Part shown: positions 1 to 64,000 of the stretch, piece by piece
Numbering within the stretch: the first letter of the stretch is position 1
How the letters are laid out: each line of letters opens with the position of its first letter
Source: Actinomycetota bacterium
Lineage (GTDB): Bacteria > Actinomycetota > Acidimicrobiia > Spongiisociales > UBA4744
NCBI GenBank assembly: GCA_013152275.1
Contig: JAADGS010000073.1
Span: forward strand, 1-64,000
Length of the DNA stretch: 64,000 nt
Reading direction: 5' to 3'
The notes under the pieces: model-generated
What the model was told of the DNA's origin: nothing
Databases searched by the model: none
The model's input: the letters and a program-made list of their open reading frames with translations, nothing else
Program-made: the position numbers and the translations under genes

Positions 1-105
1 CTCGTGTTGCGTGAGCAGATCGTCAACGAGCAGCTCCCGCAGCTTCTCGAGATTCAGGCGAGGCTCGATGCTGCCCTCGATGAACCGGCCGGTGCAGGCT
101 CATGA
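1..105 (+). CDS. C-terminal end of an unidentified protein (partial)
   Basis: An open frame enters from the left edge in frame 1 and ends at the TGA at 103-105. Only 34 residues are visible, ending LDAALDEPAGAGS. The piece is charged and looks helical (Glu, Gln and Leu rich). Its stop overlaps the ATG of the adaptor gene by 4 nt (ATGA), so it is probably the preceding gene of the same export operon. The family cannot be named from this fragment. Confidence 0.6.
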   Translation, partial: LVLREQIVNEQLPQLLEIQARLDAALDEPAGAGS

Positions 106-1274
106 GCGACCCGTCCCGCCCTTGGCGCCTCGCGTGGCGACGTCGACACGGCTGGGTTCGACTCACCGCCTGGATCGTCGTCCTCGTCGTGCTTCCTGTG
201 GCCGCCTACCAGTTCGGACGGAGAGCCGACACGCCTGCGGAGGCGATCGCACATGCCGCACCGCCTGCACCGGCCGATATCACTGCCACGGTTGAACGGC
301 GGACCCTCGAAGCTGCCGAGGTGTTCCTCGGAGAAGTCACGCTCGATGTCGTCCCACTCGCCACCCCACGAGCGGGTGTGGTCGTCGACATTCCGGTGGA
401 AGCCGGCGACACGACTACCGAAGGCACTGTCGCCGCGGTGCTCGACGACCGACCGATCGTCATGCTCCGCGGTGACCTGCCGCTGATCGACGACCTCCAA
501 CCTGGTGCGACCGGCTCGTGGGTGACGCAACTTCAACAGTCCCTGACCCGACTCGGGCTCTACACGCTCGAGGTGGACGGCAGGTATGGTCCGGCGACAC
601 AGTGGGCGGTGAGCAGGCTGTACGAGTCGATCGGATTTCGCCCGCCGACCGCATCGGAGCCGCTGTCGGGCCGCGCGACGGCCGGTGGCACGCCGCTCCC
701 GTCGGCGGAGGTCCTGTTCGTGTCCTCGCTGCCGACCAGGGTCATCGACGTCTCGGCGCATCGGGGTGACATCGTTGCCGCCGCCGATGTGCTCATGGAC
801 TTCGCCGGAGCCGCCCCGGCTGTCGTCGTGCGGGTCGACCCCACCGACGCGAAGCGATTCCATACCGGAGATTCCGTGCTGATCCGTCGAGGCGGCGGTC
901 AGGACGACCTGCCGGGACGGGTGCAGTCCATCGAGGAGAACACCGCGGAGGAGGCCGGGGGCCTCACCCAGATTGTGACGATCGCCCCCGATGCTCCTCT
1001 TCCTGCCGATCAGGCCGGCAAGACGGTAAAAGTGTTGGTCGGCGCCACCTCGACTGGCGGGCCGGTGCTGGTGGTCCCGGTGACCGCGATCAGATCCGCA
1101 GCCGACGGCGGCACCTATGTGGACGTGCAGACCGCGCCGGAGGAGTTCGACCGAGTACCGGTGACCGCCGGCCTGGCCGTCGGTGGTTTCGTTGCCGTCG
1201 AGTCCCCCGACGGTCGCCTCCACGAGGGAGGCAAGGTTCGGGTCGGGACCGTGGCGGAGACCGGCGGGTCATGA
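102..1274 (+). CDS. HlyD/MacA-type periplasmic adaptor with peptidoglycan-binding domain
   Basis: Probable membrane-fusion (adaptor) subunit of an ABC exporter. The N-terminus is Arg/Trp rich, followed by one membrane segment at about residues 20-38. A beta-rich biotinyl-lipoyl-like part (ETAEVFLGEV, then PRAGVVVDIPVEAGD) comes next, and a PG_binding_1-like stretch lies at about 135-180 (LQQSLTRLGLYT, DGRYGPAT). The C-terminal half resembles HlyD beta-barrel segments (VVPVTAIRS). The ATG overlaps the stop of the preceding gene, and the end overlaps the ATPase start by 4 nt, so the genes are translationally coupled. A peptidoglycan-binding insert suits anchoring in a cell wall. The substrate is unknown. 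Confidence 0.82.
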   Translation: MSDPSRPWRLAWRRRHGWVRLTAWIVVLVVLPVAAYQFGRRADTPAEAIAHAAPPAPADITATVERRTLEAAEVFLGEVTLDVVPLATPRAGVVVDIPVEAGDTTTEGTVAAVLDDRPIVMLRGDLPLIDDLQPGATGSWVTQLQQSLTRLGLYTLEVDGRYGPATQWAVSRLYESIGFRPPTASEPLSGRATAGGTPLPSAEVLFVSSLPTRVIDVSAHRGDIVAAADVLMDFAGAAPAVVVRVDPTDAKRFHTGDSVLIRRGGGQDDLPGRVQSIEENTAEEAGGLTQIVTIAPDAPLPADQAGKTVKVLVGATSTGGPVLVVPVTAIRSAADGGTYVDVQTAPEEFDRVPVTAGLAVGGFVAVESPDGRLHEGGKVRVGTVAETGGS

Positions 1275-1939
1275 GCGAAGTCGCTCGGCTGGAAGGGGTC
1301 GGCCGCACCTTCGGACCCCGCGAGGAGGTGACGGCGCTTGCCGACGTGGACCTGGCGATCGAGGAGGGTGCGTTCGTCGCCGTCGAAGGACCCTCCGGTT
1401 CCGGCAAGTCGACACTGCTGAACATTCTTGGGCTCCTCGATACACCGTCCACCGGACGCTATCGACTCGATGGGAACGATGTGACCGGGCTTCGGGCCGG
1501 GGAGGCGGCACGAGCGCGCGCCGAGTTCCTCGGGTTCGTGTTCCAGTCCTACCATCTGCTGGCGGCCAAGAACGTCATCGACAACGTCGTGCTCGGCGCC
1601 TCCTACCGTGCCATCCGTCGTCGGGAACGGTATCGAAGAGCATTCGATGTGCTCGACGAACTGGGTCTCGCGCATCGTGTCACCGCCATGCCCCCAACCC
1701 TTTCGGGGGGTGAGCAACAGCGTGTCGCCATTGCACGCGCCGTCATCGGCGGCAAGCGGCTGTTGCTGTGCGACGAACCGACCGGCAACCTGGACTCCGA
1801 GAACACCCGCAAGGTCGTTGAGGTTCTGCGACGGATGGCACACGAGGGTATCGCCGTCGTCGTGGCCACCCACGACCCGATGGTGGCACGAGAGAGTGAT
1901 GCCACCGTCCGGCTCGTCGACGGCCACCCGGTCACATGA
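1271..1939 (+). CDS. ABC transporter ATP-binding protein, MacB/LolD type
   Basis: A cytoplasmic ATPase of 222 aa, the usual size for the LolD/MacB class. Walker A is GPSGSGKST (about 40-48), the Q-loop is FVFQSYH (about 89-95), the signature is LSGGEQQ (144-150), Walker B is LLLCDEPTGNLD (164-175), and the switch His is in ATHDP. LolD/MacB-type ATPases power mechanotransmission across the membrane, usually for lipoproteins, peptides or drugs. The start overlaps the adaptor by 4 nt and the end overlaps the permease by 4 nt, so the three genes are one operon. Assignment to the class is secure; the substrate is not visible. Confidence 0.93.
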   Translation: MSEVARLEGVGRTFGPREEVTALADVDLAIEEGAFVAVEGPSGSGKSTLLNILGLLDTPSTGRYRLDGNDVTGLRAGEAARARAEFLGFVFQSYHLLAAKNVIDNVVLGASYRAIRRRERYRRAFDVLDELGLAHRVTAMPPTLSGGEQQRVAIARAVIGGKRLLLCDEPTGNLDSENTRKVVEVLRRMAHEGIAVVVATHDPMVARESDATVRLVDGHPVT

Positions 1940-3108
1940 GGCGTCTTGTCCAGGCGATCGGCGAGGCGACCTGGGGTCTGCTGGCGCAACCCCGGCGTCT
2001 CATCGGTGCGGGCCTGGCGACCTCCCTCGGGATTGGACTGTTTGTGGCCGCATGGACGTTGAACGTCACCGCCGGGCAGCAGATCTCTGCGAGTTTCGAC
2101 GCGTTCCGAGCGACCGAGGTTCGCGTCTCGAGCGACACGGGAGGTGGTGACTGGATTCCCGCCGACTATCTCGAGCGCCTGGCGCAGATGTCGGCCGTCG
2201 TCACGGCGCAGAAGCTCACCGACCTCGACAGTGTGACCATCTCCACCTCGGTGCCGGAACGGCCGGACCTGGGCACCAGCCTGTCCGCCCGCGCCTGGGG
2301 CGTCGATGATGATGGGCCGAGAGCAATCGCCGCCGTGATCGATGGATCCAGGATGGAGCCGACGCCCGGAGAGACACCAACGGTGCTGCTCGGCGGCCGT
2401 GTCGCGGCTGCCCTCGGCATCGACACGGTCGACGGAGTGCAGTCCATCTGGATCAACGGCAACCCGGCCGTCGTGCGCGGCATCATCCGTTCGGTCGGCC
2501 GGCGACGTGAGATCCTCGACGGGATCGTGGTACTCGATCGGGATGCTGCCACGCTCGGCCTGCACTCGGTGGCGGATGAGATCATCATCGAGACCGTCGG
2601 CGGCGGCGCAGCCCAGGTGGCCGAGCAGGCCCCTCTGGCGCTTCGCCCCGACAATCCCGAAGCCGTCACCGCGATCGCTCCACCCGACCCCGAACAGTTC
2701 CGCCGGCGTTTCGAGGGTGATATCAAGCAGGGACTCTTCGCGATCTCTGGTGTGGCGATATTGATCGGAGCGATGACGATCAGCAGCACCATCGCCACCT
2801 CGATCCTCTCGCGTACCGCCGAGATCGGACTTCGGCGGGCGCTGGGTGCACGGGCAGGCGACATCCTTGCGATGGTCATCGCCGAAGGCGCGACCATGGG
2901 GTTCTTCGGCGGTCTCGTCGGAGCGAGTTTGGGCGTCGTCGGTGCGATCGCGGTCTCGGCGCGGCTTGGTTGGAACCCGATCGTCGACCCGGCAGCCACG
3001 GGTCTCGCCGTTGGCGCCGGAGTCGTGATCGGTATTCTCTCGGCCCTGCCGCCGGGATTCCGAGCCACTCGGATCGATCCTGCCGAAGCGCTCCGGTCCG
3101 TCAACTGA
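1936..3108 (+). CDS. ABC transporter permease, FtsX/MacB family
   Basis: A membrane subunit of 390 aa. One N-terminal membrane segment (about residues 28-48) is followed by a large extracytoplasmic MacB_PCD-like domain, then three C-terminal segments (starting near FAISGVAILIGAMTI, MVIAEGATMGFFGGLVG and AVGAGVVIGILSALPP). The motif SRTAEIGLRRALGA between the first two C-terminal segments is the typical FtsX/MacB coupling region, and PGFRATRIDPAEALR is the usual MacB-like tail. This completes the adaptor-ATPase-permease exporter. No outer-membrane TolC partner is seen, as expected for a monoderm. Confidence 0.92.
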   Translation: MRRLVQAIGEATWGLLAQPRRLIGAGLATSLGIGLFVAAWTLNVTAGQQISASFDAFRATEVRVSSDTGGGDWIPADYLERLAQMSAVVTAQKLTDLDSVTISTSVPERPDLGTSLSARAWGVDDDGPRAIAAVIDGSRMEPTPGETPTVLLGGRVAAALGIDTVDGVQSIWINGNPAVVRGIIRSVGRRREILDGIVVLDRDAATLGLHSVADEIIIETVGGGAAQVAEQAPLALRPDNPEAVTAIAPPDPEQFRRRFEGDIKQGLFAISGVAILIGAMTISSTIATSILSRTAEIGLRRALGARAGDILAMVIAEGATMGFFGGLVGASLGVVGAIAVSARLGWNPIVDPAATGLAVGAGVVIGILSALPPGFRATRIDPAEALRSVN

Positions 3109-3235
3109 CCGTCGGCTCTGCAACCGGCTTCCAGGATTCTGCAGCCGATCGCCGAGGGCTGTGCTTCAACCGGCACCGGCAATCGGCGACTGGCGACCGC
3201 TTTGGTACCCTGCTCCATCTGGCAGAGGGAGAGAC

Positions 3236-4393
3236 GTGGAGATCGAGATCGGCATCGGAAAATCGGGGCGGCGGGCGTACAGCTTCGATGACATCGCAAT
3301 CGTTCCCAGTCGCAGGACGAGAGATCCCGAAGACGTCGATATCTCCTGGCAGTTCGACGCGTTCAACTTCGACCTCCCGATGCTCGGTTCGGCGATGGAT
3401 TCGGCCATCAGCCCTGCGACGGCGAAAGAGATCAGCAGGCTGGGGGGACTCGGGGTTCTCAACCTCGAAGGTCTCTGGACCCGGCACGAGGACCCGATAC
3501 CGCTGTTCGAAGAGATCGCCACGCTGTCCGCCGGCACGGCGACGCGCAGGATGCAGGAGATCTACGCAGAACCGATCAAGCCGGAACTGATCGGAAGGCG
3601 AATCGAGGAGATGCGCACTTCCGGCGGCATCACGGCCGCCAGCCTGACCCCGCAGAGAGTGCGCGACTACGCGAAGCTGACCGTGGACGCCGGGCTCGAC
3701 GTGCTCGTGGTCCAGGGCACCGTTGTCTCTGCCGAGCATGTCTCGACCCGCTCGGAGCCGCTGGACCTGCGTGAGTTCATCGCCAACTTCGACCTTCCGG
3801 TGATCGTCGGAGGATGCGCCTCCCACTCGACGGCCCTGCATCTCATGCGCACCGGCGCGGTCGGCATTCTCGTAGGTGTCGGTCCCGGTGCCGCCTGCAC
3901 GACGAGAGGTGTGCTCGGCATCGGTGTCCCGCAAGCGACAGCGATCGCCGACGCCGCCGGAGCGAGGATCCGATATCTCGACGAGACCGGCCGCTACGTT
4001 CATGTGATCGCCGACGGGGGAATGCGCCGCGGCGGCGACATCGCGAAAGCCATCGCATGTGGCGCCGACGCCGTGATGATCGGTTCCCCACTGGCAGGAG
4101 CGACGGAGGCGCCCGGGCGGGGCTTCCATTGGGGTATGGCGACGTTCCACCCGACGCTGCCCCGCGGGGCACGCGTCGAAGTCGGCGCCCTCGGCACCCT
4201 CGAGGAGATCCTCATCGGCCCTGCGTACGAGAATGACGGCCGCAGGAACCTTTTCGGCGCCCTGCGGGTCTCGATGGCGACGACCGGCTACCGGGATCTC
4301 AAGGAATTCCAGAAGGCAGAAGTGATGATCGCTCCGTCCCTGCAGACCGAAGGCAAGGCGCTGCAGCGATCCCAGCAGGTGGGAATGGGTTGA
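3236..4393 (+). CDS. guaB3: GuaB3 family IMP dehydrogenase-related protein
   Basis: A 385-aa TIM-barrel protein of the IMPDH/GMP reductase superfamily without CBS domains, matching actinobacterial GuaB3 in its N-terminal pattern ([24 protein letters not shown]). The catalytic loop is GPGAACTTR with Cys221, equivalent to GPGSICTTR of [32 protein letters not shown] is the second phosphate-binding region, split here only for description. I chose GTG 3236 because AGAGGGAGA lies just upstream; a frame extends to ATG 3161 but that part has no family resemblance. A possible -10 (TACCCT) is at 3206-3211. The gene runs into guaA, consistent with IMP to XMP to GMP, although GuaB3 function is established in few organisms. 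Confidence 0.88.
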
Positions 4394-5958
4394 CCTTGCA
4401 GCGGGAGTACGGCCAGGCATCCACCGGTGATTTCGACAGGGTGCTCATCGTCGATCTCGGGGCCCAGTATGCCCAGCTGATCGCCAGACGAGTCCGTGAG
4501 GCCCACGTCTTCTCGGAGATCGTTCCGAGGGACATCACCGCGGCCGAGATTGTCGCGCGGGCCCCGACCGGGGTGATCCTCTCGGGAGGTCCGGCCTCGG
4601 TGTACGCGGAGGATGCCTACGACATCGATCCGAAGATCTTCGACCTCGACGTTCCGATCCTCGGCATCTGCTACGGGCATCAACTCATCGCCTCCACGCT
4701 CGGTGGCGAAGTGGCGAGAACCGGTACGGCCGAGTACGGCAAGGCGGCACTCGAAATCACGGATCGGTCACTGCTGTTCACCGGGCTCCCCGATCATCAG
4801 GATGTGTGGATGAGCCACGGCGACGCCGTTGTCGCAGCTCCGCCGGGGTTTCGGGTGACGGCTTCGACCCCGGGGTCGCCGGTAGCCGCGATGGAGTCCG
4901 AGGATCATCGCCTGTTCGGTGTGCAGTTCCATCCAGAGGTCGGGCACACCCCTCGGGGCACCGACATGCTCAAGCGGTTCCTGTTCGACGTCTGCGGTGC
5001 CCGACCGTCCTGGACGAGCCACTCGATCATCGAACAGTCGGTCGAAGCCATCCGCTCCCAGGTCGGAGACGAGAAGGTGATCTGCGGGCTCTCGGGCGGC
5101 GTGGACTCCTCGGTCGCCGCAGCGCTCGTGCACCATGCGGTCGGCGATCAGCTGACCTGTGTGTTCATCGATCACGGCCTGCTGCGAGCGGGCGAGGCGG
5201 AGCAGGTGGACGAGACGTTTCGGGGAGCCTTCCAGATCAATCTGATTCACGTGGACGCCCAGGACCGGTTCCTCGACCGCCTGGCAGGGATCACCGACCC
5301 GGAGGCCAAGCGCAAGATCATCGGGGAGACGTTCATCCGCGTGTTCGAGGAAGTCGCCGCGGATCTCACCGACACGCCGTTTCTCGTCCAGGGGACGTTG
5401 TATCCGGACATCATCGAGTCGGGGACCAAAGACGCTGCGCGCATCAAGAGTCACCACAATGTCGGAGGGCTGCCCGAGGATATGCAATTCGAGCTGGTCG
5501 AGCCGCTCAGGGACCTGTTCAAGGACGAGGTGCGAGCGATCGGCGCCGAACTCGGGCTGCCGGAGGAGATCGTGTGGCGACAGCCGTTCCCCGGACCCGG
5601 CCTGGCCGTGCGCATCATCGGGGAGGTGACCCGCGAGCGTCTGGCGGTTCTGCAGGCTGCCGATGCGATCGTTATCGAGGAGGTGCGTCGGGCGGGGATG
5701 TATCGGGAGCTGTGGCAGTCATTCGCCGTGCTGCCTGCGGTGCGCACCGTCGGGGTGCAAGGAGACGGACGTACCTATGCGTACCCCATCGTCGTGCGAG
5801 CGGTGACGTCGGACGACGCTATGACGGCCGACTGGGCGCGTCTGCCCTACGAGGTGCTGGAACGGATCTCGTCCCGTGTGATCAACGAGGTTCCGGGAGT
5901 CAACCGGGTCGCCTACGACATCTCCTCGAAACCGCCGGCGACGATCGAGTGGGAGTGA
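4390..5958 (+). CDS. guaA: GMP synthase (glutamine-hydrolysing)
   Basis: Converts XMP, ATP and glutamine to GMP. The protein is 522 aa, the normal length. The class I glutamine amidotransferase domain has nucleophile Cys94 (LGICYGHQL) and His180/Glu182 (FHPEV). The ATP pyrophosphatase domain has SGGVDSS at 234-240, and the GMP synthase C-terminal dimerisation domain ends in [12 protein letters not shown] 4390 is taken as the start because it overlaps the guaB3 stop (TTGA) and follows an AGGTGGGA sequence. The first conserved residues are [10 protein letters not shown] at about 18-27, so a slightly later start remains possible. It is co-transcribed with guaB3. Confidence 0.96.
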
Positions 5959-6072
5959 AGTTCCCGGTTCCGGCGAGACATGTATCCAGATCCTCTTGTC
6001 CGCGGTTCAGATGGCCTTGTTTCGGTTCTGCGCCCCGACGGCCGACAGTTGCCGAAGTTCCCGACACGCGCC

Positions 6073-6099
6073 TCAAGTAGGTGTCTGCGCACGCCGATA
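6073..6099 (+). promoter_or_regulatory. Possible sigma-28/WhiG-type promoter before the CheA-like gene
   Basis: TCAA (6073-6076), 16 nt, then GCCGATA (6093-6099) resembles the TAAA-N15-16-GCCGATAA consensus used by FliA/SigD/WhiG-class sigma factors. It lies 30 nt before GTG 6129 and inside the longer alternative frame that begins at 6081, which favours the 6129 start. One base of the -35 differs from consensus. Inference only. Confidence 0.35.
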
Positions 6100-6128
6100 C
6101 GCGTGATGATCGAGAAGAAGGTGTTGGA

Positions 6129-8195
6129 GTGGAGTTGAGCGGCGACGCCGAGTTGCTGGCCATCTTTCGTGAGGAACTCGTCTCGCGGGCCGGACATCTG
6201 GTTGAGGGAGCGCGATTGCTGCGGTCCGGCGGTGTCGACCCCAGGCACGCCTCCGACCTCTTTCGTGACGCCCACACCGTCAAGGGATCATCGAGAATGA
6301 TGGGCTTCGATGCGCTCGGCGAAGCCGGCGAGGTCCTCGAGTTCGCATGGCGATCCATCGGAGATGGCTCTCAGAGTGGTGCCATCGCCGACCTTGCGGC
6401 ATCTCTCGAAAAGGCAGCATCGTTGCTGATTCCGACCCTCGATGTTGATCCGGTCGGAGGTACTCCCCAGCTTCGAGCAGCGATTGCAGCCGTCAAGAAA
6501 CCGGTCAGCGTTCCGGAGCCCGAGCCTTCGGATGCGGAGGACGCTCCTGCAGTCGATCCTTCCACACCTGCTGATCTCGGAGGTCTTCTGTCGGCAGTCG
6601 AACGGGGACTCATCGGTACGGCGACGCGGGTCGACACGAACAAGCTGTATCGGATGATCAACCGGGCCGCGGAGGCGAGGCTGGATGCGGACGCCCTCTC
6701 CGATGCGGTACGAGCGCTTCGACTCACCGCCGGCAACCCGAGAGAGATCGCATCCCTCGCTGCCCGATGGGAGTCGGCGGTCGAGTCGGTGGACGATGCA
6801 GTCCGGGATCTGCAGGATCGCGCCCTGGAGCTGGTTTCCGAACGGTTCGGGGTGGTTACGTCGACCTTCCCGCAGTTCGTCCACTATCTGGCTCGCCGAA
6901 CCGGCAAGGAGGTTCATCTGGAGCTCACCGGTGCAGAGGTGGAGGTGGATCGTCAGATCCTCGAACATCTACGCGAGCCCCTCCGGCACCTCGTGGTCAA
7001 TGCGGTCGACCACGGGATCGAGTCCGCGGCAGAGCGCGCGGAGGCGGGGAAGCCGACGACCGGCCATGTCGTCGTCAGAGCTGCAGCTTCGGACGGTCAG
7101 CTGCGCATCTCTGTGGAGGACGATGGTCGCGGAATCGACTGGGGATCGGTTCGCAATGCCGCCATCGCTCACGAGATCGACCCGGGTGAGGTCGGATCCG
7201 ATCTCTCCGGCCTGCTGTTCCGGTCGGGTTTCTCGACCGTTGTGGAGCCATCCGATCTGAGTGGAGACGGAGCGGGTCTGGCCCTGGTTGCCGAACTCGC
7301 AGACCGCGTCAATGGTGGTATCACCATCGAGTCGCGTCCTGGCAAGGGTACATCGCTGTTGCTGACGCTGCCGTTGTCGTGGTCATTCCAGGACCTCGTT
7401 CTCCTTCGATCAGAGGGGAGAGTTTGGGGGATCCCGGCGGCCGCGGTCATCGCCACGGTGCCGACTGCCGGGGCGGACGTTCGGCCAAGCAAGGATCGCA
7501 TGGAGCTCATCTACCAGGGGAAACGTGTCCCGATCAGTTCCTTTGCCGCTGCAATCGGTGCGGGGCTTCCTGAAGAGACGGAGCAAGTCGTCGTGCTGGC
7601 CACCCGGGCAGGGAGGGCGGCGGTCACCGTCCCTGAGGTGCTCGGGAGACGCCAGGTCGCCGTCAAGGGCCTCGGTCCGCTGCTGGCGGGAGCACCGTAC
7701 CTCACCGGAGCAGCCGTGCTGGGCGGCGGTGAGGTCGTCGCAATCGTCGATCCGAATCGACTCGCAGATCAGATTCGGGCGCTCCCGATTCCCGACGGGC
7801 AGCGGCCGCGCGTGTTGGCCGTCGACGACTCGAAAGGTGTCCGTCAGCTGGTCGCCGCGGTCCTCGGCAGCCAGGGGTATGACGTTGTCGTTGCCCGCAA
7901 CGCCGAAGAGGGCCTGGAGCAGCTCGAAGCCAAGGCGTTCGATGCGCTGGTGGTCGACTTTGCGATGCCCGGACCCGACGGTGTGGAACTCGTCAAGGCG
8001 GTTCGCAGGCGCCTCCCTGCGCTTCCGGTCATCATGATCTCCGGTGTGGCGACCGCGGCCGACCAGTCGAGGGCGTGGGAAGCGGGCGTCGACGCCTATC
8101 TCGACAAATCCGACCTTCGTCAGGGGTTGCTCGTGTCGACACTTGCCTCTCTTCTCGCACTGAGGAATGGGAGTTCTTTGGAGGTTCGTCCGTGA
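6129..8195 (+). CDS. CheA-type hybrid histidine kinase (HPt-kinase-CheW-receiver)
   Basis: A chemotaxis-class kinase of 688 aa. It has an HPt domain with phospho-acceptor His49 (DAHTVKGSS), a linker rich in Pro/Glu/Asp, an ATPase domain with N-box LVVNAVDHGIE and G-boxes DDGRGID and GDGAGLALV, a CheW-like domain (VLLRSEGRVWGIP), and a C-terminal receiver domain with acidic DD near the start (AVDDS) and phospho-Asp610 (VVDFAMPGPDG). A CheA fused to a receiver is typical of FrzE/PixL-like systems rather than classical CheA. GTG 6129 is preferred over 6081 because AGAAGG sits 7-10 nt upstream. The gene overlaps the next receiver gene by 4 nt. No receptor, cheB or cheR is in the window. Confidence 0.88.
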   Translation: MELSGDAELLAIFREELVSRAGHLVEGARLLRSGGVDPRHASDLFRDAHTVKGSSRMMGFDALGEAGEVLEFAWRSIGDGSQSGAIADLAASLEKAASLLIPTLDVDPVGGTPQLRAAIAAVKKPVSVPEPEPSDAEDAPAVDPSTPADLGGLLSAVERGLIGTATRVDTNKLYRMINRAAEARLDADALSDAVRALRLTAGNPREIASLAARWESAVESVDDAVRDLQDRALELVSERFGVVTSTFPQFVHYLARRTGKEVHLELTGAEVEVDRQILEHLREPLRHLVVNAVDHGIESAAERAEAGKPTTGHVVVRAAASDGQLRISVEDDGRGIDWGSVRNAAIAHEIDPGEVGSDLSGLLFRSGFSTVVEPSDLSGDGAGLALVAELADRVNGGITIESRPGKGTSLLLTLPLSWSFQDLVLLRSEGRVWGIPAAAVIATVPTAGADVRPSKDRMELIYQGKRVPISSFAAAIGAGLPEETEQVVVLATRAGRAAVTVPEVLGRRQVAVKGLGPLLAGAPYLTGAAVLGGGEVVAIVDPNRLADQIRALPIPDGQRPRVLAVDDSKGVRQLVAAVLGSQGYDVVVARNAEEGLEQLEAKAFDALVVDFAMPGPDGVELVKAVRRRLPALPVIMISGVATAADQSRAWEAGVDAYLDKSDLRQGLLVSTLASLLALRNGSSLEVRP

Positions 8196-9187
8196 AGGTA
8201 CTCGTCGCCGACGACAGTCCGGTCATTCGGGCGGTAGTCACCTCGCTTCTCTCCGAGGCCGGGTTCGAAGTCGTCACCGCGAGTGATGGCTTCGAGGCGA
8301 TCAAGGCTTTCTACGCCGAGCTTCCAGATCTCGTACTGCTGGATATCAAGATGCCGAAGATGACCGGCTACGTGGTCTGTCGTCTCATCAAGGAGGACTA
8401 CACGGTCGCACACATCCCCGTGCTGATTCTCACGGCCCTGGATTCCGCCGAAGATCGCTATTGGAGCGAGAAATCCGGTGCGGACGGCTATCTGACCAAG
8501 GAATCGCTCGGGCAGGATCTGGTGGGGGCCATCCGATCGGCGAGAGCGACCAGAGCCCTCTCGGAACTGAATCGCGATCAGGAGCCCAAGCAGCTCGACA
8601 CCGTCGACGTGTTGGCGAGAGTTACGGATCTTCTGGACCGCAAGCTGTTCGACGCGACGATCATCAACGACATCGTTACGATGGCGACCCGTCCGGGGGA
8701 CCTCGCCGGAACCCTCGGCGAACTGCTGCAGATTCTTCGGCGTTTCGTCGGTTTCGACGTCGCCGCGATCGCGCTTGCTTCGGAGAAGAGGATGGCGGCA
8801 CGCCTCGAGAGCACACTTTCGCGGGGCGAGTTCGACGAGTTCAAGCGTCTCGTGGCAGGGCATCTCGATCAGCTGTCGGCGGTGAAGGTGAGCCCGGACG
8901 AACTGGGGGTCTGGTTCGCCGAGCCGCCGGGGTTCGGCTGGACGGACTCCGGGCAGGGTTGGCCGTCGTTCTTCGCGATGGGCCTTCGCTCCCGTGGGGA
9001 GGTTCTGGGGATTCTGGCCCTCGCTTCCCGGCGTGCCGGCGAGTTCACACCGCAGGTGGCCCGAACGCTGAGAATGGTGGAGTTTCCCATTGCGGCCGTG
9101 GTCGACTCGGCCTCGTATCACCAGAAACTCCTGGAGCAAGAGGCGCGGCTCAGCCTGTCGTCCCTCTACGGAGACCTCCAAGGGTAG
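8192..9187 (+). CDS. Response regulator with receiver and GAF-like output domain
   Basis: Protein of 331 aa starting at GTG 8192, which overlaps the kinase stop (GTGA); GGAGG lies upstream. The N-terminal receiver domain has acidic pocket ADDS, phospho-Asp51 (LLDIKMPKMTG), Thr in LILTALD and Lys in YLTKES. A helical linker follows, then a C-terminal region of about 160 aa with GAF-like features (VGFDVAAIALAS, SRGEVLGILALASR). There is no DNA-binding domain, so it is likely a signalling intermediate that accepts phosphate from the hybrid kinase and senses a small molecule or partner through the GAF-like part. The GAF call is from pattern only. Confidence 0.8.
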   Translation: MKVLVADDSPVIRAVVTSLLSEAGFEVVTASDGFEAIKAFYAELPDLVLLDIKMPKMTGYVVCRLIKEDYTVAHIPVLILTALDSAEDRYWSEKSGADGYLTKESLGQDLVGAIRSARATRALSELNRDQEPKQLDTVDVLARVTDLLDRKLFDATIINDIVTMATRPGDLAGTLGELLQILRRFVGFDVAAIALASEKRMAARLESTLSRGEFDEFKRLVAGHLDQLSAVKVSPDELGVWFAEPPGFGWTDSGQGWPSFFAMGLRSRGEVLGILALASRRAGEFTPQVARTLRMVEFPIAAVVDSASYHQKLLEQEARLSLSSLYGDLQG

Positions 9188-9314
9188 ATGCCTCGAGCGC
9201 TTCTCGGTGACACTCCATGAGGCCGGGAAGACTGCCGGGGCGGCGTCCATCTTTCTTTTCCCTCAATCGGGGCCTGTTTCCCGTCGATAACCCACTCATG
9301 AGGCGTGTAGGGAG

Positions 9315-10181
9315 ATGCTGAACTTCGTTGCGGGAACGGCGGTCGTTCTCTCGATCGCGGCTGTCATCTGGGCACTCCGGTCGAACGCGGCGGCCCGCAC
9401 ACGAGAGGCTGCGGCCAAAGAGTCGGCCGAACGAGCCCGACAGATGAAGGACGAGTTCGTGTCGATGGTGAGTCACGAGCTACGAACGCCGCTGACATCG
9501 ATCGCCGGCTTCGCAGAAGCCCTCAGAGAATCCTGGCGTACGAGCAGGGAGGAAGAGGTCGACGAGTTCCTCGACATCATCCGCAACCAGGCGCAGCACC
9601 TGCACGAATTGGTGGAAGATATCCTCGTGCTTCCTCGTCTCCAGGCGGGAAGGCTGCCCCTGCACCCGGAGGAGTTCGAACTCGCGCCGCTCGCTCACGA
9701 GGTGGTCAGTCTGGTGAGCCCTCCTGGGGCGAAGCGGGAGGCAGCCGTTGCGATCCCGGGCGGGGTCATGGTGAACGCCGACCGGAGGCGGGTGTTTCAG
9801 GTGCTTCGCAATCTGTTCGAGAATGCGGTGAAGTACGGCGGCGATCAGGTGCTCATCGAAGGCAGTCCGTACGGGCGTCGCTTCCTTGTCGTCGTGTCCG
9901 ACAACGGTCCCGGCATCCAGGACGAAGAAGTCGACCGAATGTTCGTCCGTTTCGAGCAAAGGTCGAAGGGAGACGCACGATCGGATCAGGGGATCGGTCT
10001 CGGGCTTCCGATTGCCCTGCAGCTGGCGCAGGCGATGGGCGGGGACCTGTGGTATGAGCACCGGTTTCCGACCGGATCGAGATTCTGTTTCACCATCGCG
10101 TTGGCCGGTGTCCCGGAGGATGGAGCGGAGGCCTCGGTCCGTCATCCGGACGAACTGCGGTCCGCCCACGAAGGTCACTGA
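9315..10181 (+). CDS. Membrane-anchored sensor histidine kinase (HisKA-HATPase)
   Basis: Protein of 288 aa with one N-terminal membrane helix (about residues 4-22) and no extracellular sensor domain. The H-box is MVSHELRTPLTS with His54, the N-box is NLFENAVKYGG, and the G-boxes are SDNGPGIQ and GIGLGLPIA. A coiled segment (AAARTREAAAKESAERARQ) links membrane and H-box. It follows the CheA-like kinase and the receiver protein by 127 nt on the same strand, so it may phosphorylate or balance the same receiver. The region 9188-9314 shows no further gene. GGGAG directly precedes the ATG. Confidence 0.87.
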   Translation: MLNFVAGTAVVLSIAAVIWALRSNAAARTREAAAKESAERARQMKDEFVSMVSHELRTPLTSIAGFAEALRESWRTSREEEVDEFLDIIRNQAQHLHELVEDILVLPRLQAGRLPLHPEEFELAPLAHEVVSLVSPPGAKREAAVAIPGGVMVNADRRRVFQVLRNLFENAVKYGGDQVLIEGSPYGRRFLVVVSDNGPGIQDEEVDRMFVRFEQRSKGDARSDQGIGLGLPIALQLAQAMGGDLWYEHRFPTGSRFCFTIALAGVPEDGAEASVRHPDELRSAHEGH

Positions 10182-10236
10182 AGCGACCTTCGGGTCGGTG
10201 TCACCTGTCGCCGGTCGGACTGTCACAGAGCACGGG

Positions 10237-10242
10237 TACCAT
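10237..10242 (+). promoter_or_regulatory. -10 box of a leaderless promoter for the UvrD/PcrA-type helicase
   Basis: TACCAT ends 7 nt before ATG 10250, with no Shine-Dalgarno sequence in between. This placement means transcription would begin at or next to the A of the start codon, as is common in actinobacteria. Confidence 0.5.
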
Positions 10243-10249
10243 CGGCACC

Positions 10250-12451
10250 ATGCGCGAGCACTCCCTGACCGACTCATCGCTGCTCGACGACCTGAACCCG
10301 GTGCAGCGTGATGCGGTCGCGGCCACCGAAGGCCCGGTGCTGGTCGTGGCGGGTGCCGGGTCGGGCAAGACGAGGGTGCTCATCTACAGGATTGCCCATC
10401 TGATCCACGATATGGGTGTACCCCCTCAGTCGATTCTTGCGATCACGTTCACCAACAAGGCTGCGGGTGAGATGCGCGATCGGGCCGAGGTACTGGTCGG
10501 ATCCCGTGTGCGGGCGATGACGATTTCGACGTTCCACAGTGCCTGTGCCCGAATCCTGCGTCGGGAGGCACATCGGCTCGGCTATCGGTCGGGGTTCTCC
10601 ATCTACGACAGCGCCGACGCCTTGCGGCTCACGACCATGTGCATACGCGATCTCGACATGGATCCGAAGCGGTTCCCTCCGCGGAGCATTCGAGCGGCGA
10701 TCTCGAACGCGAAGAATGAGATGATCGACTTTGAAACCCACAAGGCGCAGGGTGCCGGGTTCTATCACGAACAGGTTGCAGACGTCTACCGCCTCTACCA
10801 GCAGCGACTGCTGGAGGCCTCTGCAATGGACTTCGACGATCTCTTGATGGTCACCGTCGAGCTGTTCGGAGCGTTTCCCGAGGTGCTCGAGCACTATCAG
10901 CGCCGCTGGCAGTACGTGATGGTCGACGAGTATCAGGACACGAATCGAGCGCAGTACATGCTGGTGAAGCAGCTCGCCGCCGGTCACCGGAACCTGTGTG
11001 TCGTCGGCGACAGCGACCAATCGATCTATGGGTGGCGGGGCGCGGACATCCGCAACATCCTCGACTTCGAGAAGGACTACCCGGACGCGAAGGTCGTGGT
11101 CCTCGATCGCAACTACCGCTCCACCGAGGTGATCCTCGAGGCGGCGAACTCGGTGATCGCCAACAACGTCGCCCGCAAGCCGAAGCATCTGTGGACCGAC
11201 CGCGGTCGGGGAGAACCGGTCGTGCGTTACCAGGCGGAGGATGAACACGACGAGGCGGCGTTTGTCGCCGAGCAGATCGGTTCCCTTGAAGAGGCCGGGT
11301 ACACGGCGTCCGATGTCGCGGTGTTCTATCGGACCAATGCGCAGAGCAGGGTGCTCGAGGAGGTGTTCGTTCGCTACGCCCTCCCATACCAGGTGGTCGG
11401 CGGCGTGAAGTTCTACGAACGCAGGGAGGTCAAGGATGTCCTCGCGTACCTGCGGGTGCTGGTCAACCCCGACGACGAGGTGGCCCTCAAGCGGATCATC
11501 AACGTTCCGAAACGGGGTCTGGGCTCCACCTCGATCGCTCACGTCGATCGTTTCGCTCAAGGCCGCGGGATCAGCTTCCACGACGCCCTTGTCGCCGTCG
11601 ACGATGAGCCACACCTGGCGGTCCGGGCCCGCAGACAGATCAAGGAGTTTGTCGCGCTACTCGGCATGCTGCGCGAACATGCCGCGGATGGGGCGAAGGC
11701 TGCGTTGGAAGCGGTACTGGCCGAGACCGGGTATCTGGCCGAAATGGAGGCGGAGCGAACGATCGAAGCGCTCGGGCGGGTCGAGAACCTGCGGGAGCTG
11801 GTGTCGGTCGTCGAAGAGTACGAGGCGGGTGCCGTGGGGACGCTTGTGGATGAGGAGGAGTGGGACGAGTTGCCGGGGCTTCGGAGACTTGAGTTGTTCC
11901 TCGAGTCGATCAGCCTCGTCACGGATCTCGACGAACTCGACGAGGGTACCGAGGCCGTAACGCTGATGACGCTGCACACGGCCAAGGGTCTCGAGTTTCC
12001 GGTGATCTTCCTGATCGGCATGGACGACGGCGTGTTTCCGCATGCCCGATCGCTGAGTGACCCGGACCAGCTCGAGGAGGAACGCAGGCTCTGTTATGTG
12101 GGCATCACCCGTGCGAAGGACCGTCTGTTCGTCACGAACGCCTGGAGTCGGATGCTGTGGGGCGGGACGAACTACAACCCGCCGAGCCGGTTCCTGACCG
12201 AGATCCCCGACTCACTGACCGAGACGATCAAGCGGGGCCGGCGGCGGCCTGATCGAAAGCAGATCAGGCCTCGTGAGACGGTCGGCGTGCTCGATCTCGT
12301 GATCGGCGACCGGGTCTGCCACGACAAGTGGGGGTCGGGGACGGTGCGGCGAATCGTCGGCTCCGGTGACCGGGCAGAAGCGACGGTCGCCTTCGACGGG
12401 ATGGGCGAGAAGCGCCTGCTGCTCGCCTGGGCGCCGCTGAAGAAGGAGTAA
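10250..12451 (+). CDS. pcrA: ATP-dependent DNA helicase, UvrD/PcrA family
   Basis: A superfamily 1A 3'-5' helicase of 733 aa, normal length for PcrA. Visible motifs: Q-motif LNPVQRDAVAA, motif I AGAGSGKTR, Ia ITFTNKAAGEM, II VDEYQDTN, III VVGDSDQSIYGWRGA, IV LDRNYRS, V LMTLHTAKGLEFPVIF and VI RRLCYVGITRAKDRL. The C-terminus has the Tudor-like tail (IGDRVCHDKWGSGTV) that in PcrA/UvrD contacts RNA polymerase. Role: nucleotide excision repair, replication restart and removal of stalled protein-DNA complexes. It is monocistronic, apparently leaderless, and followed by paired hairpin repeats before convergent transaldolase. Confidence 0.95.
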   Translation: MREHSLTDSSLLDDLNPVQRDAVAATEGPVLVVAGAGSGKTRVLIYRIAHLIHDMGVPPQSILAITFTNKAAGEMRDRAEVLVGSRVRAMTISTFHSACARILRREAHRLGYRSGFSIYDSADALRLTTMCIRDLDMDPKRFPPRSIRAAISNAKNEMIDFETHKAQGAGFYHEQVADVYRLYQQRLLEASAMDFDDLLMVTVELFGAFPEVLEHYQRRWQYVMVDEYQDTNRAQYMLVKQLAAGHRNLCVVGDSDQSIYGWRGADIRNILDFEKDYPDAKVVVLDRNYRSTEVILEAANSVIANNVARKPKHLWTDRGRGEPVVRYQAEDEHDEAAFVAEQIGSLEEAGYTASDVAVFYRTNAQSRVLEEVFVRYALPYQVVGGVKFYERREVKDVLAYLRVLVNPDDEVALKRIINVPKRGLGSTSIAHVDRFAQGRGISFHDALVAVDDEPHLAVRARRQIKEFVALLGMLREHAADGAKAALEAVLAETGYLAEMEAERTIEALGRVENLRELVSVVEEYEAGAVGTLVDEEEWDELPGLRRLELFLESISLVTDLDELDEGTEAVTLMTLHTAKGLEFPVIFLIGMDDGVFPHARSLSDPDQLEEERRLCYVGITRAKDRLFVTNAWSRMLWGGTNYNPPSRFLTEIPDSLTETIKRGRRRPDRKQIRPRETVGVLDLVIGDRVCHDKWGSGTVRRIVGSGDRAEATVAFDGMGEKRLLLAWAPLKKE

Positions 12452-12454
12452 CCG

Positions 12455-12507
12455 GTTTTCTCGTCAATGGGAGCGTCGATATGCGACGCCGGCATTGACA
12501 GGAAAAC
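12455..12507. repeat. Dispersed hairpin repeat A, copy 1
   Basis: An imperfect inverted repeat with arms GTTTTCTCGTCAATG and CATTGACAGGAAAAC and an inner stem GCGTCG/CGACGC around an ATATG loop. It lies 3 nt after the helicase stop. The same element recurs at 12517, 18821, 18880 and 21382. Confidence 0.85.
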
Positions 12508-12516
12508 ACCCTCCCC

Positions 12517-12568
12517 TTTTCTCGTCAATGGGAGCGTCGGTATGCGACGCCTGCATTGACAGGAAAAC
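12517..12568. repeat. Dispersed hairpin repeat A, copy 2
   Basis: A tandem neighbour of copy 1, differing at a few bases, with the same arms and the same GCGTCG/CGACGC inner stem. It ends 3 nt before the transaldolase stop codon, so the convergent pair of genes is separated almost wholly by these two hairpins, which could end transcription from both sides. Confidence 0.85.
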
Positions 12569-12571
12569 GGG

Positions 12572-13684
12572 CTAGGAGGCCGGCGCCGACCGTTTCTCGT
12601 CGATCGAGGCGAGGAGCTTGTGATAGGCGTCGGCAAACTTGCGCACGCCCTCGTCCTCGAGAACCTGTACCACGTCCTCGTAGTCGATACCGACCGTCGC
12701 GAGCTGATCGAGCGTCTTGACGGCAGCGGCGATATCGGTGCTCGTGAACACCTTGGGATCGGGGTTGCCGTGGTCCTGGTACGCCTCGATCGTGGAGATG
12801 GGCACGGTGTTGACCGTATTCGGGGCGACGAGATCTTCCACGTACATGACATCGCTGTAGGCGGGATTCTTGGTCGAGGTGCTTGCCCAGAGCGGACGCT
12901 GGATGTGGGCACCCTTGGCCACGAGCGCCTGCCAGCGATCTCCCGAGAATGTCTCGAGGAACGCGCCGTACGCGGCCCGGGCATTGGCGATCGCAGCCTT
13001 GCCGCGCAGCGCCAGGGCGTCATCGGTTCCGATGCCCTCGAGCCGTTTGTCGACCTCGGTATCGACCCGGGACACGAAGAACGATGCCACCGACGCGACA
13101 CGCGACACATCGCCACCGACGGCGACAAGGCCCTCGAGGCCGCCCAGGTATGCCTCCGCAACCTCCCCGTATCGATCGAGGGCGAAGATCAGGGTCACGT
13201 TGACGGAGATTCCTTCTGCGATCAGTTTCCGGACGGCGGGGATGCCTTCGACGGTCGCGGGCACCTTGATCAGCAGATTCGGGCGGTCGACCCGCTTCAC
13301 CCACCCGCGCGCCTCGGCGACCGTTGCAGTGGTGTCGTGGGCCAGGTCCGGTGACACTTCGACCGACACGTATCCATCGACACCGTCGGTGCGGTCGAAC
13401 ACGGGACGCATCACATCGCAGGCGGCCTGGATGTCGCCGGTGACGAGGGCCGTGTAGATCTCGTCGGTCGATGCACCACGACCGGCCATGTCACCAAGCG
13501 GTCCGTCGTAGTCGGCCGATCCTATGATCGCCGCGGCGAAGATCGACGGATTGGAGGTGACGCCGGTGATCGCGTCGTCGTCCATCATTCGTGGCAGGCC
13601 GGTGGGTTTGAGGAGCTCTTGGGATATGGAGTCGAGCCAGATGCTCTGACCCTGGGCGGCGACGGCGTGCAGACGTGATGACAT
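12572..13684 (-). CDS. tal: Transaldolase
   Basis: Transfers dihydroxyacetone units between sugar phosphates in the non-oxidative pentose phosphate pathway. Length 370 aa, as in the longer actinobacterial/cyanobacterial form. The Schiff-base Lys140 is in NLLIKVPATVEG, and the signature ITGVTSNPSIFAAAI is at about 39-53. The start is ATG 13684 (MSSRLHAVAAQG), with GGAG about 6-9 nt upstream. A longer frame to 13852 has no family similarity. It converges with the helicase gene across two hairpin repeats. Confidence 0.95.
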   Translation of the reverse strand: MSSRLHAVAAQGQSIWLDSISQELLKPTGLPRMMDDDAITGVTSNPSIFAAAIIGSADYDGPLGDMAGRGASTDEIYTALVTGDIQAACDVMRPVFDRTDGVDGYVSVEVSPDLAHDTTATVAEARGWVKRVDRPNLLIKVPATVEGIPAVRKLIAEGISVNVTLIFALDRYGEVAEAYLGGLEGLVAVGGDVSRVASVASFFVSRVDTEVDKRLEGIGTDDALALRGKAAIANARAAYGAFLETFSGDRWQALVAKGAHIQRPLWASTSTKNPAYSDVMYVEDLVAPNTVNTVPISTIEAYQDHGNPDPKVFTSTDIAAAVKTLDQLATVGIDYEDVVQVLEDEGVRKFADAYHKLLASIDEKRSAPAS

Positions 13685-13896
13685 GATGGCTCCGGATCGG
13701 TCGTGTTGGTCCAACGGTAGCGGGCCACCGCTTGTTCCATGCGTGTGCGGGGTATCGATTGAGGTGCTCGGCGACCCGGTCCTGCACGTCGTCGAACCGT
13801 TCGGCGATCCAATCGACAGGTGCCGGGCCCGGGTCGCCTCGGTCGATTCCATCCTCGAGGATCGAGTCTCATGGCCGGCTCTGGTCCGGTTCGTAT

Positions 13897-13937
13897 GCCA
13901 AACCGTGGTCTAAACTGTTAGGGAAAGGCCAAACCGT
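13897..13937 (+). promoter_or_regulatory. Promoter region with direct repeat before the SDR gene
   Basis: GCCAAACCGT occurs at 13897-13906 and again at 13928-13937, a 31-nt period, bracketing a likely -10 (TAAACT, 13911-13916) and the Shine-Dalgarno stretch GGGAAAGG (13921-13928). The repeats could be a regulator site or chance. The rest of 13685-13936 shows no convincing gene. Confidence 0.4.
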
Positions 13938-15016
13938 TGAACAACCTCGCCGTCGTCACCGGAGCATCCGGTCATCTGGGCGCCAACCTCGTTCGGCGCC
14001 TTGTCGCCGATGGGCGCCCGGTTCGGGTGGTGCTGCTTCCGGACGATCCCGCTCCGGCTCTCGCAGGACTCGACATCGAACGTGTCACGGGCGACGTACT
14101 CGATGAGGAGTCGCTGCGCCAGGTGTTCCGAGGCGCCGGCACGGTCTTTCACTTGGCAGGCATCATCTCCATCGAGGGCGGCTACGGTGGCAAAGTCGTC
14201 GCCGTGAACGTCGGAGGAGTCCGCAACGCCGCGGAAGCCGCCCTGGCCGAAGGGGTGAATCGATTCGTGCACTGCTCGTCCATTCACGCGTTCGACCCGC
14301 TGCCGCTGCGCCGAGCCGTCGACGAGCGCCGCGCCCGTCCCTCGAACGGCGGGCGTGCCGCCTACGACCGATCGAAGGCAGCCGGTGAGATCGAGTTACG
14401 CAAGGTGGTCGAACGAGGTCTCGATGCCGTGACCATCAATCCGACCGGCGTGATCGGGCCGTACGACTTCCAGCCGTCGCGCATGGGCCGAGTCCTGCTG
14501 ATGTTGCGAGCCGGGCGGCTGCCGGTCCTTCCCGACGGCGGGTTCAACTGGGTGGACGTGCGCGACGTCGCCGAGGCGCTGCTGCTCGGCGAGACAAAAG
14601 GGAGATCTGGCGAGTCCTACATCGCGGCCGGCCACTGGCAGTCGATGCGCGAGCTCGCGGAGCTGGTCGCCGCGGTGACCGGAGCGCGCCTTCCGCCGGT
14701 CATCCCGATGGGTATCGCCAGATTCGGCGCTCCCCTCGTCGGATTCGTCGATCACCGCCTGGGGAGGAACCCATTGTTCACCTCGGAGTCGGTCCGGGCC
14801 CTGCGCACCTACCGTCACATCGACCACGCCAAGGCGACGAGGACGCTCGGGTACATGCCTCGTCCGACTCGCGACACGATCGAAGACGTCTTCCGCTGGT
14901 TCGCGGAGGCGGGTGTGATCGAACGCGTGGGGGCGCCGAAGCTCAGTGCCCGGGCGTCCCTGCGAGCGTGGTGGAGGAGTGTCGGCCACGAGCGAGCCCG
15001 CCGACAGTCGGTGTGA
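13937..15016 (+). CDS. NAD-dependent epimerase/dehydratase (extended SDR)
   Basis: Oxidoreductase or epimerase of 359 aa with a Rossmann nucleotide site TGASGHLG (about 9-16), the SDR catalytic pair YDRSK, and the extended-SDR substrate region NPTGVIGPYDFQPS. The overall pattern resembles NAD-dependent epimerases and 3-beta-hydroxysteroid dehydrogenase/dihydroflavonol reductase-like proteins. The last 60 residues (from about PRPTRDTIEDV) are the usual helical end plus a basic tail. TTG 13937 is chosen because GGGAAAGG lies 8 nt before it. The substrate cannot be told from sequence, and neighbours give no hint. It is probably monocistronic. Confidence 0.85.
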   Translation: MNNLAVVTGASGHLGANLVRRLVADGRPVRVVLLPDDPAPALAGLDIERVTGDVLDEESLRQVFRGAGTVFHLAGIISIEGGYGGKVVAVNVGGVRNAAEAALAEGVNRFVHCSSIHAFDPLPLRRAVDERRARPSNGGRAAYDRSKAAGEIELRKVVERGLDAVTINPTGVIGPYDFQPSRMGRVLLMLRAGRLPVLPDGGFNWVDVRDVAEALLLGETKGRSGESYIAAGHWQSMRELAELVAAVTGARLPPVIPMGIARFGAPLVGFVDHRLGRNPLFTSESVRALRTYRHIDHAKATRTLGYMPRPTRDTIEDVFRWFAEAGVIERVGAPKLSARASLRAWWRSVGHERARRQSV

Positions 15017-15079
15017 GCTGTCACTTTCACCGATCACAATGCGGGGCTCGGGGCGTCATGCAGTAACCTTCGGTTCGCA

Positions 15080-15472
15080 ATGCCACGCAGGATCCTGATC
15101 GCAAAGCCCGGCCTCGACGGGCACGACCGGGGGGCCAAGGTGATCGCTCGGGCGCTTCGCGATGCCGGCAACGAAGTGATCTACTCGGGTCTGCACCAGA
15201 CTCCCGAGCAGATCGTCGATACCGCCATCCAGGAAGACGTCGACGCGATCGGTTTGTCGGTCCTCAGCGGTGCCCACATGACGCTGTTTCCACGCGTCGT
15301 GCAACTTCTCGCCGAGCAGGGTATCCACGACATCGTTGTGTTCGGTGGCGGCATCATCCCCGATGATGACATCGCCAAGCTGAAAGACGCCGGTCTGTCC
15401 GGCATCTTCACACCGGGCACACCGCTGTCCGAGATCACCGACTGGGTAGCGAGCAACATACAAGAACACTGA
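15080..15472 (+). CDS. Cobalamin-binding small subunit of methylmalonyl-CoA mutase type
   Basis: Protein of 130 aa equal to the C-terminal B12 domain of methylmalonyl-CoA mutase. The base-off cobalamin motif is GLDGHDRG (DxHxxG, His19), followed by SVLSGAH and VVFGGGIIP. It lacks the TIM-barrel catalytic part, so it needs a separate large subunit that is not in this window. It sits 13 nt before sucC, which together would move methylmalonyl-CoA to succinyl-CoA to succinate. An alternative is the B12 subunit of a related mutase such as 2-hydroxyisobutyryl- or ethylmalonyl-CoA mutase. A -10-like TAACCT lies at 15064-15069, giving a very short leader. Confidence 0.87.
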
Positions 15473-15485
15473 CGAGGAGAGATTC

Positions 15486-16637
15486 GTGGACCTTCTGGAA
15501 TACCAGGGGAAGTCCTTGTTCGCCCGCATCGGGGTACCCGTCCCCGATGGCCGGGCGGCCACCACCGCCGAGGAGGCACGGGATGCCGCCCGTGAGCTCG
15601 GCGGAACCGTGGTGGTCAAGGCGCAGGTGCAGGTAGGCGGACGAGGCAAGGCAGGCGGTATCAAGCTTGCCGAGACTCCCGATGAGGCGTATGAGCGGGC
15701 CGAGAAGATCCTCGGCATGGACATCAAAGGTCACACCGTCCATCGTGTGTGGATCGAACGAGCTTCGAAGATCAAGGCCGAGTACTACGCGTCGTTCACG
15801 CTGGACCGTTCGGCCAAGAAGCATCTCGGGATGATCAGCGCCAAGGGTGGCGTGGAGATCGAGCAGGTCGCTGCCACCGAACCGGACGCGGTCGTCAAAG
15901 TGCACATCGACCCGGTCATGGGTCTGCCGAATTGGCTTGCCACCGAGATGGTCTACCGCGCCAAACTCGACCCGGGGGCCGCCCGCGGTGCCATTGCCTT
16001 GTTGAAGAAGCTCTACCAGGCGTTCGTCGAGTTCGACTGTGATCTCGTTGAAGTCAATCCGATGATTCTGACAGAGGATGGCGAGGTGATGGCGCTCGAC
16101 GCGAAGGTGACGCTCGACGAGAACGGCTTCTTTCGACACAAGGATTTTCCGGCGTTCGCCAAGGAGCACGTCATCCCGCCGGTCGAGCGAATGGCGAAGG
16201 AACGCGGGTTGAACTTCATCAAGCTCGACGGTGATGTGGGCATCATCGGCAACGGCGCCGGTCTCGTGATGTCGACTCTCGACGTCGTGTCGCTCGTCGG
16301 CGGCAAGGCTGCGAACTTCCTCGACGTCGGTGGCGGTGCAGGTGCCGACACGATCACGAACGCCCTCGAAGTCCTCATGGAGGACGCGTCGGTCAAGATC
16401 GTGTTGATCAACATCTTCGGTGGGATCACCCGCTGTGACCTCGTCGCCCAGGGTGTCCTCGAAGCGTTCGAGAGGCTCGATCTTCCGTGGCCGATCGTTG
16501 TCCGTCTCGACGGGACGAACGCCGAAGAAGGGCGAAAGATCCTTGGCAGAGTGCAGTCCGACAAGCTCGTTCCCGCGGCGACGATGCGGGAGGCAGCCGA
16601 GAAAGCCGTGCAACTCGCAGGCGGGGAGGTGGGCTGA
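15486..16637 (+). CDS. sucC: Succinyl-CoA synthetase beta subunit
   Basis: The ADP/GDP-binding and succinate-binding subunit of succinyl-CoA ligase, 383 aa, normal length. It starts [22 protein letters not shown], a typical ATP-grasp opening, with [13 protein letters not shown] and the C-terminal [11 protein letters not shown] motif that contacts CoA ligase partners. GTG 15486 is preceded by GAGGAGAG. It shares its last base with the sucD start codon, so the two are coupled. The gene order B12 subunit-sucC-sucD links the TCA step with propionate-derived methylmalonyl-CoA. Confidence 0.96.
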
Positions 16638-17515
16638 TGGCGATCATCATCGATGAAAGCACCAAGGTCGTCGTGCAGGGTCTGACCGGCAAGGAAGGTC
16701 AGTTCCACGCGCTACGCAACCGTGACTATGGGACGAATGTGGTCGCCGGAACCCGCCCCGGCAAGGGCGGCGAGGAAGTGTCCGGCATCCCGATCTTCGA
16801 CACCGTGTCCCAGGCCGTTGAGGCAACGGGTGCGAACACGTCGTTGATCTTCGTTCCGCCGCCGTTCGCTGCAGACGCCGTCCTCGAGGCCGCCGCTGCG
16901 GGCGTGGATGTGATCGTGTGTATCACCGAAGGCATTCCCGCCCAGGACGAGGCAAAGGTCTTCAACTATCTGAAGGAGACGATGCCGGACACGATGTTGA
17001 TCGGTCCGAACTGCCCCGGGCTCATCTCACCTGGGAAGTCGAACGTCGGCATCATGCCCGATTCGATCACCGCGCCAGGGAACATCGGAGTCGTGTCGCG
17101 TTCCGGCACGCTCACGTACCAGGCGGTGCATGAGCTCACAACGCACGGGCTCGGCCAGACGACCTGCATCGGCATCGGAGGAGACCCGGTGCCCGGCACG
17201 ACGTTCATCGATGTCCTGGCCCTGTTCCAGGAAGACCCGGATACCAAAGGGATCGTGATGATCGGCGAGATCGGCGGAGATGCCGAGGAGCAGGCTGCCG
17301 AGTTCATCAGAGAGCACGTCACCAAACCGGTGGCTGCCTACATCGCCGGGGTCACGGCGCCAAAGGGCAAGAAGATGGGCCACGCGGGGGCGATCATCTC
17401 CGGTTCCAAGGGCACCGCGGCCGCCAAGATGGAGGCGCTGCAGGCCGTCGGTGTCACCGTTCTCGACGATCCGACGATGATCGGTGTGGCCATGAAGGAG
17501 CTGCTCGGATCCTGA
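16637..17515 (+). CDS. sucD: Succinyl-CoA synthetase alpha subunit
   Basis: The CoA-binding, phosphohistidine-carrying subunit, 292 aa. Active-site His249 is in [11 protein letters not shown]; the CoA Rossmann part shows TGKEGQFH and GTRPGKGG, and [11 protein letters not shown] is the typical central motif. ATG 16637 overlaps the sucC stop (TGATG). A frame extends upstream to 16487 but lies inside sucC and is not family-like. It is followed at once by a strong hairpin repeat that probably serves as terminator against the convergent MFS gene. Confidence 0.96.
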
Positions 17516-17518
17516 TTC

Positions 17519-17575
17519 ACCCGTTCTCGTGACGCTTCGGCGGGATTATTCCTGTCCAGCGTCACGAGAACGGGT
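17519..17575. repeat. Dispersed hairpin repeat C, copy 1
   Basis: Inverted repeat with 18-bp arms: ACCCGTTCTCGTGACGCT (17519-17536) and its exact complement at 17558-17575, with a 21-nt loop. It fills the gap between the convergent sucD and MFS genes and touches the MFS stop codon. A second copy lies at 55051-55105, with the loop sequence also conserved in the opposite orientation. It likely acts as a bidirectional terminator or mRNA end protector. Confidence 0.88.
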
Positions 17576-18798
17576 CAGGCATTCTCGATCGGGCGCAGCA
17601 CGAACCAGGTGTATGCGATGCCGGTGCCGTAAAGGATCAACATCGCCACGAACAGCACGGCGAATCCCGGCCCGAAACCGAGCTTGCTTCTGATCCAGCC
17701 CGACAACAACGGTCCGACGGTCCACCCGGCCGTCCAGACCATCGCTTCGGCTGCCGCGAGCGACGGACGCCAAGCCTCCTTGACCTGTCCCATCGTGAAC
17801 TCGGCGTAGATCGGGTTGGCTGCGTTCATCAACGCCGACCGGACGAACAGCGCTATGGCGACCGCAGCGAAGCTGCCGGAGAAACCCAGCATCGCAATGA
17901 ATGGCAGTGACAGCGTTTGGACGATCACGATGCTCGCAGTCTTGCCGAACCGCTCTGCGACGATCGGTTGGAGCATCACGGCAACGGCCATGCCCAGCTG
18001 GGACCATGCGAAGACGGCACCGAGGGCTGCAAAGGACACTCCGAACTTGCCTTCGACGAAGATGTTGAGGAACGGGATGATCAACCCTGCACCGAGACCG
18101 ATGAAGATGTTTGGCACCAGCAGGATCAGGATGATCCTCCTGGCGGGGCGAGGAATATGCCACAGCTTGCCCCCTATCGGTTCCGCCGGCCTGACTTCGG
18201 TGAGCTTCCAGAGGGGGAGCGCGGTGATCAGGTAGAGCACTGCGGCGACCATGACCGTCCACTGAATTGCCTGGAGGCTCTTCGGATCGAAGCCGCCGAT
18301 CCTGGCGAAGAACGACGGGAGCCAGCCACCCGCGAGGCTGCCGAAGAACCCGGCGACGAGGTTTGCCGCGAACTGCGCCGAGAACAGGTACGTGCGGTTC
18401 GCCTGCGGTTCGAGTGCGGTCATCAGTGGGCTCGGCACCACCCAGAAGGCCATGCCGCCGAGCCCGATCAGGAAGATCGACATCATCGCGGGCACGATGC
18501 TGTGTGAAAGGGACAGCCCCAGGAGACCCAGACCGGCGGCGAACGCTCCCATCCGCATCATGCGCACGTACCCGGTGCGTTCCGAGAGGCGAGCCACGGG
18601 GAGGGCGAGTATGAGGGCGACGAGGTTGGGCACGGCGTTGGCGATGCCGACCATGGTCTGGGAGAAACCGAGGCCCTCGAACAGGAAGTTCAGCAGCAGC
18701 CAGGTGACGCTGAACGAGAAACCCCACAGCGTCGCGGCGACGAGGAACCAGCGCGAATCACGCGTGAACGATCGAACGTGGGTGATTGCTCTGAGCAC
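17575..18798 (-). CDS. Major facilitator superfamily transporter
   Basis: Membrane protein of 407 aa with about 12 hydrophobic segments. The cytoplasmic loop between helices 2 and 3 is [17 protein letters not shown], the MFS A-motif position. The last helix pair ends [18 protein letters not shown] 18798 is the first usable start in frame. A strong AAAGGAGGG lies 16 nt upstream but is better spaced to an out-of-frame ATG at 18806, so the start is uncertain. Substrate unknown; it resembles multidrug or sugar-type MFS proteins only generally. It is bounded by hairpin repeats on both ends. Confidence 0.85.
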
Positions 18799-18820
18799 CG
18801 GCGCATGGTAGATACCCTCC

Positions 18821-18869
18821 TTTCTCGTCAATGCCGGCGTCGAATGGCGACGCGTCCATTGACGGGAAT
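18821..18869. repeat. Dispersed hairpin repeat A, copy 3
   Basis: Same element as at 12455: outer arms CTCGTCAATG and CATTGACGGG, inner stem GCGTCG/CGACGC around AATGG. It lies in the divergent gap between the MFS gene and lemA, next to the MFS Shine-Dalgarno sequence. Confidence 0.85.
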
Positions 18870-18879
18870 TCAGCCTCTC

Positions 18880-18929
18880 TTTTCTCGTCAATGCCGGCGT
18901 CGAATGGCGACGCGTCCATTGACGAGAAT
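18880..18929. repeat. Dispersed hairpin repeat A, copy 4
   Basis: Almost identical to copy 3, with perfect outer arms TTCTCGTCAATG and CATTGACGAGAA. Copies 3 and 4 form a tandem pair with 10 nt between them, as copies 1 and 2 do. Unlike the other copies, this pair sits between 5' ends of divergent genes. Confidence 0.85.
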
Positions 18930-18981
18930 CTTGAAGGGGGTTCTCGTAGACTCGTGGAACGTCACCAAAGCGAGGGAAACC

Positions 18982-19524
18982 GTGACCGTGTTCATCATCA
19001 TCGTTGTCGCGCTTGCCGTGTGGTTCTTCGGCATGTACAACAGCCTGGTCAAGCTCCGGAACCGCACCGACAACGCGTGGGCGCAGATCGACGTGCAGCT
19101 CAAACGTAGGTACGACTTGATTCCCAACCTCGTCGAGACGGTCAAGGGGTATGCCGCTCACGAGAAATCCACCTTTGAACAGGTTGTCGCCGCCCGCAAC
19201 CGGGCAATGGCCGCGAGCAGTGTCCAAGAGAAGGCCCAGGCCGAGAACATGCTGACCGCTGCCCTGCGGCAACTGTTCGCGCTCGCCGAGGCGTACCCGG
19301 AACTCAAGGCGAGTGTGAACTTCTCCGAGCTTCAGGCCCAACTCACCGACACGGAGAACAAGATCGCGGTTGCTCGCCAGATCTACAACGACTCGGTGCT
19401 GAGCCTCAACAACCGGGTTCAGACCGTTCCGTCGAACATCGTGGCCGGAATTGCGGGGTTCGAGACGCGTGAGTACTTCGATGCACCCGATGAGGCCGAC
19501 CAGGCCCCTCAGGTGAGCTTCTGA
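18982..19524 (+). CDS. lemA: LemA family protein
   Basis: Protein of 180 aa with one N-terminal membrane helix (about 2-20) and a long helical LemA domain exposed outside. Hallmarks are [39 protein letters not shown], the centre YPELKA, and [20 protein letters not shown]. LemA function is not established; the family commonly occurs next to TPM-domain or DUF2207 membrane proteins, as here. GTG 18982 follows GCGAGGG by 6 nt. A longer frame reaches back through the hairpin repeats but that part is repeat sequence, not protein. Confidence 0.93.
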
Positions 19525-19526
19525 TC

Positions 19527-21374
19527 GTGCGCCGAATCGGTGTCGTCACACTTCTGGCGGCCCTTGCCGTCGCCGTCCTTGCCGGTCCCGCCGCGGCCAG
19601 AGGATTCGACACGACGCGCGCCGTCGTCGAGGTGCAGGTGCAGACCGATGGATCCCTTCTCGTGACCGAACGCATCACCTTCGACTTCGACGGCGCATTC
19701 GGCGGCGCCTATCGCGATATTCCCCTCGGCCCCGGTGAGGAGATCGTCGACGTATCGGTGTCGGAAGACGGCACCGTCTATCAACCTGGTGCGTCCGCAG
19801 AACTCGGTTCCGCCGGCGCTCCCGACACATTCGGCGTCGTACGGCAGGGCAACCTCGTACGCATCGTCTGGCACTATGCCGCAGCCAACGAGCAGCGTAC
19901 GTTCACGGTGTCATATCGCTTTCTCGGGCTGACCAAAGCCTATGACGATGTCGTCGATGTCAACCTCCAGGTGTGGGGCGACCAGTGGAAAGGCGGACTC
20001 GACTCGCTCACTGCGACGATGACCCTGCCCGATACGCCGTCCGATGTCCGGGTGTGGGGGCATCCAGCGAGTGTCAACGGTTCAACCTCTCTCGGCGCGG
20101 GCGGCGCCTCGCCCACACTCGAGGCGAGCGGAATCCCGGCCCAACAGTTCGTCGAGATGCGCGTCGTGTTCCCACGATCCGCCTTGAGCTCGACATCCGG
20201 CGCGACCGAGATCGCAGGGGACGGCTTGCCACAGATCCTCGCGGAGGAGAAGGCCGAAGCAGCTCGCGCTTCTCGCGATCGAGCCGCGATGCGCTTCTTG
20301 GCCATCGCCCTCGTGGCCATCACGTTCGTACCCGCACTGGGCGCCGTCGCCTGGCTCTACCTGCGCTACGGTCGAGAGCCGCGAGTCGACTATGACCGTG
20401 AGTATGAGCAGGAACCGCCATCGGACGATCCGCCGGTGATCGTCGGTGGGCTTCTCTCCCAGGGAACGGTCGGTATCCCGGAGTTCACCGCAACCATGTT
20501 CGATCTGATCCGTAAAGGTGTTCTGACTGCGAGGCCCGTCACGATCGAGCGCAAGACGTGGGGTGGCTTGCGAACCGAGCAGATCTCCGACCTGGAGATC
20601 GGACTTGGTGACACGAGCATGGCACTGACCGCCGCAGAGCGCCCCGTTGTGACGGTGATGAAGAGAGTCCTTGCCTCGGGTCCCCAGCCGCTGACCGAGT
20701 TCAGAGATCTGATCAGAGAGGACGCTGCGGCGAATGCCGAGACATACAAGGTGTTCCAGAAGGAAGCCAGAAAGGCGTTGATCCGTCGAAGGCTGCTGGA
20801 CACCTCCGGCACCAAGCCGATGTGGGTCATCGGCGGTGTCATGTTCGGGCTGATCTTCATCGGGATGTTCGCGCTTGCCCCACTGTCGGAGAGCAGGTGG
20901 GGGTCGGTCCTCGTTCCGGGTCTGCTGCTGGCATTCTTCGTCAACTCGACCATCCTCGGCGTGTTTGCCGTCGCCAGGAAGGGTTGGGTGAAGCGCACCG
21001 GCGCGGGTGCGCAACTGGCGGTTCGTTGGGAGGCGTTCCGGCGGTATCTGCAGGACTTCAGTCGTCTCGAGGAAGCGCCGGCGATCTCCCTGACTCTATG
21101 GGATCGTTACCTCGTCTACGCGGTGGCGCTCGGAGTCGCCGAGGACGTCCTGAAGGCGGCCCGGTTGCAGGCGCCCCCGGAATTGGAGCAGCAGAGCAGT
21201 CTGTACTGGTACGGAACCCAGGGGTACTCCGGTGGACACAGCACCAACGCGCTCGCCGCTGTTGGGAGTGCTCTGAGCGGTGCGTTCGCCGCACCCTCGT
21301 CGTCCGGCGGGGGAGGGGGTTTCAGCGGCGGCGGAGGTGGCGGCGGCGGGGGTGGTGGCGGCGGCGCCTGGTGA
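19527..21374 (+). CDS. DUF2207 domain-containing membrane protein
   Basis: Protein of 615 aa. It has a signal peptide or first helix (residues 1-24, ending AGPAAARG), an extracytoplasmic DUF2207 beta domain (LVTERITFDFDGAFGGAYRDIP), a membrane helix at about 256-275, a cytoplasmic domain, and two further helices near 432-453 and 462-483. It ends in a Gly-rich tail (FSGGGGGGGGGGGGG), a common feature of this family. It follows lemA by 2 nt, and the LemA-DUF2207 pairing is widespread. Its role is unknown; a cell-envelope quality-control or stress role is often suggested. GTG start. Confidence 0.9.
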   Translation: MRRIGVVTLLAALAVAVLAGPAAARGFDTTRAVVEVQVQTDGSLLVTERITFDFDGAFGGAYRDIPLGPGEEIVDVSVSEDGTVYQPGASAELGSAGAPDTFGVVRQGNLVRIVWHYAAANEQRTFTVSYRFLGLTKAYDDVVDVNLQVWGDQWKGGLDSLTATMTLPDTPSDVRVWGHPASVNGSTSLGAGGASPTLEASGIPAQQFVEMRVVFPRSALSSTSGATEIAGDGLPQILAEEKAEAARASRDRAAMRFLAIALVAITFVPALGAVAWLYLRYGREPRVDYDREYEQEPPSDDPPVIVGGLLSQGTVGIPEFTATMFDLIRKGVLTARPVTIERKTWGGLRTEQISDLEIGLGDTSMALTAAERPVVTVMKRVLASGPQPLTEFRDLIREDAAANAETYKVFQKEARKALIRRRLLDTSGTKPMWVIGGVMFGLIFIGMFALAPLSESRWGSVLVPGLLLAFFVNSTILGVFAVARKGWVKRTGAGAQLAVRWEAFRRYLQDFSRLEEAPAISLTLWDRYLVYAVALGVAEDVLKAARLQAPPELEQQSSLYWYGTQGYSGGHSTNALAAVGSALSGAFAAPSSSGGGGGFSGGGGGGGGGGGGGAW

Positions 21375-21381
21375 CACCCGC

Positions 21382-21430
21382 TTTCCTGTCAATGCAGGCG
21401 TCGAATGCCGACGCTTGCATTGACAGGAAA
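21382..21430. repeat. Dispersed hairpin repeat A, copy 5 (best preserved)
   Basis: A near-perfect hairpin: TTTCCTGTCAATGCA pairs exactly with TGCATTGACAGGAAA, then a G-T wobble, then GCGTCG/CGACGC around an AATGC loop. This gives a 22-bp stem with a 5-nt loop. It starts 7 nt after the DUF2207 stop and lies between that gene and the convergent MFS gene. Confidence 0.9.
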
Positions 21431-21454
21431 CTCATTTCTGCCGGCCGTACGACG

Positions 21455-22621
21455 TCATGTCGGTGCCGACGTGGAGGGCCGAGCACGTTCCCGTCTCCGA
21501 TCCCAGTGGGCGAACACGGCCGTGCCCAGCAGCGTCCAGGCCGCCGCGGTGAAGAACATCGTCTGGTAGCTACCGAAGTGGATCGCCGCGCCGAGTGCAG
21601 GCGCGCCGATGAGGGCACCCAGGTCGAAGAGACCGGTGAAGATGGCGATGGCAGAGCCGCGGTCGGCTTTTCGGGAACGGGTCACGACCAGGGCGAGCAT
21701 GATGGGGAACGCGTACGCATGTCCTGTTCCACACAGGAGACCGGCGACGACGACCGCGGTGCCGCTGCCGGCGAGTGCGAGCACGACGAAGCCGATCGTT
21801 GCCGAGGCGAGCGCCGGGTACAGCACCTTCATCTGGCCCACACGATCGGGTAGGGAGCCCGCGAAGAGGCGCAGCGCGATTGCGATACCCGAGTAGGCGG
21901 CGAAGAATGCGCCAACCGATCCGATCCCGGTCTCGACCACGAACGTCTTCAGGAATGTGAAATAGGCGGTGAGCGCCACCGCGAACACGAAGGTCAGCCA
22001 CCACAGCGGCTGCAGGTCGGGGGCTGTCACCGATGCCCAGAAGCGCAGAGGGACCGACGTGCCTCTGGGAGCATCGTGAAGCGGGAGAGAGAGGAGAAGA
22101 GCGAACCCGGCGAATCCGAGTGCGGTGAGAAACAGGTGGGTGAAGGGTCCGGCTCCGAGGATGATATCGCCGAGCAGACCGCCGAGGGCGATCGGCAGGA
22201 GCCCGGAGACCCCGAAGAGGGCGAGCCCTTCCGTCCTTCTCGCAGACGGTACCTGGTCTGCCCCATAGGTGAACAGTGACGTGAACAGCAGAGCTGTCGC
22301 GAAGCCGTGAAGGATCTGTACCACATAGATCCATGGGCCGAGACCGGTCACCGTCAGATACAGGGTGAGCGTGGCGATATTGCCCAGGTTTCCGACGATG
22401 ATCACAGGACGACGTCCGTAGACGTCCATGGCCCGGCCCACCCACGGGCGAACGACCACCGACGCCAGGGCGGTGAGTCCTATCAGCAGACCGATCTCGA
22501 CCTCGCTCGCCCCGAGCCCGAGCAGGAATCCGGGGAAGTGGATGAACAGTGCCCATGCCATCGCCTGGGAGAGATTCGCAAGCCACGCAAGGGTGAAGCG
22601 TCTCGTCAGCAGTTTGGGCAT
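21455..22621 (-). CDS. Major facilitator superfamily transporter
   Basis: Membrane protein of 388 aa with about 12 hydrophobic segments in two halves. The MFS A-motif is in VVRPWVGRAMDVYGRRPVI between helices 2 and 3, and the corresponding second-half motif is in FAGSLPDRVGQ. It starts at ATG 22621 (MPKLLTRRFTLAWLANL). It resembles drug-efflux or arabinose-type MFS proteins in pattern, with no substrate evidence. It is not the same subfamily as the MFS protein at 17575-18798 judging from different loop motifs. The 3' end faces a hairpin repeat. Confidence 0.9.
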   Translation of the reverse strand: MPKLLTRRFTLAWLANLSQAMAWALFIHFPGFLLGLGASEVEIGLLIGLTALASVVVRPWVGRAMDVYGRRPVIIVGNLGNIATLTLYLTVTGLGPWIYVVQILHGFATALLFTSLFTYGADQVPSARRTEGLALFGVSGLLPIALGGLLGDIILGAGPFTHLFLTALGFAGFALLLSLPLHDAPRGTSVPLRFWASVTAPDLQPLWWLTFVFAVALTAYFTFLKTFVVETGIGSVGAFFAAYSGIAIALRLFAGSLPDRVGQMKVLYPALASATIGFVVLALAGSGTAVVVAGLLCGTGHAYAFPIMLALVVTRSRKADRGSAIAIFTGLFDLGALIGAPALGAAIHFGSYQTMFFTAAAWTLLGTAVFAHWDRRRERARPSTSAPT

Positions 22622-22709
22622 CCAGGGAGCCTATACACGCGCCGCCTCGTGTCGACACGGATTCGGCCACCGACGTCGCGGTTAGGCTCACAAGGAGTAA
22701 GGAGAGGCA

Positions 22710-23009
22710 ATGGCCAAGGAATACCAGCTCCGCATGTACGAGGTGGCCGAAGGGAAGATGAGCGAGTTCTTGGCGATCTTTCCAGCGGTTGTCGAAGCCC
22801 GTCGCAGCGTCGGATTCGACGTCGTGGGGGTGTGGACCATTCCCGAGGAGAACAAGTTCGTCTGGATCGTCTCGACGGATGAGCCCGGCGGGATCGGCGC
22901 GCTCACCGATGCGTACTACGCGTCTCCGCTCCGAGCCGCCATCGATCCGGAGCCGGCCTCCTTTCTGGACAAGATCGAGACCAGGCTCATGCAGGCCGTT
23001 TCGTTCTGA
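22710..23009 (+). CDS. NIPSNAP family protein
   Basis: A small cytoplasmic protein of 99 aa with the ferredoxin-like alpha/beta fold of NIPSNAP/dimeric alpha-beta barrel proteins. Visible motifs are QLRMYEVAEGKMSEFLAIF, VVGVWTIPEENKFVWIVS and the aromatic DAYYASP. NIPSNAP proteins act as stand-alone dimers, often near oxidoreductases; the function here is unknown. AAGGAGAGG precedes ATG 22710, and TAGGCT at about 22683-22688 could be a -10. It is read in the same direction as folD, 60 nt downstream. Confidence 0.85.
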   Translation: MAKEYQLRMYEVAEGKMSEFLAIFPAVVEARRSVGFDVVGVWTIPEENKFVWIVSTDEPGGIGALTDAYYASPLRAAIDPEPASFLDKIETRLMQAVSF

Positions 23010-23069
23010 GCAATCGAGAGCACGCCCGTGGAGATGCACGGGCCTACGGTTAGGAGGGGGGTATCCCCA

Positions 23070-23915
23070 TTGAGTGCCCGCATACTCGACGGAAAAGAAG
23101 TGGCGGCGGCCGTTCGGGAAGAGGTCGCCGAGATGGTTGCGACGATACCGAAAGAAGTGGGGCTGGCCACGGTGCTGGTAGGCGACGATCCGGCGTCTCA
23201 TGTGTACGTCCGCAGCAAGCGGCGGATCGCGGGCAAGGTAGGCATCACTTCGATTCACAACGAGGTCCCCGCAGATGTCACCCAGGATGATCTCGAGGCG
23301 CTCGTGTCCCGGCTCAACGCCGACACCGCCGTCGACGGAATCATCGTGCAGCTTCCCTTGCCCGACCATCTCGACGAGCAGAGGATCACTTCCCTGATCG
23401 ACCCCGGCAAGGACGTCGATGGGCTCCATCCTTACAACCTTGGCCTTCTCGCCCTGGAACGGCCCAGACTGGTGCCGTGCACACCTCAGGGTGTGATGCG
23501 CATCCTCGATCACTACGGCATCGAGACGTCGGGTGCTCGGGCGGTGATCGTCGGGCGGTCCTTTCTTGTGGGACGTCCGCTCGGTCTCCTGCTGGGCCTC
23601 AAGGGCACCGATGCCACAGTCACGATGGCGCACTCCCGAACTCGCAACCTGAGCGAAGTCACGCGGGAGGCAGACATCCTCGTTGCTGCGGTCGGCAGAG
23701 CCAAGATGATCGGCGCAGACGACGTGAAACCTGGGGCCGCCGTCATCGACGTCGGAATCAACCGCACCGAAGAAGGACTCGTCGGCGATGTCGATTTCGA
23801 CGCGGTCGCCGAAGTGGCGGGATGGATCACCCCGGTCCCTGGAGGGGTCGGGCCGATGACCGTTGCCATGCTGATGCGCAACACCGCGACTGCGGCCCGA
23901 ATGCACGTGGGATAA
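23070..23915 (+). CDS. folD: Methylenetetrahydrofolate dehydrogenase/cyclohydrolase
   Basis: A bifunctional enzyme (281 aa) interconverting 5,10-methylene-, methenyl- and 10-formyl-tetrahydrofolate with NADP. Catalytic YVRSK (Tyr and Lys), QLPLPDHLDEQ, GKDVDGLHPYNLG, and the nucleotide site VIVGRSFLVGRPLG are present; PVPGGVGPMTVAML is the C-terminal signature. The Asn often found in GRSNIVG is Phe here. TTG 23070 is the start because AGGAGGGGG lies 9 nt before it. 10-formyl-THF feeds the purine steps encoded by purN and purH further along. Confidence 0.95.
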   Translation: MSARILDGKEVAAAVREEVAEMVATIPKEVGLATVLVGDDPASHVYVRSKRRIAGKVGITSIHNEVPADVTQDDLEALVSRLNADTAVDGIIVQLPLPDHLDEQRITSLIDPGKDVDGLHPYNLGLLALERPRLVPCTPQGVMRILDHYGIETSGARAVIVGRSFLVGRPLGLLLGLKGTDATVTMAHSRTRNLSEVTREADILVAAVGRAKMIGADDVKPGAAVIDVGINRTEEGLVGDVDFDAVAEVAGWITPVPGGVGPMTVAMLMRNTATAARMHVG

Positions 23916-23936
23916 TCCGTCTGAAAGGAGATCAAC

Positions 23937-25139
23937 ATGGCGCTACCGATCACGATGGGACCCGACGGACTCGTCGTTCCCGACAATCCGATCATCCCCT
24001 TCATCGAGGGTGACGGTACCGGCCCCGACATCTGGCGGGCATCCCGCTTTGTCTTCGACTCGGCGGTGGAGAAGGCCTACGGCGGTCATCGCCGCATTGG
24101 GTGGAAAGAGGTACTTGCCGGTCAGAAGGCGTACGACGAGGCAGGCGAGTGGCTTCCCTCGGAGACGGTGGACGCGTTCCGCGAGTACCTGGTCAGTATC
24201 AAGGGTCCGTTGACGACACCGGTTGGCGGTGGAATTCGAAGCCTCAATGTTGCGCTCCGGCAGACCCTGGATTTGTACGTGTGCCTGCGGCCCGTACGGT
24301 ATTTCGACGGTGTCCCCTCGCCGGTGAAGCATCCCGAACTCGTCGATATGGTGATCTTTCGTGAGAACACCGAGGACGTCTACGCAGGCCGCGAACTCGA
24401 AGAAGGCTCGCCGGAAGCGAAGAGTCTGCTCGAGTTCATGAAGTCCCGGTTCGGCTGGGATATCCGCCCCGACAGCGGCCTCGGCCTGAAACCGGTGTCC
24501 GAGACGGCGTCCAAGCGTCTCGTCCGGGCGGCGATGAACTATGCGTTGGAGAGCAATCGTACGTCGGTGACGCTCGTCCACAAGGGCAATATCATGAAGT
24601 TCACCGAAGGCGCGTTCCGCACGTGGGGCTACGAGCTCGTCAAGGACGAGTTCTCCGACGTCGCGGTGAGCTGGGAAGACTGTGGGGGTGAGCCCGGCGA
24701 CAAGCTGCTCGTCAAGGATGTGATCGCCGACGCGTTCCTTCAGCAGATTCTCACCCGACCGGCGGAGTACGAGGTGATCGCCACGCTCAATCTGAATGGC
24801 GACTATTTCTCGGATGCGCTGGCCGCGCAGGTCGGTGGGATCGGGATCGCCCCGGGAGGCAACATCAACTACGAGAACGGGATCGCACTGTTCGAGGCGA
24901 CCCACGGAACCGCACCGAAGTACGCCGGTATGGACAAGGTGAACCCTGGGTCGCTGATCCTGTCCGGCGAGATGATGTTCCGGTATCTCGGCTGGGATGA
25001 CGTGGCGGATCTGATCGTCAAAGGCCTCAAGGCCGCAATTGCCGACAAGATCGTCACCTACGACTTCGCCCGTCTCATGGACGGCGCGACGAAGGTGAAG
25101 ACATCCGAGTTCGCGCAGGCGATGGTCGAACGGATGTAG
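23937..25139 (+). CDS. icd: Isocitrate dehydrogenase (NADP type)
   Basis: Oxidative decarboxylation of isocitrate to 2-oxoglutarate, TCA cycle. 400 aa of the homodimeric bacterial IcdA type, with the N-terminal part [17 protein letters not shown], the substrate loop [23 protein letters not shown] (Ser, Asn and Arg contacts), [12 protein letters not shown], and C-terminal IAPGGNINY and [12 protein letters not shown]. It follows folD by 21 nt with AAAGGAG before the ATG, so folD-icd may be co-transcribed. It ends in a G/C-rich hairpin. Confidence 0.96.
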
Positions 25140-25150
25140 AAACGTTCTCG

Positions 25151-25173
25151 GGGAGGCGTGAAGGCGCCTTCCC
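25151..25173 (+). terminator. Probable terminator of icd
   Basis: GGGAGGCG pairs with CGCCTTCCC (one bulged base) around a short loop, 11 nt after the icd stop. There is no clear T tract after it, as is usual in high-GC genomes. Confidence 0.45.
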
Positions 25174-25217
25174 GACTTTGCCTCCCGTGGCGGGGGAAGT
25201 GGCTTGCGTCTCGGCGT

Positions 25218-25646
25218 CTACACGGTTGCCAGATCCGCCAGCAGTGCTTCGCGGTGCTCTTGGTCCTCCACTCTCGACGCGAGGTCGCGAGCGTCGGCGA
25301 GGTATCGTGCCCGGTCGGCGCCGGATGCAGCCCGGGCGAGCGCCTCGTATGCATAGCCTTCATGGAAGGCCGAGAGGTCGTTGTCCTGACACAGACGGAG
25401 TGAAACCTGTCCATGATGGAGTGCCTCGTCCGGACGGCCTGCAACCGCATACACCCTCGAGAGTTGCCACGCCCCGACCGCGAGGTCTCGCGGGGTGCAA
25501 TCCTTGGTCTGAGTCCAGTGCCAACGGGAGGCATGGGCGAGATCGAGCATCTCATCGACCTCCTCGGGAGTGCGGTCCGGCTTCTCGAGCAGGTCCCACG
25601 CTGCGTTGAAGCATTCGGTCGCGAACCTGCGATGCGTTGCATCCAT
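25218..25646 (-). CDS. Conserved-looking helical protein, function unknown
   Basis: A soluble protein of 142 aa, almost all alpha-helical and Ala, Glu and Arg rich. Pairs of helices with repeated A-x-W/Y-x-L-A spacing (AVGAWQLSRVYAVAGRPDEALHHG, then EGYAYEALARAASGADRARYLADA, each described in part) give it a TPR-like look, so a protein-binding role is possible. ATG 25646 is preceded by GAGAGG about 7 nt upstream; a longer frame to 25676 is less likely. There is no signal peptide. I do not recognise a named family. Confidence 0.7.
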   Translation of the reverse strand: MDATHRRFATECFNAAWDLLEKPDRTPEEVDEMLDLAHASRWHWTQTKDCTPRDLAVGAWQLSRVYAVAGRPDEALHHGQVSLRLCQDNDLSAFHEGYAYEALARAASGADRARYLADARDLASRVEDQEHREALLADLATV

Positions 25647-25675
25647 GGAACACCTCTCAGAGCAACCGTACAGCA

Positions 25676-25701
25676 TTGAGCCCCCATTGAAGGGGGCTCA
25701 A
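25676..25701 (-). terminator. Strong hairpin terminator
   Basis: TTGAGCCCCC and GGGGGCTCAA form a perfect 10-bp stem with a 6-nt loop, 23 nt beyond the stop of the secreted-protein gene at 25724. It separates that gene from the next gene in the same direction. Confidence 0.75.
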
Positions 25702-25723
25702 CACATTCCGGTTTCGGGTGCGG

Positions 25724-26503
25724 TTACGCAGCGGCGTCGGTCGACGCGTCACGGATCGCGTCGCGCAGCGCCTGAACCGCCGCCTTGGCGGAATCCCTGG
25801 CCGCCCGGAGTTCGTCCCTCGCCTGAATGAGACTGTCCCGTCCCTGTCTGAGCAGCGTCCTGGCCGGGTTCTCCCAGTCGCTCGCCTGCAGGCCGATGAC
25901 CTGGTTCGGGACCGGGCCGGCGTACGCTTCGGCCTTGGTCATGTGTGTCATCATTTCCTGAAGCGCGGCCTGGGCCTCGGTCACGTCGTAGCCGGCCTGA
26001 TCGGCCCTGTCGACGGCTGCAGAGATCCTCTCGTACGCGTCCGTTGCCGGGTTGTTGACTGCCCAGACGGCCGTGTCACCGGCGATCACTTCGCGGATCT
26101 TCGGTGCAACGACCAGATAGATCCGAAAGTCGGTGGCGATCTTGGGCACGAGGACCTGAAGCTGATCGACCGTGGTCGCCGCCTGGATCTCTCTCGAGAG
26201 AGTCCGGAGCCCTGCTTCGGCCTGGTTCAGATCGACGAACAGGTCCGCCTTGTGGCGGGTGGTTGTGTGCCCTCTCTCGTTGAGGGCCCTCCGTAGCCTG
26301 TCGATCGTCTCAAAGCGTCTGTCGATGGCCCGCTGGGCGCGTGCCTTGATCCTGTCGACGACGCCGGGCCGCTGGGTGTCCACCGTTTGCTCGGCGACCG
26401 TTCCGCCGGAGGCCGGTTCACCGGCGGTCTCTGCCATGGCAACGCCTGGCAGGGCGAGCACGAGGCTCAGTGCCACGGCTGCAGTGATGGTTCTCTTGAT
26501 CAT
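25724..26503 (-). CDS. Secreted helical protein, function unknown
   Basis: Protein of 259 aa with a clear signal peptide (KRTITAAVALSLVLALPGVAMA, cleavage near AMA-ET). The mature part is almost entirely helical and charged (RIKARAQRAIDRRFETIDRL), with coiled-coil-like stretches and a C-terminal Arg/Ala helix (RDELRAARDSAKAAVQALRD). It is likely outside the membrane. Its ATG overlaps the stop of the upstream lipoprotein gene by 4 nt, so both are made together and may interact. I recognise no family; similar helical secreted proteins occur in actinobacteria without known function. Confidence 0.78.
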   Translation of the reverse strand: MIKRTITAAVALSLVLALPGVAMAETAGEPASGGTVAEQTVDTQRPGVVDRIKARAQRAIDRRFETIDRLRRALNERGHTTTRHKADLFVDLNQAEAGLRTLSREIQAATTVDQLQVLVPKIATDFRIYLVVAPKIREVIAGDTAVWAVNNPATDAYERISAAVDRADQAGYDVTEAQAALQEMMTHMTKAEAYAGPVPNQVIGLQASDWENPARTLLRQGRDSLIQARDELRAARDSAKAAVQALRDAIRDASTDAAA

Positions 26504-26925
26504 GGGGTTGCATCTCCTTCGTTTTGGTTGAAGCTGGAGTCCAGGTCGCCGAAGAGGCGATCCAGGTCTGTGAGCATGTCATCGATGTCGCTCAGGTCGA
26601 CAGTGACGTCTTCCTCGGTCAGTTGTGCTGCCGTGGTCGTGGTTGTAGGCGTGGTTGCCGTCTCCGCCGTTGCCGCTCCCGCGGGTTGCGTCGTCGCCGT
26701 TTCCGCCGTTGCCGCTCCCGCTGGTTGCGTGGTTGCCGTCTCCGCTCCATCGGGTTGCGTGGTCACGGTGGCCGGGTTACTCGTAGTTGGTGCGGCCGGC
26801 TGGGACTGCGTCGTGGCGGCGGAGGTCCCTGCGACGGCCTGCGGTCCGGTGATCGGCCCACAAGCGGTCAATGCCAGGGCGCCGCCTACGGCGACGGTGG
26901 CCCAGAGGCCGGCTCTCGATCGCAT
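26500..26925 (-). CDS. Putative lipoprotein with Thr/Ala/Pro repeat linker
   Basis: Protein of 141 aa. The N-terminal signal with lipobox ALTACG suggests lipid attachment at Cys. A low-complexity linker follows, with a 13-residue unit (AETATTQPAGAAT) repeated twice plus a partial, then a short acidic end (VDLSDIDDMLTDLDRLFGDLDSS). ATG 26925 follows AGGAG by 5 nt; an upstream in-frame ATG at 26943 is less well placed. It overlaps the downstream secreted helical protein. The layout suggests a membrane anchor that presents a small acidic helix through a flexible stalk. Confidence 0.75.
   Translation of the reverse strand: MRSRAGLWATVAVGGALALTACGPITGPQAVAGTSAATTQSQPAAPTTSNPATVTTQPDGAETATTQPAGAATAETATTQPAGAATAETATTPTTTTTAAQLTEEDVTVDLSDIDDMLTDLDRLFGDLDSSFNQNEGDATP
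26654..26767. repeat. 39-bp coding tandem repeat in the lipoprotein gene
   Basis: Two 39-bp units (26654-26692 and 26693-26731) differ at only a few bases and a third is degenerate. They encode the AETATTQPAGAAT stalk repeats. Copy number may vary between strains by slippage. Confidence 0.75.
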
Positions 26926-27037
26926 TCTGTCTCCTTTCATCATCTGAAGACAGGATCGGATGCGGCTGTGTGCTCACTGTGAGCGAGATGTTCGAGGTTT
27001 GTAAGACCTGGTGGTCGGCGATCAGCCGCACCTCATT

Positions 27038-27090
27038 GAACCCTGGGCTCGTAGGGGTCGTGGCGACCCCCCTGAGCCCTGGGTTCGCAG
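27038..27090. repeat. Dispersed hairpin repeat B, copy 1
   Basis: GAACCCTGGGCTC (27038-27050) and GAGCCCTGGGTTC (27074-27086) are spaced 36 bp apart and are both near-palindromes and mutual inverted repeats; between them lies a second hairpin GGGGTCG/CGACCCC. It is 20 nt past the stop of the metallopeptidase-like gene. Related copies are at 29771 and 43586. Confidence 0.85.
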
Positions 27091-27109
27091 AGATCTGCCG
27101 CCGGCTGGG

Positions 27110-28282
27110 CTACCAGAGTTCGACGTACACGAGGATGGGGACGGCGGGTGTCGACGACAAGCCGGTCGCTTCCCGGAAGTCCCACAGTTCGACCCAGAAC
27201 CGGACACCGTCGGGGCGGGAGAAACTGCCCTGGTAGTGGGGGAGCCGGTCATCGTTGATCCGGGTGAAGCTGCCTCCGAAGCCTCGCTGGAGGAGTTTGC
27301 GCTCGATGTCGGCGCCGAGGGCGACATGGCTCGGAGCGCTTGCGGGGAGCGTGAAGTAATGGGCCTCGGTGTGGGTGGCACGCGGTGCCGCCTTGTCTGC
27401 GGCCTGTTTGTCGTAGAGGTCCTTGTCGGCGGCGACTTCGGCGGAACCGGCAGGGATCCACGGGTTGCCGGCGGCGAGTCGCCTGATCGACGTGTCGAGC
27501 CACTTCGCCACCCATTCGCCATGGTCCGGTGGAATCCAGTTGGCTCGACCCAGCACGAGCATGGCAACCGATTCGGCCATGTCTTCGGCCGGTCCGGTTC
27601 GCCCGTACTCGGTCGCCGCCCGACCTTCGAGTCGCCAGTCCGCGTGGAGGGGATCGGCGGATTCGTTGATCCAGCCGGTCCGGCCGGCGAAGGAGATGAC
27701 GAGGTCCGATCCGTCGGCGGGGTCGACGCGGGCGATGTCGCCGTCGAGTGCGGCCTGGATGTAGGCGGGGTCGAGGGCGCGAAACTGTGCCACGTGCGCG
27801 AATTCGTGGGCGAGGGCGCGTGCGAGGTCGAGGCGGGTGGTGCGGCCCCTGTTGGGTTCGAACGTCCGGTCGACGAGGTAGATGTCGGGTCCACTCGTGA
27901 AGGCGACGGCGTTGCCGACGTGCTCTTCTTCCGGAGCCGATCCGATACGGATGATGGATCGTGGGGCGCCAATCTCCCAGAGTGCTTCGGGCAGATCGGA
28001 GAGTGCGGCGTCGAGGAGCTCGAGTTCGGCCGGATCGGGATGTGGCCGTGACCCGACGACGGTGAGGTCGTGTACCGTGCGTTGCCACACGACGTCGGTG
28101 AACGGAGGCGATCCGAGGCGGGTGAGCAGGTCGGTATCGTTGAGGTCGAATGATCCCGGAGCCGTGGTCGAGCTCGTCGTGACCGGGGCCCCACAGGCCA
28201 CGACCATGGTTGCGAAGATGAGGATGAGAAGGCGTCGCACGGTGGCAGATGGTAGATGCAGGCGGGGATTGATCGATGCCAT
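27110..28282 (-). CDS. Putative HExxH metallopeptidase-like lipoprotein
   Basis: Protein of 390 aa. The N-terminus has basic residues, a hydrophobic helix and a lipobox-like VVACG (Cys30), so it is probably an exported lipoprotein. The zinc motif is ALAHEFAHVAQF (His159, Glu160, His163), with Glu237 in DMAESVAML as a candidate third ligand of a gluzincin arrangement. The C-terminal region is rich in Trp and Arg. The start is uncertain: ATG 28282 or GTG 28240 (directly before the helix), neither with a clear ribosome site. Family unknown; it is divergent from mdh. Confidence 0.7.
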   Translation of the reverse strand: MASINPRLHLPSATVRRLLILIFATMVVACGAPVTTSSTTAPGSFDLNDTDLLTRLGSPPFTDVVWQRTVHDLTVVGSRPHPDPAELELLDAALSDLPEALWEIGAPRSIIRIGSAPEEEHVGNAVAFTSGPDIYLVDRTFEPNRGRTTRLDLARALAHEFAHVAQFRALDPAYIQAALDGDIARVDPADGSDLVISFAGRTGWINESADPLHADWRLEGRAATEYGRTGPAEDMAESVAMLVLGRANWIPPDHGEWVAKWLDTSIRRLAAGNPWIPAGSAEVAADKDLYDKQAADKAAPRATHTEAHYFTLPASAPSHVALGADIERKLLQRGFGGSFTRINDDRLPHYQGSFSRPDGVRFWVELWDFREATGLSSTPAVPILVYVELW

Positions 28283-28376
28283 CGAGAGCATGCTCGGGCG
28301 TTGTCTGTGTCCGGCTGAGACAGGTTCTGATTGCACTAGCCTTGAGTGAGAGGTCGCGAGCCAAGGAGTTGGCACT

Positions 28377-29312
28377 ATGAGAAAGGTCACGGTTGTCGGG
28401 GCGGGCAAGTACGGGTCGCTGACGGCGATGCGCATCGCCCAGATGGATCTTGCCGACGAAGTCGTCATGACGGACATCGTCGAGGGTCTTCCACAGGGGC
28501 TTGCCCTCGATATGAACGAGTCCCGGCCGATCGAGAAATACCGTACGTTGGTCGTCGGGACGAACGATTACGCAGATACCGCAGGCAGTGAAGTCGTGGT
28601 GATCACCGCCGGGCTTCCCCGTAAGCCGGGCATGAGCAGGATGGACCTGCTCGAGGTGAATGCCAAGATCGTCAAGAGTGTCGTCGAGCAGATCGTCCGT
28701 TACTCACCGGAGGCGACGCTGGTCGTGGTCACCAATCCACTCGATCACATGACGACACTGGCTGCCGAGGTATCCGGTCTGCCGCACAACAAGGTCATGG
28801 GTCAGGCAGGCATGTTGGACACGGCACGGTTCGTGCACTTCGTCTCGGAGGTGAGTGGTGTCGACGTGCTCGAGATCGAGGCGCTCACGTTGGGCAGTCA
28901 CGGACCGACGATGGTGCCGGTGCCGTCACAGGTGAAGGTTGCAGGCAAGCCGCTGACCGAGGTGTTGACACCGGAGCAGATCGAGGCGATCGTCGAGCGT
29001 ACCCGCAAAGGTGGCTCGGAGATCGTCGGGCTGCTGAAGACCGGGAGCGCCTATTTCGCCCCGTCTGCGGCGGCCGCACACATGGTCAAGGCGATTCTGC
29101 AGGACACGGGCGAAGTCATGCCGGTGTGCGCGTGGACGTCTGGCGAGTACGGTGTCGAGGACGTGTACCTGGGTGTTCCTGCCAAGCTGGGAGCCAAGGG
29201 CGTCGAGGAGATCGTCCAACTGGACATCACCGACTCCGAGTTGGAGGCACTGCGAGAGGCCGCCGTGGCGGTCAAGGCCAAGATCGAAGACTTGCACAGC
29301 ATCGCTCTGTGA
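28377..29312 (+). CDS. mdh: Malate dehydrogenase (LDH-like type)
   Basis: NAD-dependent malate/oxaloacetate interconversion, TCA cycle. 311 aa, LDH-like (type 3) MDH. The nucleotide site is VVGAGKYG (7-13), with Asp33 that favours NAD. The substrate Arg82 in LPRKPGMSR marks malate rather than lactate specificity, followed by Arg88 and Arg151, with catalytic Asp148 (LDTARF) and His175 (LGSHGPTMV). CCAAGGAG precedes the ATG. A strong terminator follows, so it is monocistronic and separated from the HU gene. Confidence 0.95.
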   Translation: MRKVTVVGAGKYGSLTAMRIAQMDLADEVVMTDIVEGLPQGLALDMNESRPIEKYRTLVVGTNDYADTAGSEVVVITAGLPRKPGMSRMDLLEVNAKIVKSVVEQIVRYSPEATLVVVTNPLDHMTTLAAEVSGLPHNKVMGQAGMLDTARFVHFVSEVSGVDVLEIEALTLGSHGPTMVPVPSQVKVAGKPLTEVLTPEQIEAIVERTRKGGSEIVGLLKTGSAYFAPSAAAAHMVKAILQDTGEVMPVCAWTSGEYGVEDVYLGVPAKLGAKGVEEIVQLDITDSELEALREAAVAVKAKIEDLHSIAL

Positions 29313-29326
29313 CCACACGGGAAGGA

Positions 29327-29357
29327 ACGAAAGCCCCCGATGTGCGGGGGCTTTCGT
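29327..29357 (+). terminator. Rho-independent terminator of mdh
   Basis: ACGAAAGCCCCCG and CGGGGGCTTTCGT form a perfect 13-bp stem with a 5-nt loop (ATGTG), 15 nt past the mdh stop. Confidence 0.85.
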
Positions 29358-29420
29358 TGTAATCGGGGTGTGGTCCTGCCAGAATCACAATATTGTAGTT
29401 CTCTGCCAGGAGGCGGTCGT

Positions 29421-29705
29421 ATGAACAAGGGAGACCTCGTAGAGAAGGTCGCCGATGCCGCAGGCATCAGCAAGAAGGCTGCCCACGCGGCGGTCGAGAC
29501 GGTGTTCGGTGAGATCACCAAGGCCATGAAGAAGGGTGATCGAGTACAGGTGACCGGATTCGGGAGCTTCGAATCGGTGAAGCGACCGGGCCGGAAGGGC
29601 TTGAACCCGGCGACGGGTGAGAGTCTGTACATCAAGACCAAGTTCGTCCCGAAGTTCCACCCGGGGAAGGGCCTCAAGGACGAGGTCGCCAAACGCCGCA
29701 AGTAG
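29421..29705 (+). CDS. hup: HU-type DNA-binding protein
   Basis: Nucleoid protein of 94 aa. The N-terminus MNKGDLVEKVADAAGISKKAA is typical of HU, and the arm signature GFGSFESVKRPGRKGLNPATGE lies at about 47-68 (shown only in part). Basic ending KDEVAKRRK. It lacks the long Lys/Ala-rich tail of mycobacterial HupB, so it is the short bacterial form. CAGGAGG precedes ATG 29421. It bends and packs DNA as a dimer. A strong palindromic terminator follows. Confidence 0.96.
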   Translation: MNKGDLVEKVADAAGISKKAAHAAVETVFGEITKAMKKGDRVQVTGFGSFESVKRPGRKGLNPATGESLYIKTKFVPKFHPGKGLKDEVAKRRK

Positions 29706-29725
29706 GCGATCGGCAAGCGCGAGGA

Positions 29726-29751
29726 GTGGGCGACCCCCGGGGGTCGCCCAC
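29726..29751 (+). terminator. Terminator of the HU gene
   Basis: GTGGGCGACCCCC and GGGGGTCGCCCAC form an uninterrupted 26-bp palindrome beginning 20 nt after the HU stop, followed by a short T-rich stretch (TTCCTTGTT). Confidence 0.82.
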
Positions 29752-29770
29752 TTCCTTGTTCCGTGTCTGC

Positions 29771-29856
29771 GAACCCAGGGTTCAGGGGTGTCGTGATGAC
29801 CGCTGCGAACCCAGGGTTCAGGGGTGTCGTGATGACCCCTACGAACCCAGGGTTCA
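29771..29856. repeat. Dispersed repeat B, copy 2 (tandem, 36-bp period)
   Basis: GAACCCAGGGTTCA occurs at 29771, 29807 and 29843, exactly 36 bp apart. The interspersed 22 bp (GGGGTGTCGTGATGACC plus ends) are also nearly identical. Each GAACCC(A)GGGTTC is itself a palindrome. It fills the gap between the HU terminator and the SCP2-like gene. Confidence 0.88.
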
Positions 29857-29864
29857 GATGGCTC

Positions 29865-30242
29865 TCAGTACTCGACGTCCAGGCCGGCGGTGGCCGAGGC
29901 GTAATGGCCGAGGGCGGCCTGCTGGGTCATGAGTTTGGCCATGTTGCCGGCCACCTTGATCTTGCCGGTCATGAAGGCCATCTGCGTGTTGAGATCGCCC
30001 TTGAAGATCTTCGACGCGGTCTCGTAGCTGGATGTGATCGTGACGTCCGGGTTCTCCATAGCGCCGATTCTCTGTACCGGCGTGTCGCCGGTGGCGTCCA
30101 TGTAGAACTTCGCTTCGCCTTCGGGTGCATCGGTAACGACGAACTGGAGGCTCATGTTGGCCGCCGAGGTGAAAGCGTCGCTCGCCTTGAGTGCTTCGGT
30201 GACGGCAGCGGCCCATTCGTCGGTGAGGAATGTGAATGCCAT
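29865..30242 (-). CDS. SCP2 sterol-binding domain protein
   Basis: Protein of 125 aa with an SCP2-like lipid-binding fold: VTDAPEGEAKFYMDATG, GAMENPDVTITSSYETASKIFKGD (quoted in parts) and AFMTGKIKVAGNMAKLM, the last being the family's conserved GKIKVxGDxxKLM-like helix. Stand-alone SCP2 proteins bind fatty acids or other hydrophobic ligands in the cytoplasm. ATG 30242 follows GAAAGGAAG. The C-terminus ends near a hairpin repeat. No neighbour defines the ligand. Confidence 0.85.
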   Translation of the reverse strand: MAFTFLTDEWAAAVTEALKASDAFTSAANMSLQFVVTDAPEGEAKFYMDATGDTPVQRIGAMENPDVTITSSYETASKIFKGDLNTQMAFMTGKIKVAGNMAKLMTQQAALGHYASATAGLDVEY

Positions 30243-30401
30243 GGCTTCCTTTCTTTCTCCCTGTTGCCAGGCTAGCAGGGTTCGGGCCCGGTGCTTGCGA
30301 TTGCAAGCAGTCGGTGTCCGGACGATCTCACTCATCCATCGACGGACATGGTCGAACCGGGTGCGGACGATGAGATGGAAGCCCATGCGTGCTTCGGTTG
30401 G

Positions 30402-31277
30402 TCAATCACCCAGGATCGGCAGAAGGGCTCGCTTGATCTTCTTGACATCTCTGGCGCCGAGCTTTGCGAGCGGTACCCGTGGGTAGCCGGGTCGGAGCCC
30501 GACCATCTCGGCGGCGGCCTTCACGCCGGGGATCCTGTAGGCCTCGACCGCCGAGGCGATCCTGGTCAGTTCCGCCTGATCCGACAGCGCGCTCCTGGGA
30601 GACCGACGTGTCTTTGCGATGACGTCGAGGACCGTGGCCGTGAGGTAGTTGGACGAGGCAGTGATCGCGCCGTAGGCACCCGCAGTCACGCAGAAGGTGA
30701 TGGACCGGGTCGCTCCGGTGAACAACAGGAAGTCCACCGGAGTCTCTTGCACGAGGCGGGCCATCCGCGCGACGTCGCCTCCGGAGTCTTTCATGCCGAC
30801 GATGTTGGCATGGTGTGACAGTTCGACGACCAGGTCGGTGGGGATCTCGTAGGCGGTCCACGGAGGGACCGAGTAGATCATCACCGGCAGGGGAGAGGCG
30901 TCGGCCAGGGCGAGGAAGAACCGGCGGACGGCAGCATGGTTGCCTCGGGCAAGGGTGGTCGGGGTCATGGCGAGGATGGCGTCGGCACCGGCTTCGACGG
31001 CCTCGGCGGTCTGCCGGACGGCCGTTCGAACCGTTTCCGCGGCGATGCCGCACAGCAGAAAGGTCTTGTTGCCGAGCGCGTTCCGTGCAGTGTCGAGAAG
31101 GGCCTGGCGCTCTCCGGGTTCCAGGTAGGGGCCTTCACCGGTCGAACCGGCGATCAGGAAGCCTTTGATCTTCCGCTCGGTGAGTGTGGTCAGGTTGTGT
31201 CGATGGGCATCGAGGTCCAGATCACCGGTTCGAGTGAACGGTGTGACGAGCGCAGGCATCAGGCGGGGTGGTTGCAT
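30402..31277 (-). CDS. Dihydrodipicolinate synthase family lyase/aldolase
   Basis: A class I aldolase-type TIM barrel of 291 aa. The pyruvate-binding GSTGEG (44-49), Tyr135 (MIYSVPP) and Schiff-base Lys163 (IVGMKDSGGD) are all in place. True DapA often has NVPxRTG after the Tyr; here SVPPWTAYEI replaces it, so it may be a 4-hydroxy-2-oxoglutarate aldolase-like, KDG aldolase-like or other family member rather than DapA. No lysine-pathway neighbours support DapA. It is read in the same direction as the SCP2-like gene, 159 nt upstream of it. Confidence 0.85.
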   Translation of the reverse strand: MQPPRLMPALVTPFTRTGDLDLDAHRHNLTTLTERKIKGFLIAGSTGEGPYLEPGERQALLDTARNALGNKTFLLCGIAAETVRTAVRQTAEAVEAGADAILAMTPTTLARGNHAAVRRFFLALADASPLPVMIYSVPPWTAYEIPTDLVVELSHHANIVGMKDSGGDVARMARLVQETPVDFLLFTGATRSITFCVTAGAYGAITASSNYLTATVLDVIAKTRRSPRSALSDQAELTRIASAVEAYRIPGVKAAAEMVGLRPGYPRVPLAKLGARDVKKIKRALLPILGD

Positions 31278-31377
31278 CGGCGTGAGGCTACTACCTGGCG
31301 AAGACGCACCGGAACGAATGGCTCGAGGATGTCCCAGGGTCCGATCCTCGCGTGTTCTCGGACAGCGTCCTGTCGGC

Positions 31378-31938
31378 TCAGGGAGTCGGGTCCGGCTCGA
31401 TGTGCATCACCGTGTCCGCAGCCCAGCAGGTGTTGACGACAGGGTCTCTGTTGCACACGGAGCCGGAGAACCACGCGAAACCGGTGAGCCAGTCATGGTC
31501 GAAGACCACACGGGTTCCGAGCCAGTCCCTGTCGGATCCGTCGTTGTCTCGCACCGCCTCAGGCCAGTTCTCCTCCAGCGCGAACCATGTGCCGCAGCGG
31601 AGGAACGCTCCGTCGTCCCCGCTCACGAACGGACGGTATCGTTGGCGGGGTCCGATCGTGCCGGATTCGTCGGATTTGTAGATCCACACTTCAACGACCG
31701 CGCCACTGATGTCACGAATCGCCCCGGCGGTCGCTTCGAGGATGGCGCAGTCGGCACCGGACTCGTCACCGGCGGCCGCCCCAACCCGAGCGCCTTCGCG
31801 CGTGCCGGCCGTGACACTCAGCCAGTCGCGAAGCCCCATGCCCCACTCGACGCTCCCAAGGGCCACGAGCAGCAGCAGGCTGAGGATCAATGCGGCTTCG
31901 ATGACGGCGACGCCTTGTTCGTTGCGGATCCGCTTCAT
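31378..31938 (-). CDS. TadE-like pseudopilin protein
   Basis: Protein of 186 aa. N-terminus RNEQGVAVIEAALILSLLLLVALG is the TadE signature: a Gly followed by a hydrophobic helix carrying a Glu at position +5 to +6. Then comes MGLRDWLSVTAGTREGARVG, which is shared with the other TadE proteins of the cluster. The remaining 120 residues are extracytoplasmic with Cys and Trp. It is last in the cluster, 7 nt after the second TadG-like gene. TadE proteins are minor pseudopilins of the Tad/Flp pilus or related secretion apparatus. Confidence 0.87.
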   Translation of the reverse strand: MKRIRNEQGVAVIEAALILSLLLLVALGSVEWGMGLRDWLSVTAGTREGARVGAAAGDESGADCAILEATAGAIRDISGAVVEVWIYKSDESGTIGPRQRYRPFVSGDDGAFLRCGTWFALEENWPEAVRDNDGSDRDWLGTRVVFDHDWLTGFAWFSGSVCNRDPVVNTCWAADTVMHIEPDPTP

Positions 31939-31945
31939 CGTGTCA

Positions 31946-33385
31946 TCAAGGGTTCGGGATCAGTCGGACCGGGTTGCCGATGATCCGGGCCATCCAGGTC
32001 GTTCTGTCGTGTGGCTGGTTGAGTTCGATTTCCATGTACCACCAGCAATCGGATGAGCACGTGTAGCTCGACGGAATCTCGACGTTTGCCGTGACCCATT
32101 GGCCGTTGAAGATGGGGCTGCCGTCCGAGGTCTGAATCCTGCACGGCCCGCTGCTGCTGCTTCCGGTGATGGTGCCGTTCTCATCCTCGGAGAACCATGA
32201 GCACTGGGCCGTCGTACCATCGGGCATCTTGACGGTCATGTAGGCGTTGCCGTTGTCTTCGCCCGGGTCGTAGAAGTGCAGCTCGAGCCTCTTGCCCGCA
32301 TGGAGCTGTTCGACTTTCGCCAGGTTCAGTATCCCGGTGGCGCCCGGTTGATTGGTGAAGATCGAGATGTCGTTGATGCCGTAGACGTGTGGGTTCGATC
32401 CCGAGGAAACCGAGGCATGGACCGAGTACTGGTTCGTGCCGCCGAGATCTCCGGTGGTCCAGACTCGCAGGACATAGATGCCCGGTGTCAACGTGCCGCC
32501 GACATCGCAGAGCTCTGCCCAGCGGTTCTTGTAGGTGGAGGCATAGGAGCCGCTGGGGATGTCGAACCGGCAGCCGGCGATGGGAAGGTTGTCGGTCGGG
32601 TCGAGTGGCGTGGTATCCGGCTCGTACAGTTCGAAGTGGGTATCGGTTCCTCCACCATCGTCTTGGGCGCGATCGCCCGTCTGATAGCTGAAGTTGCCTC
32701 GTTCGTAGAACCCGGCATCGTAGATGTGAACCTTGAGGTTTGAAGAGCCGGGTGCCACTTCGATGCCGTAGTAGTAGCCGGCCGGCCGGTACTGGGAGTT
32801 GTTGAAGTGGCTTCCGGACCACGGGTCATCCCAGAATTCGGTCGCGAATGCATCCCCGTTGAACTTGTTGGTGAGACGACCGGAGATCGCGGCCCAGAAA
32901 TTCGGATCTCCACCGGTGCAGTTGGTGCCCGGGGGATTGACCGGCGCTTCGCCGAAGCAGTTGTCGGGGCTGCCTATCGGCACGGGTTTGATGTATTGGG
33001 CGGTCGACGTTCTGGTGATCGTGAACTGGTCGAACCCGATGATGCGCAGGAGATAGGTGGGCACGGTGGTGGTCAGCACCACCTGGAGGCTGTTGTCGGC
33101 GAGTGGGATGAGTTGGACGCCTCCTCCCGGATACCCGTTGGCGGCCGCGGCGGCGTCGGCGTCGTTCTGGGCCTGATCCAGGAAACCGGGCAGGTTCACC
33201 ACCCCTGCGAGTGCGGCTGAGTCGGCGGCGTTCTGCAGTCTGGACGAGTTGAGGTACAGCCATGTGAGGTCGACGGAGAGCGCTGCGAATGCGAGGAGCA
33301 CGACGAGCGAACCGGCCGCCCATACGAGGACGGCTCCGTTCTCGGATGTCTCGAGTCGCAGGAGTTTCCGCAGTCGCGACCTCAT
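31946..33385 (-). CDS. TadG-like pilus-associated protein with large C-terminal region
   Basis: Protein of 479 aa. The N-terminal Tad/TadG domain has a basic lead, the GAVLVWAAGSLVVLLAFAALSVDLTWLYLN helix (quoted in parts) and the typical RLQNAADSAALAG. The long extracytoplasmic part contains Cys pairs, YYYGIEVAPGS, LDPTDNLPIAGC, YGINDISIFTN and the ending RIIGNPVRLIPNP. These elements are all matched in the paralogue at 34308-35783. No VWA MIDAS motif, common in TadG, is visible. ATG 33385 overlaps the upstream TadE stop by 4 nt. Probably secreted or surface bound. Confidence 0.83.
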   Translation of the reverse strand: MRSRLRKLLRLETSENGAVLVWAAGSLVVLLAFAALSVDLTWLYLNSSRLQNAADSAALAGVVNLPGFLDQAQNDADAAAAANGYPGGGVQLIPLADNSLQVVLTTTVPTYLLRIIGFDQFTITRTSTAQYIKPVPIGSPDNCFGEAPVNPPGTNCTGGDPNFWAAISGRLTNKFNGDAFATEFWDDPWSGSHFNNSQYRPAGYYYGIEVAPGSSNLKVHIYDAGFYERGNFSYQTGDRAQDDGGGTDTHFELYEPDTTPLDPTDNLPIAGCRFDIPSGSYASTYKNRWAELCDVGGTLTPGIYVLRVWTTGDLGGTNQYSVHASVSSGSNPHVYGINDISIFTNQPGATGILNLAKVEQLHAGKRLELHFYDPGEDNGNAYMTVKMPDGTTAQCSWFSEDENGTITGSSSSGPCRIQTSDGSPIFNGQWVTANVEIPSSYTCSSDCWWYMEIELNQPHDRTTWMARIIGNPVRLIPNP

Positions 33386-33939
33386 TCGAACGCCTCCGGT
33401 TCCATGCGCAGGATGGTGCTCTCGTCGATGACGTAGCTCCCGGTGAAGGGCGGGAAGCCGGTGATCCAATTGTGCGTCATCTGGATGCGGATGCCGATGA
33501 TGTCCAGTGGTTGTGAACCGGCAGCGGTCTGTCGCGTGGACGAGGGCCACTGTTCGACGACGCTCCAGTTCAGGAGAGGATTGGCGCACGGATCCGGATC
33601 GCCGCCCGTGTAGGTCCATGTGTTCGTGCGCGACGCGATCTGGTCACCATCGGAGGTCGCCTCGTAGATCTCGAAGCGGTCGACGCGATCGAGGAAGCCG
33701 TTGGGGAGAAAATCGACGATGCTTGTCATGATCTGGCAGTCGGCGTCTGGCGCCGTCCCCACGAACGCGCCTGTGCGGACTCCTTCGCGTGCGGCCTGTT
33801 CGACGGTGAGGAAGTCGTAGAAGGACATGCCGAACTCCATGATTCCGATGAAGAGGAGCATGATGAGCGGCATGACCAAGGCGAACTCGACGAGCGTCGC
33901 TCCGTCTTGGCGACGGTTTTGCCCGCGAAGAGGTCTCAC
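33382..33939 (-). CDS. TadE-like pseudopilin protein
   Basis: Protein of 185 aa. QDGATLVEFALVMPLIMLLFIGIMEFGM is the TadE helix with the conserved Glu, followed by SFYDFLTVEQAAREGVRTGA, like its neighbours. The extracytoplasmic domain has Trp/Asp-rich ends (MTHNWITGFPPFTG) that recur in all four TadE proteins here. GTG 33939 has GGGAGG 6 nt upstream. It overlaps the downstream TadG-like gene by 4 nt and may be coupled to a short upstream frame that ends at 33936. Confidence 0.87.
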   Translation of the reverse strand: MRPLRGQNRRQDGATLVEFALVMPLIMLLFIGIMEFGMSFYDFLTVEQAAREGVRTGAFVGTAPDADCQIMTSIVDFLPNGFLDRVDRFEIYEATSDGDQIASRTNTWTYTGGDPDPCANPLLNWSVVEQWPSSTRQTAAGSQPLDIIGIRIQMTHNWITGFPPFTGSYVIDESTILRMEPEAFE

Positions 33940-34097
33940 TCGTTTCCTCCCAGGGCTGTCTCCCAGCGTGGCGGCATCATCGCGCCACTGGCCCAGCCAT
34001 GGAATCTACACGACGCGATGAGAACTGCAACGGCGAAGGCCTTGAACGTGGTTGCGAACCGGAGGACGGCGATGTCCCGGTCGTCACGAGATCTCAT
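33936..34097 (-). CDS. Possible small membrane protein (53 aa)
   Basis: A short frame from ATG 34097 to a TGA at 33936-33938 that overlaps the TadE start (GTGA). It encodes a charged N-terminus (MRSRDDRDIAVLRFA), a hydrophobic helix (TTFKAFAVAVLIAS) and a short polar end. GGAAGG lies 10 nt before the ATG. The coupling to TadE and the single helix make it plausible as a small pilus-related or regulatory peptide, but no homology is recognised. Confidence 0.35.
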   Translation of the reverse strand: MRSRDDRDIAVLRFATTFKAFAVAVLIASCRFHGWASGAMMPPRWETALGGNE

Positions 34098-34307
34098 GAT
34101 ATCGCCGCCTTCCACCGGACAGCGACGCGTACGCAGTGTGATGCCAAGGAATAGAAGAGTCGAGGGAGATCTGCAGGCTGATCACGACCTCATCCCTTTT
34201 CTGCTCGCGAGGGCGCTTTCCGGGCCTTCCGGTCCCATACATGACAACCACGTCAGGCGTTCAGAATATCACTGTCCGTGGTCTCGGGCAAGGGGTTCGT
34301 CTGTACC
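34098..34307. other. Intergenic region between the two Tad gene sets
   Basis: The full gap between the TadG-like stop and the next TadE start is 368 nt (33940-34307), of which 33936-34097 may hold a small gene. The rest shows no convincing gene, hairpin or repeat. It may carry a promoter for the second TadE-TadG-TadE set. Confidence 0.5.
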
Positions 34308-35783
34308 CTATTTCCCCAGAACGAGGTGAAGGGGACTGCCGATGATGTAGGCACGCCACGTCGTCGTGTCCTGGGTCGTTCCGTTATACGCGTAGTGCAC
34401 TTTCCACCAGCCGCCCGGATAGGTGGCGGGGAGATCGAACTCTGCTTTGAGCCACTTGCCGTTGTAGTCGTGGGCCGGTCTGGTTGCGTCGATCGTGCAT
34501 GAGGTCCCCGAGGGGTGGGTGGTGAGCGCCGACCAACTGTCGGTCACCTCGTTTCGCATGCTTACGCGACACCCGCCGGACCACGGGCTTCCGTCGGGAC
34601 CGAGGAAGGAGATGATGTTGCTGACATTGTTCTGCGCGTCGCCCGGGTCGTAGAGCTCGACGACGAACGTCTTTCCCCGGTACGAAGAAGCCACTTCGGC
34701 GAGGTAGAAGTCGGCGCTCGTCGCCGAGATGTTGTTGAAGATCGAGATGTCACGGATCCCGTAGAGGCGCGGCGTCGCTCCGACACCGGTCACGTTGAGC
34801 GAGTAGCGGTTGAGGCCCGTATCGTCCTGCTGCCTCGGTGTGTCGACCCGGATCTCCAGCGGATAGATGCCCGGTGCAGGATTGGCGACCGTACAGAGCG
34901 ATTCCCAAACATAGGGGGCACCGGCGGCGAGCTCCGGCTCGGGGGGCTTGGTCACGCTGCATCCGGGGACCGGTGTGTTGTCGGAGATATCCAGCGGTGT
35001 GGGATCCGGGTAGTAGAGCGTCGCGATGACGGTATGGCCCGCTCCGCCGCATCCGCCGCAAACGTTGTGGTCTCCGGTGCGCTCATGATCGCCGCCGGGG
35101 GTGTGCAGGGCCAGGTCGAGGGTGTTGACGGTGAACGACGACGTTCCGGCAGCCACGTCCACGCCGTAGAGGTACCCGCGGTCCCGCCACGACGGATTGG
35201 GGGATGTGCTGCAATTCGCGCCGCTGCCGGCTCCGTCGGGACACCATGACGAGTAGGCGTCACCCATGCGCGTGTCCGTGTACTTGCCGTGGATGTTGGC
35301 CCAGAAGCCGACCCAGGTGCCGCTCTGAGGATCGTTCCCGAAGGTCGAGCCGGGACTTCCCATCGGCAGCGGGGGAACGAACTCGGCGATTGCCGATCGC
35401 GTGATCTTCTGGGAGGCCTTGCCGAACACCTTGAGAAAGAACGTCGGGACGGTCACCGAGACCGTGACTCTCAGTTCGTAGGGCGCGTTCGCGCCAGAGA
35501 CATCTTGGACTCTGGCCGGTGTGACGACGGCGGCGCCGACGCCGTCTGTGAAGCCGTTGGCGGTGGCGACCTGCCGTGCGGTATTGGAGGCGTCGGTCGC
35601 GAACTTCTCGGGCATGTAGATTACGCCGGCCAGTGCAGCCGCGTCTGCCGCGCGCTGAGCCCGGCTTGCGTTGAGGTAGAACCAACCGAGGTCGGTGGCG
35701 AAGGCCGACAGCCCGAGCAGAACGACGAGCATGATGCCCACCAGCGGGAGAACGGCTCCGCGTTCGGTCTGCGGCTGCTTCAT
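34308..35783 (-). CDS. TadG-like pilus-associated protein with large C-terminal region
   Basis: Protein of 491 aa, paralogue of the protein at 31946-33385. The Tad/TadG N-terminus is RGAVLPLVGIMLVVLLGLSAFATDLGWFYLN (quoted in parts), then SRAQRAADAAALAGV. The extracytoplasmic part has several Cys, GYLYGVDVAAGTS, YYPDPTPLDISDNTPVPGC, YGIRDISIFNN and the ending YIIGSPLHLVLGK. The start ATG 35783 shares one base with the upstream TadE stop. A longer frame to 35834 is unlikely. It is probably a large minor subunit or adhesin of a Tad-type surface structure. Confidence 0.83.
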   Translation of the reverse strand: MKQPQTERGAVLPLVGIMLVVLLGLSAFATDLGWFYLNASRAQRAADAAALAGVIYMPEKFATDASNTARQVATANGFTDGVGAAVVTPARVQDVSGANAPYELRVTVSVTVPTFFLKVFGKASQKITRSAIAEFVPPLPMGSPGSTFGNDPQSGTWVGFWANIHGKYTDTRMGDAYSSWCPDGAGSGANCSTSPNPSWRDRGYLYGVDVAAGTSSFTVNTLDLALHTPGGDHERTGDHNVCGGCGGAGHTVIATLYYPDPTPLDISDNTPVPGCSVTKPPEPELAAGAPYVWESLCTVANPAPGIYPLEIRVDTPRQQDDTGLNRYSLNVTGVGATPRLYGIRDISIFNNISATSADFYLAEVASSYRGKTFVVELYDPGDAQNNVSNIISFLGPDGSPWSGGCRVSMRNEVTDSWSALTTHPSGTSCTIDATRPAHDYNGKWLKAEFDLPATYPGGWWKVHYAYNGTTQDTTTWRAYIIGSPLHLVLGK

Positions 35784-36352
35784 CAGGGCACTCCCTGTGC
35801 AGGCTCGAGCTGGAACACGCTGTCGTCGGACCACGGGCCGCCCGGAAGCGGCATGAAGTTCGTCAACCAGGTGTGGTCGAAGATGATTCGCACACCGAGT
35901 TCATCCAGGCCCGGCAGGCGATTGTCACGGAGCGCGGGCGTCCAGGGACAGCCGTTGACCGCCATGCACATCCAGCCCCCGCCGGCCTTGGGGATATACA
36001 CATTGCTGGTGGAACACAGTCCTTCACTGCCGACGGCGCATCCCAGAGTGGCGTCGGCGGGATCTCCATTGCTGTCGGCTTTGTAGATCCAGACCGCCTG
36101 GATCGTAGACGAATGTATATCTGCCACGGCCTGTTCCACCGCGTTGAGGACGATCGTGTCTGCCGTGGCGGTGGTTCCGGCTGCCGAGCCGATACGCGCT
36201 CCGGTGCGCGCCGCGTTGGAGATGGACAGCCAGTCGATGAACGCGAATCCGAACTCGGCGACACCGAGCGCGAGGATCAGCAACATGGGCAGTACGAGGG
36301 CGGTCTCGATCAGGCTGACGCCACGCTCGGAACCGATCCGTTTTCGGGTCAT
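35783..36352 (-). CDS. TadE-like pseudopilin protein
   Basis: Protein of 189 aa. SERGVSLIETALVLPMLLILALGVAEFGFAF (quoted in parts) is the TadE helix with the conserved Glu, followed by IDWLSISNAARTGARIGSAAG. The extracytoplasmic part has five Cys and WLTNFMPLPGGPWSDDSV, matching the WITGFPPFTGSYV region of the TadE protein at 33382. The ATG overlaps the upstream TadE stop by 4 nt. It is the second gene of the first set (TadE, TadE, TadG). Confidence 0.87.
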   Translation of the reverse strand: MTRKRIGSERGVSLIETALVLPMLLILALGVAEFGFAFIDWLSISNAARTGARIGSAAGTTATADTIVLNAVEQAVADIHSSTIQAVWIYKADSNGDPADATLGCAVGSEGLCSTSNVYIPKAGGGWMCMAVNGCPWTPALRDNRLPGLDELGVRIIFDHTWLTNFMPLPGGPWSDDSVFQLEPAQGVP

Positions 36353-36870
36353 GATCCAAAAACCTGAGGCTCGATGCGCATGATGACCGCCTTGGTCCAG
36401 TTGGAGATACCATCGTTATACATCGTCGTGAGCCAGTGGTGCTGGAATCGGACGGTGACCTCGATCCGCTCTGTCGGTGTGTCGATCTTTCTCCCGGAGG
36501 GAAGCCAGTTGGGTGGGACATAGGAGAGGTCGTCCGGATCGGGACACGGGGTCCAGCGGCAGGGTGTGGTGCCGTCCCACCGGTAGGTGGTCGTCTCCGA
36601 CATGTGATCGGGGTCGTCGATCGTGACGTCGACGATATCGCCCATCATCGAGGCGGTGAGGGCGCGTTCGACCGATCGTAGGATGGCGATATCTGCTGCC
36701 GAATCGTTGCCTGCCACGGCCCCGATCCGAGCACCCTCCCTGCTCGCGTGACTGATCGAGAGCCAGTCCTTGAAAGCCAGGCCGAATTCCATAATGCCGT
36801 ACAGGACGGTAATGAGAAGTACCGAGACGATGGCGAACTCGATGAGGGTTGCACCGTGGTCGTCCTTCAT
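36349..36870 (-). CDS. TadE-like pseudopilin protein
   Basis: Protein of 173 aa, first gene of the cluster. DDHGATLIEFAIVSVLLITVLYGIMEFGLAF (quoted in parts) is the TadE helix, then KDWLSISHASREGARIGAVAG. It ends RIEPQVFGS, and the short Glu/Pro ending (RIEP, RMEP, HIEP or QLEP) is shared by all four TadE proteins. ATG 36870 gives a normal short N-terminus; GTG 36897, preceded by a run of six G, is an alternative. The upstream 36871-37134 carries no gene and probably the promoter of the set. Confidence 0.84.
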   Translation of the reverse strand: MKDDHGATLIEFAIVSVLLITVLYGIMEFGLAFKDWLSISHASREGARIGAVAGNDSAADIAILRSVERALTASMMGDIVDVTIDDPDHMSETTTYRWDGTTPCRWTPCPDPDDLSYVPPNWLPSGRKIDTPTERIEVTVRFQHHWLTTMYNDGISNWTKAVIMRIEPQVFGS

Positions 36871-37134
36871 TCGGTTGGCAGGGTGCGGATCATGCACATT
36901 CCCCCCGATGGAAACCACTACTCTATGTGGTGACAGTACTGCAATAGGCGGTTGACCGCAAGGGGTCATGCGAAGGGTATCGGAGTTGGCGATCAATGTC
37001 TCGAGGCGCGCGATATCTCGGGGGATCCGGTGGAAGAGCGATGACCGTGAGAAGCGCAGTTGTGTCCGTTTGCAGCGCCGGCGACGCCAGGCCCGTCCGT
37101 GTTTCCATCGCCGGCACCGACGGGTTCGAAAGAC
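36871..37134. other. Non-coding stretch upstream of the Tad cluster
   Basis: The gap between sdhB and the first TadE gene is 306 nt; this part lies outside the sdh terminator. I see no supported gene. A TAGAGT sequence on the minus strand near 36919-36924 could be a -10, but no well-spaced -35 is clear. Confidence 0.45.
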
Positions 37135-37162
37135 GAGAGGGGCCCCGATCGGGGCCCCTCTC
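37135..37162 (-). terminator. Terminator of sdhCAB
   Basis: GAGAGGGGCCCCGA and its complement form an uninterrupted 28-bp palindrome 15 nt beyond the sdhB stop codon. Being symmetric, it could work from either strand. Confidence 0.82.
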
Positions 37163-37176
37163 CGGTTCGACGGCGG

Positions 37177-37944
37177 CTATTGGACCGTCTGGCCTATCCG
37201 TTTGCGGTTCTTGAGCTTCGCCTTGACGTAATCCAGGTTCATCAACGCGATGAAGTCGATCGAGACGCTCTTCGGGCATGCCGCCTCACACTCGCCGTGG
37301 TTTGTGCAGGAGCCGAAGTACAGCTCCATCTCGTCGACCATCGCCTCGACCCTGGTCCAGCGCTCCGGCTGGCCCTGCGGCAGCAGGTTCAGATGCGACA
37401 CCTTGGCAGCGGTGAACAGCTGTGCCGCACCGTTCGGACACGCGGCCACACAGGCACCACATCCGATGCAGGCCGCGGCATCCATGGCTGCGTCCGATGC
37501 AGGCTTCGGCACCAGAATCAGGTTTGCATCCGGGGCGCTGCCCGCTCGGATGGTGATGTATCCGCCGGCCTCGATGATGCGGTCGAGCGGGCTGCGGTCC
37601 ACCACGAGATCCTTGACGATCGGGAACGCTTTCGCTCGCCACGGTTCGACGACGATGGTGTCACCATCGTTGAACTTGCGCATGTGGAGCTGACAGGTTG
37701 CCGTTCCATCCTGCGGTCCGTGGGGATGGCCGTTGATCACTATGCCGCACATCCCGCAGATGCCTTCGCGGCAGTCGCTGTCGAAGGCCACCGGCTCTTC
37801 ACCCTTGGTGGTCAGTCGTTCGTTGACGACGTCGAGCATCTCCAAGAACGACATGTGCTCGCTGACGTCTTGCACGGGGATCGTTTCGAATCTGCCGGGA
37901 GCTTCGGGCCCGTCCTGGCGCCAGACTTTGAGTGTGACGTCCAT
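37177..37944 (-). CDS. sdhB: Succinate dehydrogenase/fumarate reductase iron-sulfur subunit
   Basis: The electron-transfer subunit, 255 aa. The plant-type 2Fe-2S motif is [16 protein letters not shown] with a later Cys in [10 protein letters not shown], and two ferredoxin-type clusters lie in [14 protein letters not shown] and [14 protein letters not shown]. It starts at ATG 37944, sharing a base with the sdhA stop. It belongs to the type of SDH with a single di-heme cytochrome b subunit. It is last in the sdhC-sdhA-sdhB operon and is followed by a strong hairpin. Confidence 0.96.
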
Positions 37945-39869
37945 TACTTGTAGCTCCTTTGCGAGAGTGCCACGTACTCGAACTCGAGCGGCTCCTTGTG
38001 GAGAACCTCCTCGATCTCGTGGCCGATACCCTTGAACTCCCAGGCGGCGACATACGAGTACTCTTCGTCGTTGCGGAGTGCTTCGCCCTCTTCGGTCTGG
38101 CTCTCGACGCGGAAATGACCGCCGCACGACTCTCGCCTGTCAAGTGCGTCGAGTGCCATCAGCTCCGCCAGCTCGAAGAAGTCCCAGACTCGACCGGCGT
38201 TGGCCAGCGCCTGGTTGAAGCTCTCGTTCGTGCCGAGCACCTTCAGGTCGGAATGGAACTCCTCGCGAAGTTTCCGGATCATCTCCAGGGCCTCGGTGAG
38301 GCCGGCTTCGCTGCGTTCCATGCCGACGTGTGAGACGAGGATCTTGCCGAGCTCCTTATTGAACCAGGTGGCGGTCCGTGAGCCGTCGACCGAGAGCAGA
38401 CGATCGAGATGATCACGAACTTCTCGCTCGACCTTGGTGAAGGCTTCGCCGGCGACATCCATCGGTTCGGTTCCCAACAACGGGGCCAGATAGTTGCCGA
38501 TCGTGTAGGGGAGCACGAAATAGCCGTCGGCCAGGCCCTGCATCAGCGCACTCGCTCCGAGACGGTTGGCGCCGTGGTCGGAGAAGTTCGCTTCCCCGAT
38601 CACGAACAGCCCCGGGATGGTGCTCATCAATTCGTAGTCGACCCAGAGGCCGCCCATCGTGTAGTGCGTCGCGGGATAGATTCGCATCGGCACTTCGTAC
38701 GGGTTCTCGTCCGTGATGCGTTCGTACATCTCGAACAGATTGCCGTAGCGTTCCTCGATCGTCTCCCTGCCCAGCCGCTTGATGGCGTCGGTGAGATCCA
38801 GGTAGACGCCGTTCTTGCGCGGGCCGACTCCCCGTCCCTCATCGATCATCTTCTTCGCGTTGCGAGAGGCGACGTCACGGGGTACCAGGTTGCCGAACGA
38901 CGGATACCGCCGCTCCAGGTAGTAGTCCCGGTCCTCTTCGGGAATCTCGTTGGGAGGACGAGTCTCGTTCGGGTCCTTCGGTACCCAGATCCGCCCGTCG
39001 TTGCGCAGCGACTCCGACATGAGTGTCAGCTTCGACTGGAACTCCTCGCTCTGCGGGATACACGTCGGATGGATCTGTACGAAACATGGGTTGGCGAACG
39101 CCGCCCCTCGCCGATGTGCCCGCCAGATGGCCGTCGCATTGCTCGCCATGGCGTTGGTCGACAGGTAGTACACGTTGCCGTACCCGCCGGTGGCGAGCAC
39201 GACCGCATGTGCGGAGTGGCCCTCGATCTCGCCGGTGAGCAGGTTTCGAGTGATGATGCCGACCGCCTTGCCGTCGTGGACGACCAGATCGAGCATCTCC
39301 ATTCGGGTGTGCAGCGTGACCTTGCCGGCGCGGATCTGATTGGCCATCGCCTGGTAGGAGCCGAGCAGCAACTGCTGGCCGGTCTGGCCCCGCGCATAGA
39401 ACGTTCGTGACACGAGCGCCCCGCCGAACGACCGGTTCGCCAGGGTGCCACCGTACTCACGGGCAAACGGGATCCCCTGAGCGGTGCACTGGTCGATGAT
39501 CTTGTCGGCCACTTCGGCCAGGCGATGCACGTTGGCCTCGCGGGAACGGTAATCGCCACCCTTGACCGTGTCGTAGAACAGCCGGAACACCGAGTCGCCG
39601 TCGTTCGTGTAGTTCTTGGTGGCGTTGATACCGCCCTGGGCGGCGATGCTGTGGGCTCGTCGCGGCGTGTCGTGGTACGTGAAGACCTCGACGTCGTAGC
39701 CCAGTTCGCCGAGTGTCGCCGCCGCCGAAGAACCCGCCAAGCCGGCACCCACGATGATGATCTTGTACTTGCGCTTGTTGGCCGGGTTGACGAGCTTCGT
39801 GTGGAAGCGATAGTTCGTCCACTTCTCCCCGATCGGCCCCTCAGGGATCTTTGCATCGAGTTTGATCAT
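37944..39869 (-). CDS. sdhA: Succinate dehydrogenase/fumarate reductase flavoprotein subunit
   Basis: The catalytic FAD subunit, 641 aa, of the Bacillus/Bacteroides-like type. FAD site [18 protein letters not shown]; the covalent-FAD His is expected in [12 protein letters not shown]; substrate-site residues are visible in [17 protein letters not shown] and [31 protein letters not shown] is the typical C-terminal FAD contact. ATG 39869 has GGAGGG upstream. It lies 13 nt after sdhC. Together with sdhB and sdhC it oxidises succinate to fumarate and passes electrons to quinone. Confidence 0.96.
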
Positions 39870-39882
39870 GATGTCCCTCCGC

Positions 39883-40641
39883 TCACCCGACCACATGGGT
39901 CAGCACCGCGAGCGGGATGCTGACGTTGCCGATCACGATCACCAGGGCGAAGGCCGTGGCAAACCATCGTCGCCATGGGTTGAACCGTGTGTTGTTCCAC
40001 CCAAGACTCTGAAAGAGGCTCCATGCGCCGTGGTAGATGTGAAAGCCCAACAGGATGTTGGCGATGATGTAGAACGTTGCCACCGGCCAGCGGGAGAGGC
40101 TGGCCACAACGTTGTCGTACACCGCGCCGCGCACAAAGTCGGGGTTTACGTTGCCCCAGGTCAGGTCCATCAAGTGCCAGGCGATGAACGCCAGGATGAT
40201 CACGCCAGACCAGCGCATCGTCCTGGACGCGTAGTTCGCGACCAGATACTCCCTCGGAGTCCGGTAACGGACGGGTTTGGTGGCCCACCCCCTTGCTTTC
40301 CAGTTTGTGACGGTCAGCGAGTAGGCCGCATGGAGATGGAGCACGAGCGCCGCTGCGATCACGATGCGGAACAGCCAGAGGAAGACGGTGTGGGGGAGGA
40401 ACGGCTGAAGGATCGAACGCAGCCACTCGGCGTACTCGTCGAGGTGGTAGACACCTTCGGCATTTACGCCGAGGAAGATCTTCAGATTCCCGATCATGTG
40501 GGCGAGGACATACGTCAGGAAGAGGATGCCCGTTACCGCCATGACCCACTTCTTCCCGACATCCGAGCCGTAGAACTCGCCAAAGAACGTCCGGTACCGT
40601 TTGGGCGTCCTCTTGCCCGTGCCTTGTTGGGTGGTCGTCAC
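39883..40641 (-). CDS. sdhC: Succinate dehydrogenase cytochrome b558 subunit
   Basis: A membrane anchor of 252 aa with five hydrophobic helices, the single-subunit di-heme b type (TIGR02046-like pattern). Helical His residues that could bind heme are visible in [34 protein letters not shown] and [11 protein letters not shown]. The start is GTG 40641 because GAGGAGG lies 6 nt upstream; an in-frame GTG at 40659 lies before that ribosome site. It leads the sdhC-sdhA-sdhB operon, and no separate SdhD is present, as expected for this type. Confidence 0.93.
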
Positions 40642-40782
40642 TCCGAACCTCCTCAGCACAGTGGGATAGTGGTCGCGGCGAGGCTAGCACCGCAGGGTCT
40701 CGCTCCTCGATTCGAAGGCTTTTTGCCGACGCGTCGAAACCATTGGAGATTCCGGTATTTCATGCTGTTTGTGGATTCGGGG

Positions 40783-40820
40783 TTGACAGCGCGCGCGGGG
40801 TTTGATTACATGTATGTAAT
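40783..40820 (+). promoter_or_regulatory. whiB promoter with inverted repeat over the -10 box
   Basis: A consensus -35 TTGACA (40783-40788) is followed after 18 nt by TACATG (40807-40812). The -10 lies in a perfect inverted repeat ATTACAT-GT-ATGTAAT (40805-40820), which looks like a repressor or self-regulator operator. Confidence 0.6.
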
Positions 40821-40847
40821 TACACGTTTGGCGCTTGGAGGGCGGTC

Positions 40848-41123
40848 TTGTACAGGAGTCTCATCGAGGCGCTCGCCGTCGAAGATCTGTCCTGGCAGGA
40901 TTACTCGAACTGCAGGGGGGGCGACGCGAACCTGTTCTTCCCGGAACGGGGAGCATCGACCCGAAAGGCCAAATCCATCTGCGGTGCCTGTGAGGTTCGT
41001 CTCGAATGTCTCGAGTTCGCGATCCAGCAGGGCGAGAAGTTCGGTATCTGGGGTGGCCTCTCCGAACGCGAGCGACGGCGCATCCGCAAGGAACGCGCGG
41101 CGAAGATACGCAGAGTCTCCTGA
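40848..41123 (+). CDS. WhiB family iron-sulfur transcriptional regulator
   Basis: A protein of 91 aa with the four cluster cysteines Cys22, Cys45, Cys48 and Cys54 (CxxCxxxxxC in ICGACEVRLEC), the GIWGG turn (66-70), and a basic C-terminal tail (ERERRRIRKERAAKIRRVS) that contacts DNA. WhiB proteins carry a 4Fe-4S cluster and act with the primary sigma factor in actinobacteria. Size and motif resemble WhiB1/WhiB2-like proteins, but the paralogue cannot be fixed. TTG 40848 follows GGAGGG. The promoter has an unusual palindrome at its -10. Confidence 0.95.
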   Translation: MYRSLIEALAVEDLSWQDYSNCRGGDANLFFPERGASTRKAKSICGACEVRLECLEFAIQQGEKFGIWGGLSERERRRIRKERAAKIRRVS

Positions 41124-41188
41124 ACGGAGCGGTTCGCTCGGTAGCCGGCAGCGGTAGCATGAATGCCATCCAGAGGTGAGGAGAAACG

Positions 41189-42130
41189 GTGGAAGGACTC
41201 GGGTTCATCGGTGTGGTTCTTCTGGTGGTGGCGGTCTTTCTCGCGATCGTGGGCACGATGCTGAGTCGCCGGACGAAGGCGCTCAAGGAACAGCTCAAGG
41301 TCGATGGTGCTCTGGCACCCGAGCTCGATCTCGACCGGCCCCGTCCCCGGGTTACGGCGTTTCATGTACGTGGGGAAGAGGCTCGAGTCACGTTCGATGT
41401 TCCCCTGCCTCCTGGTGACACCGACCCGGTCCTGGTCGAACTCCTCCTCTCCGAAGCCTTGGAGGTCGTGCACGAGAAGCAGCATTCGTTGCCCATCGAC
41501 GATGTCACCAAGGTCGTCGTTTTCGCGGGACGCGAAGGAGAGCCGCGCAGAGTCGGGGAGCTGCCGCTCGCCGAGCCGGGGTTGCTCCCTCCGTTGCCGG
41601 TCGTGCCGCACCTGCGTCTGACGAGCATCGGTTTCGACGCGCTCGATCAACAGTTCGAGGAGGAGCCGGCCACCGCACCTCCGGAGCTCGTGGCGGTCAC
41701 GGCGAGCAACACTCTCAGGCCGATCGGTGAGGAGTTGCGGATCCCGAAGGCCCTCGACATCGGACTTCGCGCCCAAGGCATCGACCCGGGTTCGATGACT
41801 GCCGCCGAGATGGTTCGGGGCATACTGCGCCTGTTCGGATACTCGATCTCTCCCGGTAAGGATCCCGCCGTGTACACGGCGACGAAGGCGGGGACGACGA
41901 CGTACGTGCGCGAGGACGTCTACCGGCCTGGCGACTATCCGGAACTCGACGAAGGGACGATCCGCTCGTTCATGGTCGAGTTTCTGAATGCCGGCGCCGA
42001 CAGGGGCCTGCTCGTCAGCGCCAAGTTTGCCCCCTTCAGCATCTACAACCTGGAGCAGAGAGAACCGAGGGTGCGGTTCGTGACTCGGGAACGCCTCCAG
42101 AAGTTCATCGACTCGTTCTCTCTGGAGTGA
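41189..42130 (+). CDS. Membrane-anchored protein of unknown function
   Basis: Protein of 313 aa with one N-terminal membrane helix (about residues 6-24, GFIGVVLLVVAVFLAIVG) and a long soluble part. No catalytic motif is recognised. The soluble region has alternating beta and helix patterns (RPRPRVTAFHVRGEEARVTFDV, then a helical IRSFMVEFLNAGADRGLL) and ends FIDSFSLE. GTG start 41189 is preceded by GAGGTGAGGAGA, and TAGCAT at about 41153-41158 fits a -10. It overlaps the next gene by 4 nt (GTGA), so they are co-expressed. Family not known to me. Confidence 0.7.
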   Translation: MEGLGFIGVVLLVVAVFLAIVGTMLSRRTKALKEQLKVDGALAPELDLDRPRPRVTAFHVRGEEARVTFDVPLPPGDTDPVLVELLLSEALEVVHEKQHSLPIDDVTKVVVFAGREGEPRRVGELPLAEPGLLPPLPVVPHLRLTSIGFDALDQQFEEEPATAPPELVAVTASNTLRPIGEELRIPKALDIGLRAQGIDPGSMTAAEMVRGILRLFGYSISPGKDPAVYTATKAGTTTYVREDVYRPGDYPELDEGTIRSFMVEFLNAGADRGLLVSAKFAPFSIYNLEQREPRVRFVTRERLQKFIDSFSLE

Positions 42131-42819
42131 CCGTGCGCTTCGGCGTCGCGGTCTCCGGCGCTCCGGATCCTGCGTTCCCGGAGGAGATGGCCACGCTCGA
42201 GAGAGCCGGTTTCGCAAGTCTGTGGTTCGGGCTCGACGAGACCGACTGGGATCCGATCGTGCTGGCGTCAGCCGCTTCGAAGGCGACCACCGGAACGGAA
42301 CTGGTCGTCGCTCTTGACGCCCCGACGCCTGTCACCGCCAAGTCCGTCGCGTCTCTCGATGCGCTCAACGGGGGAAGGAGCCGGGTCCTGGTCGAGACCG
42401 CCGGTGACGCTGCGCTCATGCGAGTCATGCTCGGTGGCGATCGAGTCAACTACGACGGTGCTCACTTCCGGGTCGTGGATGCCCCGGTGCTGCCGGCTCC
42501 GATACGAGAACGGATGCCGATCTGGACACGGGCACTTGGCCTGGCGGCCGGCGTCGACGGGTGGTTGGCGACGTGCGCCGGGGAGTACGAGGCGCTGGTC
42601 GAAACGGTCGACCAGGCGTGTCGTGACGCCGGAAGGGACCCCGCGCTGCTGCGACGAGCCGTATTGATCGATGGCCGAGGCGAGGGGATCACCGCCACCA
42701 TGGTCGCGTTGACGTCGGGCGAGCTTGCTCGGCGGCTACGGGGCGTCGACGAGGTCGTTCTCCGACTGGATCGGGAGTCTTGGCGAGCCGCCGGTAAGGT
42801 CGTCGCCGAGATGAAGTAG
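42127..42819 (+). CDS. Short luciferase-like (LLM class) protein
   Basis: Protein of 230 aa with the opening of flavin-dependent LLM oxidoreductases: FGVAVSGAPDPAFPEEMATLERAGFASLWFG (quoted in parts), then a region around ALDAPTPVTAKSVASLDALNGGRSRVLV like the TTxAxxxATLDxxSxGR signature, and GDRVNYDGAHFRV, a common LLM stretch. The usual length is 300-350 aa, so part of the barrel is missing. It may be a shortened family member, perhaps F420- or FMN-linked, or inactive. It is coupled to the preceding membrane protein gene. Confidence 0.68.
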   Translation: MTVRFGVAVSGAPDPAFPEEMATLERAGFASLWFGLDETDWDPIVLASAASKATTGTELVVALDAPTPVTAKSVASLDALNGGRSRVLVETAGDAALMRVMLGGDRVNYDGAHFRVVDAPVLPAPIRERMPIWTRALGLAAGVDGWLATCAGEYEALVETVDQACRDAGRDPALLRRAVLIDGRGEGITATMVALTSGELARRLRGVDEVVLRLDRESWRAAGKVVAEMK

Positions 42820-42847
42820 GATCAGCTTCTGATACGGAAGGTGAAAC

Positions 42848-43033
42848 ATGTTCGGAGGAAGAGTCGGCGGGCCTGAGTTGATCATCATCCTCGTTGTCCT
42901 ATTGCTCCTCTTTGGAGCCCGCAAACTACCGGATCTCGCTCGTTCGCTCGGTGCCTCCGCCAAGGAGTTCCGCCGGGGTCTCGACGAGGGTGCGTCGGAT
43001 AAGCCCGAGGACAACTCCGGCGAAGATTCCTAG
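42848..43033 (+). CDS. tatA: Sec-independent translocase protein TatA/TatE
   Basis: Protein of 61 aa with an N-terminal membrane helix (PELIIILVVLLLLFG), the conserved FGxxKLP hinge (FGARKLPDLARSLG), an amphipathic helix (KEFRRGL) and an acidic end. This is the TatA pattern, forming the export pore for folded proteins with twin-Arg signals. The TatC gene is not here. GGAAGGTG precedes the ATG. A short hairpin follows. Confidence 0.93.
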   Translation: MFGGRVGGPELIIILVVLLLLFGARKLPDLARSLGASAKEFRRGLDEGASDKPEDNSGEDS

Positions 43034-43051
43034 ACCTCTGAGGAGGTCTTG

Positions 43052-43083
43052 AAGGAGTGGATGGTTTGGGCCGTCCGCTCCTT
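43052..43083. terminator. Bidirectional terminator between tatA and peroxiredoxin
   Basis: AAGGAGTGGA and TCCGCTCCTT form a 10-bp stem with one G-T wobble and a 12-nt loop, between the convergent tatA and peroxiredoxin genes. Confidence 0.55.
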
Positions 43084-43089
43084 CGTCGT

Positions 43090-43548
43090 TTACAGGTGCT
43101 CCAGGGCGGTGTCGTAGTCGGCGATGTCCCGAGTGATGCCAAGGCCGGCGGAGGCAACGATCTCTCGAACGATCCCATCGGCATCGAGAACGTAGGTGGT
43201 GCGAGTGGCACACCCGAGATTCTCGTCGAAGCATCCATATGCGTTCGCCACGGCACCGTGTGGCCAGAAATCCGAGAGGATGGGGAACGTGTAGCCCTGC
43301 TCGTCCGCCCAGTGTTTATGGACATGGCGGGTGTCGCAGGTGATGGCCACGACGTTGGCGTCGACCTCGTTGAAGTCGACAAGATGGTCCCGGATGGCAC
43401 ACAGCTCGGCTTCGCAGTTCCCTGTGAAGGGGAAAGGGATGAACACGATGAGGGTCTTGCGGCCCCGCAGTGACTCCAAGGTGACCTCGTTGTTGTCCTG
43501 ATCCTCGAGGGCGAATGATGGCGCGGGTTGGCCGATGGTTGCCGACAC
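43090..43548 (-). CDS. Peroxiredoxin, AhpE-like
   Basis: Thioredoxin-fold peroxidase of 152 aa. The peroxidatic Cys45 is in PFTGNCEAELC (TxxC), with a second Cys50 close by. PxxxTGxC is split from the usual family spacing but the N-terminal APSFALEDQDNNEVTL and the core VVAITCDTRHVHKHWADEQ are typical. Other Cys in AYGCFDENLGCAT could act as resolving partners. AhpE-like proteins reduce hydroperoxides using mycothiol/mycoredoxin in actinobacteria. GTG/ATG usage: it starts at ATG 43548 with GGAGG upstream. Confidence 0.88.
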   Translation of the reverse strand: MSATIGQPAPSFALEDQDNNEVTLESLRGRKTLIVFIPFPFTGNCEAELCAIRDHLVDFNEVDANVVAITCDTRHVHKHWADEQGYTFPILSDFWPHGAVANAYGCFDENLGCATRTTYVLDADGIVREIVASAGLGITRDIADYDTALEHL

Positions 43549-43585
43549 GGTGACCTCCTTTTTCGCGAACGCTACCCCGTTCCAG

Positions 43586-43636
43586 TGAACCCTGGGCTCA
43601 GGGGGGTCGTCACGACCCCTGCGAGCCCTGGGTTCA
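43586..43636. repeat. Dispersed hairpin repeat B, copy 3
   Basis: TGAACCCTGGGCTC at the left and GAGCCCTGGGTTCA at the right lie 36 bp apart and pair with each other; the middle GGGGTCGTCACGACCCC is itself a perfect hairpin. The last three bases form the stop codon (TGA on the minus strand) of the DUF2342-like gene. Confidence 0.88.
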
Positions 43637-44716
43637 GAGGTCTTCGGTGGGGAGCAGAACTCGAGCAGCCCATCCGACCGGATCGGTGAGTTCGGCCAGA
43701 GTCGGCAGATTTGCCGGCTGCTCCCAAAGCGTTGTCAGTGCGTCCTCGCCCCAGCGGCGAGCGACTTCGTCACAGAAACTTGCCGTACCGATCTCCTGGT
43801 TCGGCCGCACCTCGAGACCAAGCAGCGTCGTGAGGACTTCCTCGCCCTGGGCGGGCTCGGATCGGCGGCGGTTCAGCGCTTCCCGCATCCGGGCCAGGTC
43901 GGGCAGCAGCCTGGCCGCCGCCCCGTTCATCAAGTATTCGGCGTAACCGTCGATGATCGCCACGAACGCCTGGAGCGCCTCGAGGTCGGGTTGCTGTTCC
44001 GGGGTGGTGAGCAGACCGGAAAACCCGCCGGACTCGCCGACGAGCTGCTCGAACTGCTCGGGGTCCTGGAATCCCTGGAGGCGCCCTGCGAGTGCCTCGG
44101 GGTCGAGTTCGAGGCCGTCGAGATACCGCTCGACCAGTTCGAGGAAGTGAGGCCGGACCCACGATTTCGAGAAGAGCGCGGTGTGCATGATCTCGCGTAG
44201 GGCGACCCAGAGTCGCACCTGTCGGCGGTCGAGGCCGTTCTCGGTGGCAAACGCCTCAATGTTCGGAACGATGAACGAGATATCCATGGCCTCCACGCTT
44301 GGGAGACCGAGATCGAAATGGCCGAGCGTCCGTTGGCTGACAAAACCGACCATGATGCCCATCTGCAGACCCAGCAGTGCCGGACCGAGCATGGCGAGAG
44401 GACCGGGCATGGCCCCCTCTGCGAACTTGGGTGCGATCGGTTCGACCAGATACCGAAAACTCATCAGATGCGAATCTGCCCAACCGCGCCGGTCCGTTGG
44501 GATCGCGTCGGAGAACGCTCCCGGATCCAGGGGGGTCTCTCCGGTGATCTGCAGTTGGGCGAGACGGCTCAGATGCTGGTATTCCTCGGCTATTCGCGGC
44601 TCGATCGGTTCCCTGCCGCCTGCGAGGTGGCCGGTGAGCTCGGCCGCCAGCTTCCAGTTCACCGGACCCGGTTGGTTGAACAGGTCGAACAGTTGCGAGA
44701 AGAGGTCTTCGTTCAT
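43634..44716 (-). CDS. DUF2342-like zincin-fold protein with altered HExxH
   Basis: Protein of 360 aa resembling the actinobacterial DUF2342/TIGR03624-type putative hydrolases by its pattern: a helical N-terminal half, GIMVGFVSQRTLGHFDLGLP, then IEAFATENGLDRRQVRLWVALREIMHTALF, and a C-terminal helical region (quoted in parts). In this family the segment around 174-178 is often HExxH. Here it reads REIMH (Arg174), so a zinc ligand appears lost. The stop codon lies in a hairpin repeat. ATG 44716 overlaps the HtrA stop by 4 nt. An envelope-linked or F420-linked role cannot be shown. Confidence 0.72.
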   Translation of the reverse strand: MNEDLFSQLFDLFNQPGPVNWKLAAELTGHLAGGREPIEPRIAEEYQHLSRLAQLQITGETPLDPGAFSDAIPTDRRGWADSHLMSFRYLVEPIAPKFAEGAMPGPLAMLGPALLGLQMGIMVGFVSQRTLGHFDLGLPSVEAMDISFIVPNIEAFATENGLDRRQVRLWVALREIMHTALFSKSWVRPHFLELVERYLDGLELDPEALAGRLQGFQDPEQFEQLVGESGGFSGLLTTPEQQPDLEALQAFVAIIDGYAEYLMNGAAARLLPDLARMREALNRRRSEPAQGEEVLTTLLGLEVRPNQEIGTASFCDEVARRWGEDALTTLWEQPANLPTLAELTDPVGWAARVLLPTEDL

Positions 44717-45894
44717 GGCTGGTCCGGCCGCTCGCCGAGCACGGCGTCGACTTCGATCGGATTCCCGTTGTGCAGCAGTGAAAGCGTGATCGTCTGGCCG
44801 GCCCTGTGTGTGCGGAGCAGGGCGATGAGGTCGTTGACACCGATGACGCTGGTGCCGTCGATGGCGGTGATGATGTCTCCGACTTTGGTCTCCGTGTCCT
44901 GGATGCCCGTGCTTCCTTCGAACGAGACGATACGGGCGCCTTCCGGGACCTGGGCGCCTCCAATGTCCTCGAATGCCGGTTCCACCTGCACGCCGATGAA
45001 CGCATGGTGCACGACGCCGTCACGGATGAGATCGTTCGCTACCCCCTGGACGATGCTGACCGGTACCGCGAAGCCGAGACCCTCTGCGCCCACGTCACTG
45101 AGGCCGATGGCGGTCGTGATGCCGATGAGCCTACCGGTTGCGTCGAGAAGGGCGCCGCCGCTGGACCCGCGGGTGATGGGAGCGTCGGTCTGGAGGAGGC
45201 CGAAGAGTCTCTCGTTCGCGGTGACCTCCAACTCGCGATTGAAGGCGGAGATGATGCCGGAAGTCACCGATGGTCCTCCGTAGAGACCGAGCGGGTTGCC
45301 GATGGCGACTGCGAGATCACCGATGCGATAGCTGGACGGGTTCGCCAGCTGGAGCGGTGTGAGATCGGGCGCATCGATCGAGATCACCGCCAAGTCGGTC
45401 ACCGGGTCCGTACCGACGACGGTGGCCTGGTAGATGCGGCCGTCGGAGAGCACGGTCCTCACGAAACCGGCGTCTTCCACCACGTGGTTGTTGGTGAGGA
45501 TGAATCCGTTGGCCGTGTACACGACCCCTGAGCCGCTTGCGGAGGCCGGGTCGGTGCGGCCGTTGCCCTCTCCGATCTGGACCGTGACGATCGAAGGAAT
45601 CGCCCTGGCGGCGATGGTCGCCACCGCGGTCGAAGGTGAGGATGCCTGAGCCGGCGCGATCGAGGGGAGTGTCGTCGCTGTCGATGTCATGAACGTTTCC
45701 TGAGGGGGAAGGACGCCGATCGCGAAGAGGGCGGCCATGGCGATGGTCGCTCCGAGGATGCCGCCGATGATCGCCGCCGGAAGGACACCGCGCCGGCGCG
45801 CGACAAGAGTCCGGACCGGCTGCTCCGGCGGCAGGGGAGGCCGTGGTGGAGCAACCCTCGGATCTTCGTCTCGGGGGACGGTACGATCACTCAT
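44713..45894 (-). CDS. HtrA/DegP-like serine protease with PDZ domain
   Basis: Membrane-anchored protease of 393 aa: a Pro-rich cytoplasmic N-terminus, a membrane helix at about 39-61, a Ser/Thr/Ala linker, a trypsin-like domain with His137 (TNNHVVED), Asp167 (TDLAVISID) and Ser245 (TRGSSGGALLD), and a C-terminal PDZ domain (PEGARIVSFEGSTG, VGDIITAIDGT). It degrades or senses misfolded proteins outside the membrane. It starts only 14 nt from the divergent moaE start. It overlaps the downstream DUF2342-like gene, so both are translated together. Confidence 0.93.
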   Translation of the reverse strand: MSDRTVPRDEDPRVAPPRPPLPPEQPVRTLVARRRGVLPAAIIGGILGATIAMAALFAIGVLPPQETFMTSTATTLPSIAPAQASSPSTAVATIAARAIPSIVTVQIGEGNGRTDPASASGSGVVYTANGFILTNNHVVEDAGFVRTVLSDGRIYQATVVGTDPVTDLAVISIDAPDLTPLQLANPSSYRIGDLAVAIGNPLGLYGGPSVTSGIISAFNRELEVTANERLFGLLQTDAPITRGSSGGALLDATGRLIGITTAIGLSDVGAEGLGFAVPVSIVQGVANDLIRDGVVHHAFIGVQVEPAFEDIGGAQVPEGARIVSFEGSTGIQDTETKVGDIITAIDGTSVIGVNDLIALLRTHRAGQTITLSLLHNGNPIEVDAVLGERPDQP

Positions 45895-45908
45895 AGGAGT
45901 CTGATTGT

Positions 45909-46337
45909 ATGACCGGAGTACGCGTACGAGTGCGGGTCCTGCCCGACCCGATCGATTACGGCGAACTGATGGCCTTTGTGTCCTCGCCCGCGGCGGGAGC
46001 CTCGGTCCTGTTCGTCGGCACCGTTCGGGACCACTCCGAGGGGAAGACGGGCGTCACGCATCTCGAATACGAAGCGTACGCCGAACGGGTCGAGGATGCG
46101 ATCGCGACGATCGTCGGGGAGGCCGGGGACCGCTGGGATGTGCTCGGAGTCGCGGTCGACCACCGCACAGGTGCCGTCGATCTCATGGAGGCGTCGGTGG
46201 CGGTCGCCGTTTCTTCGGCTCATCGGGATCAGGCCTTCGAGGCTGCCCGATACATCATCGACGAGCTGAAGGTCCGGGCTCCGATCTGGAAGAAGGAGTT
46301 CTGGGACGGCGGGGCCGAGTGGGCGCGCGGATCCTGA
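45909..46337 (+). CDS. moaE: Molybdopterin synthase catalytic subunit
   Basis: Protein of 142 aa carrying out sulfur insertion into precursor Z with MoaD during molybdenum cofactor synthesis. Family marks are GASVLFVGTVRDHSEGK, LEYEAYAERVED, VDHRTGAVDL and PIWKKEFW with the catalytic Lys residues. No moaD or other Moco genes are in the window. AGGAG within the htrA coding start serves as its ribosome site, since the intergenic gap is 14 nt. It is divergent from htrA and followed by purD. Confidence 0.93.
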   Translation: MTGVRVRVRVLPDPIDYGELMAFVSSPAAGASVLFVGTVRDHSEGKTGVTHLEYEAYAERVEDAIATIVGEAGDRWDVLGVAVDHRTGAVDLMEASVAVAVSSAHRDQAFEAARYIIDELKVRAPIWKKEFWDGGAEWARGS

Positions 46338-46389
46338 GCGCCGGTGGCAGGCAGGCGGCCGAGCAGCGAGCCGGTATGCTCTTGTCCCG

Positions 46390-47640
46390 ATGAATGTGCT
46401 CCTCCTCGGCAAAGGCGGCCGTGAACACGCCATCGGATGGAAGCTGTCCCGGAGTCCTCGTCTGCGGCGGCTGATCTCACTTCCCGGAAACCCTGGTCTC
46501 GCTCGACTCGGGGAGGTGAAGACCGGCGTCGACCCTTCCGATCCGGCGGCGGTGACGGCGTTTGCCCGATCGGCGAAGGTCGACCTCGTCGTCGTCGGGC
46601 CGGAAGCACCGCTGGCCGCAGGGGTCGCCGACGCTCTCAGAGCAGCCGGCGTCGCGGTGTTCGGTCCGGATCGTGCCGCCGCCCGGCTGGAGACTTCGAA
46701 GTCGTTCGCGAAGGAGATCATGGCCAGGGCGGGCGTGCCGACGGGATCTTCCGAGACCTTCTCCGAGGACCGGGGAGCGTTGGCGCATCTCGAGCGGATC
46801 GACGGTCCGTTCGTCGTAAAGGCCGATGGTCTGGCGGCCGGCAAGGGTGTCCTGGTGACCGAAGATATCGCCGAGGCCCGGCACTGGGTCCGGGCGTGTT
46901 TCGATGGACGGTTCGGTGATGCCGGCTCGACCGTCGTGATCGAGGAGTACCTGCCGGGCGACGAGATCAGCGTGTTCGGGCTCACCGACGGTACCGACGT
47001 GATCGGGTTGCGTCCCGCCCGCGACTACAAGCGCCTCCGAGAAGGCGACGCCGGCCCGAACACAGGAGGAATGGGCTCCTTCACTCCTGTCGAAGGATTC
47101 GACGACGCCTGGGTGCAGAGCATCGTCGAGAGCATCATCAAACCGGTTCTCGGGACTCTGTCGGAGGACGGCATCGAGTATGTCGGATTCATCTATGCGG
47201 GGATCGTCTTGACTCCCGAGGGACCGAAGGTGCTCGAATTCAACTGCCGGTTGGGAGATCCGGAGACCCAGGCCATCCTGCCGACCCTCGACGGCGACCT
47301 GCTCGAGCTCATCGGCTCGTGCATCGACGGCACCGCCGGCAACGTTGCACCGCGCTGGAATGACCTGGCTGCCGTGAACGTCGTTCTGGCGGCCGCCGGG
47401 TATCCGGAGGCTCCCGTTGGCGGAGATCAGATCACCGGTCTCGATTCCGAACAGGACGACACCCTCGTCTTTCACGCCGGTACGCGTGAGGACGACGGCA
47501 GGCTCGTCACTGCCGGAGGCCGGGTGCTGAGCGTGATCGGACTTGGAGCGGACGTGGCGTCGGCCCGTGCCCGAGCGTACGATCGGGTCGCGACGATCGG
47601 TTTCGACGGTTGCCGGTATCGAAAGGACATTGCTGGATGA
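46390..47640 (+). CDS. purD: Phosphoribosylamine-glycine ligase
   Basis: GAR synthetase, second step of IMP synthesis, 416 aa ATP-grasp enzyme. Motifs: LLGKGGREHAIGWKL at the N-terminus, VGPEAPLAAG, KADGLAAGKGVLV, GDEISVFGLTDG, GPNTGGMGSF and EFNCRLGDPETQ. It starts at ATG 46390 with TATGCT 9 nt before, giving a nearly leaderless message. It overlaps purE by 4 nt. It heads the run purD-E-C-S-Q-L-F-M. Confidence 0.96.
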   Translation: MNVLLLGKGGREHAIGWKLSRSPRLRRLISLPGNPGLARLGEVKTGVDPSDPAAVTAFARSAKVDLVVVGPEAPLAAGVADALRAAGVAVFGPDRAAARLETSKSFAKEIMARAGVPTGSSETFSEDRGALAHLERIDGPFVVKADGLAAGKGVLVTEDIAEARHWVRACFDGRFGDAGSTVVIEEYLPGDEISVFGLTDGTDVIGLRPARDYKRLREGDAGPNTGGMGSFTPVEGFDDAWVQSIVESIIKPVLGTLSEDGIEYVGFIYAGIVLTPEGPKVLEFNCRLGDPETQAILPTLDGDLLELIGSCIDGTAGNVAPRWNDLAAVNVVLAAAGYPEAPVGGDQITGLDSEQDDTLVFHAGTREDDGRLVTAGGRVLSVIGLGADVASARARAYDRVATIGFDGCRYRKDIAG

Positions 47641-48110
47641 GAAGTGTTTCCGTGCTCATGGGGTCCGAGAAGGATCTGCCGGTGATGGAGAAGGCCGCCG
47701 AAGTCCTCGAGCGCTTCGGTGTGCCGTATGACCTGCTGGTGATGTCCGCGCACAAGAGCCTCGATCGGGTGCTGGCGCACGCCGGCCAGGCACGAGCCGG
47801 CGGCATCGGGGTGATCATCGCCGGGGCCGGCAAGGCCGCGCATCTCGCCGGGGTGGTGGCCGCGCGAACGACGCTCCCGGTCGTCGGTGTCCCGCTGAGC
47901 GCCTCTCTCGACGGGCTTGACGCATTGTTGGCGACCGTGCAGATGCCGACCGGAGTGCCGGTGGCCACGGTGGGCATCGACGGGGCGGCGAACGCCGCGC
48001 TCCTCGCGATTTCGATCCTTGCGCTCGACGATTCCGCCCTCGCGGAACGTCTCGTGTCGTACCGTGAAACCCTGGCTTCAGAGTCCTTCAAGGAGATTCA
48101 CATCCAATAG
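47637..48110 (+). CDS. purE: N5-carboxyaminoimidazole ribonucleotide mutase (PurE)
   Basis: Protein of 157 aa. It has the PurE core GAGKAAHLAGVVAARTTLPVVGVP and VQMPTGVPVATVGIDGAANAALLA as in class I enzymes. However, the usual GSxSD loop is GSEKD (9-13) and the SAHRTP motif is SAHKSL (37-42), with Lys40 in place of Arg, a feature of class II (CO2-using) enzymes. No purK is present nearby. The ATG overlaps the purD stop (ATGA). It makes CAIR, either from N5-CAIR (class I) or directly from AIR and CO2 (class II). Confidence 0.92.
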   Translation: MRSVSVLMGSEKDLPVMEKAAEVLERFGVPYDLLVMSAHKSLDRVLAHAGQARAGGIGVIIAGAGKAAHLAGVVAARTTLPVVGVPLSASLDGLDALLATVQMPTGVPVATVGIDGAANAALLAISILALDDSALAERLVSYRETLASESFKEIHIQ

Positions 48111-48133
48111 CAGCGGTCACGGATTCGTTCTTC

Positions 48134-48139
48134 TACAAT
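48134..48139 (+). promoter_or_regulatory. -10 box of a leaderless promoter for purC
   Basis: TACAAT ends 6 nt before GTG 48146, with no ribosome-binding sequence between. It would start a leaderless message covering purC to purM, independent of purD-purE. Confidence 0.55.
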
Positions 48140-48145
48140 CGCCCC

Positions 48146-49015
48146 GTGCTGGCGCTCAAACACGTGGCCTCGGGCAAGGTTCGCGAGATCTATGAAGTCG
48201 ACGAGGAGCGATTGCTCTTCGTCGCCACCGACCGCATCTCCGCGTACGACGTCGTGCTTCCCGACATGATTCCCGACAAGGGACGGGTACTCACGGGTCT
48301 GTCCCTGTACTGGTTCGACTTCCTCGAAACGCCCAACCACTTCTTGACCACGGACCTCGGTGGGATCGGTCTCTCCGATGATGAAGTGGCGGAACTCACC
48401 GGCAGGGCAATGATCGTGCGCCGCGCCGACGTGATCCCGATGGAGTGCGTCGTGCGCGGTTACCTGTACGGGAGCTCATGGCGCGAGTACCGGGCAGGGG
48501 GAGGGCCGACCACCGAGCATCTTCCCGCCGGGCTGCAGATGGCCCAGCAACTCCCGGAGCCGCTGTTCACGCCCGCGACGAAGGCCGAGAGCGGGCACGA
48601 CGAGAACCTCACCGTCGCGGGTGCACGAACACTGGTCGGCGACGATGTCTACGAACGCCTTCGCGATGTGGCCATCGACCTGTACCGGCGTGCCGCGTCC
48701 GCGGCGGCCGAGAAAGGCGTGCTGCTCGCGGATACCAAGTTCGAGTTCGGTTTCGTCGGTGACGAGCTGCTGCTCATCGATGAAGTCTTGACCCCAGACT
48801 CATCCCGCTACTGGCCGGCCGACCAGTATGAGATCGGAGCCGTGATGCCTTCGTACGACAAACAGTACGTGCGCGATTGGCTCGACTCGACGGGCTGGGA
48901 CCACACTCCACCCGCCCCAGTGATGCCGGATGACGTCAAGGCTGCAACCCGGGCCCGTTACGTCGAGGCGTTCGAGCGGCTCACCGGGACCTCGTTCGAC
49001 GGGTATCTGCGATGA
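48146..49015 (+). CDS. purC: SAICAR synthetase (PurC)
   Basis: Phosphoribosylaminoimidazole-succinocarboxamide synthase, 289 aa. The N-terminus is ASGKVREIYEVD (the usual GKxRDxY motif with Glu), followed by ATDRISAYDVVLPD, VRGYLYGSSWREY, PLFTPATKAESGHDEN and LLIDEVLTPDSSRYW. GTG start with an overlapping -10 box. It couples with purS by 4 nt. It joins aspartate to CAIR; the following PurB step is not encoded here. Confidence 0.96.
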   Translation: MLALKHVASGKVREIYEVDEERLLFVATDRISAYDVVLPDMIPDKGRVLTGLSLYWFDFLETPNHFLTTDLGGIGLSDDEVAELTGRAMIVRRADVIPMECVVRGYLYGSSWREYRAGGGPTTEHLPAGLQMAQQLPEPLFTPATKAESGHDENLTVAGARTLVGDDVYERLRDVAIDLYRRAASAAAEKGVLLADTKFEFGFVGDELLLIDEVLTPDSSRYWPADQYEIGAVMPSYDKQYVRDWLDSTGWDHTPPAPVMPDDVKAATRARYVEAFERLTGTSFDGYLR

Positions 49016-49254
49016 AGGCCATCGTGACGATCCGGAGGCGTGAGAACATCGCCGATCCCGAGGGCAGCACCATCCGCCGCGCCCTCGGCGATCTCGGATT
49101 CGCCGATGTGCAAGCCGTTCGTGTCAACCGGACGATCGAACTGGACCTGCAGGGCCTGGATCGAGACGAGGTCATCTCGCAAGCACGCGAAATGTGCGAT
49201 CGGCTCCTCGTCAACCCGGTCATGGAAGACTTCGACATCGAGATCGTGGCTTGA
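49012..49254 (+). CDS. purS: FGAM synthase subunit PurS
   Basis: Protein of 80 aa, ferredoxin-like fold. It begins MKAIVTIRRRENIADPEG and carries GFADVQAVRVNRTIELD and the C-terminal LLVNPVMEDFDIEI, the usual PurS signature. It is the small scaffold that, as a dimer, joins PurQ and the short PurL into FGAM synthase, the arrangement of Bacillus and actinobacteria. It overlaps purC and purQ by 4 nt each. Confidence 0.96.
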   Translation: MKAIVTIRRRENIADPEGSTIRRALGDLGFADVQAVRVNRTIELDLQGLDRDEVISQAREMCDRLLVNPVMEDFDIEIVA

Positions 49255-49928
49255 ACGTCGGCATCGTCGTATTCCCCGGTACGAATTGTGAGCACGATGT
49301 CGCCCACGCGTTCGGGCTCCTCGGCGCGCAGACCGAGTTCGTGTGGCACCGAGAGACGACTCTGGATGGTTTGGACGGTGTCGTGCTGCCCGGCGGCTTC
49401 GCCCACGGCGACTATCTGCGCGCCGGTGCGATTGCACGGTTCTCGCCGGTGATGGACGCCGTGGCAGATGCCGCCGACTCCGGTGTGCCCGTCCTCGGGA
49501 TCTGCAACGGTTTCCAGGTGCTCTGCGAGGCGGGACTGCTTCCCGGGGCGCTGATCGCCAACCGGGACCTACGGTTCATCTGCCGTCCCGTTCACGTGCG
49601 GGTCGAGGCGACAGACTCGGTGCTCACCAGAGCCGCCAAGCCCGGGCAGGTGCTGCGCATACCGCTGAACTCCTATGAAGGGAACTACGTTCGTGCGGAA
49701 GAGGCGCCCAGAACCATCCTGCGCTACTGCGGTCCGGACGGGACGATAGGCGAGGCTTCCAATCCCAACGGTTCGTTCGATTCCATCGCAGGAGTCACCA
49801 ATGCCGCGGGCAACGTCGCCGGACTCATGCCGCACCCCGAGCGGGCCTTCGAAGACTTCATGACCTCCACGGACGGCCGAGTGCTCTTCGAATCATTCCT
49901 GAGCCTTGCGGAGGCGGCCCATGACTGA
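49251..49928 (+). CDS. purQ: FGAM synthase glutaminase subunit PurQ
   Basis: Class I glutamine amidotransferase of 225 aa. Nucleophile Cys85 in VLGICNGFQ and the His/Glu pair in [12 protein letters not shown] 49251 overlaps the purS stop (TTGA) and directly begins the typical [15 protein letters not shown]. It releases ammonia from glutamine for PurL. The end overlaps purL by 8 nt. The strict overlaps suggest near-equal synthesis of the three subunits. Confidence 0.96.
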
Positions 49929-52107
49929 CCTGCATCGGCGCCTTGGCATGACCGACGAGGAGTTCGACCGGGTCACCGAGATCCTCGGGCGGCCGCCGAA
50001 CGATCCCGAACTCGCCATGTACTCGGTGATGTGGTCCGAGCATTGCTCGTACAAGTCCTCGCGGCTCCATCTGAAGGACCTGCCCACCGAGGCGCCCTGG
50101 GTGGTGGTTGGACCCGGTGAGAACGCGGGAGTGGTCGACATCGGCGACGGTTGGCTGGCGGCGTTGCGGATCGAAAGCCACAACCATCCGTCATTTGTCG
50201 AGCCGTATCAAGGTGCCGCCACCGGTGTGGGGGGGATCCTGCGCGATATCTTCACGATGGGCGCCCGGCCCGTGGGGCTGTGGAACCAGATCCGGTTCGG
50301 CGAGTTGGACGATCCACACACTCGCTATCTGCTCGGTGGTGTGGTTGCAGGCATCGCCGGGTACGGGAACGCCGTCGGTGTGCCCACACTGGGCGGGGAA
50401 GTCGAGTTCGACGACAGTTACCGGGGAAACCCGCTGGTCAATGTGATGTGTCTTGGCATCCTGCGCAAGGAGCAGCTCGTGCTTGGGACCGCAGGTCCCC
50501 CAGGGTCGATCGCGGTTCTCCTTGGAGCGGCGACCGGTCGTGACGGGATCGGGGGAGCGTCCGTGCTCGCCTCCACCGGTTTCGACGAGCAGGCGGCCGC
50601 GAAACGGCCCGCCGTACAGGTCGGTGACCCCTACGAAGAGAAGAAGCTCATCGAGGCCTGCCTCGAACTGTATGAGCGTGATCTCGTCGTCGGTGTACAG
50701 GATCTTGGTGCTGCAGGACTCAGCTGTGCTGCGAGCGAGCCTGCCGCCAGGGCGCAGGTGGGTATGGATCTCGATCTCGACGCCGTCCATCTTCGCGAAC
50801 TCGGGATGACCGCCTCCGAGCTGCTCATGTCCGAATCGCAGGAACGCATGATGGCCTTCGTGTCGCCGGACAACGTCGATGAGGTACTTGCCGTCGCCCA
50901 ACGGTGGGAGATCGAGGCCGCCGTCGTCGGGTCGGTGCGGCCGGGCGACCGATTGCGGGTCCTGCATCACGGGCGCACCGTTGTCGACATTCCTGCTTCG
51001 AGTCTCTCCGATGATGCGCCGATGCTCGATCGTCCGGTTGCGAGACCGGACTGGATGAGCGATCTGTGGGCACACGAAGATCAGGTGTCCGGCATCCCGC
51101 TGGAAGCGTGCCTCGTCGCAATGATGGGTCATCCCTCTCTCGGAGACCCGTCGTGGATCTATGAGCAGTTCGATCACATGCTCTTTCTCAACACGGTCGT
51201 CGGGCCCGGACTCGACGGTTCGCTCATTCGCGTCCGCGGGACCTCGAAAGGTCTCGCCGTCTCCACCGACGGCAACGGTCTGACCTGTCATCTCGACCCG
51301 AGGCGAGGCGCCGCTCGACTCGTCTGGGAGGGGGCGCTCAACGTCGCGGTGCTTGGTGCCCGACCGATGGCGATCGTCGACAACCTCAACTTCGGCAACC
51401 CTGAGAACCCGGCGGTGATGTGGCAGTTCACCGAGACGCTTGCCGGTCTTTCGGAGGCGTGTGAGGCGCTGGACACGCCGATCGTCGGTGGCAATGTGTC
51501 GTTCTACAACGAGACCGACGGAGTGGACATCTTTCCTACGCCGATCGTCGGCATGCTCGGGCTTGCCGATCCGATGCCTCGGGTGCGTGCGAGAGGCGTC
51601 GAGCCCGGAATGTCGATCTTCGTGTGTGGTCCGCCTCAGAGCGAGAATGTCGCCGGGACGGCTTTTCAAAAGATCGTCCTCGGCACACATGGCGGCCGTC
51701 CGATCCCGTCCGACGCGGAGGTCGGCCGGCGGTCGATCGAGACGGCGATCCGGATTGCCCATACGGTCGACGGGGCGCTCCTGCATGACGTGGCGCGCGG
51801 TGGCGCCCTCGTCGCGCTCGTAGAGCTGCTCATTCCCGCCGGAAGCGGGGCCGCGATAGGCGCGCCGTCGTACGCCGAGGCGTTTGGCGAGGACCCGCAT
51901 CGTTTCGTGTGCCTCGTACCGGAGCGGCGGGTCCAGGACGTCGTGCGCATCGCCGAAGATGTCGGATGTCGTTTCGAGATGTGGGGAATCACCTCGGTCT
52001 CGGATCACCTGGAGTTCGACGACGGATCGCGCGTGCCTCTCGATCGGTTGAGGGACGCCTGGGCGGGCGCCATCGCTGCAAGGATGACGGGGGCGGCCCA
52101 TGGGTAG
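49921..52107 (+). CDS. purL: FGAM synthase large subunit PurL (short form)
   Basis: ATP-dependent amidation of FGAR, 728 aa, the short PurL that needs PurS and PurQ. ATG 49921 is preferred over the in-frame 49906 because the family begins near [14 protein letters not shown]. Motifs: [21 protein letters not shown]-like [23 protein letters not shown] (quoted in parts), [18 protein letters not shown]-like [12 protein letters not shown] and [10 protein letters not shown]. It overlaps purF by 8 nt. Confidence 0.96.
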
Positions 52108-53503
52108 CCCATTCGATCGCCCCGGAGAGGCCTGCGGGGTCTTCGGAGCCTTCGCACCGGGGTCCAACGTCGCCGGCCTCATCTACTTCGGGCTGTTTGC
52201 ACTGCAGCATCGCGGGCAGGAAAGCGCCGGCATAGCGGTCGGCAACGGGGAACAGCTGACGGCGTACAAGAACATGGGGCTGGTCGCGACGGTATTCGAC
52301 GAGAGCAAACTCGCCGGACTGCAAGGTTCGATCGGTATCGGGCACACGCGGTATTCGACGACCGGTTCGAGCACCTGGGACAACGCACAACCTTCGTTCC
52401 GGGGGCTCAGTGACCGCAGCATCGCGCTCGGACACAACGGCAATCTCATCAACACGGTCGAGCTCGCCGCCCGGCTGGGGTCTGCACCGGGGTCGACCGA
52501 CTCGGAGCTGATGACAGAAACGATCGCGCAGAAGATCCTCCAGGACCCGGGACTGTCGCTCGCCGATGCGATCGCCGAAGCGATGCCGGAGTTCGAGGGC
52601 GCCTACACGCTCGTGGTGATGGATGAGTCCACCGTCGCCGCGGCGCGCGACCCCCACGGATTCCGCCCGCTCTCGCTCGGCCGGTTGCCGACCGGCGGCC
52701 ACGTCGTCGCATCCGAGACCGCTGCACTCGACATCGTCGGTGCCGACTTCGTGCGTGACATCGAACCGGGGGAGGTCATCGTGCTCACCGACGCCGGAGT
52801 CGAGTCACGATTCCCCATGGAGCCCGCCGATTCGTGCCTGTGCGTATTCGAGTACGTCTATTTTGCCCGTCCGGACAGCGTCGTCGCCGGTCAGAACATA
52901 CACGGTGCACGGGTGGCGATGGGGATCCGACTGGCAGAAGAAAGCCCTGTGGAGGCCGATGTCGTGGTGCCGATTCCCGAATCCGGCATCCCGGCTGCGC
53001 AGGGGTTTGCCGCGGCGTCCGGGATCCCCTACCGGGACGGGCTCGTGAAGAACCGGTATGTGGGGCGCACGTTCATCGAGCCGGAGCAGATCGTGCGCGA
53101 CCGGGGGATCCGGATGAAACTCAACCCGATTCGTGAGACGCTGGACGGCCGCCGGGTGATTCTCGTCGACGACTCGATCGTTCGCGGTTCCACGACGCGC
53201 AAACTCGTGGAGTTGGTACGCGGTGCCGGGGCGACCGAGGTGCATTTGCGGGTTTCCTCACCCCCGTACCGTTGGCCCTGTTACTACGGGATGGACACGT
53301 CCGATCGTTCGAGCCTGCTTGCCGCGCACCGATCCGAAGAAGAGATCGCGGACTTTCTCGAGGTCGACTCGCTCGGATACCTGAGCCTCGACGGTCTCCT
53401 CGATTCGCTGCCGAACGCCAACCAGTCGTTCTGTACGGCGTGTCTGTCCGGCGACTATCCGACCGCGATCGGGAACCACAAGTTCGTTCGGGAGGAGGCA
53501 TGA
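52100..53503 (+). CDS. purF: Amidophosphoribosyltransferase
   Basis: First committed step of IMP synthesis: PRPP + glutamine to phosphoribosylamine. 467 aa. Cys12 follows a short 11-residue propeptide (ending PGEA), which is the N-terminal nucleophile after cleavage. [23 protein letters not shown] and GHNGNLIN form the glutaminase site. The PRTase part has [18 protein letters not shown] as PRPP loop. Cys in [11 protein letters not shown] fits the 4Fe-4S type seen in Bacillus and actinobacteria. Overlaps purL and purM. Confidence 0.96.
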
Positions 53504-54510
53504 ACTCATACACCGACGCCGGTGTGGACGTGGCGGCCGGCGATCGTTTCGCCGAGACGATCGCAGCGTGTGTTCGCGCCACATGGGGTGCCAATGTCGT
53601 CGGTACGTTCGGGAGCTTCGCCGCCGGAGTGACGATCCCTGCAGGCTACGACGAGCCGGTCATCATGATGACGACCGACGGTGTGGGCACGAAGGTCGAA
53701 CTCGCCCGAATCTTGGGGAGGTTCGAGGGGATCGGTACGGATCTCGTCGCGATGTGTGTCGACGACCTCGCAGCGCTCGGAGCGGCTCCGCTCGGTTTCA
53801 CCGATTATCTGGCCGTCGGTGCGCTCGATCCCGAGCGCGACGAGGCGATCGTCGCTTCGGTCGCGGCAGCCTGTCGCGAGGCCGGGTGCGCCCTGTTGGG
53901 CGGTGAGACGGCCATCCATCCCGGCGTTCTGGAGCCTGCACAGTTCGATGTGGCGGGTGCCGCGATCGGCGTGGTCGAGCGGTTGGCGATCCCCGACCCG
54001 GCGTCTGTCGCCGTCGGGGATGCGGTCATCGGCGTGGCAAGCCCCAACGTGCGATCGAACGGGTTCTCGCTGGTGCGCTCGATCTTCGACGTGGAGGACT
54101 TTGCGTCGCCTGTTCCCGGAACGAACCAGACCGTGGGTGACGTGCTGCTGGAACCGTCGGTGCTCTACGTGCCGGCCGTGCTCGCCGTTGCCGGCCAGGT
54201 CGACGTACACGGGTTCGTTCACGTGACCGGTGGGGGCATCCCGGGCAACGTTCCCCGGGCACTCCCCGAAGGGCTCGGTGCGACGATCGACACGACGGCA
54301 TGGGTCGTCCCTCCGATCTTCGATCTGATCGCGCGGCGCGGACGAGTGGAACCGGCCGAGATGCTCTGTACGTTCAACATGGGCATCGGGTTCGTGCTGA
54401 TCGTCGATCCGGCCGATGGGCGGCGGACGGTCGACCTGCTCGCCGAGCACGATCATCAAGCGTGGGTGATCGGCGAGATCGTGCCGGGTTCGGAGATTCT
54501 CTTCGCGTAG
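53500..54510 (+). CDS. purM: Phosphoribosylformylglycinamidine cyclo-ligase
   Basis: AIR synthetase, 336 aa, converting FGAM to AIR. The N-terminus [17 protein letters not shown] is typical, followed by MMTTDGVGTKVELA, LLGGETAIHPGV, ASPNVRSNGFSLVR and HVTGGGIPGNVPRALP. GGAGGAGG precedes ATG 53500, which overlaps the purF stop. It is last of the plus-strand purine run; only 6 nt separate it from the convergent YbaK-like gene and no clear terminator is seen. Confidence 0.96.
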   Translation: MNSYTDAGVDVAAGDRFAETIAACVRATWGANVVGTFGSFAAGVTIPAGYDEPVIMMTTDGVGTKVELARILGRFEGIGTDLVAMCVDDLAALGAAPLGFTDYLAVGALDPERDEAIVASVAAACREAGCALLGGETAIHPGVLEPAQFDVAGAAIGVVERLAIPDPASVAVGDAVIGVASPNVRSNGFSLVRSIFDVEDFASPVPGTNQTVGDVLLEPSVLYVPAVLAVAGQVDVHGFVHVTGGGIPGNVPRALPEGLGATIDTTAWVVPPIFDLIARRGRVEPAEMLCTFNMGIGFVLIVDPADGRRTVDLLAEHDHQAWVIGEIVPGSEILFA

Positions 54511-54516
54511 GTCGTG

Positions 54517-55008
54517 TCACGGCTCGAGGGCGAGACCCTCCACGATCTGTACGTGGGGCAACCGGGCGAACACCTCGGGTGAGGTCTTGATCTTCGCCGA
54601 GCGGCTCCCCGCGCCAAAGATGGCCCAGTCGAGATCCATGATTCGGGCGTCGACGAAGAGGGGCATCGTCTCGGGCAGCGCGAACGGTGTCACACCTCCG
54701 ATCAGCATTCCCGTCAGCTCTTTCGTTGTCTCGGCGGGAGCGAAGCTGAGCTTCTTCACGCCGAGCAAGTCTCGGACCTTGTGGTTGACATCGAGGCGCG
54801 TCGTGGCGAGAACGACACAGGCGGCGTGTACTCCCGCCGGCTTGCGAGATGCGACAACGATGGTGTTGGCGGCCTTCTCGGGTGGGTAGTCGTAGTGGGC
54901 GCAGAAGGCGGCCGTGTCGGCGAGATCGGGGTCGCAGTCGATTATCTCGTAGTCCGTGCAGAGTTCATCGAGATGGGCGGCGACGGATTGGAGAATTGGG
55001 TCGGACAC
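54517..55008 (-). CDS. YbaK/EbsC-family aminoacyl-tRNA deacylase-like protein
   Basis: Protein of 163 aa with the YbaK/prolyl-tRNA editing fold: ANTIVVASRKPAGVHAACVVLATTRLD, KVRDLLGVKKLSFAPAETTKELTGMLIGGVTPF (both quoted in parts) including the conserved Lys and the GGVTPF turn. Such stand-alone domains hydrolyse wrongly charged tRNAs such as Ala- or Cys-tRNA-Pro. GTG 55008 is taken as start because TACGAT on the minus strand (55015-55020) ends 6 nt before it, indicating a leaderless message. A longer frame to 55038 is less likely. Confidence 0.85.
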   Translation of the reverse strand: MSDPILQSVAAHLDELCTDYEIIDCDPDLADTAAFCAHYDYPPEKAANTIVVASRKPAGVHAACVVLATTRLDVNHKVRDLLGVKKLSFAPAETTKELTGMLIGGVTPFALPETMPLFVDARIMDLDWAIFGAGSRSAKIKTSPEVFARLPHVQIVEGLALEP

Positions 55009-55050
55009 TTGCGCATCGTACCCACGAGACGCCCGCACGCCGACCCTTTT

Positions 55051-55105
55051 CCCGTTCTCGTGACGGTTGGTCAGGACTATTCCCGTGAAGCGTCACGAGA
55101 ACGGG
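55051..55105. repeat. Dispersed hairpin repeat C, copy 2
   Basis: Arms CCCGTTCTCGTGACG (55051-55065) and CGTCACGAGAACGGG (55091-55105), with a 25-nt loop. The loop core CAGGACTATTCCCG matches the complement of the loop in copy 1 (CAGGAATAATCCCG). It lies between the purH stop and the start of the YbaK-like gene. Confidence 0.88.
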
Positions 55106-55120
55106 TGGATGTTGCAGGCC

Positions 55121-56641
55121 CTAGTGTCGGAAGTGCCTCCGCCCGGTGAACATCAGCACGATGCCCCGCTCGTTGGCCGCATCGATCACTTCCTGGTCGT
55201 TCACCGAGCCGCCCGTCTCCACGATTGCGACGACTCCTGCATCCGCCAGTGTGTCGAGGCCATCTCGAAACGGGATGAGGGCCTCGCTGGCGGCGACGGC
55301 ACCCGAAAGCCGATCGCCGGCCTGATCGACCGCCCGCTTGGCGGCCCCGACGCGGCTCTGATCGCCGACACCGATGCCGACGGCTGCATCGTCTTGCACG
55401 ATCACGATGCTGTTCGATTTGCAGTGTGCTCCGACCGTCCAGGCAAGTCGGAGCTGGCCGATCTGCTCGGGAGTGGGCCGGGTCACCGAGACGGTCGTCC
55501 ACTCACCGATCTCCTGGCGGTCCGCGTCCTGGACGAGCGCTCCACCACCGATCATTCTCACGTCGAGCACCGGTTGTTCGGGAGGACGGGCGATCAGGAC
55601 GCGCAGGTTCTTCTTCTTGGTCAGGATTGCCGCCGCCTCGTCGGTGATGGCCGGGCAGATGACGACTTCGAGGAACATCTTGGCCATCTCCGATGCCGTG
55701 TCGCCGTCGAGGGCCTCGTTGACCGCTACGACACCGCCGAACGCCGAGAGCGGGTCGCAATCTCTGGCAGCGACAAACGCCTCGTAGGCGGAGGAGCGTT
55801 GCGCGACGCCACACGGGTTCAGATGTTTGACGACCACACATCCTGGATGGTCGATCCGGTTGACCAGGCGCCACGTCGACTCGGCGTCGGCGTAGTTGTT
55901 GAACGACAGATCCTTGCCTTGGAGTTGGTGCGCGTCGAAGACCCAGCCCCCTGCTCCTGCCTGTCGGTACAGTGCGGCTCGTTGGTGGGGATTCTCACCG
56001 TACCGGAGCGGCTTCACCCGGTCGAGGGCGAGGAGCAGGTGCTCGCCCATGCCCTCTCCGTTCAACCAGGCGTGAATGAGTGCGTCGTACCTGCCGGTGT
56101 GGGCGAAGGCCTCCGTGGCCAGACGGCGTCGCTCGGCACTCGTGGTGCCCCCTCGGGCCACGGATTCGATGATGAACTCGTAGTCGGACGGGTCTGTAAC
56201 CACCGCCACACGGCCATGGTTCTTTGCCGCGGCGCGGATCATCGCAGGTCCCCCGATGTCGATGTTCTCGATGATCTCGTGCTCGCCCTTGCCCGATGCG
56301 ACGGTTTCGGCGAACGGATACAGGTTGGCCACGAGCAGGTCGATCGGCACGATGTCTGCGGTTTCCAGGTCGTGCAGGTGGTCGGGGTTGTTCGTGTCTG
56401 CGAGCAGCGCCCCATGGATCTTCGGATGCAGCGTCTTGACACGTCCATCGAGCATCTCCGGCGATCCGGTCAGCTCAGAGACCGCCATGGCGGGGACCCC
56501 GAGTTCGGTCAGCGCTCTACGGGTGCCCCCGGAGGCGACGACCTGCACCCCCGCCTCGACGAGAGCAGAGCCAAGCCGGTCGAGACCCGTCTTGTCCGAG
56601 ACCGAGATCAGAGCTCTGCGGATGGGAATACGTTCGGTCAT
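55121..56641 (-). CDS. purH: Bifunctional AICAR formyltransferase/IMP cyclohydrolase
   Basis: Last two steps of IMP synthesis, 506 aa. The cyclohydrolase part opens with RALISVSDKTGLD and contains VKTLHPKIHGALLA and IDIGGPAMIRAAAKN. The formyltransferase part has KHLNPCGVA, SAFGGVVAVN and TVGAHCKSNSIVI. The start is ATG 56641, overlapping the purN stop (ATGA); a longer frame runs into purN and is rejected. It needs 10-formyl-THF, which FolD can supply. On the opposite strand from the other pur genes. Confidence 0.96.
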   Translation of the reverse strand: MTERIPIRRALISVSDKTGLDRLGSALVEAGVQVVASGGTRRALTELGVPAMAVSELTGSPEMLDGRVKTLHPKIHGALLADTNNPDHLHDLETADIVPIDLLVANLYPFAETVASGKGEHEIIENIDIGGPAMIRAAAKNHGRVAVVTDPSDYEFIIESVARGGTTSAERRRLATEAFAHTGRYDALIHAWLNGEGMGEHLLLALDRVKPLRYGENPHQRAALYRQAGAGGWVFDAHQLQGKDLSFNNYADAESTWRLVNRIDHPGCVVVKHLNPCGVAQRSSAYEAFVAARDCDPLSAFGGVVAVNEALDGDTASEMAKMFLEVVICPAITDEAAAILTKKKNLRVLIARPPEQPVLDVRMIGGGALVQDADRQEIGEWTTVSVTRPTPEQIGQLRLAWTVGAHCKSNSIVIVQDDAAVGIGVGDQSRVGAAKRAVDQAGDRLSGAVAASEALIPFRDGLDTLADAGVVAIVETGGSVNDQEVIDAANERGIVLMFTGRRHFRH

Positions 56642-57249
56642 GACCAGGTCACCTCGTTGTTGCTGACAGTGATACGTCCGGCGGCCAGTGCGTCGACGAC
56701 CGCCGGATAGAGATCGTGCTCCTGGATCTGGATCCTCGCGTGGAGACGGGCCACATCGTCTCCAGGCAGCACCGGAACGGTGCGCTGGGCGATGATCGGG
56801 CCCGCGTCGACGTCCTCGACGACGAAATGGACGGTCACACCGGTCGTTTCGACTCCGGCCGCAAGTGCCGTTTCCACCGCATGTGCGCCAGGAAACGCCG
56901 GGAGCAGCGAAGGGTGGATGTTGACGATGCGGTTCGGGAAACGGCTGATCGCAATCGGCGCAAGGACTCGCATGAACCCGGCGAGGATCACCCACTCACA
57001 GCCGTGCTCGTCGATGACGTCGCACACCGCAGTCGTGAACGACCGCCGGTTCGGGAAGTCGTTCCACGGGAGCAGCACCGTCGGGACGCCGTGCTCCTCG
57101 GCCCATCGGAGCCCTGTCGCCTCTCGATCTGCGATCACGACCGCAACGCGGTATGTGCTGGTGTGCTGGTTTTCGAGGAGTCTTTGCAGGTTCGATCCGC
57201 TGCCTGAGATCAGCACGGCGATGGGCACGGACGGCACGGACGGCAGCAT
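56638..57249 (-). CDS. purN: Phosphoribosylglycinamide formyltransferase
   Basis: GAR transformylase using 10-formyl-THF, 203 aa. Opens IAVLISGSGSNLQRLLE; catalytic NIHPSLLPAFPG (Asn, His), VHFVVEDVDAGPIIAQ with the catalytic Asp. ATG 57249 follows GGAG; the in-frame start at 57297 is less fitting. The pair purN-purH is coupled by a 4-nt overlap and is divergent from the acyl-CoA cluster. Confidence 0.95.
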   Translation of the reverse strand: MLPSVPSVPIAVLISGSGSNLQRLLENQHTSTYRVAVVIADREATGLRWAEEHGVPTVLLPWNDFPNRRSFTTAVCDVIDEHGCEWVILAGFMRVLAPIAISRFPNRIVNIHPSLLPAFPGAHAVETALAAGVETTGVTVHFVVEDVDAGPIIAQRTVPVLPGDDVARLHARIQIQEHDLYPAVVDALAAGRITVSNNEVTWS

Positions 57250-57379
57250 AGTGCTCCGGCACGGTGACCTGGCGTGAGCGAAGGGCGCCTGCTTCATCGA
57301 TGCGCGGCGAAGGAAAGGGGGACACCGAAGAGGAATCGACGGGACGGGGCCGATCCGGCGACCCGGTCTCAGGGTCGAT

Positions 57380-57385
57380 TACCCT
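57380..57385 (+). promoter_or_regulatory. -10 box of a leaderless promoter for the enoyl-CoA hydratase gene
   Basis: TACCCT ends 7 nt before ATG 57393 with no ribosome site between. The 143-nt gap to purN on the other strand shows no gene. Confidence 0.5.
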
Positions 57386-57392
57386 GCGATCC

Positions 57393-58175
57393 ATGGCCGG
57401 ATTCCTCACCCTCACAGATACAGACGCCGTCAGGACGCTCACGATGTCCAACCCGGGACGCAAGAACGCCGTCCCTGCGACTGCGTGGAGCCTGCTCACG
57501 GAAGCGTTCGAGGCGTTCGAGGCCTCCGATCGGCGCGTACTGATCCTGAAGGGGGCGCACGGAGATTTCTGTGCGGGTGCCGACATGAACAAGCCGACGT
57601 TGGACACAACGCCGAGTGCCGCAGACAACGCCGCGCGCATGCGCGTCATCAGCAGGGCGGTGACCGCCCTCCACCGGATCACCAAACCGACGATCGCGGC
57701 GGTCGACGGTGTCGCCGTGGGGGCGGGCATGAACATGGCGATCGGGTGCGACATCGCCATAGCCACGGAACGGGCGCGGTTCTCGGAGATCTTCGTCAAG
57801 CGTGGCCTGACGTTGGATTTCGGTGGAACATGGCTGCTGCCACGCCTCGTGGGTCTTGCACGAGCTCGAGAACTGGCGCTCACCGGGCGCATCGTCCACG
57901 CGCGTGAGGCGCTCGACCTCGGACTCGTGGCCTCCGTCGTGGCGGTCGAGCATCTCGATGAGACGGTCGATGAGCTTGCAGCCGAGCTGGCGAAGGGTGC
58001 GCCGCTGGCGCAGGCGTTCATCAAGCGAGCGCTCGACCGGTCATCGTCGATGACGTTCGAGCAGACGCTCGCGTTCGAGGAGCACGCCCAGGCGATCCTG
58101 CTGGGTTCCGAAGATCTCGAAGAGGGCGCCGCTGCCTTCATCGCCAAACGCGAGCCGCGCTTCCGAGGCCGCTGA
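57393..58175 (+). CDS. Enoyl-CoA hydratase/isomerase family protein
   Basis: Crotonase-fold protein of 260 aa. Oxyanion hole sequences are HGDFCAGADMN and VDGVAVGAGMNMAIGCD. Only part of the Glu pair of classical hydratases is clear (a Glu in ARFSEIFVKRGL), so it could hydrate an enoyl-CoA or act as an isomerase. A leaderless ATG is chosen because of the -10 box. It precedes a carboxylase, AtuA-like and dehydrogenase set, suggesting it hydrates an unsaturated branched acyl-CoA made by them. Confidence 0.88.
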   Translation: MAGFLTLTDTDAVRTLTMSNPGRKNAVPATAWSLLTEAFEAFEASDRRVLILKGAHGDFCAGADMNKPTLDTTPSAADNAARMRVISRAVTALHRITKPTIAAVDGVAVGAGMNMAIGCDIAIATERARFSEIFVKRGLTLDFGGTWLLPRLVGLARARELALTGRIVHAREALDLGLVASVVAVEHLDETVDELAAELAKGAPLAQAFIKRALDRSSSMTFEQTLAFEEHAQAILLGSEDLEEGAAAFIAKREPRFRGR

Positions 58176-58260
58176 AGCGCACAGCGCGACGTGACGACGG
58201 TGCCTCGTGCCGCGTCCGGACACATCGGAGAGGTTTGAGCCTCGTCACCTCCGAACGGTA

Positions 58261-58280
58261 CCGAGCGAGCGCCCGCTCGG
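58261..58280. promoter_or_regulatory. Palindromic operator at the carboxylase promoter
   Basis: CCGAGCGAGCGCCCGCTCGG, with 7-bp perfect arms, lies over the -35/spacer region of the promoter whose -10 is 58286-58291. A close relative occurs at 63611-63630 (CCGACCGAGAGCCCGGTCGG). The position fits a TetR-like repressor that senses an acyl-CoA. Regulator identity is inference. Confidence 0.6.
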
Positions 58281-58285
58281 TTAGG

Positions 58286-58291
58286 TACGAT
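58286..58291 (+). promoter_or_regulatory. -10 box of a leaderless promoter for the carboxylase beta gene
   Basis: TACGAT ends 7 nt before ATG 58299. This supports 58299 over the ATG at 58290, which overlaps the box itself. Confidence 0.5.
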
Positions 58292-58298
58292 GGTTCCA

Positions 58299-59897
58299 AT
58301 GGAGATGATCCGGTCCACGATCGACCCCCGGTCGGCGGAGTTCTCGGCCTACCGCGCCGCGATGCTCGAAGCCACCGAGATGGTCGCCGCCGAGCACCGC
58401 AAGGTCCTCACCATCGGTGGAGAGCGATACATCGAACGGCACCGCGCCAGAGGCAAGCTGCTGGTGCGTGAGCGGATCGACCGGATCATCGACCCCGACA
58501 CTCCTTTCCTCGAGCTGATGCCGCTCGCCGGGTGGGGCGGCAACGACCCTCTCGGCGCATCCAGCGTGGCGGGGATCGGGATCGTCTCCGGTGTCGAGAC
58601 CCTCATCACCGGTTCCGATCTGACCGTGAAGGGAGGGACGGCGACCGCCACCGGTGTCCGCAAGGCTCTCCGGGCCCAAGAGATAGCGTTGCGCAACCGG
58701 TTGCCGTATCTCCAGATGGTCGAATCCGGCGGGGCGGCACTCGACCAGCAGGCAGAGGTCTTCGTCCCCGGCGGCGCCACGTTCAAGAACTACACGCGGC
58801 TGTCCGCAGCCGGCATCCCCGTCATCTCGCTCGTCTTCGGATCCTCCACCGCGGGAGGCGCCTACCAGCCGGGGATGAGCGACTACGTGGTGATGGTGAA
58901 GAACCAGGCGGAGGTCTACCTTGGCGGTCCGCCGCTGGTCAAGATGGCAATCGACGAAGATGCCGACCCCGAGGCCCTCGGCGGGGCAGAGATGCATTCG
59001 CGCATCTCGGGGCTCTCCGATTACCTGGCGGTCGACGAGATGGACGCCCTCCGTATCGGACGCGGCATCATGGCGCACCTCAACTGGCGGAAGCTCGGAC
59101 CCGGTCCGTCCCTGCCGCCGGACCCTCCCGTCTACGACACCGACGAACTCCTGGGCATCGTTCCCGATGACCTTCGCGTCCCGTTCGACATGCGCGAGAT
59201 CCTCGCGCGCATCCTCGACGGGAGCCGTCTCGAGGAGTTCAAGCCGCTCTACGGAACGCAGCTCGTCGCCGGCTGGGGATCGATCTGGGGATACCCGATC
59301 GGCGTTCTCGCCAACAACGGAATCCTCTTCTCCCAGGAATCCCAGAAGGGAACCCAATTCATCCAGCTGTGCAACCAGATCGACACGCCGATCGTGTTCC
59401 TACAGAACATCACCGGGTTCATGGTCGGAACCACCTACGAACAGGGCGGCATCATCAAGCACGGCTCGCAGCTCATCAACGCCGTCTCCAACAGCACCGT
59501 ACCCCACTTCACCCTGATGATCGGCGCCTCGTACGGGGCGGGGAACTACGCCATGGCGGGAAGGGCGTACGATCCACGGTTCGTGTTCACGTGGCCGTCG
59601 CACCGGATCGGCGTGATGGGAGGAAAGCAGCTCGCAGGCGTTCTCGACATCGTTGCCCGATCTTCGGCTGCCTCCAGGGGCGAGGAGGTCGACGAGGAGA
59701 ACCTGGAGCAGCGCAAGCAGTTCCTCGAGATGAAGATGGACCATGAGTCGCAGGCTCTGTACGCAACCGGCAGGATCTGGGACGACGGCATCGTCGACCC
59801 GCGTGCATCCAGGACGGTGCTCGGGATCGCCATCTCCGCGGCCCACAATCAGGTCATCGAGGGGGTCAAGGGGGGCTGGGGAGTGTTCCGGATGTGA
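58299..59897 (+). CDS. Acyl-CoA carboxylase beta (carboxyltransferase) subunit
   Basis: Protein of 532 aa with two crotonase-like carboxyltransferase domains. Marks: RARGKLLVRERIDRIID near the N-terminus, SGGAALDQQAEVF, GSSTAGGAYQPGMSDYV (oxyanion glycines), NGILFSQESQKGTQFI, and GASYGAGNYAMAGRAYDPRF. GGAYQPGMSDY is closer to methylcrotonyl-/geranyl-CoA carboxylases than to propionyl-CoA carboxylase, so a branched unsaturated substrate is likely. It forms a holoenzyme with the biotin-carrying alpha subunit encoded next. Its promoter carries a 20-bp palindrome. Confidence 0.93.
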   Translation: MEMIRSTIDPRSAEFSAYRAAMLEATEMVAAEHRKVLTIGGERYIERHRARGKLLVRERIDRIIDPDTPFLELMPLAGWGGNDPLGASSVAGIGIVSGVETLITGSDLTVKGGTATATGVRKALRAQEIALRNRLPYLQMVESGGAALDQQAEVFVPGGATFKNYTRLSAAGIPVISLVFGSSTAGGAYQPGMSDYVVMVKNQAEVYLGGPPLVKMAIDEDADPEALGGAEMHSRISGLSDYLAVDEMDALRIGRGIMAHLNWRKLGPGPSLPPDPPVYDTDELLGIVPDDLRVPFDMREILARILDGSRLEEFKPLYGTQLVAGWGSIWGYPIGVLANNGILFSQESQKGTQFIQLCNQIDTPIVFLQNITGFMVGTTYEQGGIIKHGSQLINAVSNSTVPHFTLMIGASYGAGNYAMAGRAYDPRFVFTWPSHRIGVMGGKQLAGVLDIVARSSAASRGEEVDEENLEQRKQFLEMKMDHESQALYATGRIWDDGIVDPRASRTVLGIAISAAHNQVIEGVKGGWGVFRM

Positions 59898-61837
59898 TGA
59901 TGCGCACCCTCCTCATCGCCAATCGGGGCGAGATCGTCGCCCGCATCGCCCGCACCGCACGACGGCTGGGGATCATCCCGGTCGGCGTCTACTCCGATCC
60001 GGATCGGGACTCGCCGGCGCCGGCCCACCTCGACGCCGCAGTCCATCTGCCCGGCGCGACCGCAGCGGACACCTACCTCGACGGTCCCGCTCTCATCGAC
60101 GCGGCGCGCCGTCTCGGCGCAGACGCCATCCACCCCGGGTTCGGATTCCTCGCCGAGAGCGCCGCGTTCGCTTCCTCTGTGCTCGATGCCGGGCTCATCT
60201 GGGTGGGCCCATCTCCACGATCGATCTCTGCCATGGGCGACAAGCTCGAGGCCACCAGGTGCGCCGCAGACGCAGGCGTCCCCGTGCTGCCTTCGATTCG
60301 CCTCGACGATGCCTTCGATCTCACTCGGGTGAACACCGAGATCGGCTTCCCGGCCCTTGTGAAGGCGGCGGCGGGGGGCGGAGGCAAGGGCATGCGACGC
60401 GTCGAGTGTGTCGAGGAACTCGAAGCAGCGATCGCCGCCGCCGGCGGTGAGGCGCTGAGGAACTTCGGTGACGGCACCCTCTACCTGGAGCGGCTTGTCA
60501 GCCCGGCGCGACACGTGGAGGTACAAGTCTTCGGTGACCGTCACGGTCACGTCATCCATCTCTTCGAGCGGGAGTGCTCGATCCAGCGGCGCCACCAGAA
60601 GATCATCGAGGAGGCGCCGGCCCCCGGGCTGGATGGCGCGCTGCGCGACTCCCTCCTCTCCGCCGCCGTGTCCTTGGCCGAATCCCTCGACTACGAGAAC
60701 GCGGGAACCGTCGAGTTCGTCGTCGGCGGAGGCGGCTTCGCGTTCATCGAGATGAACACGAGGCTTCAGGTGGAGCATCCCGTCACCGAGGAGATCACCG
60801 GACTCGACCTGGTGGAATGGCAGCTGCGCGTGGCCCGCGGCGAACCTCTCCCTGCCACCCAGGACCAGGTGCGTCACCGGGGACACGCCATCGAGGCCCG
60901 CCTCTACGCAGAGGATCCCGCCACCGGGTGGGCACCGGGAGCGGGTCGCATGGTCCGGTACCGGCGTGGGCCGGGCCTCGCCCGGTACGAGGAGTCACTG
61001 CGCTCCGGCACGGTGATCTCTCCGTACTACGACCCGATGATCGCCAAGGTGATCTCACACCGTGCCACACGATCCGACGCCGCTGCGGTTCTCGCCTCGG
61101 AGTTGGAGGCCATGCACCTGCACGGTCCCGTGACCAACCGCGATTTCCTCGTCGCCACGCTGCGTCATTCCGCCTTCCTCGAAGGATCCACGACCACCGA
61201 CTTCATCGAGAACCACCCCGGTCTGCTCGATGCCGGGCCCGATGACGCCACCCGCACGATCCATCTTGCCGCTGCCCTCTGGGCCCGCATCCTGAGCAAC
61301 CGCGACGGTGACCGGCACTGGGGTCTCGCCCCGGCCCACTGGCGCAATGTCGCGGCAGAGCGACCCTTCATCATCATCGACGGACGTCGTGTCGAGTACG
61401 TCGTGCAGGAGGACCGCCTCGTCATGGCGATCGACGGTGCACAAGATCTCGAGGCCACGATTCGCGACGGCGGCGTCACCGTCGTCGAGATCGACGGTGT
61501 GTCCACGCCATGCGTGGTTCACCTCGAAGGGGAGAACCTCTGGGTCAACTCGCCCCGAGGCCAGTCACTCTTCGTCGAACAACCTCGCTTCGAGGCGCAC
61601 GACCCGACGTTCGTCGCCGGGGGACCGATGTCCCCGATCCCGGGAACGGTCACGGCGGTCCTGGTGTCGGTGGGCGACGAGGTCGACGAACACAGCGACC
61701 TGGTGATGATCGAAGCCATGAAAATGGAGCACCGCATCCGTGCTCGCGGTCCTGCGGTCGTGGTCGAGGTACTGGTCGCTCCCGGCGATCAGGTCGACGC
61801 GGGGACGCTCCTGGTCCGTCTCGAGGAGAAGGAGTGA
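59897..61837 (+). CDS. Acyl-CoA carboxylase alpha subunit (biotin carboxylase + BCCP)
   Basis: Protein of 646 aa. The biotin carboxylase part starts TLLIANRGEIVARIARTARRLG, with VKAAAGGGGKGMRRV (ATP-grasp loop), RHVEVQVFGDRHGHVIHLFERECSIQRRHQK (quoted in parts) and FIEMNTRLQVEHPVTE. The C-terminal biotinyl domain has EAMKMEH with Lys609. ATG 59897 overlaps the stop of the beta gene. Alpha subunits of this type serve methylcrotonyl-, geranyl- or propionyl-CoA carboxylases; the beta subunit decides the substrate. Confidence 0.95.
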   Translation: MMRTLLIANRGEIVARIARTARRLGIIPVGVYSDPDRDSPAPAHLDAAVHLPGATAADTYLDGPALIDAARRLGADAIHPGFGFLAESAAFASSVLDAGLIWVGPSPRSISAMGDKLEATRCAADAGVPVLPSIRLDDAFDLTRVNTEIGFPALVKAAAGGGGKGMRRVECVEELEAAIAAAGGEALRNFGDGTLYLERLVSPARHVEVQVFGDRHGHVIHLFERECSIQRRHQKIIEEAPAPGLDGALRDSLLSAAVSLAESLDYENAGTVEFVVGGGGFAFIEMNTRLQVEHPVTEEITGLDLVEWQLRVARGEPLPATQDQVRHRGHAIEARLYAEDPATGWAPGAGRMVRYRRGPGLARYEESLRSGTVISPYYDPMIAKVISHRATRSDAAAVLASELEAMHLHGPVTNRDFLVATLRHSAFLEGSTTTDFIENHPGLLDAGPDDATRTIHLAAALWARILSNRDGDRHWGLAPAHWRNVAAERPFIIIDGRRVEYVVQEDRLVMAIDGAQDLEATIRDGGVTVVEIDGVSTPCVVHLEGENLWVNSPRGQSLFVEQPRFEAHDPTFVAGGPMSPIPGTVTAVLVSVGDEVDEHSDLVMIEAMKMEHRIRARGPAVVVEVLVAPGDQVDAGTLLVRLEEKE

Positions 61838-61839
61838 GC

Positions 61840-63633
61840 ATGCGGCCCATCCGCATCGCAAACATCTCCGGCATGTTCGGCGATCGCCCTTCCGCCGCGC
61901 TGGAAATGTTGCAGGGAGGCGACGTCGACGTCCTCTCCGGCGACTGGCTGGCGGAGCTGACCATGCTGATCATGGCCCGGACGCGAATGCGGCGGCCCGA
62001 TGGAGGCTACGGACGTACCTTCGTCGCCCAGATGGAGCAGATCATGGGCACCGTGCTCGATCGCGAGGTGAAGGTCGTGGTGAACGCCGGCGGCCTCGAC
62101 CCTCTCGGCTGTGCAGAAGCCGTCCGAGAGGTCGGCAACCGTCTCGGGCTCGCTCCCACGGTGGCTGCGATCACCGGCGACGACCTCTCCGGCCGCCTCG
62201 GGGATCTTGCCGCCGCAGGGGCATCGTTCATCAACCTCGACACCGGAGAACCGCTCGACGACAAAACGGACAGGATCCTCACCGCCAATGCCTATCTCGG
62301 AGGCTGGGGGATCGCCTCGGCACTCCGCCACGGCGCAGACATCGTGGTGACCGGCAGGGTCACCGACGCCTCGCTCGCCGTCGGCCCCGCGGCCTGGTGG
62401 CACGAATGGGCGAGGGACGATTGGGATGCACTGGCGGGAGCGGTCGTGGCCGGCCACGTGATCGAGTGCTCGATGCAGGCGACCGGCGGCAACTTCTCGT
62501 TCTTCGACGAGGTACCCGACCTCGACTATCCCGGCTTCCCCTGGGTGGAGATCGCGGCTGACGGGTCGAGCGTGGTCGGTATCCATGAGGGTGCCGGCGG
62601 CGAGGTGTCGATCCCGACGGTGACCTCGCAGCTTCTCTACGAGATCGGGAGTCCCGAGTACGACAACGCAGACGTCACCGCGCGTTTCGACTCTATCGAG
62701 ATCGAGGAGATCGCTCCGAACCGCGTCAGACTCTCCGGGATCAAGGGGCAGCCGCCGCCGCGGACCCTCAAGGTGGCTGCCGCCTACGCGGGCGGTTTCC
62801 GCAACACGATGATGATCGGCCTGACAGGCCTCGACGCCGAAGCCAAGGCAGACCTCTTCTGCCGCCAGTTCTGGCGGGCATGCCCATGGGATCCTGAGGA
62901 CTATGAGGAGGTGCGCACCACGCTCATCGGCCGGGGCGAACAAGATCCGTCGTCGAACGCCGCCGCCGTCTCCTACCTGGAGATCGCGGTGCGCGACCCG
63001 GACGAGGAGAAGGTGGGCCGCTCATGGGCGGACACGGTGGTGCACATCGCGCTCGGCTCGATCCCCGGTCTGTTCGGCGTGTGGCCGCCCCGGAAGGCCT
63101 CTCCCTACGCCATCTACTGGCCGACCCTGATCGATCGAGATGCGGTCACCGACGTTGTTCATCTCGGTGAGAGATCCTTCACCGTACCCGAAACCGATCC
63201 CGGCGAGCGGTTCACCGTGACCGTGGAAGCACCCCGGCTGCCCTCTCCGCCGTCGGGGTCCCTGGTACGGGTCCCCCTGGGACGAGTCGTCGGGACACGG
63301 TCGGGCGACAAGGGTGGCAGCGCCAACCTGGGAGTGTTCACTCGAACCGATGACGGTTACCCCTGGCTCGCAGCATTCCTCACCATCGACCGTCTCGTCG
63401 ATCTGCTCCCCGACCTCGTCGAATACGAGATCGACAGGTACGAACTGCCCCGCCTGCGAGCCCTCAACTTCGTCGTTCACGGCATCCTCGACGAAGGCGT
63501 CGGCTCCTCCCTGCGCTTCGACGCACAGGCGAAGGGTCTCGGCGAGTACCTCCGAGCCAAGTGGATCGAGGTGCCCGCGGCCCTGACGGCGCCGCAAGAT
63601 CGAAACCAGACCGACCGAGAGCCCGGTCGGTGA
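61840..63633 (+). CDS. AtuA/DUF1446 family protein
   Basis: Protein of 597 aa. It opens IRIANISGMFGDRPSAALEML and has the family marks GGLDPLGCAEAVREVG, DIVVTGRVTDASLAVGPAAWW, GNFSFFDEVPDLDYPGFPWVEI (quoted in parts), and the C-terminal signature VGTRSGDKGGSANLGVFTR. The family is named for AtuA of acyclic terpene (citronellol/geraniol) use in Pseudomonas, whose reaction is unknown. ATG 61840 follows GAAGGAG by 5 nt. Between a carboxylase and an acyl-CoA dehydrogenase it matches an atu/liu-like set. Confidence 0.92.
   Translation: MRPIRIANISGMFGDRPSAALEMLQGGDVDVLSGDWLAELTMLIMARTRMRRPDGGYGRTFVAQMEQIMGTVLDREVKVVVNAGGLDPLGCAEAVREVGNRLGLAPTVAAITGDDLSGRLGDLAAAGASFINLDTGEPLDDKTDRILTANAYLGGWGIASALRHGADIVVTGRVTDASLAVGPAAWWHEWARDDWDALAGAVVAGHVIECSMQATGGNFSFFDEVPDLDYPGFPWVEIAADGSSVVGIHEGAGGEVSIPTVTSQLLYEIGSPEYDNADVTARFDSIEIEEIAPNRVRLSGIKGQPPPRTLKVAAAYAGGFRNTMMIGLTGLDAEAKADLFCRQFWRACPWDPEDYEEVRTTLIGRGEQDPSSNAAAVSYLEIAVRDPDEEKVGRSWADTVVHIALGSIPGLFGVWPPRKASPYAIYWPTLIDRDAVTDVVHLGERSFTVPETDPGERFTVTVEAPRLPSPPSGSLVRVPLGRVVGTRSGDKGGSANLGVFTRTDDGYPWLAAFLTIDRLVDLLPDLVEYEIDRYELPRLRALNFVVHGILDEGVGSSLRFDAQAKGLGEYLRAKWIEVPAALTAPQDRNQTDREPGR
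63611..63630. promoter_or_regulatory. Palindrome at the end of the AtuA-like gene
   Basis: CCGACCGAGAGCCCGGTCGG has 7-bp perfect arms and agrees with the palindrome at 58261 at all but three positions. It sits just before the stop codon and 29 nt before the acyl-CoA dehydrogenase start, so it may be a second operator of the same regulator, or a hairpin in the mRNA. Confidence 0.5.
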
Positions 63634-63658
63634 CCAAGGACCGATGTCAGGAGACCCC

Positions 63659-64000
63659 ATGCCATTCACCGAAGATCATCACCACTTCCGACGGGTCGTC
63701 CGGGAGTTCGTCGAGCAGGAGATCAATCCCAACGTCGAGGGCTGGGAGGCGGAGGGGATGATGCCCCTCCACGACGTCTTCTCGGTGATGGGCGACCTCG
63801 GATTCCTCGGCCTCGAGTACGACCCGGAGTTCGGCGGTCAAGGCGCAGACCATTTCTTCACCGTCGTTCTCTCCGAAGAGTTCGGTCGAGCGGACCACGG
63901 CAGCATCGGGATGGCGCTCGGGGTGCAGGTCGCGATGGCGACACCGTCCCTGCACCGTTACGGATCTCCCGCATTGAAGCAGCGGTACCTGGCCCCGGCC
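63659..64000 (+). CDS. Acyl-CoA dehydrogenase (partial, runs off the end)
   Basis: The first 114 residues of an acyl-CoA dehydrogenase: a helical N-terminal domain with VVREFVEQEINPNVEGWEAEG, GDLGFLGLEYDPEFGGQG and the later SEEFGRADHGSIGMALGV. This is the FAD enzyme that would form the alpha-beta double bond upstream of carboxylase and hydratase. CAGGAG precedes ATG 63659. The catalytic Glu and FAD motifs lie beyond the window. It is read in the same direction as the AtuA-like gene, 25 nt away. Confidence 0.9.
   Translation, partial: MPFTEDHHHFRRVVREFVEQEINPNVEGWEAEGMMPLHDVFSVMGDLGFLGLEYDPEFGGQGADHFFTVVLSEEFGRADHGSIGMALGVQVAMATPSLHRYGSPALKQRYLAPA

Follow-up and report, generated by a model that had tools for sequence, protein, structure and literature searches.

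The Kil (Tad) pilus of Myxococcus xanthus has four KilLMN trios of TadE/F/G-like proteins, one encoded in kil cluster II and three in distinct tip clusters, and modelling backed by genetic evidence presents the KilLMN trimers as tips of this pilus that can be exchanged for one another; the genes for Kil tips 1–4 are reported to be restricted to Myxococcota (PMC12075869). In Caulobacter the pilus cluster does not include the orphan gene cpaL, whose product is predicted to join CpaJ and CpaK at the tip (PMC12607857, PMC13170226). In classic tad loci, tadEFG and the core genes stand together (PMC12075869). Among the type 4 filaments, Glu5 is absent from the K subunit that caps the HIJK tip complex, and likewise from PilA in the tip complex of Streptococcus sanguinis (PMC9934059).

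The six-gene set described here shares with KilLMN the arrangement in trios of TadE/F/G-like minor pilins, the existence of several paralogous sets for one major pilin, the encoding of some sets away from the core, and a variable C-terminal domain in the large member. Both of its modules have the KilLMN-like content of two small pilins and one large one. Its two trios are joined at a single locus between sdhB and dapA. Tips of the Kil pilus function in predation and require a T3SS-like complex (PMC12075869). As with CpaJ, CpaK and CpaL, two small minor pilins accompany one large TadG-like pilin; unlike in Caulobacter, the small pilins are displaced too, there are two sets, and the TadG proteins have no VWA match in Pfam, whereas CpaL has a VWA domain. 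The TadE, TadF and TadG proteins of classic loci (as described in PMC12075869) belong to the same minor-pilin class, and matches to the TadE and Tad Pfam families were found, but the present set is separate from its core and doubled. The resemblance to HIJK and to PilABC of S. sanguinis (small pilins with a bulky tip subunit, one subunit lacking Glu5) is one of mechanism only and is not a claim of homology (PMC9934059). By analogy, and given the TadE and TadG family membership, the set fits with the KilLMN and CpaJKL kind. We read it as the minor-pilin half of a Tad pilus, doubled and displaced, and it is conserved in Acidimicrobiia.

Gene content and protein features

The set lies on the minus strand of the window (the whole stretch of 64,000 nucleotides that was analysed) and is transcribed in the order E1-E2-G1, a 368-nt spacer, E3-G2-E4. 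The first module consists of the TadE-type minor pilins E1 (36349..36870, 173 aa; PF07811, E = 1.3e-12) and E2 (35783..36352, 189 aa; E = 7.9e-13), followed by the large TadG-type minor pilin G1 (34308..35783, 491 aa; PF13400, E = 4.4e-11). The spacer (33940..34307, unstranded) has no gene assigned to it, and its DNA is 73% conserved within the genus. The second module begins with E3 (33382..33939, 185 aa; PF07811, E = 4.9e-15), continues with the large TadG-type G2 (31946..33385, 479 aa; PF13400, E = 1.7e-10) and ends with E4 (31378..31938, 186 aa; PF07811, E = 8.7e-10). From E1 to E4 the spacings between genes are -4, -1, +368, -4 and +7 nt. Scores for PF07811 (TadE) are 39–56 bits for all four small proteins (curated cut-off 22.9 bits), with the match at the N-terminus, and those for PF13400 (Tad) are 43.4 and 41.5 bits for the two large proteins (curated cut-off 22.3 bits); an NCBIfam search gave matches below cut-off only. 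Coordinates and Pfam matches thus confirm the preliminary description, made from the DNA letters, of four TadE-type and two TadG-type genes in the order E-E-G, gap, E-G-E. G1 and G2 are 38% identical, and E1 is 31–33% identical to the other TadE proteins of the window.

Upstream of the set lies the respiratory-chain operon sdhCAB; a dapA-like and an SCP2-like gene follow downstream (names read from the sequence, not obtained by family search). A perfect, GC-rich 12-bp hairpin (37135..37162, minus strand) is located between sdhB and E1, and the 66-nt stretch holding it has a folding energy of -40 kcal/mol; it is the probable end (terminator) of the sdh transcript. The hairpin is absent from the output of a pattern scan for terminators, and the scan for promoters and terminators found fewer matches than in its shuffles. 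Whole-genome family searches placed no Tad ATPase, platform or prepilin peptidase gene in the window, all matches to T2SSE, T2SSF and the A24 peptidase being on other contigs, in agreement with the preliminary description. The set is not a chance assembly, since a same-genus genome and another family of the order each have one-to-one orthologues of all six genes, arranged alike; the E2 orthologue in the same-genus genome (83%) was found by tblastn, having been missed by a simple gene caller. The set is therefore not lacking in relatives, an outcome that the preliminary description had left to a synteny comparison.

E1–E4 carry the class III prepilin motif with Glu at +5, a criterion of TadE membership. 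Of the 41 aligned TadE rows that have a residue at this position, E1–E4 among them, all have Glu; of 39 TadG rows, none has. The pattern, in which TadE keeps and TadG loses Glu+5, is by analogy as in tip-capping minor pilins. An AlphaFold2 monomer model of G1 (pLDDT 91) has a long helix, strands and then a long beta-rich region, with about 20 beta-strands after residue 135, which gives a large C-terminal region beyond the pilin-like part; the monomer model of E2 (pLDDT 89.7) has a long N-terminal helix followed by a beta-sheet, elements compatible with a pilin-like fold. A Foldseek search of the E2 model against the PDB gave no significant match, and a sequence search of solved structures with TadG returned nothing. 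For the G1 model, Foldseek returned only low-TM matches to multi-domain beta proteins (reelin, glycan-binding proteins, CBM27); assigning a ligand to TadG from these matches was rejected, the similarity being too weak to name one.

Separability and divergence of the two modules

Each module, E1+E2+G1 or E3+G2+E4, has two TadE genes and one TadG gene. Judging from the trees, the split between the modules is old, because E1, E2, E3, E4, G1 and G2 each cluster with the corresponding proteins in both families, with modest support in some cases. Duplication of a whole trio is plausible and no stronger than that, because the TadE trees pair neither E1 with E3 nor E2 with E4 with firm support. The tree of the four TadE proteins that had been proposed for dating the duplication therefore gives separate orthologous groups and an old split, but no firm pairing; the description of the set as duplicated holds in outline, for two three-gene modules, which are elsewhere also found one or three at a time.

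Both modules sit at one locus in several sister-family members and in the window's genus, as would be expected if all six proteins worked together in a composite tip, or as minor pilins of a common pool, instead of as two alternative trios. We consider this improbable, as the modules also occur alone or at separate loci: L104 and L105 have only E1-E2-G1 at sdhB, and the MAGs they come from (JALSJV, WFOA01) carry E3-G2-E4 elsewhere, at L128 (where E3 is cut by the contig end) and L126 (where the trio adjoins a gene read from sequence as pth). The modules are also found in twos and threes, with two E1-E2-G1 trios in L107 and three trios in L109.

Compared with the same-genus genome G058, identity is 66% for E1, 82–83% for E2 and 90% for E4. 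G2 is the fastest-diverging of the six, with 60% identity overall and 90% over its first 50 residues, while sdhA, sdhB, sdhC and mdh are 94–96% identical between the two same-genus genomes. In the same pair, dN/dS is 0.18–0.35 for the six genes and 0.06–0.13 for sdhABC, SCP2 and mdh; the elevation is not special to the set, since a value of 0.31 is also found in the flanks, for the dapA-like gene and for the gene at 27110.

Tad-like cores and their association with the set

The source genome, which its named relatives place in the class Acidimicrobiia (3.07 Mb in 100 contigs, rated 100% complete), contains three Tad-like cores, at 22 kb and 118 kb on contig C18 and at 160–167 kb on contig C26. 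The C26 core has the order polA-rpsA-cpaB-tadZ-tadA-tadB-tadC (polA and rpsA, ahead of it, were named from sequence reading) and includes two flp genes, a VWA-fused tadB, an EpsG-like membrane protein and a two-component pair; no tadE or tadG is present there. The first core on C18 (22–25 kb) is a small, complete and self-contained Tad system with its own Flp-like, E and G genes, and matches to the TadE and TadG families in the whole genome are confined to it and to the window set. A single prepilin peptidase match (PF01478) was found in the genome, on contig C93. The tadA, tadB, tadC, cpaB and flp genes that the preliminary description had suggested seeking outside the window are thus on contig C26, in a core without its own E and G genes. 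The TadB of this core (L024:8706-10646) has an N-terminal VWA domain at residues 89–251; near full-length matches to it occur in families f1, f2, f4, f8 and others, and most f3 TadB matches start near residue 310, that is, without the VWA part.

In two families of the same order, f3 and f8, the E and G genes lie immediately before polA-rpsA-cpaB-tadZ-tadA. Such core-linked loci (L087, L093 and L095, and the named MAG loci L112, L115, L117, L120 and L132) extend to tadC where the contig reaches that far; the linked set is E-E-G-E-G in L087; in L095 it is E-G-E-G, with a small conserved gene lying between. In a Chloroflexota locus (L175) flp-tadZABC-E-E-G is contiguous. The sdhB-dapA interval holds the set in family f4 and in the window's genus, and no f1 or f4 genome among those searched had TadG and TadB matches on one contig. 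The distance between the TadG and TadB matches in other orders, measured in complete or near-complete genomes, is 208 kb (G102), ~470 kb (G157) and 88 kb (G081). Because the set sits at sdhB-dapA in two families (the window's and a sister family) and beside polA-rpsA-cpaB-tadZABC in two others, one of these positions is a relocation; we infer that the window set is most likely the relocated half of one Tad locus, because the C26 core has no E or G genes, the two are linked in relatives, and they co-occur. Two genomes of the window's family, G150 and G209, keep the core and have a different TadE/TadG set at the same locus (L101:4235-8217 and L102:305-6009, in the sdhB-dapA interval, with only the dapA side covered in L102), whose large proteins match G1 and G2 weakly or not at all.

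Co-occurrence was scored in 247 genomes of the class Acidimicrobiia, with E <= 1e-20 taken as a strong TadG match and E <= 1e-40 required for platform proteins. C26-type TadB was found in 62 of the 66 genomes whose TadG match is strong, in 34 of the 58 where it is weak and in 5 of the 123 that have none (Fisher p = 1e-38, a test that treats genomes as independent, which they are not). Four genomes with strong TadG have no strong C26-type TadB (G058, G020, G121 and G127). G058 does have the core, cut short in the assembly, as its TadA matches at 98% identity over residues 1–297 only, near a contig start or break; in G127 the C26-type TadA match is missing too, possibly for assembly reasons.

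The third core, at 118 kb on C18, consists of CpaB-TadZ-TadA-fused TadBC with its own Flp-like gene and small pilin-like genes downstream, the products of which have no Pfam match; its TadB and TadC form one 598-aa open reading frame (L026:6156-12419). The six proteins could serve this core instead of that on C26, and in some sister-family members (G013, G038 and G127) a core of this type is on the same contig as the E/G set, ~10–20 kb away, with sdhCAB and a few other genes in between. However, the third core owns Flp-like and pilin-like genes, its TadBC matches strongly in only 33 of the 66 genomes with strong TadG (22 of 58 with weak TadG) and yet in 28 of the 123 without TadG (Fisher p = 3e-4, on the same assumption of independence), and it is missing from most f3 genomes with linked E/G genes. 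We regard service to the third core as decidedly improbable.

Class III prepilins need a peptidase and an assembly platform. On the part of the contig that the window covers, the set has no core linked to it. That the six proteins form a stand-alone surface structure, or a group of secreted adhesins, working without a Tad core is nonetheless very improbable, given the strong co-occurrence with the C26-type core, the physical linkage in relatives and the class III prepilin features kept by TadE. Of the two possibilities raised in the preliminary description, a special surface structure is thus not supported, and export of minor subunits through a distant Tad machine gains support from the C26 core without E/G genes and from the homologous sets beside the core in sister families.

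Proposed role as pilus tips

We consider it likely that the six proteins form two three-protein minor-pilin complexes that prime and tip the Flp pilus encoded on C26, which would be a hair-like adhesion filament, and that they are a displaced half of that Tad system and not a stand-alone structure. The genome's single detected prepilin peptidase would cleave the E and G proteins, after which each trio (E1+E2+G1 or E3+G2+E4) may assemble in the membrane. The trio would then act as a primer from which the machine encoded on contig C26 (CpaB-TadZ-TadA-TadB-TadC) polymerises the Flp pilin, and would finish at the tip of the pilus, where the beta-rich C-terminal region of TadG would form the exposed binding end and may bind a ligand. 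One pilus type would thereby receive two alternative or combined tips, possibly with switching between them; by analogy with KilLMN and CpaJKL, we infer that the two trios are such alternative or combined tip complexes.

In a broader reading, to which we give even odds, Acidimicrobiia would have a few fixed 'tip loci' (sdhB-dapA and others) at which modules are duplicated, split or replaced and C-terminal regions change, so that the business end of the core changes. This would resemble the arrangement in predatory myxobacteria, except that the class is actinobacterial and the sites are not linked to the core. The findings indicate that Tad minor-pilin sets can sit far from their core, and annotation that seeks tadE and tadG only beside tadA would call such systems incomplete. 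Similar cores with different E/G sets at one locus also offer a natural comparison set for binding by pilus tips.

Two further sets differ in domain content. In G127 an extra TadE/TadG set follows E4 (L085:15412-17487), and its TadG has a match to DUF7305 that passes the cut-off and one to a putative ice-binding-like adhesive domain that does not. In G083 it is the second TadG (L087:6056-7504) that has a VWA domain (PF00092), a domain also described in CpaL of Caulobacter.
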